Source: Hymenopellis radicata
Lineage: Eukaryota > Basidiomycota > Agaricomycetes > Agaricales > Physalacriaceae
Direction of reading: 5' to 3'
Length of the DNA stretch: 64,000 nucleotides
Assembly (NCBI GenBank): GCA_015501595.1
Contig: JADNRX010000048.1
Span: 124,001 to 188,000, forward strand
Positions within the stretch are counted from its first letter, which is position 1; every line of letters starts with the position of its first letter. The position numbers were made by a program, and so were the translations under genes. Below the pieces are notes generated by a model, which made no database searches, was not told the origin of the DNA, and saw only the letters and a list, made by a program, of their open reading frames with translations. This document shows positions 1-64,000 of this stretch, piece by piece.

Positions 1-325
1 CGTCAATGAAGTAGTGTACTTGAACTACACTGTAGTTTGAATTACTATTCTCATTAATGGTGGTTGCCTCTAGGCTACGAATTACCAAACAAATCGTATC
101 TGAAGTTGCACTCTGAACGGTAGCTGTGCCTGCACCATTAGCACAATTTAGTCGTTGCCCCACATTGACATCCCTTAAACCGAACCACATTAGTGCGTCA
201 AAAGGCCTGCACTATCATTAGCCTCGACATCTAAATCACAAAATGCGCCACGTAGCACCCCTACTCTACCACATCGTAAATCATAAACAAATCCATCCAT
301 CCATCAGTATCATCATTCATAAACT
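1..325. other. intergenic, nothing recognised
   Basis: This stretch lies downstream of the cho2 stop codon. I see no ORF of note, repeat or RNA gene in it. It probably holds the cho2 3' untranslated region. Confidence 0.5.
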
Positions 326-3300
326 CTAAACCGGGTCCACACTCTCCCCCAGCCCCGTCCCCAACACTTCCCTAGAAACCAAAATTCGCCTCGCCAACGC
401 GCCCAAATTCGCATCCGCCACAACCACCTCCGGCGCATACTCGACCCCAAACATCTCTTTTACCGCCAGACAAATCCGCTTCGCCTGCTTCTCGCTCCAG
501 AACGAAAAGTCGTCCGGGTCGCGCCCGTCCTCCGTGTGATGTTCCCCATTACCCTCAACGCTGGCAGCATCGGGAACGCTACCGTTCGCCACAACGGGCT
601 TGCACGACACAGGGATCAATGCCGGGTCAGAGTCCAAGCATAGCGGAACGACTTTCTTGAGGCCTTCCCGGACGGTCTGGAAGTCTAGCGTGGTAGGCTG
701 GTCAACTGAAAGCGGAAGATGTGAGTTACTCGAGCGGTAGAGAGGAAACATCCAAACGAACCATGAATCTCAATCGGTCCGTCCAGACTCATAACGTTGT
801 GCTTCCCGTCATGGTGGTAACGAATCTCGTACGTGCCACACATCCACGGGAGCGTGTTCCCTTTGAACACCACCGTACCTCCCACCTTGTTCTCCTTCCT
901 CCTCTCTTTGTGCTGCGTCTCATCCTCATCCCCGTCCCACCCAACGTGTACATCACCCTCCCACTCCGCGCCATAGACACCCTCCCACATCCCCATGGAG
1001 CTCGTCCTCGTTACCAAGTCGCTTTTATTCGCCCCCACCCTGTAAATCCCAATCCAATCTCTCCTTGAATGGTTCTTCGGGGCTTCCCATTTGACAGTAA
1101 TTGGCTCGCCAAGGTAGAAGCGACGTTTGCCGCCAGACACGCGCGCGGTGTACTTTGAGGCGTCGTACGAGTTGTTGGCGGAGACGCGGGTGATGACGAG
1201 CTTCTCACGCGACTGCTGGAGGAGCACCTTGGTGTCCTGGACAACGCCTTTGATACGTGGTCGGGCTATAACGAGTGCGCGTCAGAATCACATTTAGATG
1301 AAAAGGATGTCAACCCACATTTGCGCAGGAACTCTTCGACGACGTCGGCAGTTTCCTCGTACACCTTATCAAACGTGCCTTTAACTTCCCTCGCGACGCG
1401 CGGCGCCTCGAGCTTGCTTGTCACGTTCTTGATGACCTTGACAAACCCAGCCTCCTTCCTCAAAGAATCGCCATACAATTTCTGCATGTGCGGACTACAA
1501 AAACAATTCATCAGCCGCATTTCTTTCAGAGATCAAGGGATGAGACTTACTTTTCGACATTCCTCAAGAACCACCAATATCCGAGATGGCGCACGACAGC
1601 GACTGCAACTACCAAGCCACTTCCGCTCACAATTCCAAGACCAAACCATGCAGCCCCACCCATGATCTCGGGGTTGTTCAAAAACCTATAGATGCCCGAG
1701 TACTCGAGGTTCTTTGGGAACTCTTCCATGAAGAAGTCGCCGAAGAACCATCCAAACACGCCAAGCACCTCGTAACTTTCCATACTGGCCCACACATGAA
1801 GTGACACGGCAAGCGCACCAAGGACGTGGCGCAACAAAGCGTCCCCGACGAGCCATTGCGTAGGAACCTGGTAGGTCCGGTAGACAAGTCCAAGTAGTGA
1901 AACATAAGTCATCAAACTGCTGCCGTTGTATAGAACCTTCCAACTCGCAAATGCTTCCAGGACAGCACCTTTCTCCTCCGTCGAGGGATAGTGATAGTGC
2001 TTCATGTAATGCCGCACCAAATACTTGGACTCGCTCTGCGCCTGCAAGAGCAAACCAAGTCCGACATTGTGGAACAGGCACCAGACAAGTGCATGGAAGA
2101 AGTGGAAGGGCGCGGATCGAACAAGCAGCGTGAGCATGAGGCTGTACAACACGACGAGTACAATGAGCGCGTCGCTCGCCCGGAGAAGGTCGAGGTTTTT
2201 GAAGATGAGCAGGTCGCTCCGGAAATACTTGGTGAGTAGATCGTGCTGGGAGAGCGTAGTCTTTTTGCGAGGAGGAGCTTGAGATGGAATTTTGGAAGAG
2301 GACCCAGAACTGGACATGGAAAGGGTCGGTTTGTGGGTCGACGCCTTGGGCTTGACATTCTCGTAGCCAATTATGGTGGTCGTTTCCTCCACCTCTGTCT
2401 CGAGCTCCGTTTCCGTGGCAGTCTCGCCTTCGGTGACGGTGGGAGTGTCTTCTGGGGGTGCGCTGTTCTTTTTGGTCGCAGTCTGGAGAGGTGTGCGCTT
2501 GGCAATAGCCTTCTTCTGTCCGTACATCCTTTCGATATCTGAACCAGCGATTAGCAATGGTAATTACAATAGGCGTTCAACTCACGAGGGTTCTCGAATA
2601 GGATCAAAAAGGCGAACTGGCTGGCATGGGTAGCCAAGCTCACGAAAAGCACAGCATAGCTGCCGACGATCAAACTCAAGCCATAGTAGCCCACATACCC
2701 AACCGAGTACATGGGGTGCGGCGCGAGTTCAAAGACGCCGTCGAAGATAAGATTGCCACGTTGAAAGAAGACGTCGCCCCAGTACCAGCCATAGTCCTTG
2801 ACGACGTCGTGAGCCTCTTTTTTGACCCAAAAGTTGAAGAGGATGAGGATGATGCCAGCGACCCATCTATAAGTGACTGGTCAGCGCGATTTTAGATACC
2901 GGTAGTGGTTGAACACACCGGAACACGTGGATGGGGAACGCGAGATCGGTGGGCACGCGGAAGCAGGTGAATGCGAAGAGAGTGTACGCGAGAAAGTCAC
3001 TGCGCCAATTGATTAGCTAAGACTAGCGACATGGGAAAAACACACTTGACAAGGACAATGTCTACTGCCTGCCTGAAGAGAAGCCATGTGTTGTATTCCA
3101 AGGGCAGTTCCTATCGACTGTAAGCAGATCATGAACGGTGATAAGGCCGTTTACTCACGTCAAACTCGTAATCCTTCCCCATCTTGCCCACAAGCTGATC
3201 TCGAATCCACTGGCGTACACGTGGTCGTCTGTCCGCGTCAAGCCAGCCGCGCCTAGTAATCTCCTTGACCATCCAGCGCTTCTTGCTTTGCTTGGTAAGG

Positions 3301-3657
3301 ACCCAGCCGAGCCCGGCGTCGTATGCGGCGCGCCAAAACGCAAAGTAGCAGAGAAAGAAGATCCGGGCTATTTGCCGTGGCAACACAGCGAAGAGCACAA
3401 TCTGTGCAGCGAGCAGAGACAGATTGAGCATATCCAGGTGTGATTTGGGGTATGCCGGGTGGAAAAGCGCGGTCAGCACGTCGTGAGTCGTCGGCACGCG
3501 GAAAACTGGGCTTTTCTTAGCTGATAATCGCAGGAAAATTGGACAACTTACCTTCGCCGCTGGGTGTCTTGCCCCAAACGACATCGTCAGCGTTGTGCGC
3601 AGCGTCAGCGGGCGGGCTTTTGGGCGTCGGCTTACGATGCCTGACATTGTTGGCCAT
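326..3657 (-). CDS. cho2: phosphatidylethanolamine N-methyltransferase Cho2, 9 exons
   Basis: This gene encodes the fungal enzyme that starts methylation of phosphatidylethanolamine toward phosphatidylcholine, using S-adenosylmethionine in the ER membrane. Exons (minus strand) are 3552-3657, 3159-3505, 3046-3110, 2919-2999, 2586-2866, 1551-2538, 1319-1494, 762-1265 and 326-705. They join in frame to 976 codons, so 975 residues, the usual Cho2 size. Hallmarks are [18 protein letters not shown] near residue 40, two hydrophobic methyltransferase halves (the first ending [16 protein letters not shown] and FENPHIERMYG, the second ending [15 protein letters not shown]), and a C-terminal part containing [10 protein letters not shown]. 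The start ATG at 3657 directly precedes a hydrophilic N-terminus. Every phase closes and no frameshift is needed, which makes this the best-preserved gene in the window. The neighbouring accessory region starts just upstream. Confidence 0.95.
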
Positions 3658-4354
3658 GGTGGCGGGATGGAGGAAGTTAGGGCGGGGACGGGATTTTCTC
3701 CGAATATGGACGGGCCAATCGCAAGCAAACAATCGGTCCGATCGTTCCGCGGATCTTCCGCAGAATCGACCAAGCGCTTTACTGAACCTTCCAGGCCCCC
3801 ACTATAACGCATATATTCGACAGACTGTGTATTATGGCCCGTGAATATAGAACGACGGGAACTGTAGCGTATAATGAGAAGGTATAGGCAACAAAGACTT
3901 ACCTCGTCTGATCTAGAGTCCGTGTAGGCAACAAACGATAGAGACGCGTAACCGACGCGCGCACGCCTTCGACAAGTCTGGTCTTGCAGGTTTAGATCAG
4001 ATTCTCTCTGAGCGCAAGACTTCCCCATGCTCTCGCCTCGGCAGTCTGCTCCACCTTTCTGGACAATCCCCCGTATTCGTGCTATCGATGCGTAAGTCAC
4101 AAATTCCTTGCCTCATTGGTCATGGTACTCAAATCCAACTACAGTAACCTGCGATCTCATGACTTTACAAGCGCAATCGTTATGTAACGCCTGACCAAAC
4201 ATTGTCAACCCCAGATCCCACAGTCATGCTGAATAGAAAAAATAACCATCCTTCGGGAGAAACTTCACCAGAGTGCCTCGTGATTCCTGTCAAGATCTGA
4301 TAAGTGCTCATCACACTCGTTTACCAAGCCTCCACCTCCCCCACACCACGCACA
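3658..4354. other. intergenic between cho2 and trefoil gene A
   Basis: This is the upstream region of cho2 (minus) and of trefoil gene A (plus). The plausible promoter element for gene A is a TATA-like GATAAG at 4299-4304. I recognise no gene here. Confidence 0.4.
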
Positions 4355-4885
4355 ATGGCACCACTCGAAACCGGAACATACTCCATCACCAACGCCGGCT
4401 TCAAAAACTCCGCCGAGCTTGATGGCAACTACGGCACACCCGTCACCTGTAACGCCTACACGGACCGAGATTCATTCAAGGTGCCAGCTCTGGAGTCTTT
4501 GTACTGCATCGACTAACCGAGGCCACTACCGCCTCGAAAACAAAGGCGCCGCCAACAAAGTCTACAGCGGCGACCAAGCCCAGGTCAATGCAGAGGTTAC
4601 TGCGCGCCCACAAGACCAGGAGTGGGCTATCGAGGGGACTAATACCGGAACGTACACGTCAGTGTCCCCTTCTGCGTGCTGCTTTCGTGTTGATTGATCG
4701 CATTTGCAGGATCAGTACTATCGGGACGTTGAATAAATGGAGGCTGGACAATGGAGACGCCGACTGTCCTGTACGTCTCATCTGCGGCATATTCAGGACT
4801 CAATGTGATTTTTGACGGATTGTAGGTGACCTTGAGCGCCAAGAGCGATGTTAGGTCGCAGTGGCGTTTCGTCAGGAGACATTGA
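4355..4885 (+). pseudogene. small beta-trefoil (I66/ricin-B-like) gene A, acceptor deleted
   Basis: It belongs to the same family as the genes at 8307 and 12201: an N-terminus starting MAPLETGTYSITN, then VYSGDQAQ, QDQEWAIE, a TISTIGTLNKW exon and a VTLSAKSD...W end. These resemble agaric beta-trefoil protease inhibitors or lectins of the I66 (cospin) type. Exon 1 is 4355-4480. In the intact paralogue at 8307, intron 1 ends at ...AATAG and the next exon starts TGGACTGTCACCAAG. Here the sequence passes from the branch-like gactaacc straight to GGCCACTACCGC. About 35 bases holding the 3' splice site and the conserved Trp segment are missing. The only AG left (near 4521) gives the wrong frame. 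The later exons (about 4711-4770 and 4828-4885) still look normal. A non-functional or alternatively spliced copy is likely. Confidence 0.6.
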
Positions 4886-5383
4886 ATGTTTTCTACATGG
4901 TTGCTGAGTTTTCTGTTTTCTTGTATTTACTCGCCCGATGACCATTCTTCAATCTGCAACGGTTTCGACCCAGCGCGAAGATCTGTCATAACAATCTCGG
5001 TCAGAACTTATCATACAGAAACATAAGTATCAAGCCCCATCTTTCGGCCAAATCCACCACCACGCTTGGAACTCTCCGTTCTGACCATACGTCCCCGCCA
5101 TCCCAGTCAGCGTCATCGTTCCAACCCAATTCCGGGTGAGCCCATGATCATACGAATGTATATACTCCCCAGTACGAGAACCGAACTGGAGTGGGCCATA
5201 TCCATTCCACGGGATGCGCGCGAGAGTGAAGAACATGGGAGGATCAATATGTGCGCCGCGGTGGCAGATGGCAGGGTATGTAAGTTGTGTAACTAATCGA
5301 CTACCGACGCGCCGTTCAGTGCTCTCACTCGATGGGGGTTTCAAGTAGAACTTCAATTGCAATTTTTACAAAGCTGCGTCAAA
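4886..5383 (-). other. spacer with one unidentified minus-strand ORF
   Basis: A 110-codon ORF on the minus strand (5030-5362) ends in a tryptophan-rich tail (FQAWWWIWPKDGA). I do not recognise it. It sits directly downstream of the Mug135-like gene, but no in-frame splice joins the two. It may be a fragment of another gene. Confidence 0.25.
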
Positions 5384-6480
5384 TTAGGCACCGAGGCTTA
5401 GACTCACAAAGCGGCGCCGCCCAATAGCCGCAGCAATCGCTACTATCCGGTCGATTACTGTGGTCGGACCAGCATCAAGGACTGGCTGATGCGGAAAGTA
5501 GCCTTTATAGTATCCATAGGACTCCGCCAGAGTGAGTGCTTGAAGGTCAGCAGTGTTGGTAAGAGGAGGAAGCATGAAATTGCCCTGTATTGATGAAGTC
5601 AGACACACTCACTCGTGCGGGTACGACATACCTGGCCTGGAACAGCAACAATTGCTCCCCAAGGCCTGCGCCCATCGGGAAACGCGACCTCATAAAACGG
5701 ACCGTCATCGCCAAGTTTCGAGTTTCGGTCCTAAATCATAATGGCTTTGATGAATGGCGGGGAGAGGTGATCAGGACAACGTACTTTGCTATCCTGTGTG
5801 GCAACATCGTGTGTTAATGCGGTAATCTCAGGACGCCGCCCAATAGCCGCAGCAATCGCTACTATCCGATCGGCTAATGTGGTCGGACCAGCATCAAGGA
5901 CTGGCTGATTCGGAAAGTAGCCTTTATAGTATCCATAGGACTCCGCCAGAGTGAGTGCTTGAAGGTCAGCAGTGTTGGTAAGAGCAGGAAGCATGAAATT
6001 GCCCTGTAATCAAGTCAGACACACTCACTCGTGCGGGTACGACATACCTGGCCTGGAACAGCAACAATTGCTCCCCATGGCCTGCGCCCATCCGGAAACG
6101 CGACCTCGTAAAACGGACCATCATCGCCAAGTTTCGAGTTTCGGTCCTGAACGGCTGTGATGAACGGTGGAAGAGGAGATAAAGACAAACGTACTTTGCC
6201 ATCCTGAACGAGTAGTGTGGCAACATCGTGTTTTAATGCGGTAAGATCGCCTCGCACGCGAGTGACGAATGGTTGGAACTGTTGGGCGTTCCAAGCCTTG
6301 AACCAGGGAGCTACGCAGGCTAGTCAGAACCGTCTATGAAGAGGCTATGAACGTACGAGCTCCGGCAAGCTCCAGAGACTGAACATTTTGAGTGGTAGGC
6401 GGCTGTTGGGGAGGTGGCGGAAGTCTGAGTCTGCCGTTGTGGTGCGTAGCCTGCATAAGGTCACTGAACATCGTGGCCAT
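5384..6480 (-). CDS. Mug135-like protein with duplicated C-terminal module, 6 exons
   Basis: The exons are 6357-6480, 6195-6310, 6048-6146, 5785-6003, 5632-5730 and 5384-5584. All phases close and give 286 codons (285 residues). The start MATMFSDLMQATHHNG leads to a proline-rich stretch, PWFKAWNAQQFQPF, then the module YEVAFPDGRRPW - PALTNTADLQAL - YYKGYFPNQP - IVAIAAAIG. This pattern resembles the Mug135 C-terminal domain of basidiomycete proteins; the biochemical function is unknown. The module occurs twice. After the first AAIGRR the frame enters a shortened copy of exon 2 (PEITALTHDVATQDSK), then repeats exons 3 and 4. The in-frame junction suggests the longer protein may be made. A truncated relative lies at 16266. 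Confidence 0.65.
5413..6250. repeat. tandem duplication of a 419-bp exon-intron block
   Basis: The segment starting near 5421 repeats at 5840 with an offset of 419 bp. It contains part of exon 2, an intron, exon 3, an intron and exon 4 of the Mug135-like gene. The copies differ by scattered substitutions and a few small indels, mostly in introns, so the duplication is not brand new. Both copies keep their open frames and splice sites. Confidence 0.9.
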
Positions 6481-6553
6481 TGTGATTGTTGGAGGTGAAG
6501 ATGCGAATGGCACGTGCTCCTGTCAAATCCCGTCGATCATGAGACAAACATAA

Positions 6554-7224
6554 TCAACCAGTATCCTCTTTGACCAGCTCCCACGACCCCACCGCTGTAG
6601 CCACCGAAGCCGACCCCGCCGACGTGCACAATCCTGAGCGGGCCCACCAGCTCCGCTCATCGTTGGCTTTGTCGACAGAGTTTGACCTGTGTCGGTTGGT
6701 GAGCACCATCGTAGGTAGAAAAATGAGAGAAGGAACGTACGGGGGTATCAAGCTCGCCGCCAGAACGGCTCGTATCCGTGGAGGAGATACCAAGAAGGTC
6801 ATTTCAGCGATATGATGCGCCGACCACTGATATTTCTGACCGGTAACGAGGGGGATCAGCGTGCGCCACGTGAAGGTGCCAGTACTGTTATGCCCTTTTA
6901 CATCGTCTCCAGCCTTTGTACCGTAACCTGCGTAGGCGAGGGATCCGAACTCGGTGTTTTGGAACTTGGAGCGACCGTGGTCGGCTCCGTTAATAGACCA
7001 AATGACTCATGAGGTTCTTAGTGAGAGTCTAGTAATGACCATGCGAACATGATGAACTGTCCTTTCGCGTTCCAAGAGCTGTACGTGAGGGCAATAAGGG
7101 AGGAACGCTCGCGTGGTTCTGTCAGTGCAGCGACGTTCCGCTGGCGGAAGTTGACGATAACATAGTGCCCATCAGGAAGGATTTCCTCCTTGTAGTTCAA
7201 GTTTTTCGGGGATGAAACGTGCAA
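6554..7224 (-). pseudogene. possible ricin-B-like beta-trefoil relic
   Basis: On the minus strand an ORF at 7018-7224 contains LPDGHYVIVNFRQRNVAAL, which looks like the opening strand pair of a ricin-B-type beta-trefoil. Further along (about 6830-6975) a second stretch includes INGADHGRSKFQNTEFGSLA and STGTFTWRTL. I could not connect them into one spliced frame with a clear start and end. This is a tentative call on a probably degenerate lectin-like gene. Confidence 0.3.
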
Positions 7225-8257
7225 AGCAGACTAAATAGACCGATCCCGTGGTAAATTTCCGTGAATGTCAAGCTGAGGAATGGCGAAGATTCCATCTGAG
7301 GGTATTGGAGCATGGGATGAGACCGGCCGTAAGAACCTCCGAGTGCTGTGAAAGTAGAGATACGCTAATAATTTCATCATCGTCAACCGTGAGAACTTGG
7401 GACACGTGGTCGTCCCTCAACTCTCTTTCCAACCTCCAGCTTGTCTCAAAAAGAGCCAGGACGCGTTCCATTCGACAGCATTCGCCGTGAACTACAGACT
7501 ATCCTCTAGCTTGCAGTAATCTCCTAAATTAAATGACGCTGATCACCTGGCTGCGGCGTCTCCCCGCATGCATCCTGTTCATATCAAAACAATTGGAAGT
7601 CGGTACTCCTTCGAGCTAGCTCAGGCGATATCTTTATGGCGAGTCCGAAGGTCCTCTTTTAGAGAGTCTCAGGGCTCAGCGTGTCTTCATTCTGGTTTTC
7701 TTCTTCGACAAGTCTTCATTCTGGCTGTCACTAGCGCGCTGTTTTCCGCAGGTCCTGTTCTCCGGATTAAATTGGCTCCCTGCACCTGACAGGATTTTGT
7801 CTTGGATCTCCTTGCCCTGCGCGCTCTATGCTGGCGATGTACCGTTGCCCACGAATTTAGTAACAGTTGCTATACGATGTCGGAGTGAAAGTTGAGCGAT
7901 GATGGGCTGCGGTCTATTGCGTTGTCTTCCGTCATACTCGTCAGCCCCCTGAGTATTACTTCCTGGCCACTTCCACGTATTGAAATGCACCCGACGAACC
8001 GCGGTAGACGGGTATGTCCAAACGCCTGTAATTTCAGAAACATTGACGCGTCATTTCTCTTCATAGGTTCTTTGCACCTTCCTTCTAGGTCTTTGCTGCT
8101 GTCAGAATGACTGTCTTCGAAAGTTTGTATCCGTGCGACAGGCCCTGCACAGACTTCGTCAAAGCACACCATCGATCCGGACTTTCATCTTTCCATGAGC
8201 AAACAAATGCAAACGTCGACCGCCACCCTTAGCCTTCATTCAGGACTCTTGAAAACG
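7225..8257. other. no recognisable gene
   Basis: Only short overlapping ORFs are present and none has a family signature. The last few hundred bases are presumably the upstream region of trefoil gene B. Confidence 0.35.
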
Positions 8258-8263
8258 TATAAA
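8258..8263 (+). promoter_or_regulatory. TATA box of trefoil gene B
   Basis: TATAAA begins 49 bp before the ATG of gene B. Trefoil gene C has TATAAA at exactly the same distance, and the split gene D has TATAAG at 47 bp, so the position is conserved among paralogues. Confidence 0.7.
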
Positions 8264-8306
8264 GGTAGCCATCTAACCATTCGATTCTTCATCCCACAAA
8301 GATACA

Positions 8307-8876
8307 ATGGCACCTATCGAAACCGGAGTCTACTCTATCACCAACGTTGGCCGTCAGCGAGCCGCCCAGCTCACGAATGGCAACTTGGGCACGCCCGTCA
8401 CCATCGCGTACTACGCGGACCAGGATTCATTCAAGGTGGGATCCTTCGTGTTTCTCATAGGACTGTTGGAACTAACTGCACCTCTGAATAGTGGACTGTC
8501 ACCAAGAAACGCGACGGCATCTACCGCATCGAGAACAAAGGTGCCGCTCGCAAGGTCTACACTGGCGACCAAGCTCAGCCCGGCACGGAAGTTACCGCCC
8601 GCACCCAGGATCAAGAGTGGGCCATCGCGGAGATCAACGATGGAACCTACACGTAGGTGCTCATCTCTTACTGCGAGTACTGGTATTCATCCGCTACAAT
8701 ATCCAGGATCAGTACGACTGGAACCTTGGTCAACTGGCGCTGCGACTCTGGCGATGACGCCAGCTCGGTATGTCTATTCTGGTGCGCATGTACTCAATTA
8801 ACGAACTACTTGGAAGGTCACTTTGAGCCACCAAGCCGACAATAACGCGACTTGGTCTTTCGCCAAGCAGCACTAA
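8307..8876 (+). CDS. small beta-trefoil protein B (I66/ricin-B-like), 4 exons
   Basis: The exons are 8307-8435, 8492-8652, 8707-8767 and 8817-8876, giving 136 residues with all phases closed. There is no signal peptide, and the protein starts MAPIETGVYSITNVG. The repeated pattern of an aromatic-Ile-x-Asn strand (YSITN, YRIEN, YTIST) followed by a Trp-containing strand (WTVTKK, QEWAI, ATWSF) is what a beta-trefoil of three repeats shows. Agaric proteins of this size and pattern include I66 protease inhibitors (cospin type) and ricin-B-like lectins involved in defence. Whether this one inhibits a protease or binds sugar cannot be told from sequence. It is the intact reference copy for the family here: gene A has lost a splice site, and gene D is split by a transposon. 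Confidence 0.75.
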
Positions 8877-9136
8877 ATGTGTTCTCTCCCCGGACGTCCT
8901 CTAACAATGTTTGATTACTCGTAAAGGCAGCATGAAAGGTTGATTTTCTCAGGCGAGAGCAGTGGAATGACAGTTGATGGGTGTAGGTTACCTTGTTGAT
9001 ACTCGTGATGTTTTTCTGTTTGTTATGCCATTTTAGTTTTTACTTTTCAATGCGGTCTTCAGAGTCGGAATTCTGAACAGGCGGTATTCTCGAGGATCAT
9101 GTATCCGAGTCGTCTTGACAAGCAATCACCTCCCTC

Positions 9137-9330
9137 GGTTCTCGAGCTGTAAGGTTCCGGTGGTGCCGATCCTGTACGGAAATTCAACCTAAAGGACACT
9201 AATAAACGAGAAAAGAACCTACGTGTACGTGCCGTCGTTGGTCTCCGCGATGACCCACTCTTGGTCCTGTGTGCACACAGTCACGGTGACTTCCGTGCCG
9301 GGCTGAGCTTCATCGCCCGCATATTTCCCT
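9137..9330 (-). pseudogene. beta-trefoil relic (parts of exons 2 and 3)
   Basis: The minus strand reads DEAQPGTEVT, QDQEWVIAETNDGTYT, a splice donor and then IGTTGTLQLEN. These match the second and third exons of trefoil gene B. The first exon and the final exon are not seen nearby. This is a truncated copy lying opposite to its intact neighbour. Confidence 0.7.
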
Positions 9331-9602
9331 ATACTCGAGCTCAGCAGAGTCTTTTCTTCAACTACTATCTTACTCGGAAGGAATCGCCCCTCGAAACTGG
9401 ACTCTACTTTCAGAAGACTACAAGAACTTTCTGTCCTTGATCATACATTTGATAGACAACAAAACAGTTTATTTTGAATTATCAACGCAACCATCATCAA
9501 ATCCCAAGAAGAGCTTCTAGCCCGAGTCGACAAGACGAAGGTACCTAGACAAGGCTGGGACACCAACCAGCCTATCCAAGGATATTCTGACCTATGGAGC
9601 AG

Positions 9603-11143
9603 TCAGACAATATAACCAGAAACAAATGTTGACCGACCATTGATCTGAATTTCGACGATAGGAGGAGACAAGTGAATAAGCGCTGTCAAAGCGTCGAATC
9701 GAGGCAAAGACTCCGATAACATGGGTACGCGATTGTCTTCGTCCTCGACCGCTTGTGGAGGACAGCTGCCAAGTTGAACAGGTGAGTCGGTAAAACAGTA
9801 TATTCCGAGACGCTTCAGAGAACCGATGCGAGACTGGACAACGTCCAACATCTTGCCTAGGGTCTGCATGTGGGGTCGGGCATAGCGTCGGCGTGCGCCG
9901 ATGATGATAACTGCGTCCTTCAGGTCCGGAAAGATCCTGCGGCGTGGTGTGACGAACAATGCCCCGACAAACTCGGAAATGCATGTACGCACGGCCGCAT
10001 CGACAAAGTAAGGGCCATCGATGTTCCTGTAATCCAGTGTTAAGGAGTTTAACGTCGTAAGTGCCGCCACCAACGCAGCATCGCTGGACATCCACATGCC
10101 AGCGATCGTGCACTCCGTTATCACGAGCGTCGTGATGAAGCAGCCCGAACGATGAATAAACGCCAAAAGGCTTGCACTATGCATCAGGTTCCACTCATCC
10201 CCTTCTACATGCGAAGCTAGTGGGGCTTCCAGCAGATCCAATACGTCGCAACGCGCGGTAATGATGGATGTTACACTTTTGTGCAGGATTGGGAGTTTGG
10301 CTTCGTCAGGATGATGATGTCGGAGGGGATGTTCGTTGGCAGCCGTACACTGACAAAGTCAGAGCACGTAAACTCGAGGTGCTGCAAGCAGACGGCATCC
10401 ATGAGAGTCCATAAAATGGAGATGTGCTGCATCAGGTCCACAGAAGAACCGTCTCGCCATGTCAAACTACGAAGACCTGAAGAAGGAATGCTCAAGGGAC
10501 GCTCAAATGTGCGATCATCCTCAAGGCTGGTGAGATTATGGGCGTCGGAAAATATAGCCAGGCAATCCTCTGGAATATTCCTATCCAGTATGCCATGAAG
10601 AGAGAGCGCCGCTAAGCCCATCAAATTGCCACGTAGTTGCGACAGGACATTTGTCGCGGGCTGAAGGCACTGCACATTTAGCGTCAGCGACCTCCATCGT
10701 CTCGAGGACGACAAGAGCAGGGAGAGGACGTTATCAAGAATCGCACTGCTTTGAATTACAGCGTCCCGATCCGAGTACGTCCATTCAAGAAGGAGTTCGA
10801 CGTTAAGGAGGAAGTTTTTAGAGTGGTGGATTGCTGCCTCGAGAGCGACATTCTGCTCCAAGGTCACTTGCCTCGAGAAGTAGTACCGGATGTCGGTCCA
10901 GAGCGTCGGAAAATCATCAACAATATGTCGCCAACGACGGCAGACGCGTCTCAGTATAGAGCGTATCTGTTTCCATGGTCGGTGATCTTCGTGTCTGCTA
11001 ATGATGCATGGCGTAGACGCGTTGCAACATTGGGCGAACAAGGCCACAAGAATTTCGGTGGGGAAATCTTCGACAGAAACGGAATGGGGTGAGGAAGTGG
11101 CGGTCGGATCCGGTAGGCAATTCATTTCGACATCGTTCTCCAT
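9603..11143 (-). CDS. F-box protein, 2 exons
   Basis: Exon 1 is 10351-11143, a 50-nt intron spans 10301-10350, and exon 2 is 9603-10300, giving 496 residues in frame. An F-box follows a short N-terminus: VEDFPTEILVALFAQC ... RRVCRRWRHIVDDFPTLWTDI. The long remainder has the leucine-spaced pattern seen in agaric F-box proteins with degenerate leucine-rich repeats, including DVLDLLEAPL just after the intron. F-box proteins recruit targets to SCF ubiquitin ligases through Skp1. The target cannot be guessed. I chose the ATG at 11143 because it places the F-box about 25 residues in; an upstream in-frame ATG at 11299 is also possible. Confidence 0.8.
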
Positions 11144-12151
11144 TGCGAGAAGCGACGAACTTTCTGTGGATGGAACATTAGAGAAAATAGCAGCATAGAT
11201 CGCAGTGGGGGGCATACCTTTCCAAATATCCGCTCGAATAAGAATTGGTGTCCTCAGTGGAGTCGACAAAATAGTCGATCCAGTGAGCCCGGGATTCACT
11301 TAAAAATTTTCAGCTACAGCCAACATCAGAAAAAGAGCGTGTATGTGTTCTTCTTACCGTGTCTTTCTTGGGACTTGGAAGGGCACGACGAAGAAGTTTT
11401 TTAGAAGCAATCAGTTCAAACGTAAGTGGCGGTCGAATGGACGACCAAGGACGTTTCCCAGGGCAACGGCCGGTTCCACGTGTATAGCAGGCATTGAATG
11501 CTGACCGTGAATGGGCTGTGAGCGTACTACATGTCCTTTCGGAATCGTAGTATACATCCTGAAGGAATGAAGACAAGCCACACTTTCAGTGAGCCGGCCC
11601 TAATGTACGCCACGTGGTCGTGATCCTGCTCCCAACCTCAGTCGTCTTTTGGTCGTCTTCCACCTCCGCTGTCAAGTTCAAGATACATAAATTCTTCAAC
11701 ACGGTCGGTAATTTAATCTGATTTTAACCGTCTGTATATGATAGGCAGCGCCAAACATGGTCCCCAATCCCCATTGGGCGCTCAAGGTGGCGCCAGTACA
11801 ATTGAAGCTACATATCTGATTTATCGTGGACATTTCTTCAGATACCTCAGGTCTTGTGTCGTGGTCGACTCTCTTTCTGTCCGGAGATACATTAACGTCG
11901 TTCCATCTCCTAAGGGCGTCCATTCTAGCTGCCATCTCCGGTCTCTGATCCTGTTGAATGAATGATCAGCTATGAGCGCCAAGGCCTACAAATTAAGTAT
12001 ATATCCTGTTTTGCATCGTCCTTCTTGTGACGTCCCGCTAGCGCCTGGAATAGCTATAGAAGTGGAACGCATTCGGCACCAATCCGGCCTTGCATCTTTC
12101 CGTCATCAAGCATGTTCAAATATTCTTACCCCACCTGTCGTAGCCTCGCAA
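11144..12151. other. intergenic; weak copy of repeat seen near 37.5 kb
   Basis: About 11497-11640 contains a phrase (gctgaccgtgaatgg, later cgtgatcctgctc) that recurs at about 37485-37640, upstream of the LINE relic. From about 11800 the sequence is homologous to 38530 onward, the start of the duplicated trefoil plus cysteine-rich block. I see no gene. Confidence 0.4.
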
Positions 12152-12157
12152 TATAAA
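12152..12157 (+). promoter_or_regulatory. TATA box of trefoil gene C
   Basis: TATAAA lies 49 bp upstream of the ATG at 12201, the same spacing as in gene B. Confidence 0.7.
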
Positions 12158-12200
12158 CGTGGGTGCACTGTAATGCTTGACATCCCATCCTTAGTAAAAG

Positions 12201-12781
12201 ATGTCTCCCGTCGAAACAGGAAAATACGTTATCACCAACGTCCAATACGGCAACGTCGCGATCCTCGAAGATGGCAACACAGCGACGCCCGTCACTGCCG
12301 ACAGTTTTGACCAGAAGAATCACTCTAGAGTAAGCAGACTCACCTCTTCCATTTATTTCCTCGTACTAACGAGCGTGAACAGTGGAACGTCACCGAGCTC
12401 AGCAACAAACGCTACACGATTGTGAACTTCGGAACAGCTACCGACGCCTACAGCGGTGACGGTGCTGACGAAGGCGATATCGTCGAGGGTCGGCCCAGTA
12501 GAAACCAGCAGTGGGTTATCAAGGAAACCAACACGTCAGACGTTTACACGTTCGTGGCTTCGTTTTACGCAGTTCTGGAGCTTCACTTACAGGTTTGCGC
12601 TTTCATAGCATCAGCACCACCGGCAGCAGATACTACTGGAGTTTGTCCAGCGGAGAATCGGGGACCCTCGTACGTTTCCTCTGGTATACGTATACGATCA
12701 TAAACCGAACAAAGAGCTTTACAGGTCACCCTTAGCGCCAAGACTGATAAGCGGTCCCAGTGGACCTTCACGAAGAAGTAG
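12201..12781 (+). CDS. small beta-trefoil protein C, 4 exons
   Basis: The exons are 12201-12329, 12383-12549, 12609-12669 and 12725-12781, giving 137 residues. Intron positions and phases match gene B exactly. It begins MSPVETGKYVITNVQYGN and ends VTLSAKTDKRSQWTFTKK. The beta-trefoil pattern (YVITN, YTIVN, YTIST with W strands) supports an I66/ricin-B-like defence protein with no signal peptide. It is the intact sister of the transposon-split gene D at 38952. Its sequence at the equivalent point (AACACGTCAGACG) defines where the Plavaka element entered gene D. Confidence 0.75.
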
Positions 12782-13418
12782 ATTCCTGCTTCGGGAACGA
12801 GCTCATTGATATGCTGTTTTGCTGCTGTACTTTCGTCCGATATTAATGTGATGTGCATCGCGCTGATCTCGAAGGATCTAAACCTGCCAGTTCCCTCGCG
12901 TTCTGAATCGCGACTCTCGTTTCAACTCTCAATGAATTATCAGTTACGCTTCATCAAGTTACGGGCCAACTTATCTGCGACCCACTTGTCACTCCGATGT
13001 GTGTTCTCTATCTATTCAACGCTCTCCGCCGCTGATCTGTCTGGTCCGCTGTACGAGGACTACCCGACACTTGAGCTTGAAACCGGCCCGTCGGGCACAG
13101 CACAGCTGCGTATCGCCATCCTTCCCGCCTCCGACGGAGAGCTCCCTCGTAAACTTGTTCTGCGCACTCTACGGAAAGTCGTTACTCTTTGTCAAACGAA
13201 GATGCTCCAAACACGCTCCGATCCAAAAATAACGCAGCGATGACCTACAAGAACGCGTTGAATCTTCCCTCTGACCTCAGCATTCCCACTTTGCTTCTCT
13301 CACACTTTAATCCTTTGCTCAGACCCAGTTTTATTCTCCCTATCCCATTTTTTCGAGGTACTACTCCGGCGCTCTGCCCATCAAGTTATCCAGCTAACTG
13401 ACCTACACGTTTGTTTAG
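12782..13418. other. intergenic, duplicated at 49.1-50.7 kb
   Basis: There is no gene. The spacer is homologous to 49086-50667, where the other copy is enlarged by a 928-bp Mutator-like MITE. The C/T-rich stretch just before 13419 is probably the promoter and 5' leader of the cysteine-rich gene. Confidence 0.6.
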
Positions 13419-13779
13419 ATGCACTTCCGAACCATTTTTACTACCCTCGTCCTCACCGTCGTCAGCGGCAGTGTTAACGCCAGCCCCAAGATGCCTCTCA
13501 GCACTAAGCGCGAGATGAAGGCCGCCCTCGAGAAGAAGGAGAACTGCTACTGCTACGATGTCGGTGACAGCAGCGTCGTCTGCGGTCGCTCGGTGTTTGC
13601 TGTGAACCGCGAGTTCTATTGCCCGGGATACAACCAGCTCATTTGCTGCGACGATTGCAGTACGTATCCTGTCACCCTTTCATCTGGCTATCACTTATCT
13701 ATGCCGTTCAGGCTCGCACGGATGTTAAATAAACAAGGCTTTGTTCCCAGATGGCGTGCGCTTTTCGACGAGTCCCTAG
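13419..13779 (+). CDS. small secreted cysteine-rich protein 1, 2 exons
   Basis: Exon 1 is 13419-13659 and exon 2 is 13751-13779, giving 89 residues. An N-terminal signal peptide (MHFRTIFTTLVLTVVSGSVNA) is followed by a basic linker and a compact domain with seven cysteines (CYC, VVC, YC, ICC, DDC), typical of small secreted fungal proteins. I do not recognise a named family. The paralogue at 50668 is very similar over exon 1, but its exon 2 reads 6 residues further before stopping. In both genomic copies it sits just downstream of a beta-trefoil gene on the same strand, so the two genes moved as a pair. Confidence 0.65.
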
Positions 13780-13924
13780 TTTACTTTATGAATTGAAGAT
13801 GACTGCTTTTTGCCTGCATGTCCTTCCCATTGCGATCCTCAGCGCCGCACCGATGCGCCGGCACTGCACTTCGCGTCTTCATCAAGTTCGTGTATCACTC
13901 ATGATTATCAGTCCCTCCTAGATA

Positions 13925-14143
13925 CTGTAGACTTTAGTTCAATTCGTCAGTCACAGGTCACAGGCAACCCGGATCTGACGAAATGTCACAGTTGTCACTT
14001 GAAATCTTGTGAAAACTGCCCCGGCGGGGCCCCCGCCGTCCTCCCGCGGCGGCTATTGCCTTATATAGTAATCTGACGAATTCGAAATTTCGTCAGGCAG
14101 GTCACACGTCACATGGCCTGACGAATTGATTTAAAGTCCACAG
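13925..14143. mobile_element. MITE, 219 bp, TA target duplication
   Basis: The element starts CTGTAGACTTTAGTTCAATT and ends in the inverted form (...GATTTAAAGTCCACAG). It is flanked by TA on both sides, like Tc1/mariner-type MITEs. The duplicated block at 51150 lacks it (AGATAACCTAAC in place of AGATA...TAACCTAAA), giving a natural empty site. The centre is a GC-rich palindrome. A second copy is at 14707. Confidence 0.85.
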
Positions 14144-14333
14144 TAACCTAAAAAGTTGGTGAGATCACTATGCGCAGAGGGGATATGAACGGTCTTGGGA
14201 GGACGACCCGCGTTTTCTGAACTACCTTAAAGATCTTGCCCAGCTCGTACCACTAGCAGAAATACCATTAAGCCGAGACAATCGATGTCAAGTCCGGTGT
14301 GCTCTGGAGTCTGCTACGACCTGGACAGCACGT

Positions 14334-14662
14334 TAGGGTGGTGCAGTAAACCCTAGGTTTTGATACACCTCGGGTTTACTGCGGTTATTAACGGTATTGA
14401 TACAGTATTGAAACTGTCTGGGGTCAGGAGGTAGGTTTCGATACCGGTGATCATTTCACGTGACAGCGCGCCCGCGTTCAGAGAAGCTGGGAGTGGCGGG
14501 ACAAAGGCGGGATGAGGGCGGCGCACCGCTGCGCCACATCACGTGGTCACAATCACGTGCCGGTATCGAAACCGTTAGAAACGGTTTCAAAACTGAGGCC
14601 TCCCGGGGGGTCGGTATCAATACCGTTACTAACACCCCCCGGAGGTTTACTGCACCACCCTA
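14334..14662. mobile_element. hAT-type MITE, 329 bp, 8-bp target duplication
   Basis: The terminal inverted repeats are TAGGGTGGTGCAGTAAACC and its complement, and both sides carry the 8-bp target copy CAGCACGT. The TAGGG ends and 8-bp duplication are hAT hallmarks. The interior has several variants of a CGGTATCGAAACCG palindrome near both ends, possible transposase-binding repeats. It has no coding capacity. Confidence 0.88.
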
Positions 14663-14698
14663 CAGCACGTTGCGGCGAAGAGGAAAAGCAAAAATGCA

Positions 14699-15027
14699 TT
14701 CGGATACTGTATACTTTAATTCAATTCGTCAGGCCATGTGACGTGTGACTGGCCTGACGAAATTTTGAATTCGTCAGATTACTATATGCGGTAATAGCCG
14801 CCGCTCCGCCGCGGCGGCGGGAGGACGGCGGGGGCCCCGCCGGGCCAGTTTTCGCGAAATTTTGAGTGACAAGTGTGACATTTCGTCAAATCCAGGTCGC
14901 CTGTGACCTGTGACTGACGAATTGATTAAAAGTCTACAGTACGGGGAATCGAACCCCGAGCTGCCGCGCTCAGGAAACTGCACAACTTATGACGTGATGA
15001 GAGGCGGCAATGTTACACCATATCCGA
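14699..15027 (-). pseudogene. tRNA-Glu(CTC) gene split by a MITE
   Basis: On the minus strand, acceptor half TCGGATA (15021-15027) is followed by TGGTGTAAC, an anticodon arm GCCGC-CTCTCA-intron-C-GCGGC, and a T arm CGGGG-TTCGATT-CCCCG ending at TA (14940-14941). There the 233-bp MITE begins. Beyond it, 14699-14706 gives TATCCGAA, the exact complement of the 5' acceptor half, followed by a T5 pol III stop. The intron holds GAG, able to pair with the CTC anticodon, as in normal tRNA introns. About 9 bases of the D-arm 3' half also seem to be missing, so the gene is damaged in two places. Confidence 0.75.
14707..14939. mobile_element. MITE, 233 bp, second copy, inside tRNA-Glu
   Basis: It is the same family as 13925-14143, in the opposite orientation: ends CTGTATACTTTAATTCAATT and ...GATTAAAAGTCTACAG, flanked by TA (14705-14706 and 14940-14941). 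The insertion falls in the 3' acceptor stem of a tRNA-Glu gene. Confidence 0.88.
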
Positions 15028-15349
15028 TAACTATCATCGTGGGTCTGATATTAAACTCCCGGGAGGAACGACTGCTCAAGTGTAGGAGGAATTGAGGGAA
15101 GTCTGTGTGGAGACGTGCGCCGCGGCCGCGGTTCATCAATATGAGCAACTCTCTTTCTTCAATAGTCTACCCCTCCCCGGCTTCTCCGTCACTGCCCTCC
15201 GACAGCCACCTATCCTCGCTCTCCGTGAAGAACGGTTACTCTGAATAGACATGCCGGAGGGGAGGAAAGGGAACCACCCATCATCGTCGTGGCTCCACAA
15301 GAGTTTCTCCAGGGTTGCTCGTACCATTTCGTCAGGCTGACAGTAAATT

Positions 15350-15836
15350 ACCCAGGACGTCGAGAAAGGATCATCCAACAGGAGTGAGAGTGACAAGCGA
15401 CGAGCGGGATTCCCCCGACATCTCGTATATGATGTGACCGCGCCCGCCTTGAGCTGGTCTGACGTCCCCATCGGTTTCCTAAAACGGCGTGAAAGAACGA
15501 CAAAATGAAAGGAAGAAAGCACGCACCCAAGAGAGCATTCGGACCAAGAGCTGACAAGAGTCGCTCAAGCCTGAGCATAGACACGGCATCCACGAGTATA
15601 CGCACATAACGTTGATAGACGTCATCTGTGCCGCGTATGCAGAGACGTTTGTCAACGGAGAACCATTAGGACCTAACCATGGTCCGCAATCCGGAGGAGA
15701 GCGTAGGTTTCCCGCACCTTGAGGTATTCCTAGTGATAGGTCAATATGATGTATGGGAAGAAAACGCGGGTTTACCCAGTCGATATTGACACCATCGAGT
15801 CCTTAGCTGTGTACGGCGCCAACGAGGCGTTAACGA
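15350..15836 (-). pseudogene. GH18 chitinase relic, 3' part
   Basis: Reading the minus strand in shifting frames gives GLDGVNIDW, a donor, then (after one missing base in a C run) EYPQGAGNLRSPPD, WLGPNGSPLTNVSAYAAQMT, GPNALLGAC and GNPARRLSLSLLL. These match successive blocks of fungal GH18 chitinases, including the DGxDIDW-E catalytic motif split by an intron. Frames do not connect, so it is non-functional. The 5' part lies at 17393-17690. Confidence 0.55.
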
Positions 15837-16265
15837 TCTAGAGATCAGGCAGCACGCTGAGCCTAGACGCGAAAAGGCGGGAAGGGGTTCATACCTCTGG
15901 GCCGTTGTGCACGATGTCGGCGGCTTCGATGGCTACAGCATCGGGAGCGGCGAAGGACGCGTCGGTGTTCACTGTTGATGCTCGTGTTTGCTGGTCAACA
16001 GGTATACCTGTGTAACCTGATTGGCTATGTTTGCCTCGTGATCGACACGTTTGACGCGTTGCTTCGATTTCAAGCTCGACGGCGCACCTAAGGCTAGGTC
16101 GGCCAGATGATGCCAGTTCGTTAAGGCCATCCTGGTGACATCCACATGTCAATGTCATGTGGCCGTACAAACCTGAGGCACGTGGGAGAACGTCCCGATG
16201 TGGAACAGTGCTATAACTTTCAACGGTCAACCACAACCACAACTACAATTCCCAACACTACTACC

Positions 16266-16978
16266 ATGGCCGCGATCCCGCCCCCTGCGAACCCGATTAC
16301 GCTCCTCGCACAAGACGCTACACATAGCTACGGCGGACTGATACGCCCAGCGCCTCCCCAACAACCACCGACCACTCAAGATGTTGTTGAGTCTGTTCGG
16401 CTCCACCGAAGGGCGGCCGACAGGCACAGCAAGTTTATACGCGTCGGAGATCGCACCCGTTCTGATTTTCTCCTACAGGGAAAGCTCACGCACCCCAGTC
16501 GCCCGGGTTCGTGAGTGATAACGCTTTGGCTGCTTGCGTGCAATATGAGCATGTAGTTACTGAGCAGTCTCTCGGGATTGCTGGAACCCGTACGATAAAA
16601 GCCTCTTCATAAAATCTTTGTTTTGGTTCTGACCAGTCCGCCTAGCTCCATGGTTCCAGGCCTGGAACAATCAACACTTCCAACCATTCGTTAATCGCGT
16701 GCAAGGCGATCTTACTGTACTAAAACGCGATGTTACCACCCTCATGATTCGGGATGGCCAAGTACGTTATCTTCGTCATTCGCCTTGTTCCACCATTCAC
16801 CAAAGCCATTTAGGATCGCAACTCTGAATTTTTGATTGACGATAACGGCCCTTTCTACGAGGTCCCATTCCCTGATGGGCGCAGACCTTGGGGGTTGCTA
16901 GTCAATCAGTGCCCAACACCGTATGTCATACCTGCACTGTCAATAAAAGCGAGATATCTGACTTCATTACAGGGCAAT
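16266..16978 (+). pseudogene. truncated Mug135-like copy
   Basis: It starts MAAIPPPANPITLLAQ and contains the proline-rich PQQPPTTQ, then (about 16641-16760) PWFQAWNNQHFQPF, then (about 16815-16920) GPFYEVPFPDGRRPW. These correspond to exons 1-3 of the gene at 5384-6480. The next intron is present with its acceptor (CATTACAG), but after GGCAATAT homology stops abruptly and unrelated sequence follows. The LPALT...YYKGY...AIG exon is absent. The breakpoint is near 16978. Confidence 0.65.
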
Positions 16979-17370
16979 ATTAAGTAGATGCCGAATCCAA
17001 GGAGAATGGTGAGCCATATCATGGACATGATATATCCAGCGCCAGCGAGCCCCGTCAGTCCTGTTCGGATGTACGCCTGAACAGTGCCAGCGTACGAAGA
17101 CGGGATCCAGTCAAGGTAGCGAATGAGCATTAGGAACTGGACACTCGCGCCCCACGAATAAAGGAACACGCGAGTGATACCGTAGAGATGCCTGAGGAGT
17201 GTAAGCATGCCAGCGTACTTGTAAAAGGGAAGACATATGGCGTTAGATATATCAGCGAGTTCGACATGGTGTATGTCACGGTAATATTCAATCGGAACGA
17301 TTGCCGTCGTGTCCATTGAAAAGAGAGGGTTCATCTCGGAGGAATCTCGCCGTCCTGGGAATCTACTCAT
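16906..17370 (-). CDS. unidentified multi-pass membrane protein ORF
   Basis: The 154-codon ORF on the minus strand has several hydrophobic segments, including MLTLLRHLYGITRVFLYSW, VQFLMLIRYLDWI and MIWLTILLGFGIYLI. I recognise no family. Its 3' end overlaps the breakpoint at which the truncated Mug135-like copy (plus strand) stops, so both are probably cut by the same rearrangement. The true gene is likely longer or interrupted. Confidence 0.35.
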   Translation of the reverse strand: MSRFPGRRDSSEMNPLFSMDTTAIVPIEYYRDIHHVELADISNAICLPFYKYAGMLTLLRHLYGITRVFLYSWGASVQFLMLIRYLDWIPSSYAGTVQAYIRTGLTGLAGAGYIMSMIWLTILLGFGIYLILPCNEVRYLAFIDSAGMTYGVGH

Positions 17371-17392
17371 TGATCTAGAGCCAGAGAGCGCA

Positions 17393-17690
17393 TATGATGT
17401 ATAGGAAGAACCAAGCCAGGTTTACCCAGTCGATATCGACACCATCGAGTCCTTAGCTGTACGACACCAGCGAGGCGTTAACGAGTTTGCTCCGGTTGAA
17501 CGGCTACTCACTGAGGCGGAGGACCAGTGACTGCCGCCCCATCACCTGCATATATGCGTTAGAAATGATGATCATCGAGTGGAGACAAGTCACATACCAA
17601 TAGACAGAACGATCTTCGAATTCGGTGTCACAAACGCAAAGAACAGGATATCAAACTTGCTGAAACCGAGGCTCGCTGGAGGGTGCGTGC
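17393..17690 (-). pseudogene. GH18 chitinase relic, 5' part
   Basis: The minus strand carries FDILFFAFVTPNSKIVLSIG followed by a GTATGT donor, and lower down GLDGVDIDW followed by GTAAAC. In GH18 chitinases these are the beta-1/beta-3 region and the DxxDxDxE motif. The sequence between them is too short, so internal exons are lost. Confidence 0.5.
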
Positions 17691-17699
17691 TCACGGCCT

Positions 17700-17980
17700 A
17701 GTCGGGGTAGTACGCCCCAGCGACATATGTAGAGAGCGATGTGGCAGGCTGACTGGTGAGATTGGCTTCGAGCTTGCAGATCATCGAGGGTAATGTGTTC
17801 GTCGTTGTCGCTGAGGAATGACGGAAGGACGTGCGACTTTCGATAGCGCGCCGCCGAGGGCAGAAGGGCGTTCATATATGCGAGCAGCCCTGCTTTGCGG
17901 CTTGCGATTAGCTCGTCGTCGACCCATGCCAAGGGCATGACCGCCTGCACGAAGTCCTTCTTGGGCGGGAAGGGTACGGC
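17700..17980 (-). pseudogene. possible PX-domain fragment
   Basis: The minus strand reads VPFPPKKDFVQ...WVDDELIASRKAGLLAYMNALL...LPSFLSDN, similar to the PPK loop and following helices of phosphoinositide-binding PX domains. A stop codon lies directly upstream in that frame and I cannot find the first half of the domain. It is likely a fragment of a decayed gene. Confidence 0.35.
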
Positions 17981-19276
17981 CTAGAGACGCGGGTAGCTCG
18001 ACGAACTGCAAGTTCATGGTCTAGCGCTTCATGACCGCGACCTAGCTGACATCGTGGAGCCTGACGATGACGAGGTAGAGGATGTGTAGTTCGGTGGCGA
18101 GGACGTCGTGTGCCCAGTGGCGATGGAAACACTGGAAATGATATTGTCTTGGCTTGGCGTCTCGAAAGCAAACATGTAGTCGGGTGAGGTGTTATCGCCA
18201 TTAATTCTTCCAGCGGCATGACGCATATGAAGAAAGGTCGTGGATGCTCGGAACGATTTTGGTCCAGGCAACCGCACGCGAGAAGCTTTGGCGGCGTTGT
18301 GGTTTCGGATGCCATGCGGGGAAATACTGTATAGGCGATATCCGTCTATAACTGTATTTCTTTGGAGCGCAAGGAATGATACGAGGCGCAATTAGCAAAC
18401 GATAAGATACCTGTATGCACAATGAGCTTCGGACCGAAATGAAGTTGAAACGTACGAAAAGTTTCCCTTCACGACGTGCCTCCCATTGTTTATACAAAGA
18501 CGCGGTGGCCGCGTATATGGTTTTAAAACGGATGTACGTTGAAGTTCCATGAAAACATCGTATCGGAACCGAGGACGTACCGGTTACCCTCGGACAATCT
18601 GTAGTCAGTCCTTTACTGTTTTCGTCGATTTTGGGTGTATCATTGGGCGGAGGACGCCTAGTCCGTTGTTTTTCCGGAACGAAGGCCAGGGCACATAGGG
18701 CACTGTTCTATCTTGGCGGCTGCTGTCGCAAACCTTAACTCGCATAAAGGGCGGCTAGAGAACGATATTGAGCTTTGGTGATGGTGGGAGAAAAGAAGCA
18801 GCGACGCGATCACGTGGGGTGGTCCAGCTTCCGCTACACCTGAGGAGAGCAGAGCCTAAACGGTCTTCAGGGACACTCGATAATCTCAAGTAATTCCTCA
18901 GGAGGATTGGAACCGTGTCTCTGTGACTGTGGGGCGCTCGGTATGGTGTGCATCACCCCAAGTTCAATTTGCGACTCGTTAGTAGGCTGAAACTTCAAGT
19001 CCGAAGTACATCACAAAGCCTCATAGTGACATAGTCCCATTGACAATATACAGTACAGTGTAATATTGAATGTCCGTTGTTTTTTTGAAAAAAGTCCTAG
19101 TTTCGAACGTTAGAAACCATCATCATCACTGCTGATAAGCAGGCGGACGTTCCTCCGGTCTCGAACTCGAAAAGGACGACAGACTAGCTGTAACAGGCGA
19201 CCATTTCAATGTTATCGGAGACACAGCTTGGTGATTATGAGAAAAAAGATCCACACTTCAAGACGAAAGAGATGTA
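17981..19276. other. no recognisable gene
   Basis: Short minus-strand ORFs (18029-18497) have no family signature. From about 18.5 to 19.2 kb I see neither genes nor repeats. Confidence 0.35.
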
Positions 19277-20092
19277 CTACTTACTTGGAGATTGTTCCAA
19301 GAATGGTGTCATCGTAGAACTCGAACGAGTTTGAATATGTCCAGGGGACACTGCTTGTTGCCTTAGGCGGTGGCGCCGCTTTCGGTAACACAACACGCCG
19401 ACTAAAGAGGCGACAAGAAGCACTGCAGCCGTCCCGCCTACAGTGACGCCAATAACGATGGAATGCATTTTCTTCGAAGCTGGATCGGAGGTTGTGCCTG
19501 CAGCTCCTTGTGCTCCAGTGGTATTCCTTGCTATCGAAGGACCCGTCGGGGTAATACTGCCTGTCAATGCCATGTCGCCCGAGGCAGTGGCGCTAGTCGC
19601 AGTGGAACCGTTGACCACGACTCCGTCGGGCTTATCGCCTGCCAGCGGTAGATACAGCAGATAATCCAGCCAAATTCCAGCGTCCGGGGCTACGGACTCC
19701 ATCACAAGGGTGTGTTCTCCAGGCTGCAGGTCCGCCGAGTGGAAGTGGAGTTGTCTATACTGCACCTGGGGAAGTGTCACAGGCGCAAAGGTCGTACTGC
19801 CGCCTCCGTCGACAGTATACGTGGATATAGGGTCGGGCGCATTGGAGCCATCTTTGGAAATAATAGTCCCGTATACTTTGACCATAGTGCCTACGACGAT
19901 GCGTGAGTAACGAGCAGGAGAACTTGAAATGTCAAGCCAACCATTAAAGACGAAGCTCATTGTTGCCCCGGCGTTGTACGTCCCGTGGGTGGTGCTGTTA
20001 TATTCATTGGAGTTCCCGCTCGGGGTCCAGTCGCCCTTGGAGTATTTGAGCCTGACATCGGCATCATCGACGAGGACGAAGGAGTTCGACAT
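19277..20092 (-). CDS. single-pass membrane protein with N-terminal beta-domain, copy 1
   Basis: Exon 1 is 19942-20092, a 51-nt intron spans 19891-19941, and exon 2 is 19277-19890, giving 254 residues. The intron length is a multiple of three and it stays open if unspliced; the paralogue at 21720 has an intron at the same place, which supports splicing. The N-terminal half (VDDADVRLKYS, GATMSFVFNG, VKVYGTI, LQPGEHTLVM, WLDYLLY) is a beta-rich domain common in agaric cell-surface proteins of unknown ligand. A Ser/Thr/Gly-rich linker, one transmembrane helix (IVIGVTVGGTAAVLLVASL) and a basic stop-transfer CYRKRRHRLR follow. There is no N-terminal signal peptide. Confidence 0.7.
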   Translation of the reverse strand: MSNSFVLVDDADVRLKYSKGDWTPSGNSNEYNSTTHGTYNAGATMSFVFNGWLDISSSPARYSRIVVGTMVKVYGTIISKDGSNAPDPISTYTVDGGGSTTFAPVTLPQVQYRQLHFHSADLQPGEHTLVMESVAPDAGIWLDYLLYLPLAGDKPDGVVVNGSTATSATASGDMALTGSITPTGPSIARNTTGAQGAAGTTSDPASKKMHSIVIGVTVGGTAAVLLVASLVGVLCYRKRRHRLRQQAVSPGHIQTRSSSTMTPFLEQSPSK

Positions 20093-21719
20093 GGAAAATT
20101 GGAAGCTCCGAGTCGTCGTCGGGGCAAATAAATCACATACCGTACTTCAGCAAGCCCTATAAACATGATGCGCTAGAGGATCTCTGATGATCATGTAGCC
20201 CAGAAGCTTGTATTGACATAATGAATTGCAGTTCTGAATATTCATCATGTCTGTCATCGGAACATCAGAGCGTTGCACACCGGAAAGAATGAAGTATATC
20301 TCACAAGTTGAATCCAGCGGGCTCGCTGCCTTGAGTCGTCGGGAAATGTCCAAAAAGGTCTATGTACTCCCGTCCTAAGGAAAACGGAAGGAACTCTGGT
20401 TGCGAAATGGATCTCAACAAGAAATTTTAACCTCCCAATCGGGATGTTTGATACCTTCAAGTCTTAGTTTCTCTTAGCACCTGTCACCAGTCCGGCGCAC
20501 GTATCCATGCAACTGAGCGGGGGTATCAATAGCCAGATAGAAATCGAGAACTTGAAGAACGAACGCACGGCGACTCTGGCCAACTAGTGAAATTCGGAGC
20601 GCCTGGGAAGGAGACCAACGCACGCCGCAGAAACGGCGAAACCCGAGAAAACCCGGACGGGAAGAAGCATCCCGGTAATCACTGCGCGTTAATGAAGCAG
20701 CTTCGTAACCGTTTCCTTTTACCCTTGGGAAACTAGTTTCGTCCTGACATAACGACCAGCAGCTCAGCGGCTGTGACCGGTCAAGTAGACTCGTGAATTG
20801 TAGCTTGAGATTGGGTGGTTGTCCCTGTTCTCCTGGTAAAGCCTCGTCCTCGTTTCGACCGCCGAGTTGTTGCTTCGCTCTTGACCGAATCCCCAGCCCT
20901 CCGGCGGTGTTAGAGCTAAAATGGTGATATTGGTACCATCTTTGCTGTCAAGTAGCTTGGAGACGAAGAAAGCCAGAGCAGGCAAGAACCTGAAGCTGAT
21001 GGTGATGGACGCGCTAAGAGAGGAGAAACGCGTCTCCTGAAAAGGGTCATCCGTCACGTGCTTCCTCGAGTTGCAGACGGAGAAAAAAAAACTTCCTCCC
21101 GGTACTAGATATCAGTGATACTAAGCACTTACGACCCAATTAACGACCCACACGTCCTCGGAATTTAGAATGGCTTTCATCATTGTCGTCTACCGCGACA
21201 AAGCCGCTCGCCATCGAACTCTCTGGAGCTGGGCGTCGTCTCAACTTGAAGCGCTGAGACCGTTAAAACTGTTGGCATAAAGTTTGATTACTATTCAGGA
21301 GAATACTCATGTAACGTTGGCTGCTCGAGGTGTCTGTCGCTAGATCATCACATCATGTCGCAAGAGTAGTCGATAATCGTGCTGAAAGAGACCTGCGGGC
21401 TTTCATTGCTCTCCGCACGAACACGACTTTTCTGGTAATTCTCTGACAACAGCCGAGTATGTACCTGTGGTCATTGGAGGAGCACATCTCTCCGCACGCG
21501 TCCTGAGTGGACATCAACCATCAGCCTAATATAAGTAGAGAGCGAACAGCAGAAAGAACTCACGATGAGTCAGAGTGAGGTGGAAACGATGTGACTTCGA
21601 TCCTGGAAACGATGGAAACCGTGTGAGATTTTACAGACCAAAGTACAAATACAATCCATGAAGTCCAGCATCAATGATGCCCAAACGTGGCCTTATAAGA
21701 AGGCGGATTCTGATATTCC
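20093..21719. other. no recognisable gene
   Basis: A 97-codon minus ORF at 20764-21057 lacks any family signature. I see no repeat or RNA gene in this spacer. Confidence 0.35.
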
Positions 21720-22581
21720 CTAGTAGCGGTAGTTCCACTCCCGCTGGGTAGCGTCCCAGTTTGATATGTAGACGGCGGAGGTACTGATGCGCGAGAAATG
21801 AGCGTCGGTATCCTCATCGAGAGGAAGGTGGTACGGACCATATGCGCTTTCTAACATAAATGGAGTGGGCACGCCTCTCGAATATTCATGTGCAAGCGTG
21901 GAGCCGCGCTTTAACCGCCGACTCCGATAACATAAGAACCCAATCAGACACCCAAGTACGACCAACGCAGCCACCCCTCCCACTGCACCTCCAATGATGT
22001 CGGGTGTCGCAGATGACTTGGAGCGGCCCACGGCTACGCTCGAGGTCGAGGTTGGCATTATGTCAGACTGTGTAGCACTGAAGCTTGGGCTTGAGCTTGT
22101 CGAAGTGGGATCTTCTTCTTCATCGAGTGGCGTATACACGATGTAGTCCAGCCAAAACCAGCTGAGCTCTATCGTCGAGTTCATCACGAGCGTGTGCTCC
22201 CCTGGCTGTAGGTCGGCGGACTGGAACATGACCTGTTCATACTGAACGTTCGCGCCAGGCGTAGGCGCGAACGTCGCCGAGGAGCTGGCATCGAGGGAAA
22301 ACTTTGAGACAGGATCTGGGGCTCCTGAGAGATTGGCACTGGAGATTGTGCCGTACACTTGGACGAAAGTACCTGCGGAGATTTATGAACGGATAATGAC
22401 GACGGATGTAAGGCTAGAGAATACCGTTGAAGACGAAGGTCGCTGTTGCGCCAGCGCTCCGTGTCCCATGTGTGGTGTGATTGAACTCGTTCGCGCTTCC
22501 AGCGGTGAACCATCCCGGCTTATTCGAGTACTGGATGTTTGAAACGTCGCTGTCGTCTACACGGACAAGCGTGGTCGACAT
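21720..22581 (-). CDS. single-pass membrane protein with N-terminal beta-domain, copy 2
   Basis: Exon 1 is 22425-22581 and exon 2 is 21720-22372, giving 269 residues. It parallels the gene at 19277: VRVDDSDV, ATATFVFNG, VQVYGTI, LQPGEHTLVM, WLDYIVY, a Ser/Thr linker, one transmembrane helix (IIGGAVGGVAALVVLGCLI) and a basic CYRSRRLKRG, with a longer cytoplasmic tail. Same strand and same intron phase as copy 1 point to a tandem gene duplication. The role is unknown; cell-wall or carbohydrate sensing is a guess. Confidence 0.7.
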
Positions 22582-23757
22582 GAAAGAACGACAGAGAAGC
22601 CAACGCGCCAGGCGTTGGGCGTTGGGCTATGCTGGATCTTTGGGGTAACGCAACCAGACCAGCCATTTTTAACAAGTGATCCCACAATGATCACTCCCTC
22701 ACGGATCTAATACAATTGGAAGCTCGTAGGTTGGCTGTTCATCACATCTCTCATCAGCACGTTCTTGGATACGCTTGCTGTACGCTTAAACGGATGTTAG
22801 AAGTACTTCTTAGCAACCAATCAATTGCGACTGCTTACTTTTCCCACGTTCAATGATATTGGGGGCAAATGCCATGCATTAAAGAGATCTGGCTTTCGCA
22901 AGAGGGTGGCCTAGTAATTTACCTTCCATTATGCGCGCGCTGGTCTTTTGAAGCAAAGCAGTTGAAACGTTGTTAAATGTGGAATTGATGGTCAGAGGTT
23001 AAAGACGGTCACGTTACATAAGCGGAGTCTTTTAGTTTTTGACCGCCATCATGCCACACTTTTCTCGCATCTTCGAAGCTCTCAACGCACGACGCGCTGG
23101 AGGACATGCACAACGATTATAGTAGATGCCTCACGACCACGCGCTCGATCCTCCAGTTTCCATTAACGCGGTAGAACAGGAGGGGTAGTGCATTTTCCAG
23201 TTGGACACCGGTAAGCGATATTTTCGGATATTCTTCTGTTTCTGAAACTAACTTGACTCAGAGGCAACATGTTCCAAGCTTATACAGTCGAACCCCCGTC
23301 ATGGTAGAACACGGAATATGTTTGACGCCACAGTGGTGAGAGGCGGTGTGATACCGGCTTCCGCAATCGCTCATCATTTGTTTTGTTAGTGTGAACGGCG
23401 AATACAACAGCTTTATATCGGGGTTCGACATGGGGATTTCCTCCGCGATGATGCCTGAGGCTTTAGTATTGCATCTTCAGGTTCAATGTCTAGGCTTCAC
23501 TTGAACTTGAAGCTAAAGGCATTGTCCTGGCTCTTGCCTGGTTTGAGTGTACGTATCTTCGAGTCACATATAACGCGTCCTTTTCCTAATCAACGAAGCT
23601 GCTAGCAGTATAAATGCCACTCGATGCCTCCGTCCGGCACTTGCGTGTCTCGAAGGGATGTCCCGCGCACTTGTTCCGTAACTCAGACATTCACATGATG
23701 CCTCGTGTCCATCGATAGGCGCCCGCTTGTACGTTCATCTGAACCACGACGACCTTC
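22582..23757. other. no recognisable gene
   Basis: I see no coding signature here. The last part is presumably the promoter of the BTB gene. Confidence 0.35.
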
Positions 23758-24024
23758 ATGGCGACGACTACCAGTATCGTGCCTACTCCTCCTGCCCCTA
23801 TTGCCCCTACGCCTTTCAACTCCCCTGGCCGCGGGGCCGATCTCGTCATCATTACCTCCGAAGGCACCATCCTATACGCCGTAAAATCGTTCCTCATTTA
23901 CGCCTCCCCATTCTTCGCCAATCTTTTAGGCGATAGTTCCCCCGCCGAGACCTACGAGAATCTTCCGGTGTATAGGGCGTCGGAAGACTGCCGTACGATG
24001 TGCGCTGTGATGCGATTGTGCTAC

Positions 24025-24578
24025 TGTTATGGATCTCTGACTGTCGAAAGTAGTTCGGCACCGCTCGTAGCCTACTAAATTTCTCTATCCTTTCAGTTAC
24101 TCATTTTGAATCATCGGTAGGCCTGTGCTACCGCCTAATTAGTCGTTCTGACTCCTTTTGACTCGTTCTCTGACTCATGACCCCATTGTACCAGTATATA
24201 AATGTGCTTTCAGCACCTAGATGACCTTTACCTTTTACTTACCCATGATCACAACGTTACATATTACTTCGAATTACACTACTTTGTTCTAACACGCGAG
24301 ATAAGACTTCGCAAGGACATCAACCAACTAAGTGCACGCGAGATCAGACTTCGCGCCCACAAACTCTCTCACATTCTTGGCACACGCGCGATCAGACTGC
24401 GCGCTAAGATTGTTTCTCATTCGGACTACACTACACTACGTTCGTTACAGTCCTCACTTGTAACCGAACCCACAACCTCGCGTACGCACGCGCATCACCC
24501 AGCACAGGTGCACAGCCACGCTGCTCACTTGCACAGCTTTTCGGCAAGCTGCACCCGATTTTATACACTTTCGCAACA
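24025..24578 (+). repeat. 5' LTR, 554 bp
   Basis: It starts TGTTATGG and ends CGCAACA. A TATA element, TATATAA, lies at 24195-24201. Three spaced variants of ACGCGAGATMAGACTTCGC-like sequence occur at about 24294-24400. Confidence 0.93.
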
Positions 24579-24581
24579 CTG

Positions 24582-27500
24582 GTGGACACATTGTCTCCGT
24601 TACGAGTCGGGACGACTTTACCGGACGACAGACTTGCATTAGACCCGATGTCTAGGCAAGCACCTTACTACTCGATGGGGCAGCCCCCCAAATCTACATG
24701 CGTGACGGGCCGGACCCTCGCAGCATCAACTACATCAGTGAAGCCTTCTCAGTCAGGCGAGGAGGTTGCACCAACAACGACAGCATCTCCTGAACGTACG
24801 GCGCTTGCCGACGCTGCAGCTGCTCAGGAGAACACTACGACGGACGTTCCTGACACCTTGATTGTCTCTGAGATCGACACGGATCTGCAAGCTTCGGGCT
24901 CAGTAGCGATCGCGCCCGTCGATGACAGGTACATCAACAAGAGGGCCAGGAGGGGTAAAGGAAGGATTCAACCCGCGGATCTTGACGATGACTGGGGCCA
25001 TCTCCGAACAGGTGATCTGTTCGACGCGGAGATGTTTGGTACCAGGCTGGAGGAGGCATTTCCGCGTCCTCCCGGTGGCTGGGGTATTCCGACGCTCATG
25101 TACGAACAGATTCGCATGCCATCTTTGCTGCACTTCCAGCCTAAGACCGCAATTCATCGCTCGGTGGGGGAACAGTGGCCTCAAGATGAGAAGCGACGGA
25201 AGGAGGAGTGTCGAGAATGGTTAGACCGACGAACTACGGCCCTAGAACTATTGTCAGATGCGGATGAGGAAGGGATTGATTATTCGGTAATGAGTACCCT
25301 ATCCTTCGAACAAGCCTATACGACGTTTAATAAAGAAAGAGAACTCCTTATGAAAGTCGTCAATGAACCTATAGTGGTTCGAGAGGAAAGCGGTCCGATA
25401 CACGGGTATCGTCCTGAAGAAGGACACTACCGACGGTTGTTGCAAGCCCTGCAGCAACGGATCTACATAGCATCGACCTCTCTAAATCAATTCGGCAAGA
25501 AGTCGGTAACTTTACCAGCATGGGGACCCGAAAACAATATCGACTTATGGGTATTGAAACATGATTATGAAATATTCTGTATTGGACTCATCGCGCAAAC
25601 GGAGCATTTGCTAGCAAAATTGGATGAATATCACGATTGGAACGCTGGAGTTCCGAGACGCGGGTATTTAGACAGGGATGCTATTGAAATGCAAGAGAGA
25701 GCGGAGAGATACGCCGCCGGTACTTCAAGAGGAAGCGTACACTTATCACTTCAGGAGGCCAACAATCTATCGAACATCCACGTAGCTGATACTTCATCTA
25801 TCTCTGGTTTCTTGCATCAGAAGAAACTAGAACCTTTTTCAAATGGAAGTTCAGACTCACGACAGCTACGATTCGACACGCCTAAAGTTTTTGAAGCTGA
25901 TAGCGATTATCATTCCCCTTATGTGGTACAGGAACCCGTAAGTACAAGTTTCCGCCCAACAAGGTATACTACACGCGGAGGGACGATGACAGGTCGAGGC
26001 CCATTCGAAGTATCCGACAATCAGACATCAGCCACAATCAACCCGGGCACAACATCGACAGGTTCTTCATACCCGAAGACGGCGTCAGGAGTAGGAACTA
26101 GAGTCAGTCAGATGTCGCAAACCCCGTCATATGCTGAAGCAAGTCATCCGGCACCTGCCTTCAAGGAATTAAATACATTCGGAGATATGCATCAAAGCGT
26201 GTCATCGCGAAATCATGAATTCCAGGGTACTGCTACGCGTATAGCCGAGAACTCGAGCGCGGCGGCAACATATCCAAATTCCATACCCGTAATTCCTGCA
26301 AATTCATCAGCTCGACCCATCAATTCGGTTCCGAGGAGAACGACTTACCCGCAAGGAGAAGCCCCACCATACACCTCGGGCTATACACCACAGAATGGGC
26401 AAGGTTCATCTGTTAATCCTCAAGCCGGAAATAATAAATCCAACGGAAACGCTCCTCCTGGGGGTAATCACGGGCCAAACGGTGGCAATTCAGGTCACGG
26501 CGGCCCAGGTGGAGGCGGATTTAACGGTGGCCCTAGCGGCGGTGGTTCTGGCGGTGGTCCAGGCGGCAACGGTTTCAACGGCGGATCAGGGGGCAACGGT
26601 CCTCCTTACGGCGGCAGTCCATCTGGAGGAGGAGGCGGTGGTCCTCCCTACATAGGACCAGGACTTGGTTTGAGCGGGGACGACTCCAACAAAGCTACTG
26701 AGGCGCATTTCGACTTGAAGTTAAAGCTGAGCGATGTTGAAACCTGGGATGGGGACACTGACCAAATAATTCACTGGCTGAGGAAGATGGACGATCTGGC
26801 GAGCATGAGTACACGAATGCGACAACAGTTAGCACGAATAGTCCCAAAACGCCTCACCGGAGCAGCCAGCAGTTGGTATTGGTCTTTACCCTTCGAGCAT
26901 CGGCGTCGAATCGAAGTCGAATGGCCAGTGCTAAGGGAAGAAATCACTGGTTACTATATGACGAAGAAATGGTGGGAGAAGCTCCGTAAGCGAGCCAGCG
27001 ACGCTAGATTTAGAGAAACTGGACGTACTCGAGAAAGTCCTAGTGAATATTTCATCCGAAAGGCTGACTTGCTTGTGACGGCGTATAACTTTGACGATTC
27101 AGAAATGATCAGTGAAATCATGCAGGGTGCTCCAAGTCAATGGAACATGATCCTGACAACTCACCTATATCAGACAGTCGTCGAACTGCAACGCGCAATA
27201 CGCTTTCACGAGGAAGCACTCGTAGAATGCCTACCACAACGACCGCACTACAACGATCACTCTGAAAGAAACGTACGTGTTAATCTCGTCGGGGCGTCAG
27301 AGAAGCTCCCACCTCCAGCATTTCCAAAGGATGACTCGAACGTCACGACGAAGGGACTCACGCCTAAGGCCAAAGGTGCGCGCCCTTGCCGGCACTGTGG
27401 CAGTGCTATGCACTGGGATCGTGAATGCAAGTACGCTAAAAAGGCTTTCAGAACAGCTCGGACACGGTTAGCGCAAACAGATGACGACTTACGAGAAGCC

Positions 27501-29684
27501 ATGGACGCGTACGAAGACTTGTATTGCGACGTCCTCGACGAATTAGAAATCGAAGACTCTGACGACGAAACAGACTTGGATTTTGAGGATGGCCCTCGAG
27601 CGACTCGAGCTGACAACGAGGAGTCAGTGGAAAGAGTCTCGGGGGGTAGTAAGGGTGGAAACTTAGATCAAACAGACATTCCACCAAACTCCTCAGAATA
27701 TGCGTTGCCAGCACGCACTACGGCTTGCATGTCATTTTTCGAGAAACCAGCGCTCAACAGACGGTCGCGTCGACGCCTAGCAAAAGACATCGATCGCGTA
27801 AGTTATAAGGTCAAATCAAGCACACACGCTCACCCGAGTAGACCTTTGTTGGAGCTACAGAAAGTCATGGCCAGACCGTCAGGATGTACCTTCCTGGGTA
27901 GCAGAGTCGTCGAAACACGAGCAGGAGTGAATGGAATAGGGTTGGATCCTCTAAACGTTATCATTGACTCGGGATCAGATATTACGCTGATATCGGAGGA
28001 AGCCTGGAAAGGACTCTCATCACGTCCAAGACCACGAGCCGGACAACGAATCAAGATCATCGAAGTTACGGGAGACACTATGATACACGAGTTCGTCAAC
28101 ATAGACCTGTACTTTGAAGCAGATAAAGGACCCATACAAATGAATGTAGATGCTTACATCGTATCCAACATGACTTCGCCATTAGTCCTAGGTAATGATT
28201 TCGCTGATCAGTACTCTCTATCCACAATTCGAAGGGACGGCCGCACTTTTATTAATTTCGCGGATACAGGACGAGAATTAGAAGTACGGAATTCGCTAAA
28301 CGGGAGTAGGAAGTTAGTTAATGGACAGACGTTTTCAGTCAGGACGCACCTTCCCGAAACTCCGGGACTAACAAGAGTCCAAGCACATCGCAAAGCGCAA
28401 AAAGCAAAGAAACGAGAACGCGTACGAAAACAGAATCATGCGGTGAAAGCTGCGAGAAGAACCGTTATCAGTCCTGAAAGCTGCATCAAAGTACCAGTGA
28501 TCCTTCAATTCCCGGAAAGCTCAGATAGCACGCTGGTAGTTAAGTCAATACAGCAGGATAACAATGCTAGAACAATTTGGGGCTCACCTGATTCTTTGAT
28601 ATCCCGAGAGAATTCCTTTCTGCACGTCGCGAATTTCTCTGACCAACCGGTGGTCATCGCGGCCGGCCAAGTACTCGCTCATTCGTATAATCCAAGGAAT
28701 TGGTTGGACAAGCGCGCAGATGATGCTGGGACGCGTCAGAGACAAAAGCAATATGCTGGTCTAGTCAGACAGATGGTGGAACGAAGCAGAGTCGGCCCGA
28801 TCTCCGATCCGCGATCTTCTCTGACACGAAGTCAGACGGAGATCACTTCCAAAGCTCAACGAAACGCGACCGAGGCTGATGATCCATCAGCCTCTGAGCC
28901 CATCGAAGGAGGACCGAAAACCTCTGACACGCCGCCGGATCCTACATCTTCTCAGGAATTTTTATCTGCTGTCAACATTTCTCCTACACTGGACGAAGAG
29001 CAACGCGTTGCACTTACGAGGATTCTAGAAAAGAACAAGTTAGCCTTTGGACTCGATGGACGACTAGGGAACTACGACGCCCATGTCAAGATCCAACTCA
29101 AACCTAACGCGGAGCCAGTATCCTTACCACCCTTTCCGGTGTCACCAGCCAACCGCGAGGTAATGGACAAGCAGATGGATTCTTGGACCCAACTAGGAGT
29201 CATAGAACCATCAACCAGTCCTTGGGGCGCACCGACGTTTATCACTTATAGAGGGGGTAAGCCGCGTATGGTTATCGACTATCGAAAGCTAAATGCGATG
29301 GTAGTTCCAGACGAATTCCCATTACCCCGTCAGGACGACATAACTCAAGCTCTCACTGGAGCGCAGTGGTTAACTACTCTGGACGCACTGTCAGGGTTTA
29401 CGCAGTTAACCATGCATGAAGACTCAAGGGACATGTTGAGTTTCAGGTCTCATCGCGGACTGTGGCGTTTTGCACGCATGCCGTTTGGATATCGGAACGG
29501 ACCAAGCGTATTTCAAAGGGTTATGCAGAACATACTAGCACCATTTTTGTGGATCTTCGCTCTCGTCTATATCGATGACATCGTGATTTTCTCCCTTACG
29601 TTCAATGAACACTTAGAACACTTAGATCAGGTACTGAGTGCTATTGTGAAGTCAGGATTGACGCTTTCGCCGAAAAAAGTGTAA
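24582..29684 (+). CDS. gypsy Gag-protease-RT polyprotein (first part)
   Basis: This open frame of 1700 codons begins 4 bp after the LTR. Residues 1-620 are poorly conserved. A Gly-rich linker (about 620-690) is followed by the retrotransposon Gag domain (about 705-880: [33 protein letters not shown]), a CCHC knuckle [14 protein letters not shown] (about 935), an aspartic protease [13 protein letters not shown] (about 1126) and reverse transcriptase (about 1500-1700) with [11 protein letters not shown]. The frame stops at 29682 just after SPKK. One fewer A in the A6 run at about 29671-29676 would continue it into the next frame (29722). The break falls within RT, not at the Gag-Pol border, so it looks like damage and not programmed frameshifting. 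Confidence 0.9.
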
Positions 29685-29721
29685 CTTCGCATATCAGTCT
29701 CTTCTTTTACTTGGACAGAAA

Positions 29722-32700
29722 GTGTCGCGATTGGGAATGTCGACTCATAAGCAGAAGGTCGAAGCTATCCTTATGCTGGAAACGCCACGGAATGTCAAGG
29801 AGCTCCATACCTTCTTGGGCATGATGGTCTATTTTTCTGCATATGTACCGTTCTACGCTTGGATCGCTCAACCTTTGTTTCAACTCTTGCGAAAAGGAAC
29901 AGAGTGGAATTGGACTACTCTACATGATGAGGCCTTCGAACTGTGTAAACAAGTGTTGTCCAACGCTCCAGTTAGAGGATACGCTATTCCAGGCAAACCG
30001 TATCGTGTATACACGGATGCTTGTGACTATGGACTAGCTGGAATCCTACAACAAGTCCAATCAATCAAAATTCGCGATCTACAGGGCACGCGCATGCATG
30101 AGCGACTGCGAAAAGCATTTGACGCAGGTGAAGCCATACCTCAGCTGGTGGCCGTCATATCGAAGGAGTCGAACGATGTGCCGGAACCTGGTGAATGGGC
30201 AGAAAACTTTGAGGACACGGAAGTGTTTGTGGAGCGCGTAATCTGCTACTGGTCTCGAGTGCTCAAGTCAGCGGAACGAAATTACTCACCGACGGAGCGG
30301 GAAGCCTTAGCATTGAAGGAAGCCTTAATCAAGTTCCAACCATTCATCGAAGGAGGAACTATTTTGGCCATCACTGACCATGCGGCTCTAACATGGAGTA
30401 AGACATTTCAGAACGTGAATCGGAGACTCCTTACCTGGGGAACTGTATTCTCCGCCTTCCCAAATCTTCGCATAATCCATCGCGCAGGGCGTGTACACTC
30501 GAACGTCGATCCCATTTCCCGTCTTCGTCGAAGGTTACCGCCTGAATCTGGGCCTATATCGGACGATTCGCCTGCAGTAGATCTGACCAGACATAGCGAA
30601 GATGTTCTGAAAGCCATGTACGGAGAGTTGGGCGAAAGGTTTGAACACAAACTACTTACCGTGGCTACCAAATTTCTTCGGAGTCAAGCAGACGAAATTA
30701 ACGAAGTCAACGTGGGCCAGATGGACGGTGATGTAGACCACACGGAACCTATACAGTACAGCAAAACCTACAACGTACAAGTTAGTATGGTAGAAGAAGA
30801 AGTGGAACGCTGGAGAGATGCATACCGTAAGGACCCACATTTCGAGGACGTCATCCAGTCAATCCAGAGTCCATCATACCATTCCAATGCGAAATATCCG
30901 CAGTACTACTATGCAGAGAGCGGCCTAATCTTTTTTGAGGATGGCAACGGGAATAATCGACTCTGCGTGCCAAAATCGCTAAGACTCGAAGTGATGAGTC
31001 TAGTTCACAACTCACCTGCGGAAAGCGCACATGCCGGTTATCATCGAGGATACAATCGCCTAGCAGGAACGCACTATTGGCCAGGGATGTCTCGTGACCT
31101 AAAGCAATATGTGAGTACATGCGACATCTGCCAGAAGACGAAACCGCGCAGACACGCACCTGTCGGCCTCCTTCAGCCCATACCTATCCCAACCACGCCA
31201 TTTGAAGTGGTCAGCATGGACTTCATACCTGAATTACCGCTATCATCAGGAAAGTTTGACAATGTCCTAGTACTAGTTGACAAACTCACCAAGTTTGGGA
31301 TCTTCGTTCCGTGTTCCGTCCAAATTGACTCTAAGGAAACAGCGGAGATATTCGTTAAGGAGATCATATGCAAATACGGCATACCGAAACAAGTGATCAC
31401 GGACCGTGATACACGTTGGCGAAATTCATTCTGGAAGGAGGTGTGTGAGCTTATGGGCATGAAGAGAGCTTTGACAACTTCTCACCACCCACAAGCAGAT
31501 GGACAGACTGAGGTCATGAATCAAGGACTGGAGATCGCACTCCGTGCATACGTCGCGCCCGCTCGGAATGACTGGGATAGGTGGCTCGACCGATTAGCGT
31601 TGTCGTACAACACGACGCCACATTCAAGCACAGCGCGCTCACCTGCGTTTCTCCTATATGGATATCATCCTGTAACGGAGTCCGCCATCCTAAGCGATCC
31701 GGATTACATCCCTCGTTCAGTAGGCGACCTTGTTACAGCGGGGGGTATATCAGGTAAGATTAACGAAAAACACGAAGAAGACGCAGCGGTCGACATGGCA
31801 GAACAATTTGAGGCAGAACGGAATCAAGCCAAAGACGCGTTGACGTTAAGCCGCGCCTTTCAAGAAAAGTCATATAACAAGGGGCGATTACTCACCGAAT
31901 TCGAAGAAGGAGACTTCGTAGTCTTGAACCCTCATAGTCTTGAATTGCTGAAGAAAGAGGAGAAGGGCCGCGGAAGGAAGCTCCTCCATCAGTAAGTTGG
32001 GACCCGCATATGAAGCATAGCACGGAAAATGGCATGGCTGGATTTACGGCCATGCCATAGCCATGCTCACCGACATCGTTATGTCTGACATGCCCATATG
32101 CTGTTCTGGCATGGGAAGGTCAGACATGCTCACTGCTGAGAGATCAAAGCCAGACTTCACTTGAGCAACTTATTTGGCATCCCCGCGTTCATCGTTAGCC
32201 GCAACTCGCACTCGTACTCGTACTCGCGAAGATCAAGACGCGTAGCTGGTACGTCATACGCCCACGTGCATGTTGGACTTCCGCATTTTTCGAAGTCCGA
32301 CATTGCGCTCTTGCCATCTCCCATTATTGCCAACGACTGCAAACACGCCGACGACGACTCCAGCGACACCGCGGACGAAAGCAACAACGACCTTGCTACC
32401 AATGGCCACACGATTGCGAGGAATTTGGATGACTATCCATGGGATATGCGCAGCGATGCGAATCACGGCCAGGCGGATTACGTTGATCACCACTATGCTG
32501 ACGACAAAGACAACTTCTAGGCAACCAACTACGACTTTGACTAGGCATACAACAACGACTTGGACTAGGCCGACATCATCGTTTATGGGCATTAACATTC
32601 TGGTACGTCTTGTATTCTTCTAGTCGACTACGTTGACAATGACGACTAAGGCTTTCGATCTTGAATGCGAAATAGGAAGCCTCAACGATGCCCAAGAACG

Positions 32701-34107
32701 ACTCAGCAAGGACGGCGTCGACACTGCCATACAAGGATTGTCGACTATTCGGTGTGTTAGTGTTGTCCGATTTCACGGTTACTTTCTTACCTTCCTTTGG
32801 TTTCCTTCAAGTCGCTGCTCCTTGCGCTGTATGCTCCGCTGTCTCTTGTCCTGATGGACTTACCGTTGCGGCAGACGACTGCAAAAACGACTAGCACCGA
32901 CAGTCAGGCGCCGACGAAGACCGCTTGTAGACGTTTGTCGTTGTGACGCCATGACGTAGCTTGACCTTTAGTATAACCCGCGCACGGAGCTCTCAACAAT
33001 TGGACTACGGAGACGATGACGACGAGGAGCTGGGTGGACGACACCAACGAACACTAGGCGGACAACGACAATGACGAGGCGGATGACGAGGACGACTATG
33101 ACTAGGTGGACGAATACGACGGCGACGCCCACCTAGGACGACGACTATTGCGAACACACGGGCAGCGACAACGGTGACGACACCGACGAACATGAGACGC
33201 ATGCACAAGCGCATAGACGATGCCTATGGTAAGTACGCACATCAATGCTACTACAAACACTTGGCTGACACATCGAGCATCCAGACGGCAACTCCAGCGA
33301 GCACCAAGGCGCTCGCCTTAACAATGCGGTTTAACGCCTTCGAGAATGCGGTGAAGGTGGCGGGGGATGTTGGCAGTTGCCGGTGCGGTTATCAACGGCT
33401 GGCCGTTGCTGTAGGCATATACAGTAGCACATACCCATACACGAATACGTGTTCATTACATTGTGTATTCAATCCAAATGTTTATTTCTGCATGCAAAAT
33501 CTTTTGGAATACTAAGCATAACAATGGCATGCGGAGGCATGGCCAGCCCGCATGGTAGGAGCATGGCTACGGCATAACTGGATATGCAAGGCTGCATGGC
33601 AAACCTGGTGTACCTCATAATGATATGCTGATGTGTGGCTGCATAATCGACATAATCGGCATGTTGCCATGCTAGCCATGCAGATGCCAACTTACTGATG
33701 TCCCGAAATACGACGGTCCATTTCAGATAACACGGAAACTAAGCCCCGTCGCTTATCAGCTTCGCCTACCAACGGACAGTCGCCTGCACCCAGTGTTGAA
33801 TATAGCACATCTCGAGAAATATGAAGTCTCGCCAGCAGAACTCGGAACGCGCCCAGAGAAACATTTCGATCCTACGGACTTGGAAGATCTTGAGGAGGAA
33901 ACAGAGATCGAAAGGATAGTACAAGAAAAGATGTTCCGAAACAAAGGAAAGCATAAACGCGTAAAGAAGTATAAAATTCGTTGGAAAGGACAGGATCCAA
34001 GTCAGGACAGATGGAAGACAGCGAAAGAGTTGAAGAACGCACCTTACGTCCTAGAAGAATGGTTGCAGACGCGATCGAAAGAGAAAGAACAAGACGCGTC
34101 AGCGTGA
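29722..34107 (+). pseudogene. gypsy RNase H-integrase-chromodomain part, interrupted
   Basis: The pieces are 29722-31989 and, after the inserted DNA transposon, 33700-34107. It has the RT thumb (HTFLGMMVYFSAYVPFY), RNase H (YTDACDYGLAGIL, ITDHAALTW), the integrase zinc domain (HAGYHRGYNR ... CDICQKTK), the catalytic core (VVSMDFIPEL, ITDRDTRWRN, HPQADGQTEVMNQ), and YDGPFQITRKLSPVAY after the insertion. A C-terminal chromodomain follows: IERIVQEKMFRNK, YKIRWKG, DRWKTAKELKNA, VLEEW. Chromodomains direct integration to chromatin and define the chromovirus clade. Removing the insertion and one AT restores the frame exactly. Confidence 0.88.
31990..33697. mobile_element. 1.7-kb DNA transposon in gypsy pol, AT duplication
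   Basis: The ends are CAGTAAGTTGG and its complement; AT is duplicated (31988-31989, 33698-33699). Both subterminal regions are dense in GCATGGC/GCCATGC words. The centre (about 32,900-33,190) is a degenerate GAC-triplet tract. I find no transposase, so it is non-autonomous. The CAGT ends with a 2-bp duplication would fit a CACTA-like relative, but the superfamily is uncertain. Confidence 0.8.
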
Positions 34108-34453
34108 TGTCACAGTAACACATCATTTCGGATCAGCTAAATCGGGAACACAAGCGTTCACGCAGGCAAGCTATCTTCTTCGGCTCATTCCATACGACCA
34201 TTTCATTTCCACCACTTCATTTTCTCTTAACTATGTTCATAACGAATTGCCGGGAGGCATAATCAAGATTCTCACGTTTACCCAAAGGAGAAGTAATTCC
34301 GGAGGTTTTGCCTCCTCGAATCACGACTTCATTTCGCACTCACTTCCTGATTATTGTTCTTCCTCTCTGACTACGTCCATCATGACTTATCATGATTCCT
34401 GCAAGGCATGGCCTCGACTACGGAGCACGCGCTCGGAAGCGAGACGCAGAAGA

Positions 34454-34460
34454 TATAAAA
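34454..34460 (+). promoter_or_regulatory. TATA box of the retrotransposon accessory gene
   Basis: TATAAAA lies 36 bp before the ATG at 34490 and about 350 bp after the end of the chromodomain frame. It suggests that the extra gene is transcribed on its own and not only from the LTR. Confidence 0.55.
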
Positions 34461-34489
34461 ACCATACGGCGAAACAGAGAATCCTCACA

Positions 34490-36014
34490 ATGTCCAACTC
34501 AACTCCCACTAACAACTCTTACTCGCCTTTCACCAGGCTTATTCCTGTTCCTGTTCCACGTTCACATCCCCTTTATCGAATCCTACAACGCCTAACGACC
34601 AACGCTATCATACCTATTCTGGAAGAACTCGTCGCGCCCGGTGTCGCTGACCCCGTCGCGTCCGACATAGTCCAACTTCCTAATGGGAACTTCGGCCTTT
34701 CCAGGGATTCCATCGCGAGGACCGTCATCGCGTTCTTAGTCCTTCGTAAGTTGGGGTTCATCGTAGTTCCATCGACGCTAAATCCTCCGCAGGAGACCTT
34801 ATGTTCTATGGACTACAGAACGAATCGTCGCCTCCACTGTCCAACGATGCAATCGTCGATATCATGTTCGAAGTATCCGACGATAATGTGGTCGCGCGCA
34901 GAGTAAGTATTCTATACTACGCGAAGTCAATCCTCTTAACCTAGTTTTAGCAGGCCCATCGTTGTTTAACCTACATTCCCATGTTTCTCGATGTAGCGTG
35001 GCCGAACTATGCAGATGCGCGTGCGCACCTCAAGACGAACCACTTCTATCTTCGTCACATGATTGTGCTGTTGACCAACATTGTCCGCAGCACCGAGGAC
35101 GACGGTACGGCAGCGAGATGGAACTTTGGCGCCACGGAGGATTGGACCTCTTTCGATTTTCTATCTGCTGTTACTCCCGGGCTTATCCTCTTTCTTTCTG
35201 AAATGCAGAGGCTGTCCGGCGACACCGATCGCTTCTTGCGCTCGACTAGTCGGGAGAGTCCTGAGCCTGATCTCGACGCGATCTTCGAGGAATATATAGT
35301 TCATCAGGACGACTCTTCTGATCCTCCTCGGACGAGGGTCGATGTTTACATCTCGAACGCGCCCCGTCGTCCTACCATCCCCTTACCGGAAGTGCCGCCA
35401 AATTCCCCTACTCCGTCATCGACCAGTTCGGACAATTCATCTGTCTTTGTCAATAACTTCTCCCCGATCTCCGAGGTCGACCGACAGGACCCCATGTATA
35501 GGTGTTCGGGTGTGTATCTCTCGGACTCTAGTATTGCTTCGACCCCGTTGCTCGGGGCCCAGCAAGAAAGCGAAGAGGAAGAGTCCGCCAAGACGGAGTC
35601 TGACTCTGACAGCGTGTCTTTCAGCCACCTTGCTGACCGCACAGCGGGTTCGTCTTATGATTATCATTGTTTATCTTTACTAAAGTTCAGACAGGCATCG
35701 CGATAGAGGACTCCGACCGCGACGTCGAAATGGATTCCTTGAATCTTAGTCAATTCGACTTCCCGTTCCCTCCGGATTCATCGGCAATCTTTCAAGACGG
35801 AACGCCCTCTCACGAGGAGCTGTGCGATGGCATTATCGCGCCATCCATGGAGGTGCCAAACACTTACCACTACCAGACGCCAAACTCATCCACCGAAAGC
35901 TTTCAGGACCAACCGAGGGTAAACAGTTCCGAGGAGGATGTGGTTATCGCCATGAACCGCTTCCGACGGCGGGGTCGAGTTCCCAGGCGTCGTCCAAGGC
36001 ACCGTCGTACTTGA
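34490..36014 (+). CDS. unidentified four-exon gene inside the gypsy element
   Basis: The exons are 34490-34745, 34793-34902, 34954-35647 (or from 34951) and 35695-36014. Introns are 47, 51 and 47 nt with GTAAGT, GTAAGT and GTTCGT donors. The frame closes at 460 codons (459 residues). The N-terminal half is helical with no clear membrane segment (HPLYRILQRLTTNAIIPILE, DDNVVARR, FYLRHMIVLLTNIV). The middle is acidic and Ser/Pro-rich, and the C-terminus is strongly basic (NRFRRRGRVPRRRPRHRR), suggesting nucleic-acid binding or nuclear import. I recognise no family, and it does not look like an envelope protein. It lies between the chromodomain and the 3' LTR on the sense strand. Introns in a retrotransposon gene imply either a separate transcript or an unspliced genomic RNA. 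Confidence 0.6.
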
Positions 36015-36042
36015 GGTGAGTAACTTCAAGCACGGGGGGCTA

Positions 36043-36596
36043 TGTTATGGATCTCTGACTGTCGAAAGTAGTTCGGCACCGCTCGTAGCCTACTAAATTT
36101 CTCTATCCTTTCAGTTACTCATTTTGAATCATCGGTAGGCCTGTGCTACCGCCTAATTAGTCGTTCTGACTCCTTTTGACTCGTTCTCTGACTCATGACC
36201 CCATTGTACCAGTATATAAATGTGCTTTCAGCACCTAGATGACCTTTACCTTTTACTTACCCATGATCACAACGTTACATATTACTTCGAATTACACTAC
36301 TTTGTTCTAACACGCGAGATAAGACTTCGCAAGGACATCAACCAACTAAGTGCACGCGAGATCAGACTTCGCGCCCACAAACTCTCTCACATTCTTGGCA
36401 CACGCGCGATCAGACTGCGCGCTAAGATTGTTTCTCATTCGGACTACACTACACTACGTTCGTTACAGTCCTCACTTGTAACCGAACCCACAACCTCGCG
36501 TACGCACGCGCATCACCCAGCACAGGTGCACAGCCACGCTGCTCACTTGCACAGCTTTTCGGCAAGCTGCACCCGATTTTATACACTTTCGCAACA
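36043..36596 (+). repeat. 3' LTR, 554 bp
   Basis: The sequence is identical to the 5' LTR by reading, with the same length and the same TATATAA. It is preceded by a G6 tract (CACGGGGGGCTA) as polypurine primer site. Confidence 0.93.
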
Positions 36597-37589
36597 GCTA
36601 CCCAGCGACTATTGGGCCCGAGACGACAGCAGAGGTTTCCGTCGTGGATGCTCTGCAGAAGTACATGATGGAGGACGCTCAAGAGCGTTTGAAGGAGGTG
36701 ATTTGCTCTTCAGGGATGATGAAGACCGAGCCCATCAAGATATTCGCTATTGCGTGCCGCTGTCGCTGGGCAGATATTGCTCGCGCAGCTGCCAAGGAGA
36801 TTCTTCGTATCCCGCTTCCTAAATGGGAAAATTCAGCAGAACTGCGCGTCATTACTGGCATGGACTATCACTTTCTTCAGCAGTATTTCCTGGAATGTTC
36901 TCGAGCGAGTGTTCACGCCCTAAGCGGTTTTTTGGGATCCATTGATCCTGGTATCACAATAAACGCCGAGGACCGCTCATCCCTCACTATGACATGCTCG
37001 ACGTGTTCGAAAACTCATATTTGTTTGCACTACATAACAGGCGGTACACCGTTCGATGGATTCTATGGACATAAGTGGCTTGATGATTTTATTCTCCAGG
37101 CGCGCGGATGCCTCAGAGAATCTCCCGGAGCAGACATTACATCTGACGAGCTCATGGGTGTAGCTGTGCATGCCGCAGGAAGAGCCTGTAAGGAGTCTTC
37201 TGCTCAGGAGGTACGGAAGATCGTCCGCATTATCAACAATGGATTGCAAGCGGTCATTGAAAAGGTTTGTGGTACTGCCGTCCCTCGTATCGACTTACCT
37301 CAATCTATAGGTCGAACTGAAATTGGACTTCTGAGTCTTTCGGGGGGAACATTTCGTCTTTTAGTTCCGCTGTGTACGTCTACTATCGCCCATTTCATGC
37401 TTTGTTATTAACCTTCTTCGTCCTAGTATCAGTGCTATGTCTCGCATGAGTCTGTTACCGAGTGATATGTCTGTTAATATACGAGTGCTGACCGTGAATG
37501 GACTGTGAGTGCTTTTGGAAACGTACATGCTGTAAGAATGTAGAGTGGTTGTTGATCAATAGTCCTGACTCGGTGAGACCGGGTGAGTT

Positions 37590-38264
37590 GCCCGGCCCTA
37601 CAGCAGAGGCACGTGGCCGTGATCCTGCTCTGTCGACGAGCTGTTGGTGCGGAAGACAGTCCAAGCGTTGGAGTCGCGGCATTTGCGGCTCAGACACGAG
37701 CTCTACGATCCTCGCCCGCCTCCACAGTACCCGTATGTTCGTGCCACATCGGCATACACAGCGGTGGTCCAGCTATATGCGAGGTGTGGCCAGCTTCCGA
37801 CGGGCGATCGTTTAGCATCTCGTGGTTTGGCGGCACGAAGCCTGTGTCGGTATGGGTGTCGAGCAATCGACGACGAGCATCACATCTTCATCGACTGTCG
37901 CAGGTTCCATAAACTTCGCAAGGAAGCCACGGTGAGCGTATCAAGACTCACGGCGACGAGGATTGATGATACATTGGGTGCAGGTGTACAGGGCGACTTT
38001 GGTCCGCTACGAACGGCAGCCGAGCTGCTGTTCTCGCGCGATGGTTCAGTATGGCCGCTCGGGAGCTCAACATATTACCTGGGCTACCTGCCTCCGTTGG
38101 ACGCGCTCCTTTCGGCAGTTCGATTTGACACGGTCATCGCCCGGGAAAAGTTCTTGTCTGGTATAAGTAAGGGGTGGCACTATAGTGGGATAAGGCTGGC
38201 TTCAAGGATATTTGGATTGTATCAGAAAGAGAGGCGGGATGCAGAGATTAAACGGACGAGATAG
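37590..38264 (+). pseudogene. LINE (non-LTR retrotransposon) C-terminal relic
   Basis: The frame reads VRKTVQALESRHLRLRHELYD, then a zinc-binding pattern CRYGCRAIDDEHHIFIDCRRF and a helical tail. This CCHC-type end is typical of basidiomycete LINE reverse transcriptase proteins. No RT domain precedes it, so it is a 5'-truncated remnant, as LINE copies usually are. Confidence 0.6.
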
Positions 38265-38904
38265 AACCGTGATTACTTTACCTTATTGGGTCCGTCGAGG
38301 CGCTTTGTCCTTAGTCACTTGTTTGGCGGAGGCGGATATCACAACTTCTCATTCTCATTCAAATTCCAGAAGCTCGTTGACATCTACTGCCAAGTTCCAT
38401 GCTACATAGATCCTTCAGCACCCTCGGTGACCTAACCTTAGGACTATGTGACTTCCGACGCTTCTCCGCGTATACTGTCGGCGGAAAGCATCGTCGTCAA
38501 GACTCAACTCCGTAACTACTTATAGCTACTGCTAGCGTCAATCATTTGCAGGACCTTGACTTGTCGTGAAGTCTTCCGCAGACGGCGTCCCACCGTCTCG
38601 TGGGTCAGGTGTCCCAGTCGACTTTCTTTCTGTCTCGGAGATTACTAACGCCTGTGGTAGCTCAATCCATATCCTAAAGGGTGTCTGTGGTCCTGATTGA
38701 ATGTTGACACAGCGTGAGTATGCATTCAGTCCGAAATCATTCTTCTTGTGACTTAATATACTCATGACAGCGCCTAATATAGCTTCAGAAATGGAGTGCA
38801 TTCGGCGCCAATCCGGCGTCACATCTTTCCTTGACCAACTAGATCCAAATATTCTTGTCCCGCCTGACTTGTCCTCAAAGCGGCATAGGGTGTGGGCCTC
38901 CCGT
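38265..38904. other. upstream part of the duplicated trefoil block
   Basis: From about 38530 this is homologous to 11.8-12.15 kb. It contains no gene. Confidence 0.5.
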
Positions 38905-38910
38905 TATAAG
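38905..38910 (+). promoter_or_regulatory. TATA-like box of trefoil gene D
   Basis: TATAAG lies 47 bp before the ATG at 38952, in the position of TATAAA in genes B and C. Confidence 0.6.
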
Positions 38911-39418
38911 TATTTCTAATACCAAAAATTTCTCCCACCCTTCGTACAAAGATGTCTCCCGTTGAAACAGGAAAATATGTTATCACCAACGTCCAATACG
39001 GCAACGTCGCGATCCTGGAGGATGGAAATACAGCGACGCCCGTCACGGCCGATATCTTTGACCAGAAAAATCACTCTCGAGTAAGCAGACTCACCTATTT
39101 CATATATTTCCTCGTACTGACGAGCGTGAACAGTGGACTGTCACCGAGCTCAGCAACAAACGCTACACGATTGTGAACTTCGGAACAGCCACCGACGCCT
39201 ACAGCGGTGACAGTGCTGACGAAGGCGATGTCGTCGAGGGTCGGCCCGGTAGAAACCAGCAGTGGGTTATCAAGGAGACAAACACGGTCATCAGGAAAAA
39301 CCTACATTGCCTAATTAGTACCTTTTATGCATACTCACACCGCAGGATGCAATTTAGAACATTTTAGAACTATTTTAGACAGTAGATAGCACTAACATAG
39401 CAAAGCACAAATGAATAA

Positions 39419-42400
39419 TCAAGTATTAGACAATCGTCGAAGAAGCTTATACATATGTCGGTCACTGTAAGAGTTGAGATAGAAAGACTTGCACTTCTCG
39501 AGTACATTACTACTTGTCCATGCCCGAGGCGCAACCCGACCAAATCGAGGGAACAAATGAACACTTCGCTCAATCAAGCGGACATCAACAACACTCGCGA
39601 TATACCCGCCATCAGTCTCGCACCGCGAGACCGAATATAAAGAACTGTCCGGATCTGGACATCCAAACGCAGTGAACCAGCAAACATACGCCATATGGGT
39701 GGGCCAGTCTGAGCGAGGAATGCCATTGAAGACACGCTTCATCATTCCGGGTGTCAAAGTGAACACCAACCGCACTTGAGCAATTCGGTAGCCTTGAGAG
39801 GAGATATTAGAGAAGAAAAATAATATGTTGTCGTGGTTGTCACCTTTGAGTCCATCTGCCAGTGACGCGTTGAGCGAGGCTTGGACGAGTGCAGTGTCGA
39901 ATCGACCTGGAATGAGCCGGCGACGCTTGTCGCGACGAGCAGGTTGAATATGGAGGGAGTCGACAATGGTGGAATCTCGCCGGAGAGGATCTACGCGAGA
40001 ATATTTGACACGGTGATAGGTTGCGACACGTGTGACTGAACTGAGGTCAACATCGTGGGCAGCATCCTCTAAGCGTTGGCCGGAAAGAGAGGGATCACGA
40101 AGTTGAGCTGTAAAACGGGCGAGAGCAGGCAGGAAAAAAGTAGCGCCATGCACGTCTTGTAGTTTTTCCAGTGGTACCTTCCGAACGGAAGGATGTTTCG
40201 CCATTTGGAGGACGCGCTTGTCGAGGAAGCGGTCAGAGAAGAAAGCCGACACGTGTGCTGATGCCGCCAGCACCGGCACTTCTCGATTTGTTTGCCCATC
40301 GTTTTGACCACCGCCATCATCTGCCTCTTCGTTTTCCTGCCGCCACCTCACAAACTGCCCGTGCCGCAAGATGGCCTCCTTCCGCTCCAGCCACGTGGTC
40401 ATCTGGGGGTACTCGTCTTTCCGGTTCGTCGCCCGATAGGCATCCTTTGCAAGATCGATGTGCAACCTCTCGGTGTATTCGGTGTTAAAGTTGTCGAACG
40501 TTCCAAGGAGGCGAATGGATTCAATATAGTGGTTCAACGAGTGCAATTTCGGGATCTGGAAGTGCTCGCGGATGCCCAATGTGACGAAGACATCCTTATT
40601 TGCATGAAATCGATCGAGTGCGGCCTCAAGTAAGTCCAACGTTTTTTCGCTGTGAACTGGGTACTGAGCAAGATACAGGAAGTCGAGCATGGACTCGACA
40701 GCGCGAATTAGCTTTTGTCTGGTCGCCGCGTTATATCCTGGCAAAGGTAGGTCCACGATCAAGCCTAGTAATATGCTGGACATCTGATTATGCTCGACAC
40801 CAGTTACTCGCGACAACGAACTGATGCCTTTCAGGAAATGGCGGATATTATGGTTAGGCGGCAACCGTCTCGCACGCGCGTCAATTTCCCGGGGCCATAG
40901 GCATCGATAACCCATCGCTTCAAGTGTTTGAAGACGCCTTGATATAGCTGATGCAGCATATCAGGCGTAATCGCGAGATAGACATTCGACAAAGGTAAGC
41001 ACTCCCAAAATGGATGGAAGATGGGCTTAATACCCGCTTCCTTGCAGGCATCCACAAACGCGGCCTCGCCATCATCCAGTGCAGCCAACGCCGTCAACGC
41101 CGCATTGAGATCCTTCATCTCGCGTGCAGTGGTGTCCTTGCCGATGTCCTTGCGGCGAATCACGCACTTCGGGCACCGCCCTGTTGTGCTGCACGTCACC
41201 AGTACCTGCTCTGGATAATCGCCAATATACGCCGCGAAAATTGGATGTGTTCGACGTCTCATGCCATCACCACTCGCCAGCACGACACCCATCTCGGCTG
41301 CATCCTTCAAAGGCTCAGTAATATGCCCGAGACACGCATGAAACAGGTTGGCAAGCATGTGCCTTCTTGCCGACTTGTTCGTGATGGTCTCCAGGCGAGA
41401 CGTCGGAAGGTAGCCGAGGAGAACATACGCGCGCATCGAAGGTTTACGCCGTATTTCCTTGGGAATGTTACCGATGGTCATGTATACCGGGTACGCAGAT
41501 TTGTTGCGAAACACTGTGATCTGCGTTTTATCTGACGATATGATGATTGGTATCAAGGTACCGCCAGGCGCAACAGCGTCAAGATACTCCTTCAACACCT
41601 GATTAGGTCTACCTCATCCGGGCTAGCTGCGAACGTACCTGGCGCGACCACCACCAGTTTCCCGTGTACATATCGTGGTACGCTCGTGTCTCCTCTCCTT
41701 CGAACTGCAACTCAAAATAGTGCTTCTCAGGCGAGAACTTCATATATGCTGCAAGATCCGGGTCCGAATAAAGAGCTTCGACACACTCCATAATATTACG
41801 AAAGTACAGCTCGTACACTTCGCCATCGACGACGACCTCTTGGCAGTGGAAGGCGGGGCGCGACGGCAGTTTTTTATCGATGATCGTATTCAGTTCATTG
41901 GCGCTACGATACGAGAGCCCCAATTTATCGATAACCTACATTCGATGTGAGTGTATATAACTTTTAAAATAACAGTCTAACTTACTCCTGGAATAGCGAG
42001 TAGCTCGGTGAACGACGTTGAGCTGGGACCACGACACTTGGCCCAGTTGGCAACGAGCCAGTCCATTTCCGTTCGGAATGGGAAGAACTGGTTGTCCTCT
42101 GCTTCTCCGTCACCAGCACCAGGTACGTAACTTATCCAGATATTCCTCGTTAGATGATTTATCGCTGGCGGCGGCAGGTAGTGGGGCACCTGCTCGCTTA
42201 TCGGGGTAGGATTCCACACGCATCGTCTGATGCAGTGTGTTCTCCGGTGAAATTTCGGTGTCCTCTTGTTCGATCGTTATCACCGCTGATCATGTCAATG
42301 GGAGATGGAGGATTGGATGAAATGATGGTGTCGTCGCCCTGAAATGCCGGGGACAACACGTCTGTGTCCTCTTCATCCGAGTCATTGGCAGCGGGTGGCT

Positions 42401-42879
42401 CCCAGCCATGCTCGCAGAGGTACGCCTCCGCTTCTTCCTCTAACTCGTCTAAATCCGAATCAGTCTAGGCCGAACTCCAAGTCAGAAATATCTGATTCAT
42501 CTCCGTCGTGAATGAGATCCGGAGGACTCTCGGGCAGAGGAAGATTATCGTGGAAGGGAGAACTTGGTGTGGATTGGGGGGACGTAGGTGGCTGTTCCGG
42601 TGAATTCGTCTGTGGGACCCATTCGGTATCTTGGTACTGATCGTAGTCTCCAAACGCGTCACCGGATGGGTCCACCATGAGTTCTGGTTCGGAGACTGGG
42701 GACGAGGGAGTAGATGTCGACGACTGTCCTGGTAGATACGCCTGCGCTTCCTCGAATATCGCATGACATGCTGGATTATGAGTAGATCGAATGTGACGGT
42801 TGTAGCCAAGGATAGAATCGAAAGGTTTATTGCAGCCTTCACATATCGTTTTCAGGGATGTCGAGGATGCCATTGACAA
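39419..42879 (-). pseudogene. Plavaka transposase with one frameshift
   Basis: Plavaka transposases are CMC/CACTA-related enzymes of basidiomycetes. Exons run from 42879 downward: a C2H2 finger CEGCNKPFDSILGYNRHIRSTH, an acidic Ser/Pro linker, then (41.6-42.2 kb) HYLPPPAINHLTRNIW, the core block (40.8-41.6 kb) VLLGYLPTSRLE, CPKCVIRR, DMLHQLYQGVFKHLKRWV, and the C-terminal part (39.4-40.9 kb) PPNHNIRHFLKGIS, IPKLHSLNHYIESIRLLG, ERLHIDLAKDAYRATN. The frame shifts by one base at about 40890: GGCCCCGGGAAATT needs one more G to read GPGEIDARARR. Otherwise the coding potential is good. Confidence 0.82.
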
Positions 42880-44687
42880 TAGCAGGTAGTAGCTGGGGTG
42901 TGAGATAATAATATTAACAGTACCACTGCACTACATAAGACTCCCAAAGGAGTGTCACGGGCGACACGAATTAGGAAACGTCACTTGTGACAGCATTTTC
43001 GGAACTTGACACCTACCACCAACCTTCACGTTCTTTTCCTTCGTTTCATTCATTCTTTTCTGTTCTGGTACAATGCCCCGAAGTTTGCTGCCCTGCTCAA
43101 CTCGAAGCCCAAGGAACCGGCAGCACAAGACACCGGTGGCCATCGTAAGGTGTTCCTTTCTCCGTATCAGATTTCTGTTTGACACGCTGTCAGCTTCTCG
43201 TAAAGCCAAAGACAAAGCACTCAACAACAAAGTCTGGGTTGGTGCTGCTCCTACAGGCGGCAGCAAGGCGTCTGCCCATAACCGTGACGACGAGTCGGAG
43301 CCGGAGGAAGAAGAGGATTTTTCTCCACCTCCCAAGAAGAAACGTACCACTGGGCCCAAAGGTACGAAACGCTATAACTGCCGTGCTTGTGTTCAGTATT
43401 AACCCATTTAACAGGATCCTCCCATGTGCCCATTGTCGTTCAGACACTCAAAGAATCTACCGGGTCTAAGCAGCCGAAATCCCGTTCGCGCAAGCAGTCG
43501 GCATCTGGCGAAGACAGCGCGGACGAGTCCCAAAGCTCGCCTGACTCGCCGAGGACATCATCAACAGCTAGTTCCACGTCTGACGTTGATGAAGAAGTCG
43601 AGAGTCGCCCGGTCTGTATCATTTGTTTGCCGTGGCAATTCTTTTTTTGAATGCTATTTTCCCTCTAGAAGCAGCCTATTCGTGGTCGTCCTGTAGAGGC
43701 GATGGTCCCACTCCGCAATAAACGCAAGGCCGACAAGTCACCATCTGCCACACGGGACAATGTACCTCCATCTACCGATATGGACTTTTCCGATGGTAAC
43801 CCGATGGACGTTGACGACGACGATGACGAGGAAGAACAGGTACAGACTTGGTATGTTCTGTTGACTGTTACTTATATTCTTAGCAGCCTAGTAGGCCGCT
43901 GAGGCAGCGGCATGCTCAGAAGGAGCCCACCAAGGATATCAAGGCGCCGGATGCTCAAATTCCCAAGCGCCCGCGAACCGACGCTCCCGAGCATGCTTTG
44001 AAGAAGGATAAGAAGATGGACGGGCCAAAGAAGGTATACCGTCCTCGCCCACATGTGGTAGTACGCTGCTGACACAAGTCAGGACTCTGCTCGCGATCGC
44101 AAGTATCGTGCTGAGGTATGACCTCTTTTCGCACCTGTTCACTATTGATATAATTGTTTTAGCAACCGGACGCGTCTTCCAAGCCACCCACGGCCGTCAA
44201 GGATATGAAGCCACCCAAGAAGAAGCCTTTGAAATCCACGACCAACGAGCCAGAAGATACCAAGCCTGGTATCGGTCCCAAGTCGGAGTCGAAAGAAAAG
44301 GTATGTATGCAAGCTGCCACATTCAGGTTTCTGAATGACTTTGCAGCCCTCTGCTCTCGAATGGCCAGCATCGACCGATCTCGTTATTACCAAGGGCTGC
44401 CGGATCCTCTCCAAGTAGGGTTTGAAAGTTAGGTTAGTTAACCAGTTAGTAACCGCTCATTAACCCTAACCTAACCACCTCTAACTGATATAACGGTTAA
44501 GGATCTTAACCGGTTTCAGCAGTTAGAGGTGGTTACAGTTATAGGTTAAAAAATATTTCAGATATCCTATAACCGCTAGTTAGGGTTATTGACCGGTTAC
44601 AACCGCACTAACCGCTATATTGGTTAAACCGGTTATAACCGGTTAATAACCGGTTTAACCGACCAAATCCAGAAAATCGAAAAGAAG

Positions 44688-44768
44688 GTTGCCATGAGTG
44701 GGAATTGAACCCACATACTGCTGCTGAAACACAGCAGGAGCTCATCCATCTGAGCCACAGCCGCCGCA
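44688..44768 (-). other. tRNA-like module, left end of hAT-like element
   Basis: The minus strand shows an A box TGGCTCAGATGG, a perfect D stem (GCTC/GAGC), an anticodon arm CTGCT-GTGTTTC-AGCAG with GTT in the anticodon position, and a T arm GTGGG-TTCAATT-CCCAC. The acceptor halves pair poorly, so it is a tRNA-derived sequence, not a sound tRNA gene. Confidence 0.55.
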
Positions 44769-45116
44769 AGCTCTATCAATTTTTAGGTCTCATAGGCCCT
44801 CTTTGCTCACACCCGAACAAGTATGGTAACTGCGTGCATGTACCTCATAATGGTCATGCACGCCACTTACCAAGTCAAATGATTAACTGACACACTACTC
44901 CTAATAAAAAATTATTGACAGACTTATTCTTATTAACAATCAAAGACATCATAGCTCCTCTCCAGTCATACTCTGATAGGTATAGCAAGTGCGTGAAGTA
45001 CATGCATACTATTTAATGATTAACAGACGGATGCCCCACAAATCCATTTATGCTCGATGAGCATCTCCGGGCAATGGCACAGGGATACTCAACCGTGCAT
45101 GAGCACTGACTGAGGG

Positions 45117-45200
45117 TGGAGTGGTGGGTGGTGGGAGCAGTGGAGGTGGTGGTGAAGGTGCTGGGAGTGGTGGTGGGATGCTAATGGTGGTGGGATGAGA
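45117..45200 (+). repeat. GGTGGT-rich low-complexity tract
   Basis: A purine-rich run of GGTGG/GGAG words inside the hAT-like element, directly outside the left arm of the inner inverted-repeat element. Confidence 0.6.
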
Positions 45201-45221
45201 TATAAACTACTACGATCTATA

Positions 45222-46348
45222 GGCCGCCTGACAATCGTCAGCACGGGAGAGGCGACAATTGTCAGGCTCTGAGTAGTCCCAGTGGTTGTTGATTCATCCT
45301 GTGAGGGTTAAGGCCAAGGCGTACTGCAGTAACAAAGAAAAAATATGCATCTTCATGACGCCGCCTGCCTGCAGACAGTGCGGTATCTAGTTCTATAGCC
45401 AATACCAGAGTCCTTTGCCTAGTAAGGCTTCTCCATTATCATGGTTAAAGATTTGCAGCCTCGTTCGAGGGCTTACACGTCCTGCGGGGCCGCCGGGGCT
45501 CTTCAAGCCCGCAGACAGAGTCAGATTAAAGGAGATGACATAAAGTCAGTCTCCAAGACAGTAGGCGACAACACAAAGTTGATCACCGAGGAACTAGCTT
45601 GATAGTGGTGGTAGTTGAAGGGAGAGAATGAGCCTTTGATCACCATATGGATCCAATCTGTACACTAGTGATCAGATTGTCGAGTACCGGGGATTTGTCT
45701 GAAACTTTTTTTGGGACCTCTCCTTTTGATATTAAGCCCAATGCACACTATTTGAAAGTGAGAAAAAATATATTTCTATCTATAATGAATACTTGTTTGA
45801 TTGAAAAGACAGTCGAACAACTGGTAGAGATATTATTGCTAGTGATTAAATGATCACATAAGTAATCAATGATTAACGGACTGATCATTCGAGTGGTGAT
45901 CATGATGCATTTTAGTAAGTGATCTTTGTCTTCAACCACCACCACCTCAAGACGCCCGCACCCCGATGACTCGACCTTGGGACGCGGGTCTTCCGGGCGT
46001 CTTTCTTCTTTCATCTACCTCTTTTTTGCCCATTTTTCCTGGATATGCGGGCTTGAAGAGCCCCGGCGGCCCCGCAGGATGCATAAGCCCTTGAACAAGG
46101 CTGCAAATCTTCAACCACAATGACGGAGAAGCCTTGCTAGGTAGAGGACTTCAGTATTGGTTATGGAACTAGACACTGCACTGTCTGCAGGCAGGCGGCG
46201 TCATAAAGATGCGTATTTTTTTTCTTTGTTACTGCAGTGAGCCATTGACCACCACAGGATGAATCAACGACCACTGGGACCACTCAGAGCCTGACAATTG
46301 TCGCCTCTGCCATGCTGATAATTGTCAGGCAGGCGAGGCGGTCTATTA
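45222..46348. mobile_element. inner inverted-repeat (foldback-like) element, 1.1 kb
   Basis: Arms of about 290 bp at 45222-45513 and 46047-46348 are imperfect inverted copies. Both contain GACAATTGTCAGGCTC, GATTCATCCTGTG, a TGCCTGCAGACAG block and GGGGCCGCCGGGGCTC. The centre is AT-rich and non-coding, with TGATCA-containing words. The target duplication is not clear. It is nested in the hAT-like element and could be either a separate insertion or its own core. Confidence 0.7.
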
Positions 46349-46796
46349 GTTGAGGTTTCGTGCTAGGCACCACTGCTGTCTTTGTGACAGCGGCAGAGGA
46401 CTACAATGACTCCGGGACACAACAACGACCAACTCCAGGAGAGGATGATGAAGGAAGAGAGGTGATAATTTGGAAGTTGGGCTGGGTGGCGTTGCAGATG
46501 CGTACAGCCAAGAACAGTACGTGCTTTTATTTATCTTCTGCATGTTCATGGCCTCGATGGTGTAGAATGACGCCGTAGAGGTTTTTTGACCTTCATTACA
46601 GTAATATGGCATCTTCCGCGACGCTTAAGCCCCACCAATGTGGGCTGCATACATTCTGATTCTCTCTCACCCTCTACATATGACACACCATGCATGCACC
46701 ATCTTGCTTACATTCCTGGACTGTCGAGGTGCTTTTCGTATAGGATATAACCACTGCACATTTGTGCAGTGTGTTGTCTTACCGAAAAAATCTCTC

Positions 46797-46850
46797 GACT
46801 GTCCGTTAAACATTGTTGTTAGACTGTCCGTTAAACATTATTGTTGGATA
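46797..46850 (+). repeat. two-copy tandem repeat
   Basis: ACTGTCCGTTAAACATT occurs twice in tandem with a TGTTGTTAG/ATTGTTGG spacer, inside the hAT-like element. Confidence 0.6.
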
Positions 46851-46913
46851 CACTTATACTAGTATTAATGGGAATGAGATTCACCATAAAACCCATTTCA
46901 AGTATGATATTCT

Positions 46914-47003
46914 GCGGCGGCGGTGGCTCAGTTGGTAATGGGTCATACTTCTAACTAATATGTGCGGTATGCAGGCGTTCAAACCCTCCTGCTGCCCTTT
47001 TTG
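46914..47003 (+). other. tRNA-like module, right end of hAT-like element
   Basis: A GGCGGCGG 5' end can pair with CTGCTGCC at the 3' end. TGGCTCAGTTGG is an A-box match and GCGTTCAAACCC a B-box-like sequence. A T5 pol III stop follows directly. The anticodon arm is imperfect. It mirrors the module at 44688-44768 in the opposite orientation. Confidence 0.5.
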
Positions 47004-49354
47004 AGTGAAGTATGATCGGTTAAACCGGTTATTAACTGGTTATAACCGGTTAAACCGGAAAAGCGGTTATAACTGGTTATAACCGCTAACCTAACCGGAA
47101 AAATAACCGGTTAGCGGTTAATGACAGTTATCAGTGGTTACAGTTATGGTTAACAGACATTAGCGTACTTGGTTATGGTTACTGTTACGGTTAGACCTGA
47201 CTGAGGGGGTCTAACCGTAACCTAACCTAACCTTAAAACCCTATCTCCAAGCGCCGCCAGACTACGGAGATCCAGGCCATCTTGGATGAGGCCATCGAGA
47301 ACACCTTGGCCCTCTTCTTCTTCAAAGATATCTACCCCGACAGTGCTGTACAGACAAAGTTTTGTCGCGATGCTGTGGCGCTCGCTACCAGGAACAACGA
47401 CCTCGCCGAGCTGATTGATCGTATGGCCAAGGATCGCGGGGCTATGGCAAATATTTCGATGAATATGTATGTTTCTGGCTTTACTTTCGGCACGCAGCTG
47501 ATCCTCCAACAGGTTATGAACCGGGTTGTCAATGTTCGGAAGGAGACCCGCGAACAGGCCGGCAAGGTCGTCGCACCTGCATATGGACTGCTCACTCTGC
47601 ATAGATCCACACTCAAGGAGCTCACCACGGAGCTTCGAAAGCGTGATCGATCTGTTTATCCTTTGACGGTGGTACGAATCGGCTTGCTTTCCTGTTTGGA
47701 GTATTAACCTGTCCATCCAGCCTGACGATTACAAGACCATCGACTGATCTCGTCCGTTCCAGCATGCTGCGGTTATTCAAACACTACGTCTGGCATTTTT
47801 CACAGGGTCGAAGTCGCATCATATCGTCTACAAAGACTGCTTCAGTTCATCTATCCCAGAGAAGCCCGATGAGCTTGAGGTTCCCGAGCCTATGCTTATT
47901 CTCAGCGTTTGCGCAGTTGGTTCCATTCAAGATCTTCCTAGTATTTGTGCTGATCTGCTTTTTAGGTTCATGCGACACTTGGGGACTACATAACTGGCGA
48001 GTACATTCACCCGGAAGGATCTATCGGAGCTTTCACGGCTGATGCAGCACGCGCGCCATACCTCGCATGCAAGGTGTTACTCGACAAGATCCGCGTTCAG
48101 CCTGCAAAGTACCATGCTCTCATGCACGGTCTTTACCTTCGTGTCGTGTAAGTTTTTCAGCTTTGTATCTTCATTCCTTTGCTTATGGGGCTCCTCAGTC
48201 CCGCATCTACAGCGACTCATGGCAACACCAGCGATTCTGACGAGTCGGATGTCGATCTGGACAACATGGCTGATGATGCTGAAGGATATACCACCAACGA
48301 CGCCGGGGCTGGGGTGGTTTTGCATTCGATGATGTTGAGGATGTTGATGTGGGCAAGAAGCAGGATGACAAGCAAGATACGGCACAATCCGGGATGGATG
48401 AGAAGTAAGTCGAGTGCTCCGATTGGACAAATAATATATACAGATCATCTATTTCACTCTTGTTCGTACTCTATCTCCTACTATTATCTACACCTACTAT
48501 AGCTCGCTTTGATACCTGCTCTGATACCTGCTGCTCTGAATGCTATTACCATTTGTTTTGTTCGTATATTGTGTGATAAAACTGTCTAATTTAGTCTAAC
48601 GTAGCAGGATAAAACCGTCTAATTTAGTCTAAAGTAGCAGGTAACTGATGTCTAACATGTATATAACATGTGTCTAAAGTGTGTCTAAAGGTGTCTAAAA
48701 TGGCAAGGGGGAAGGGCATAAGTGTATATATTATGCATAAGTGCTGCAACCTGCTATTTTAGCGAGATTTAGACCCTTTTAGAGATTATTTATGACTACT
48801 TAGGAGTAACATGGCAATGTAGGTTTTTCCTGATGACGTCAGACGTTTACACGTTCGTTCGCGTCTTTTTATGCGGTCTTCGAAGTTCGAGGCTTACGAG
48901 TTCTCGATATCGTAGCATCAGTACGACCGGCAGCAGATACTACTGGAGTTTGTCCAGCGGAGAATCGGGGACCATTGTACGTTTCTGTTGCACTTCTACG
49001 ATCATACGCCGAACAAAGAGCTTTACAGGTCACCCTTAGCGCCAAGACTGATAAGCGGTCCCAGTGGACGTTCACGAAGAAGTAGAGTGCTGCTTTCTTC
49101 ACATAAGTTGCGGAATGAGGGTAAGACTTCTCCATTTGGCTGCTGTACTTTCGTCCGATGTCAATGTGATGCGTATCATGCCACTTAATCCCGAAGGATC
49201 TTAACCTGCAGTCGCATTCTTAATTGCGAAAATCACGTTTCAACTTTCGATGCATTATCAGTACGCGTCATCTTATGGGCAAACTCTTCTGCGACCTACA
49301 GCCTTGCTACTCCGATGGGTGTTTTCTAATTGAAATTCAACGCTACTTATCACT

Positions 49355-50282
49355 CAGACTCCTTCCCATTCGTCTTTACGCCCAGCAAAAGAATCCTAAA
49401 TCCCTGTGCGAATAGATAGTTGAATAAATGATTGCTTTGGATACGGTCCGAATCCCGTTGATTGATTGATGGCATTATGTAACTCTTAAACCTTATTCTT
49501 TTGCTAAGGCGTAAAGACGACTGGCATAACTTGCCAAACTTGTTTGTTTGGCTGCAGCCTCTGGCACGGCCTCACCGCCTCGTCGCGCCTCACGTTCGTG
49601 CTATCTGATAGATAAAGTTGTTGCCTTGTGTGCAAGGGCATACAGGATGCAAAATGAAATATATTTCTTATTATTCTGACCACCATGTCGAGTGCTCTAA
49701 TTTGTGCTGGATTCTGCTTGTCCTGCGATTTGTGGTGTACTACAAAATCATCGGCGGGCAAGTGACAGATACCCCGAGCGAAGAAAAGCTTAAGAGCCCA
49801 GGTCTCCTGCGCCGCCATCATCATCCCACCTATACTGTCCGTCATCGTTGTCCCGTGCTTGCTGTCCGCCGTCGCAGAAGAGCCCGTTATTGGTTAGCGT
49901 TGTTGGCAAGTCTGGCGGCTAAGCACCGGAAGCTCAATTTTGCTCCCAGTAGAAGAGCAGCCTCTCGCCCCATCAAACAAAATGCCTTGAATCCTCTTCA
50001 TAAGTAGTAGGCGAGGTGACCAGTGACCGGTTGACTGCTCGCAAACCGCTCGAATTCTGGACCGAGACACTGCAGAGGCTGTAGCCAAACAAACAACCCC
50101 CTGCAAGTTATGCCAGTCGTCTTTACGCCTTAGCAAAAGAATAAGGTTTGAGAGTTACATAATGCCATCAATCAATCAACGGGATTCGGACCGTATTCAA
50201 AGCAATCATTTATTCGACTATCTATTCGCACAGGGATTTAGGATTCTTTTGCTAGGCGTAAAGACGAATGGGAAGGAGTCTG
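49355..50282. mobile_element. Mutator-like MITE, 928 bp, 9-bp duplication
   Basis: Long terminal inverted repeats (about 190-225 bp) start CAGACTCCTTCCCATTCGTC. The 9-bp target copy CTTATCACT occurs at 49346-49354 and 50283-50291. Long inverted repeats with a 9-bp duplication are the Mutator pattern. Each arm is itself a near-palindrome (CGTCTTTACGCC...GGCGTAAAGACG, with AGCAAAAGAAT and its complement inside). Homology with 12.9-13.0 kb shows the empty site. No transposase is seen. Confidence 0.85.
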
Positions 50283-50667
50283 CTTATCACTGATCTTTCT
50301 GGTCCGCTGTAGGGCTACTTGAAACTTGAAACGGGGTTGGGCACAGCAGCAGCTGCGTATGACCATCCCTCCGACGGAGTGCTCCCTCGTAACCTGGTCA
50401 TACACACTCTGAAACTCACCAATCTCTGCTAAACGCAAGGCTAAACAGAAGATGCTCCAAACACGCCCGGAACCAAAAATAACACAGCGATAGCCTATAA
50501 GAACGTGTTGAATCTTCCCTTCTGACCTCAGCATTCCCAGTTTTCTTCTCTCACATTCCAATCCTTTGCTCAAACCCAGTTTTATTCTCCCCATCCCATT
50601 TTTTCGAGGTACTCTTGTATCTATTCCACGGCCGTTATGCAGTCCACTGACCTACGCATTCACCAAG

Positions 50668-51046
50668 ATGCATTTCCAAACCATTTTCACAACCCTCGTA
50701 CTCGCAGTCGTCAGCGTAAGCGTCAACGCCACCCCCAAGATGCCTCTCAGCACCAAGCGCGAGATGAAGGCCGCCCTCGAGAAGAAGGAGAACTGCTACT
50801 GCTATGACTACGGCGACAACAGCGTCGCCTGCGGTCGCTCGGTGTTTGCTGAGAACCGCGAGTTCTATTGCCCGGGATACGACCAGCTCATTTGCTGCGA
50901 CGACTGCAGTACGTATCCTGTTACCCTTTCATCTGGCTATCACTTATCCAGGCTGTCCAGGCTCCCACGGATGTTAAATAAACAAGGCTTTGTTCTCAGA
51001 AGGCGTGCGGTTTTTGACGAGTTCCTACTTTACTTTTACGAATTGA
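50668..51046 (+). CDS. small secreted cysteine-rich protein 2, 2 exons
   Basis: Exon 1 is 50668-50908 and exon 2 is 51000-51046, giving 95 residues. The signal peptide MHFQTIFTTLVLAVVSVSVNA and a seven-cysteine domain closely match the gene at 13419 (KREMKAALEKKENCYCYD shared). The last exon differs: the stop present in copy 1 is read through to FTSSYFTFTN-like residues. It lies downstream of the split trefoil gene D, mirroring copy 1 next to gene C. Confidence 0.65.
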
Positions 51047-51666
51047 TGCTTTTCATCTGCTTGTCCTCCGCATTGTGTTCCTCAGCGCCGCACCGACGCG
51101 CCGGCACTGTAATTCGCGTCTTCATCAAGTTCATATATCGCTCACGATTATCAGTACCTCCAAGATAACCTAACAAGTTGGTGAGATCGCTATGCGCAGA
51201 GGGGATATGATCAGTTCTGCCAAGGAGGACCACCCCTGAACTATCTGCAGAACGCGCTCGGTAAGCTCAACGCCTGGGCGCCACCACACCTTCTGGTCCG
51301 ACCCAGACTCCGGCTTTAACCTCGACGTGCACATCCGAAGCGTCTGCGGCGGCTAGTCTAGGCTTTATTAGTAGAGAACGTAGTAGCACTGCCTCGGAGC
51401 TTGAAAATACATGATGGCCGTTACGGGCCGAGCTGGCACCCCGGTGACAGACTTCCCCGCCGCACCGTGTTCAATCCAGTGACCAAGCCGACGAAGAGGA
51501 TGAGCCAGAGGATGACTGAGATGTTCAACGCGTCCGGTGCATTCATTGTCCTGGTTAGAGGAAAAGTACGACTGCCAATCACAACCGAATACGGACTTAT
51601 GCCCGACGGCAGCGGTGGCAATCACATTATTCAAACTCCGAGGCAGTGCTACTACGGTCCCTACTA

Positions 51667-51815
51667 CTGTAGTATTTCGACCGTAAGTTCACAAAATTTT
51701 GAATTTTTTGACCTTCCCACGCCCGATAAGTGATCGGAAGCGTTTTCCGGTGTCCGATAAGGAAATTTGGAGGCCTTGTGACCTGTGACGTGAACTTACG
51801 GTCGAAATAGGACAG
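51667..51815. mobile_element. MITE, 149 bp, TA duplication
   Basis: The ends are CTGTAGTATTTCGACCGTAA and, inverted, CTGTCCTATTTCGACCGTAA, flanked by TA (51665-51666, 51816-51817). It has the same CTGT start and TA target as the MITE at 13925 but a different interior. Confidence 0.8.
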
Positions 51816-52096
51816 TAATACGTTCCAGACTCTACACAGAGACAAAACGCGCATTCTCTTTTTCTCTCGTAGAGGCTGGTTTACGAGACCATCACAGAAA
51901 TCCTGCGCCGCATGTACGCGGATTGTATGGTCCCGCATCGGTTGGAAGTACTTACAAAGTCCAACCTAGGCTCTAGTCGACTTGTAAGTACGTGAATACC
52001 AAGGAGGCGAAGTGGGAATGACATGATACGCACCGGTTGTATGACCCTTATAAGCTGTTTGCATCACTGTAGGTATGAGCCTTGTATAAGGCCTTG

Positions 52097-52205
52097 TATA
52101 TAGCTTTGTACATTGTATGTATATAGCTTTGTACATTGTATGTATCTAGCTTTGTATGCTCTATGTATCTACCTTTGTATATTCTATGTATCTAGCTTCG
52201 TACAG
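52097..52205 (+). repeat. 23-bp minisatellite, about 4.7 copies
   Basis: The unit is close to TATCTAGCTTTGTACATTGT plus ATG, repeated with a few substitutions. The translated ORF across it is an accident of the repeat. Confidence 0.8.
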
Positions 52206-54150
52206 CATTTGTTGCCACTACGCCGGCACAGTGGCGCATATTTCGCTGTGATCACAGATAGTCAACGAAAGCATAATCAATTGCAAGTCTACCAGTACAG
52301 CAAGACAATAAGGTAAGATAAGGTAACCAGTAAGTAGTAATTACGGGTGGAAACGTCTGTCCATTTCGACTCTAAAACATACCCTCCAGATAGTACTGCC
52401 GAGCACACTACAACTAGAGGCGAATTTGACAACCTCAGAGTGTTCACCATAGTTGGCAAGCATCCTAGAACACGATCAGTGACGTTTCGGGAAATGCGGC
52501 CAAAATGCAGAGCGCAGATACGTACCACAGGCAGCAATGGCATCGGGGTCGACAGCAGAACGAAGGCGACATCTGCGTCTCATCTGCGAACCGTACGGAC
52601 TTGAACGCGCTGAAAGGAACATGAGGCTACGTCCAGGAGAGTAATGCTGGTCACATACTGGTCAAGCTCAGTCACTTGGCGCATCCCTGATCTCTTGACG
52701 CTGTCAGCGCAGCATTGAGCAATGTGAGCATTCCGACAAGGTAGGCGGGGAAATCCCATACATCACCTAGCTGAAGAGAATCCCACTGCAATGGTGTTCT
52801 GGCGATCGTCCGAAGACCGGCGATGGTAGTAAATTTGAGTAGGTCAGTAGTAGTACTGAGGAGAAGAAGGGCTTCATGGCCTACCTCTAGTATTGTGCCT
52901 AGGAACGAGGAAGCGGCCTTGGCGACGCGCTAGAAAGCGACGGTTTTAGTTTCGCATTACGCGTCGATAGAGAAGATACACCTTTCAATGTTGTCCCATC
53001 CACTCTGCTGCTCAGATACGATTGTATGCGTCTTCGTCGTACCCCATCACATCAGGGCGCATACAAGACGTCCTGCTCCACCATTGCCAATGCTTGGCCA
53101 CGATCAGTGGCAAGATTCCCAACGTGTTTTTCCCTCGTTGACGATATGCGGGAGCATGTCGGTTGCGGGAAAGAACCTAAAAGCAGCCGCTGGCGAATTT
53201 TCATGATGACGAACCGAATATGGCTGACACATTTATGCCCGCCAACCCCCCCTCACCGAGTTGAAGTCGGCAATCGGCGTCCTCCAAAGAGCCTGGCTAT
53301 ACGTCTGGACGAAATTGAGTCCTTATCAGCGTGTCTATGCGCAGAACGGAGTGTGCAACAGGGCGATATGATCATGACGGCGTCGAGCATCGTCCAGGTT
53401 GTGCAGCGGCAGCATGCAGTCAGCCGCGAGCCATCCATCCTCGCCCGACTGTATTTGAGCTTTCGTACTACCCCTCCGCTAAAAGCGCCCTAGGTCCTTG
53501 CAGTATCGGTGTAGGCAAAGACGCACGATAAGGTGGTGCTTGGCACATGCGCTCTTGGTCCAGTCGCGGGCATTTGGTGACGCGATCTTTCCCGAGGGTG
53601 AGGTCTAGGTTTAGCGGGTCGATGCGGGTCGAGGACACGGAGGGCAGGCCAGACGTGGGTGCACACGGGCCCGCTACTGGCAGCCCAGCATACCATGGTC
53701 ACTGGTCATGCCGACAATGGCGAGCGCGTCGTCCTGGCTCTGCATCTTGCTGAACCTGCGGTCGTGGTGTCGTTGCCCAGCGTCGACTCAGAGTCAGCGC
53801 TGAGGCCTGAGGGCCCGGAGCATATCCAAGCCCAGAAAATCGCGCAGTAGGCGCGGCGATGAGAGAGGTGATGGTGAGAAGGAAAGACGCGACGCGCGCT
53901 CGAAAGCAAATGTGGTCCAGTTGGCCTTGTTTGGTTAAAGCCTTCGATCGGCAAGCCGGCATCGCCGTCTTGCTGCCTTTAAGTACGTGTTTTCCTCCTT
54001 GCAGCGATTAGAAGGCTACCCTCTTGTTCTACCAGTACTTTCAAATCCTCGCCACGGGTGCTGACTACGGCGCACACCTACGTCCCGCTGAGCTCGACAC
54101 CTAACTCAGAAAAACCGACAACGACATGTAGCCCTTTTTGCAGACGCCAA
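52206..54150. other. no recognisable gene
   Basis: Several short ORFs on both strands, none with a family signature. I see neither repeats nor RNA genes. Confidence 0.35.
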
Positions 54151-54159
54151 CACTGGGTG

Positions 54160-54770
54160 AATGATGTGAAGTTTGAGGGTAAAATTTTGATTAAAAAACT
54201 TAAAGATTTTTAAGCATTTTTTTGGTTAAATTTTTTTTAAAAAAGTTTAAACTTTTTTCAGCCTGTTTTGAGTGAAAAATGTCCTTAAAAACAGGGTGAA
54301 AAAAATGTGAGAATCTTTAAATCCCAATTTGGAAGAATTTAAGTAATTTTAAACCCCAAAAAGATGTTAAAAACTTTAAAACGGACATTATGATAAATTT
54401 AACATCTTTTTAACTTGAAAACATACATAAAATTGTGTGAAATAAAGGTTAAAATTTCTGAAATGTAAATAAGGACATTTTAAGCAAATTGTTAAGGATT
54501 TTTCAATGAGATATTATTGAAGGAATTCGAGCGAAAACTTATAAAAAGATTTTAAGAGTAGTTTAAGCCAAAAATTACATTAAAACTTGTGAAAAACTTT
54601 AAAAGGAGTGTTGAGAAATTTCTAAGGAGAATTTAAGATAATATAGGGTAGAAAGATAGAAGAAATATGGTAAGAAATATAAGAAAAATCTAGTGAAAAA
54701 GGTTATAATTAGACATACTATAGTGTTGGGCCCAAATATACACATATCAAGGTATAGGCCTCTCTGAGGC
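54160..54770. other. AT-rich, A/T-homopolymer block
   Basis: About 600 bp dominated by runs of A and T and by TTTAAAA/AAACTTT words, in sharp contrast to the roughly 50 percent GC around it. It directly adjoins the GGATATCC satellite. Confidence 0.8.
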
Positions 54771-54889
54771 AAATATATATGTATCACATACGATGTTGTC
54801 ATGTCTCTCATCTCCAGCACAAGCATCTACTACACCAGGGGCCTATGGATATCCAGACATTGCTGCATACATCTTCTGAAGTGATATCC

Positions 54890-57800
54890 GCGCAGTGCTC
54901 TGGATATTTTATAGATATCCACGGGTTGTGCAACACATCTCCTGGAGTTCACAGGTTCTGTCTAGACATCGCTGCAGTACCCCGGATATCTTATGGATAT
55001 CCTTGCAATGCTCCGGATATCCACATGGATATTCCCACGTTAGTTTTGAATATCCGCGCAGTGCTCTGGATATCTCACGGATATCCACGGGTTGTCCGAC
55101 ACGTCTCCTGGAGTTTACAGAATCTGTCTAGATATCCCAGCAATGCCCCGGATATCTCATGGATATCCTCGCAGTGCCCCGGATATCCACATGGATATCC
55201 CCGCATTAGTTTTGGATATCCCGCAGTGCTCTGGATATCTCACGGATATCCCGCATCAGTTTTGGATATCTGCGCAGTGCTCTGGATATCTCATGGATAT
55301 CCACGGGTTGTCCGACACGTCTCCTGGAGTTTACAGGATCTGTCTAGATATCCCAGCAGTGCCCAGATATCTCATGGATATCCCCGCAGTGCCTCGGATA
55401 TCCACATGGATATCCCCGCGTTAGTTTTGGATATCCGCGCAGTGCTCTGGATATCTCAGGGATATCCACGGGTTATCCGACACGTCTCCGGAGTTTACAG
55501 GATCTGTCTAGATATCCCAGCAGTGCCCCAGATATCTTATGGATATCCTCGCAGTGCCCGGATATCCACATGGATATCCCCGCGTTAGTTTTGGATATCC
55601 GCGCAGTGCTCTGGATATCTCAGGGATATCCACGGGTTGTCCGACACGTCTCCTGGAGTTTACAGGATCTGTCTAGATATCCCAGCAGATCTCATGGATA
55701 TCCCGCAGTGTCCCGGATATCCACATGGATATCCCGCGTTAGTTTTGGATATCCGCGCAGTGCTCTGGATATCTCACGGATATCCACGGGTTGTGCGACA
55801 CATCTCCTGGAGTTTACAGGATCTGTCTAGATATCCCAGCAGTGCCCCAGATATCTCATGGATATCCTCGCAGTGCCCGGATATCCACATGGATATCCCC
55901 GCGTTAGTTTTGGATATCCGCGCAGTGCTCTGGATATCTCAGGGATATCCACGGGTTGTCCGACACGTCTCCTGGAGTTTACAGGATCTGTCTAGATATC
56001 CCAGCAGTGCCCCAGATATCTCATGGATATCCCCGCAGTGCTCCGGATATCCACATGGATATCCCCGCATTAGTTTTAGATATCCCCGCAGTGCTCTGGA
56101 TATCTGGATATCCACGGGTTGTCCGACACGTCTCCTGGAGTTTACAGGATCTGTCTAGATATCCCAGCAGTGCCCCAGATATCTCATGGATATCCCCGCA
56201 GTGCTCCGGATATCCACATGGATATCCCCGCGTTAGTTTTGGATATCCGCGCAGTGCTCTGGATATCTCAGGGATATCCACGGGTTATCCGACACGTCTC
56301 CGGGAGTTTACAGGATCTGTCTAGATATCCCACCAGGCCGCCGGATATCTCATGGATATCCTCGGAGTGCTCTGGATATCCACATGGATATCCCCGCGTT
56401 AGTTTTGGATATCCGCGCAGTGCTCTGGAGATCTCAGGGATATCCATGGGTTGTCCGACACATCTCCTGGAGTTTACAGGATCTGTCTAGATATCCCAGC
56501 AATGCCCGGATATCCATATGGATATCCCCGCGTTAGTTTTGGATATCCGCGCAGTGCTCTGGATATCTCAGGATATCCACGGGTTGTCTGACACGTCTCC
56601 TGGAGTTTACAGGATCTGTCTAGATATCCCAGCAGTGCCCAGATATCTCATGGATATCCTCGCAGTGCCCCGGATATCCACATGGATATCTCCGCGTTAG
56701 TTTTGGATATCCGCGCAGTGCTCTGGATATCTCAGGGATATCCATGGGTTGTCCGACACGTCTCCTGGAGTTTACAGAATCTGTCTAGATATCCAGCAAT
56801 GCCCAGATATCCATATGGATATCCTCGCGTTAGTTTTGGATATCCCCGCAGTGCTCTGGATATCTCACGGATATCCACGGTTGTGCGACACATCTCCTGG
56901 AGTTTACAGGATCTGTCTAGATATCCAGCAGTGCCCCAGATATCTCATGGATACCCTCGCAGTGCCCGGATATCCACATGGATATCCCCGCGTTAGTTTT
57001 GGATATCCGCGCAGTGCTCTGGATATCTCACGGATATCCACGGGTTGTCCAACACGTCTCCTGGAGTTTACAGAATCTGTCTAGATATCCAGCAATGCCC
57101 CGGATATCCATATGGATATCCTCGCGTTAGTTTTGGATATCCCCGCAGTGCTCTGGATATCTCACGGATATCCACGGGTTGTGCGACACATCTCCTGGAG
57201 TTTACAGGATCTGTCTAGATATCCCAGCAGTGCCCCAGATATCTCATGGATATCCTCGCAGTGCCCCGGATATCCACATGGATATCCCCGCGTTAGTTTT
57301 GGATATCCGCGCAGTGCTCTGGATATCTCAGGGATATCCACGGGTTGTCCGACACGTCTCCTGGAGTTTACAGGATCTGTCTAGATATCCCAGCAGTGCC
57401 CCAGATATCTCATGGATATCCTCGCAGTGCCCCGGATATCCACATGGATATCCCCGCGTTAGTTTTGGATATCCGCGCAGTGCTCTGGATATCTCAGGGA
57501 TATCCACGGGTTATCCGACACGTCTCCGGGAGTTTACAGGATCTGTCTAGATATCCCACCAGGCCGCCGGATATCTCATGGATATCCTCGCAGTGCCCCG
57601 GATATCCATATGGATATCCCCGCGTTAGTTTTGGATATCCGCGCAGTGCTCTGGATATCTCATGGATATCTACGGGTTGTCCAACATGTCTCCTGGAGTT
57701 TACAGGATCTGTCTAGATATCCCAGCAGTGCTCCAGATATCTCACGGATATCCTCGCAGTGCTCTAGATATCCCCGCGTCATTTTTAGATATTCGCGCAG

Positions 57801-57900
57801 TGCTCTGGATATCTTATGATTTATAGATATCCTTGCAGTGCACTGGATATCTTATAGATATCCACATACTTAGATATCCCCATGTCATTTTTGGATATCA
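54890..57900 (+). repeat. GGATATCC satellite, ~164-bp unit, about 18 copies
   Basis: The marker TCTCCTGGAGTTTACAG recurs about every 163-166 bp (shorter or longer at a few places) from 54929 to 57689. Within each unit the palindrome GGATATCC or a variant recurs about every 17-30 bp, with words such as CGCAGTGCTCTGGATATCTC and GCGTTAGTTTTGGATATCC between. Units differ by one-base indels, so no reading frame is conserved between them. The array fades out in degenerate units at 57.75-57.9 kb. Confidence 0.93.
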
Positions 57901-58406
57901 TTATCGGAACTGTTTGGACCAAAGAATATGATGGGTTCCTATATGCCATCAGGAAGTAGTTATCTGAAGGGAGAAAGTTATATGAAATCTACCAATGACT
58001 TGTACAGAACTTTGGAGGATATTGTTGTTCTCCTTTGCATAATCACGCCTGCCATTGAGACACTTGAGCATCCTCACGCCTTCGGAATACTTATGTACAT
58101 ACACAGGCTGTGAAATTTCTGAGCAAAACCTGGGTTTACTTGTTTCAGTGTGACTATCTGCTCCAAGATCACACACAACAGCGCGAGAGGGGAGCATCGG
58201 ACACCATGGTGACTAATGAGATTGAGGAATCTTTTGAGTTGCGTGAAAGGTAAGTAGTCTTCGGCCCAGTCGGCCCGTGTCAGGGTCCACAACGAAGCCA
58301 TCACATGATTCTGACTGAACGCGAAAAGTCACAATTGATAGATCTTCAACTTTGACCGCCACTACACTATTCGAGCTGGCTGCTGTTCTCATTATCGCGT
58401 CCAGAA
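57901..58406. other. spacer between satellite and ORC1-like gene
   Basis: No gene is recognised. It contains the upstream region of the ORC1-like gene. Confidence 0.4.
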
Positions 58407-59047
58407 ATGGCCCCCTCATCTCCTAGAAAGGCCCCGGCTGACCCGAAAACCCCCACCCGACGGTCGAAGCGTGGCCAGCCCGTCGTCGATATCAAGGCTG
58501 CCAGTAATAGTGCCAACCTAGCTTGGTCGACCACAAATCCTCCCCGGAAACGTCTCATTGATCCAGCTACTGACCTCGACGACGATGGTGCCGACTCTTG
58601 GAATAAACTTGACCAGACAGAACGGAAGAAGTTACGCACCTACATCTACGACGCCTTCGAGCGAACGAAGACGACGACTGTGAAGAAGAAGACACCTGGT
58701 CAGAAAAGAGCGGCGGAAACAAAGATAGAGACGACAGATACGTACTGCATCGGAGACACGGTTCTCATTCAGGCGGCTACAACATACCCCAGTGTTGCGG
58801 TCATTGTGGGTTTGTGGGAGACAGACCTGAACAGAGACGACGATGAACCGCTATCGAAGAGGATGCATATTCGCATTCAGTGGTTTCTGAGGCCAAAGCA
58901 GTTGCCAAAGGTCGGAGCGAAAGGAGAGCATCAGGAGGTGCGATATTTATGGCCGCAGCTAATAATTTGAATCTAATTCACGCATTCCAGAACGAAATTT
59001 TTACTATCTACGACAAAAAAATATGATACATGAGTCTCCTGATGCTA

Positions 59048-59109
59048 TTTTAGGCCATTGTCGGGTACGCGATGGGCATTTTAGGCCATTGTCGGGTACG
59101 CGATGGGCA
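59048..59109 (+). repeat. 31-bp tandem duplication inside the ORC1 BAH exon
   Basis: The 31-bp unit starting TTTTAGGCCATTGTCGGGTA is present twice, exactly. Because 31 is not a multiple of three it shifts the frame. Confidence 0.9.
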
Positions 59110-60283
59110 TGAGGAAGGTATGTCCTTGCCAAAATCTTGGTATCGAAGTTCTCAACCCTGGTCAGTGGATGACGACCCCCGCGGTAGATTCTCAACGCGG
59201 CCTGTTCTATAATTTTGAGTGGAAAGCTCATCGCCAAGATGCCCTCGCTAAGATGCGAAACGACTACGCCTTGGACATATCCGGTGCACCGTGGACAGTC
59301 GTGGAACCCGCGAAGGAGGACAACGATTTTAAAGCAAGCCAAGACTCGCCGTTTAGCTTCTTCGACTGCTCCCAAAAATCGAGGCTCTGGTCGGACAAAG
59401 AAGGCAAAAGAAGAACAAGATGGCAGCTCAGACGAAGACCATACCTCAGATGACGAGTTTGAAGAGCCGATGAAGAAGAAGGAGATGCAGATGATAGTGA
59501 TGCAGATGTCGAGGAGGAAGATATGGCACAAGAAGAAGCGGAGGAGGAGATCGAGGAACCAAAGACACCTTCGCGCAAAAGAAAGCGAGGGAACACATCC
59601 ACATCGCCCAGAAAACGCCCGAAAACCTCGGTGCAACCCACACCACGTTCCAAAGCACGGCTTGCTCGCAAAACACCGTCTTCACCTAGAAAGAGGCAGA
59701 AGTTCACGCGAGTAGCGCAGCCGTCTTACGCCTCAGAAGCACTACAGGACTTGCCGGACGACCCCTACCTGAGAGCTATGCATATTCTTCACGTCGGCAG
59801 CCGCCCGGATGCCCTCCCTTGTCGCGATACCGAATTTCGACACGTCATGGAAAGTGTCCAAACACTCCTTGAAGAAGGAAGTGGCGGCTGTATTTGTAGG
59901 TGTCTCCCTTCTGGCTCTTAATTCTGTAGTCTCATTCGTCGTTTTTGCAGATATCTCTGGTCTACCTGGCACTGGAAAGACTGCGACTGTTCATGCTGTC
60001 ATTCGAGAGCTCATGAAGTTGGCGGAAGATAACGTACATAAATTTTCTGACTTCATCTTTATATTCTAACCTATCGTTAGGAAATCAATCCCTTCACCTA
60101 TGTTAAAATCAACGAGTTGCGAGTTCCGGAACTGCCAGCTGCTTATAACATTCTTTGGGAGGCCATCTCACAACATGATATCAAGAAGGATGGGCGATTG
60201 CAAATCAGCTCGAAGGAGAGTCTGAAGAACCTAACTGGATATTTTGCGAAGGGTCAAGGCCGGGGTCCTGAAGGACACGCATG

Positions 60284-60333
60284 GCGAGTTGTCTTCTTCT
60301 TCCTTCACGTTCTCTCGTTTATGTTCTGGGCAG
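60284..60333 (+). other. probable GC-AG intron in ORC1
   Basis: The boundary GCATG|GCGAGT ... GGGCAG|TATCG gives CAC GCA TGT ATC GTG (HACIV), in frame with the Walker B exon. The only GT nearby leads to the wrong frame. Confidence 0.6.
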
Positions 60334-61287
60334 TATCGTGTTGATGGACGAACTCGACCAGTTGGTTACCACCAAGCAGGACGTGGTGTACAACTTCTTC
60401 AATTGGCCTACTATTGCGGACAGCAAACTTATCGTTATCGCAGTCGCAAACACCCATGATCTGCCTGAGCGCGTTATGACTGGTCGGGTTAGAAGTCGTT
60501 TGGGTACGCCGTTAACCTGTCCTTGAGTTGCGCTGGTTTCTCGAACTCGCGTATATAGGAATGGTTCGAAACAAACTTTACGCCGTACTCAATAGCCCAG
60601 CTTATGGAGATCGTGTCATCGCGATTGGAAAGCGTGAAACGAGAAGGCGACCCGAGGTCATCAATCGAGATGCAATCAAACTTGCAGCTTCACGAGTTGC
60701 CAATCTCACTGGCGATGCCCGGCGAATCCTGGATGTATGCAGGTATGACTCTTGTACATTTTCTTATCTTACTCCTTTCTCATGTTGTGATTATCCTAGA
60801 CGTGCTGTTGAGCTTGTACGCCCCGAGAAGGGAGTGGCTAGTTCGGGGGACATTGTCCAAGTCATGTCGGTCATGCAGAACAACCCCACCGCGGCGTACC
60901 GCGCGATCTCAGCTTCCATGAAAGACTCATGCTAGCGTCGCTGGGGAAGTGCGGAAAGCGAGAAGGCGTCGAAGAGATAAAATGGGGCGAGGTCGGTCTC
61001 GGAAATTCTGCTAACATCGCTGCTTGATTGAACGCGTCCTTCCATATAGGTACAACATCAACATCTCATCTATATGGATGTTCTGAGGCAAGCCGACGAT
61101 CCCAGGCGGAAGCCAAACGACTTCGAAGTCTTTGGTGGCGTCGAGGGCGATGTTGGTGGAAGATGGCATGGCTGCGTCGAGAAAAGCAGAAGAGGAAAGG
61201 AAGGTCATGCTTAACTTGGACCAGAGTGAGGTCGAGCGGGTGCTCGGAGAGGTTGGCGGAGACGTCTGGAAGAAAGTACTAAATTAA

Positions 61288-61599
61288 ACGGCGTTTGCAT
61301 TGTTGCTTCTGTTCTGCAATACAAAGCACACCGAGTTTGCCTAAATATAGATGTATAAAACATATTCTGCCCCGCCTATAACTGTCCATGACATCAAGGA
61401 AATACAACAGCGCACTCATATCGCACGTACAGCGCTTCGCAGCAGTTGATATCCCGATAAAAATACAACCAGAAACGTCGCCACCATGGTCACCACCGTC
61501 GGATTTGCCGCGATCCCCGCCAGACTGCTATTACACACGCCACATTCCCATCCTGCAGATGATGAGCCCAATTTCAACTCAAAGCAAGAAGACATACCC
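61288..61599. other. intergenic, converging 3' ends
   Basis: The 3' ends of the ORC1-like gene (plus) and the DUF7137-like gene (minus) meet here. No gene is seen. Confidence 0.5.
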
Positions 61600-62081
61600 T
61601 CAGCTATCCGGATAGCTGTACGGCTGCAGGGTGTACAACGCGAACGTCAGATCGCTGTTCACTGCCAGATAACCCGCCGCCTCAGTCGCATCGTACCCAC
61701 GCTCGTCGCATATCATCAAGGAACACGTTCCCTGCGGGAGGGGCTTGTCCGAGTGCGCCGTCTGGTACGAATACACGTCCCACACAACTTGTGTCGCGTC
61801 GCCAGCCACAAGGCCATTATTATCGCCCATGGGATAGGTGTTGCTATTTTCGCAAGCTGCGGAGACGGTGAGGCTCGTGGGCGTGACGAACACGGAGAAA
61901 GTTCCAGCCGAATGTGAGAAGGTTGTTGCTGGCGATTTTTGAAGTAGGAGGTGGAGGTCGTGGAGGGTTGGGTGATACTTAGGCTGCCGACTTGGGCGCT
62001 CGCGGGGATGGAGACGGTGGACGAGCCAGAAGAGGATGCGCCCGAGGATTGGGCCGAGGATGAAGCTGCTGTTGAGGACAT
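61600..62081 (-). pseudogene. DUF7137-like protein with two one-base shifts
   Basis: It starts MSSTAASSSAQSSGASSSG, then SITQPSTTSTSYFKIA and, after shifts, FVTPTSLTVSAACEN, NTYPMG, ATQVVWDVYSYQTAH, YLAVNSDLTFALYTLQPY. This agrees with the fungal DUF7137 domain, found in secreted or membrane-anchored proteins of unknown role. One A too many in AAAAA (about 61938) and one T too many in TTT (about 61905) break the frame. An upstream signal-peptide exon would be expected but was not found. Confidence 0.6.
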
Positions 62082-62300
62082 GGTGGTGGTGAAGAGCGAG
62101 AAATAAACGAGGTCCAGAAATTTTGCGACCAGTCGCTAAGCTGCGCCACTGCGGATACGTCACAATTCGAAATCTGATTGTTCTGCACAAGGCTCTTCCG
62201 ATTCTCGTTATTAAATGTTGTGGACAGCCGTGTAGGTGGAGGACCAGCGGCAGATAATACAAAATCGAAGAAGAGCGGAGTCGACCTGGTATCGGTATCG
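62082..62300. other. spacer between DUF7137-like gene and dynactin p25
   Basis: A short stretch carrying the promoter of the DUF7137-like gene and the 3' end region of the next gene. No gene is seen. Confidence 0.4.
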
Positions 62301-63091
62301 TCATGTCTGTCGTCCTCGAGCAGGATCGAGAGGCTGGAAGCGCATGTAATACTGTTTGGTGTGGCTCTCCACAAGTTCCTGCGTCGACTCGGGTAAATCC
62401 TCGACGAATTGAGCTGTAAAGCCGATGTAAGCTATATGTAACTTGTAGTGAATGAGGCATGAGGTACCAGGAGATTCTGCGAATAGCGCAAGTGCTGGTA
62501 CGACTGTATTGGCGGGAACGACAGTGTTGTCTGCAATCTTTGCACAGTCTTTGATTATCACGAACTTTCCCTAGGCCCGTTGAGACAAAGGAAGTAGGAG
62601 AAAGCGAAAGACTTGCAATAACACACCCCTTGCCTATGTCGACGTGGTTTCCTATCGTTGCTGCCTCGACGACCGTGTCTTTACCGATGTGGACATGGTC
62701 GCCTACCTTCATTGGGTAGTAATTGAAAGCGCCGCGGTACGTTTTATACGGAGGACTGCAAATAAGTTAATAGAGACCACCGATGAAAGACTTGACCACA
62801 TACCGCATCACATCACTCGCCAACCAAGCAATACCTTCCCAGCGATATGACCACAGCATGCCCTGGCCCAGAACGTCTGAGATCGCCTCGAATAATCGCC
62901 GAGCTCGAGATGATGGTCTTGCCGCCAAGGATGATATTCTGCGGCCCAGCGATCGTTGCACGACGCGACACCTTGTTTCCCGTGTCCTAGAAGAGCGCGT
63001 TGGTCGTCGTACGCGTTGAGTATCAGCAAGGCTGCCGCACTGTCTCGATAATCTCGGATTTGGAGTAGTAAATTGGCGGCTCGAGCGACAT
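62301..63091 (-). CDS. dynactin subunit 5 (p25), left-handed beta-helix
   Basis: The protein belongs to the pointed-end complex of dynactin, which links dynein to cargo such as early endosomes. Exon 1 (63041-63091) reads MSLEPPIYYSKSEIIET. Later exons hold KVSRRATIAGPQNIILGGKT, SSSAIIRGDLRRSG, PPYKTYRGAFNYYPMKVGDH, DTVVEAATIGNHVDIGKGCVI, GKFVIIKDCAKIADNTVVPA and LPESTQELVESHTKQYYMRF. The hexapeptide-repeat pattern (I-G-x-x-x-x) of the beta-helix is clear. Introns are short; one (62571-62616) has a GC donor, GCAAGT. At about 62810 (GGCGAGTGATGTGATGCG) the frame is one base off from the expected G-E-x-V-M-R-P-P, so a one-base error or mutation is likely there. Confidence 0.8.
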
Positions 63092-63230
63092 GATGGTGGT
63101 TGCAGTCTGACCCTGCCGGCCTCTTTCCTACCACGCTCATGGTCACCCGATGATAACTCTCTTGCGGAGACAGCTCCGACCTGGCTGCTTTCTTCCTACC
63201 ACCAGGAGCAGGTATTCCGTCCGAGCGACC

Positions 63231-64000
63231 ATGACACAGATGGCGACGCCGAAATACGATGCACAAGCCCTAGAGACGTATTCGCTCAAAGGTTGGCTTA
63301 TCTCTGATTGATAAGTCCATTGTTGACCTTGCATAGGCGCTATCAAGGTGGTTGAGAGATTCTTTGACTTGCCGCTAGATTACTCGAAGCCTGAGGGCGA
63401 AACGATACGCGTCTTTGCTCGCAGTATGATCCCCAAAGGACAAGGCGAAGACTCCTGAGGAAGAGGATAAGCTGCCCATCTGTTAGTATAGTCGTCTACT
63501 CTACAATGTTCATTCGTTTGACACGTCAAATGCGTGAAGTATTGTACTTGCAAGGTGCGCATCTTGGGTATCCATTCGATATATTCTTCAACGCGTCAAT
63601 TAGGCGGTCCCGGACACGAGGTTCCCTTAGCAGACATACATGGATACGCGGCCGAAGTACGGTTTGCTCGTACCGCTTCTCTGTCCTCTTCCTAACAAGA
63701 ATATATTCAGATCCATGCACGAGGATACCAGGTCCGATTATATCATTACTCATTCTCCGTCCAAGTCATCGTGTTTCCAGACACTCTGGCTGGATCCTCG
63801 AGGAACGGGTCTTACCACTCGTATCTCCCCCGAAAGCCTCCCCGCGCGACTCAAGACAGATCAGGACGTTGCTGATTATCTGAAGCTCTTCCGCGCCGAT
63901 TCCATAGGTCAGCCCTCCGATAGCATTGGTGCAAGTCTGCTCAAGTCGCACAGTGAAAGACTGTGAAGCCATCCGCTCCATCCTCCTAGGCCACAAGCCT
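63231..64000 (+). CDS. S33 peptidase / proline iminopeptidase-like, runs off the window
   Basis: Exon 1 (63231-63291) reads MTQMATPKYDAQALETYSLK and is joined in frame at 63337 to VVERFFDLPLDYSKPEGETI. Downstream are VLYLQGAHLGYPF, SFQTLWLDPRGTGLTTRIS, VADYLKLFRADSI and VKDCEAIRSILLGHKP. This is the order of alpha/beta-hydrolase prolyl aminopeptidases, which release N-terminal proline. Two oddities: one base too many near 63433 (CCCAAAGGACAAGG), and the usual GGPG oxyanion loop reads GAHLG. The catalytic Ser, Asp and His lie beyond the window. Gene or pseudogene cannot be decided. Confidence 0.7.

Follow-up and report, generated by a model that had tools for sequence, protein, structure and literature searches.

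Because retrotransposons replicate by way of RNA, they are expected to lose introns. Additional open reading frames (ORFs) have been described in LTR retrotransposons (PMC7264820), and several systems come close to the one reported here. In the maize element Grande, gene23 lies in the 3′ internal region, has its own promoter and encodes a nuclear protein (PMC7264820; the original work is cited in PMC11963269). For the barley element Bagy2, splicing of transcripts in the manner of env is mentioned (PMC7264820). The ORF3s of bdelloid rotifer LTR elements are separate transcriptional units with spliced messages (PMC5408684). In foamy viruses, the regulatory or accessory genes tas and bet are under the control of an internal Pol II promoter close to the 3′ end, and bet is a spliced product (PMC3798896). 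An Ogre intron has been described in plant Ty3/gypsy elements (PMC6317226). Other fungal gypsy elements also carry an extra ORF, for which the relevant passages describe no introns, promoter or protein family.

Here, we describe an accessory gene with three or four introns in a chromovirus lineage of the mushroom Hymenopellis radicata. With the additional ORFs of PMC7264820 it has position, orientation and presence in most copies in common. It differs from them in its mushroom host and chromovirus element, and in its introns and conserved TATA-like box; introns are not mentioned in the sections of that source on such ORFs. Like Grande gene23, it is an accessory gene in the 3′ internal region, here with a putative promoter of its own. 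Gene23 is antisense, whereas the H. radicata gene is in sense orientation, so the genomic RNA contains the introns of the latter as well. The described bdelloid ORF3 types (env, GDSL esterase, DEDDy exonuclease) find no Pfam match here, and the parts of PMC5408684 that treat ORF3s do not mention introns. The likeness to foamy viruses lies in the TATA-like box upstream of the accessory gene, a predicted promoter; we found no Pfam match to tas/bet-type proteins, and there is no env. As for Ogre-type partial splicing, losses of single introns in our family would imply that partly spliced templates arise. By analogy, the gene may work most like the own-promoter accessory genes, Grande gene23 and foamy virus tas/bet, although we claim no membership in either group. 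A literature search by titles and the starts of abstracts, which covered few subscription papers, found the gene described nowhere and no paper combining "Hymenopellis radicata" and "retrotransposon".

The host element and its accessory gene

The window is the whole 64,000-nucleotide stretch analysed here (C829:124001-188000), taken from the 75.5-Mb assembly (1405 contigs) that we searched. It holds a copy of a Ty3/gypsy chromovirus at 24025-36596, recognized by its LTRs, target-site duplication, RT-RNaseH-integrase order and chromodomain. Its two LTRs, 554 bp each, show 0 differences; together with the GCTAC target-site duplication, this indicates a recent insertion. The features of the copy, in window coordinates, are as follows.

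24020..24024, no strand: 5′ target-site duplication GCTAC
24025..24578, plus strand: 5′ LTR, 554 bp, identical to the 3′ LTR over 554 bp
24408..29684, plus strand: stop-to-stop frame with gag, the protease region and the first part of RT; its start lies within the 5′ LTR
29662..31995, plus strand: rest of pol (RNase H, integrase), in a frame different from that of the preceding pol part
31987..33700, no strand: insertion nested in the element, with terminal inverted repeats of 36 nt (78%); it separates the C-terminus of integrase from the chromodomain part
33676..34107, plus strand: part with the integrase C-terminus and the chromodomain (Pfam SH3_Tf2-1, Chromo); the listed frame begins inside the nested insertion
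34454..34460, plus strand: TATA box TATAAAA, starting 36 nt before the ATG
34490..34745, plus strand: exon 1, 256 nt
34746..34792, plus strand: intron 1, 47 nt, GTAAGT..CAG, phase 1
34793..34902, plus strand: exon 2, 110 nt
34903..34953, plus strand: intron 2, 51 nt, GTAAGT..CAG, phase 0
34954..35647, plus strand: exon 3, 694 nt
35648..35694, plus strand: intron 3, 47 nt, GTTCGT..CAG, phase 1
35695..36014, plus strand: exon 4, with the conserved C-terminal motif (acidic, hydrophobic, FxRR) and the stop codon
36030..36042, plus strand: G-rich tract, probable polypurine tract, immediately 5′ of the 3′ LTR
36043..36596, plus strand: 3′ LTR, 554 bp
36597..36601, no strand: 3′ target-site duplication GCTAC

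A Pfam scan of the element gave zinc-binding, RNase H, RT and chromodomain matches above cut-off and an integrase core match below it. Within the frame 24408..29684, the RVT_1 match has an E-value of 1e-25, the aspartyl protease matches fall below the curated cut-off and the zinc-knuckle match is not significant. Pol is broken twice in this copy, by a frame change in RT near 29.67 kb (about 29660-29684) and by the nested 1.7-kb insertion. That the frame change is common to all copies is ruled out: the two pol parts are in phase in 10/10 relatives covering the point, so the change is peculiar to the window copy. The left end of the nested insertion (31987-33700) has a consensus-like splice donor (GTAAGT). 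Elsewhere in the window, a frame at 37623-38264 that matches zf-RVT weakly (E 0.0013, short of the Pfam cut-off) is perhaps a LINE remnant.

The accessory gene lies on the sense strand between the chromodomain (the Pfam Chromo frame ends at 34107) and the 3′ LTR, which begins at 36043. A first-pass annotation of the locus had proposed a gene at this place with four exons and three introns whose phases close into 459 residues, and joining the exons over 34490-36014 indeed gives 459 codons plus a stop. All three introns are GT..AG, and the TATAAAA reported upstream of the ATG was reproduced at its position. The stop codon is separated from the 3′ LTR by 28 nt, which include the G-rich tract. Likewise, a run of at least five G and then an LTR-start-like TGTTATGGAT follow shortly 3′ of the stop in each of the 11 copies where the C-terminal motif could be located. 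With stop, G-run and TGTTATGGAT so close together, the accessory gene occupies the position of env.

The predicted window protein is acidic (66 acidic versus 40 Lys/Arg residues) and has a Ser/Pro-rich middle, as had been claimed for it. The claim of an Arg-rich tail holds for the window's own subgroup, where this trait is strongest; it does not extend with equal strength to other subgroups. The C-terminal acidic-hydrophobic-FxRR motif is kept in 7/7 copies with an open frame, and we know of no name for it.

A family of copies under purifying selection

A protein search of the genome gave at least 33 matches on 14 contigs, a lower bound given that the best candidates were scored. The accessory gene itself was found at no fewer than 13 loci, the window and 12 further copies, all in related elements. 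A match on C740 (E 0.54) was considered as a fourteenth copy and set aside as chance; it has no pol nearby. In 12/13 copies the gene follows pol and precedes the element's 3′ end, with a chromodomain match upstream. The thirteenth (L042) belongs to an element lacking pol, in which gag is present and no RT, integrase or chromodomain was detected. The spacer from chromodomain to ATG measures about 382-422 bp in 11 of the 12 copies having both. In L041 (3687-5240, orientation as fetched) it is about 1.55 kb as against about 0.4 kb, which suggests an insertion.

Searching the genome with the chromodomain gave 59 matches. All of those with at least 66% identity, namely 11 at 71-100% and two pieces on C1027 at 66-67%, sit at loci with the accessory gene, and the next best reach 48-53%. 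Family members lacking the gene, which the first-pass annotation had named as evidence against its proposal, thus did not appear at this level of identity.

The spliced frame is fully open in 7/13 copies (window, L034, L036, L038, L039, L043 and L044), with 459-481 residues. The other six are broken: L035, L037 and L041 by frame changes, L040 by running on into other sequence, L042 by truncation and L045 by an insertion. Synonymous sites are saturated in 16 of the 21 full-length pairs, which leaves five that are computable. Across all computable pairs, dN/dS of the spliced frame is 0.04-0.33, below 1 in every case, indicating purifying selection. The values are 0.13 for window-L034 and 0.18 for L038-L039; those for L034-L036 (0.21), L034-L038 (0.28) and L034-L044 (0.33) are rough, with synonymous divergence above 2. 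Over part of the length, L041-L043 gives about 0.06 (first 365 codons) and L042-L043 about 0.04 (first 245). The corresponding values for RNase H-integrase are 0.03 (window-L034), 0.11 (L038-L039) and 0.08 (L041-L043).

The accessory protein diverges faster than RNase H-integrase. Its identity to the window protein is 64% in L034, 45% in L036, 30% in L038 and 29% in L043, compared with 88%, 84%, 80% and 82%, respectively, for RNase H-integrase. A lack of conservation of the splice-joined frame, also named by the first-pass annotation as evidence against its proposal, was not observed: the frame is conserved, as dN/dS indicates in each pair that could be computed. Its purifying selection and the 13 copies in related elements support the earlier suggestion of a new retrotransposon accessory factor.

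Introns and their exact losses

Splice sites were chosen manually while the protein alignment was consulted, a procedure that favours conserved intron positions in the models. The models for the 13 copies contain 40 introns of 46-58 nt, all GT..AG. Other copies do carry the gene with its introns: intron 1 is present in 12/13 copies, intron 2 in 13/13 and intron 3 in 11/12, not counting L042, which ends before it. An extra, fourth intron lies in exon 3 of four copies from two subgroups (L041, L043, L044, L045). Phases agree as well: intron 1 is in phase 1 in 12/12 copies, intron 2 in phase 0 in 13/13 and the last intron in phase 1 in 8/11; in the deviating copies (L035, L037, L045) the frame is damaged ahead of that intron. 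Exon 1 measures 256 nt in 11 copies and 259 nt in L044, and exon 2 has a length of either 110 or 125 nt. The intron-3 acceptor of L040 is uncertain, since relatedness to the other copies breaks off directly after it.

The donor is GTAAGT or GTGAGT at 9/12 intron-1 sites, 2/13 intron-2 sites and 0/11 intron-3 sites. Given this scarcity of consensus donors, introns 2 and 3 may splice weakly. A CTRAY-type branch site is found in only 13/40 introns and in 0/3 of those in the window copy, which speaks against splicing.

Two copies have each lost a single intron exactly. L037 retains introns 2 and 3 and lacks intron 1 precisely at the predicted joint; intron 1 is present in its sisters L038, L039 and L040 and in the other subgroups. 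L036 lacks intron 3 exactly and keeps introns 1 and 2, while its sister subgroup and others have intron 3. Exact losses of single introns are what a partly spliced RNA would leave behind once reverse-transcribed. By this comparison, splicing of element RNA at the predicted sites, followed by reverse transcription, does occur, and the two copies are the best evidence so far that the introns of this gene are spliced.

A distant homologue in a sister clade

In an integrase tree, the intron-bearing clade stands apart from the others with local support of 0.91. Elements of a sister clade, whose integrase is 65-71% identical to that of the window, have a homologue of the accessory gene in the same place that reads through these intron positions (C672, C1296, C102, C1038, C693, C1025); its frame is interrupted in C1038, C102 and C1025. 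One further sister-clade locus, C901, is cut by the end of its contig. Homology between the clades is weak and spans 178 columns, with a profile E-value of 2e-5 (a single comparison; probability 77%) and tblastn E-values of 0.001-0.003. In the database model of the sister-clade protein P0001, an intron is predicted at a different place, close to the N-terminus, where about 50 nt of open DNA are passed over. The introns of the accessory gene may have been gained in the intron-bearing clade or lost in the sister clade.

Near their C-terminus, sister-clade proteins have a Cys/His motif, CxHCHxxGCxxxxCP (P0001 residues 328-342), also present in L055; none of the seven open proteins of the intron-bearing clade shows it. 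An AlphaFold model of P0001, built with two alignment rows, has a pLDDT of 33 and is unusable, so the helical N-half claimed for the window protein found no confirmation.

More distant chromoviruses (L051-L053, integrase identity 44-45%) have different ORFs at the position of the accessory gene. Downstream of the chromodomain, L051 has an ORF of 672 residues and L054 one of 680; at the same place L052 has frames of 372 and 354 and L053 pieces of 164 and 181. All these ORFs were candidates for relatives of the accessory family; for that of L051, profile comparison showed no detectable relation, and a Pfam scan found no domain in it.

An internal promoter or a subgenomic message

An ATAAA[AG] box starts 31-35 nt before the ATG in 13/13 copies. 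Eight have the exact TATAAA, and the other five have ATAAAA without the leading T. In six representatives from five subgroups, the flanks of the box are 10-53% identical, whereas the six-base core is 83-100% identical. Conservation of the core within flanks near background argues for selection on the TATA box. By shuffling, the chance of such a box is 0.002-0.010 per representative, and the same kind of search in the sister clade, which lacks these introns, found the pattern in 0/5 stretches. The conserved box suggests that the accessory gene may have its own transcript. Transcription is expected to start 25-35 bp downstream of a TATA box. With the box so near the ATG, such a start leaves almost no leader, which counts against a promoter of its own.

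Taken together, we think that this is probably a resident, lineage-specific accessory gene of the chromovirus lineage, expressed from its own short spliced mRNA and perhaps regulatory. Host RNA polymerase II would start a short RNA at the internal TATA box, which after splicing would encode an acidic protein of about 460-480 residues. The long RNA that starts from the LTR, the template of new DNA copies, would mostly be left unspliced, so that the introns survive; the weaker donor sites of introns 2 and 3 perhaps help to keep it so. In the weakest step of this scheme, the protein may influence how the element is transcribed or what becomes of its RNA, instead of serving as an envelope. We favour such a role, with modest confidence, by exclusion, as no domain was found, and because the gene appears to be an independent spliced expression unit.

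It is also conceivable, though in our judgement doubtful, that the protein, made only from the internally started, spliced RNA, would keep the genomic RNA unspliced or export it, in a Rev-like switch between an early regulatory and a late copying phase. Copies that lose an intron would then lose this control, and selection would keep the introns.

A different reading is that the gene has no promoter of its own and is expressed in the style of env, from a spliced subgenomic RNA starting in the 5′ LTR, with the further introns lying inside the gene. The location at the env position would suit this, as would the spliced messages of bdelloid ORF3s (PMC5408684) and the env-manner splicing mentioned for Bagy2 (PMC7264820). 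We regard it as rather unlikely in view of the TATA-like box, found in every copy at -31 to -35 between flanks of near-background identity, and of the spacer of about 382-422 bp between chromodomain and ATG in 11/12 copies.

An envelope, a captured gene or a chance frame

The same position, together with the fast divergence described above (29-64% identity to the window protein versus 80-88% in RNase H-integrase), might point to an envelope-like protein. In a simple hydropathy analysis of six proteins, the best 19-residue stretch scores 1.5-2.4. The customary threshold for a membrane helix is 1.6, and four of the six proteins exceed it, so a membrane helix is compatible with these values. The hydrophobic stretches overlap in L038, L043 and L044, which would fit an envelope; L034 and L036 have their peaks at other places, and the window protein stays below 1.6. 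The simple hydropathy analysis also showed no hydrophobic N-terminus, and an acidic protein with a Ser/Pro-rich middle does not recall an envelope. A Pfam scan of the accessory proteins found no family above cut-off, env domain included, two matches of single members being weak (E 0.052 and 0.28). We therefore hold an envelope-like protein to be improbable.

The first-pass annotation had also raised the possibility of a captured host gene. Several introns and a TATA box do resemble a host gene, as if one had recently been taken up as DNA along with its promoter and introns. Among the best candidates scored, however, no copy lies outside an element, all 13 being found within elements. The full spliced window protein, searched against about 5.8 billion proteins, gave no relative outside H. 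radicata. With a seven-row family alignment (best 7985 candidates scored), the only match was P0001, itself a row of the alignment; a sister-clade protein used as query matched only two H. radicata proteins. This search is word-based and needs shared 5-residue words, so remote relatives are missed. A PDB sequence search found nothing significant, with two chance-level matches (E 0.16 and 0.6). Moreover, the distant homologue in the sister clade implies that the acquisition is old. A recent host capture is thus very improbable, and the earlier proposal is not borne out in that form; an ancient capture from another genome is possible.

Finally, a chance open frame whose introns are an artefact of hand-splicing, an idea fed by the choice of splice sites with the alignment in view, can practically be dismissed given dN/dS below 1 in every computable pair, the repeated intron positions and the two copies exactly lacking one intron. 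These rival readings are not all mutually exclusive.

Implications

Additional ORFs of LTR retrotransposons are known; what is unusual here is that a sense gene with several introns and a conserved TATA-like box has been kept across a diverged lineage that copies through RNA. The gene adds a protein family without a relative outside H. radicata in the searches made. Three or four introns have been kept in one gene by this diverged lineage, and the two exact-loss copies serve as internal controls. H. radicata is a mushroom that can be grown. With the kept introns and these controls at hand, both the survival and the purpose of introns in an RNA-copied element are directly testable.
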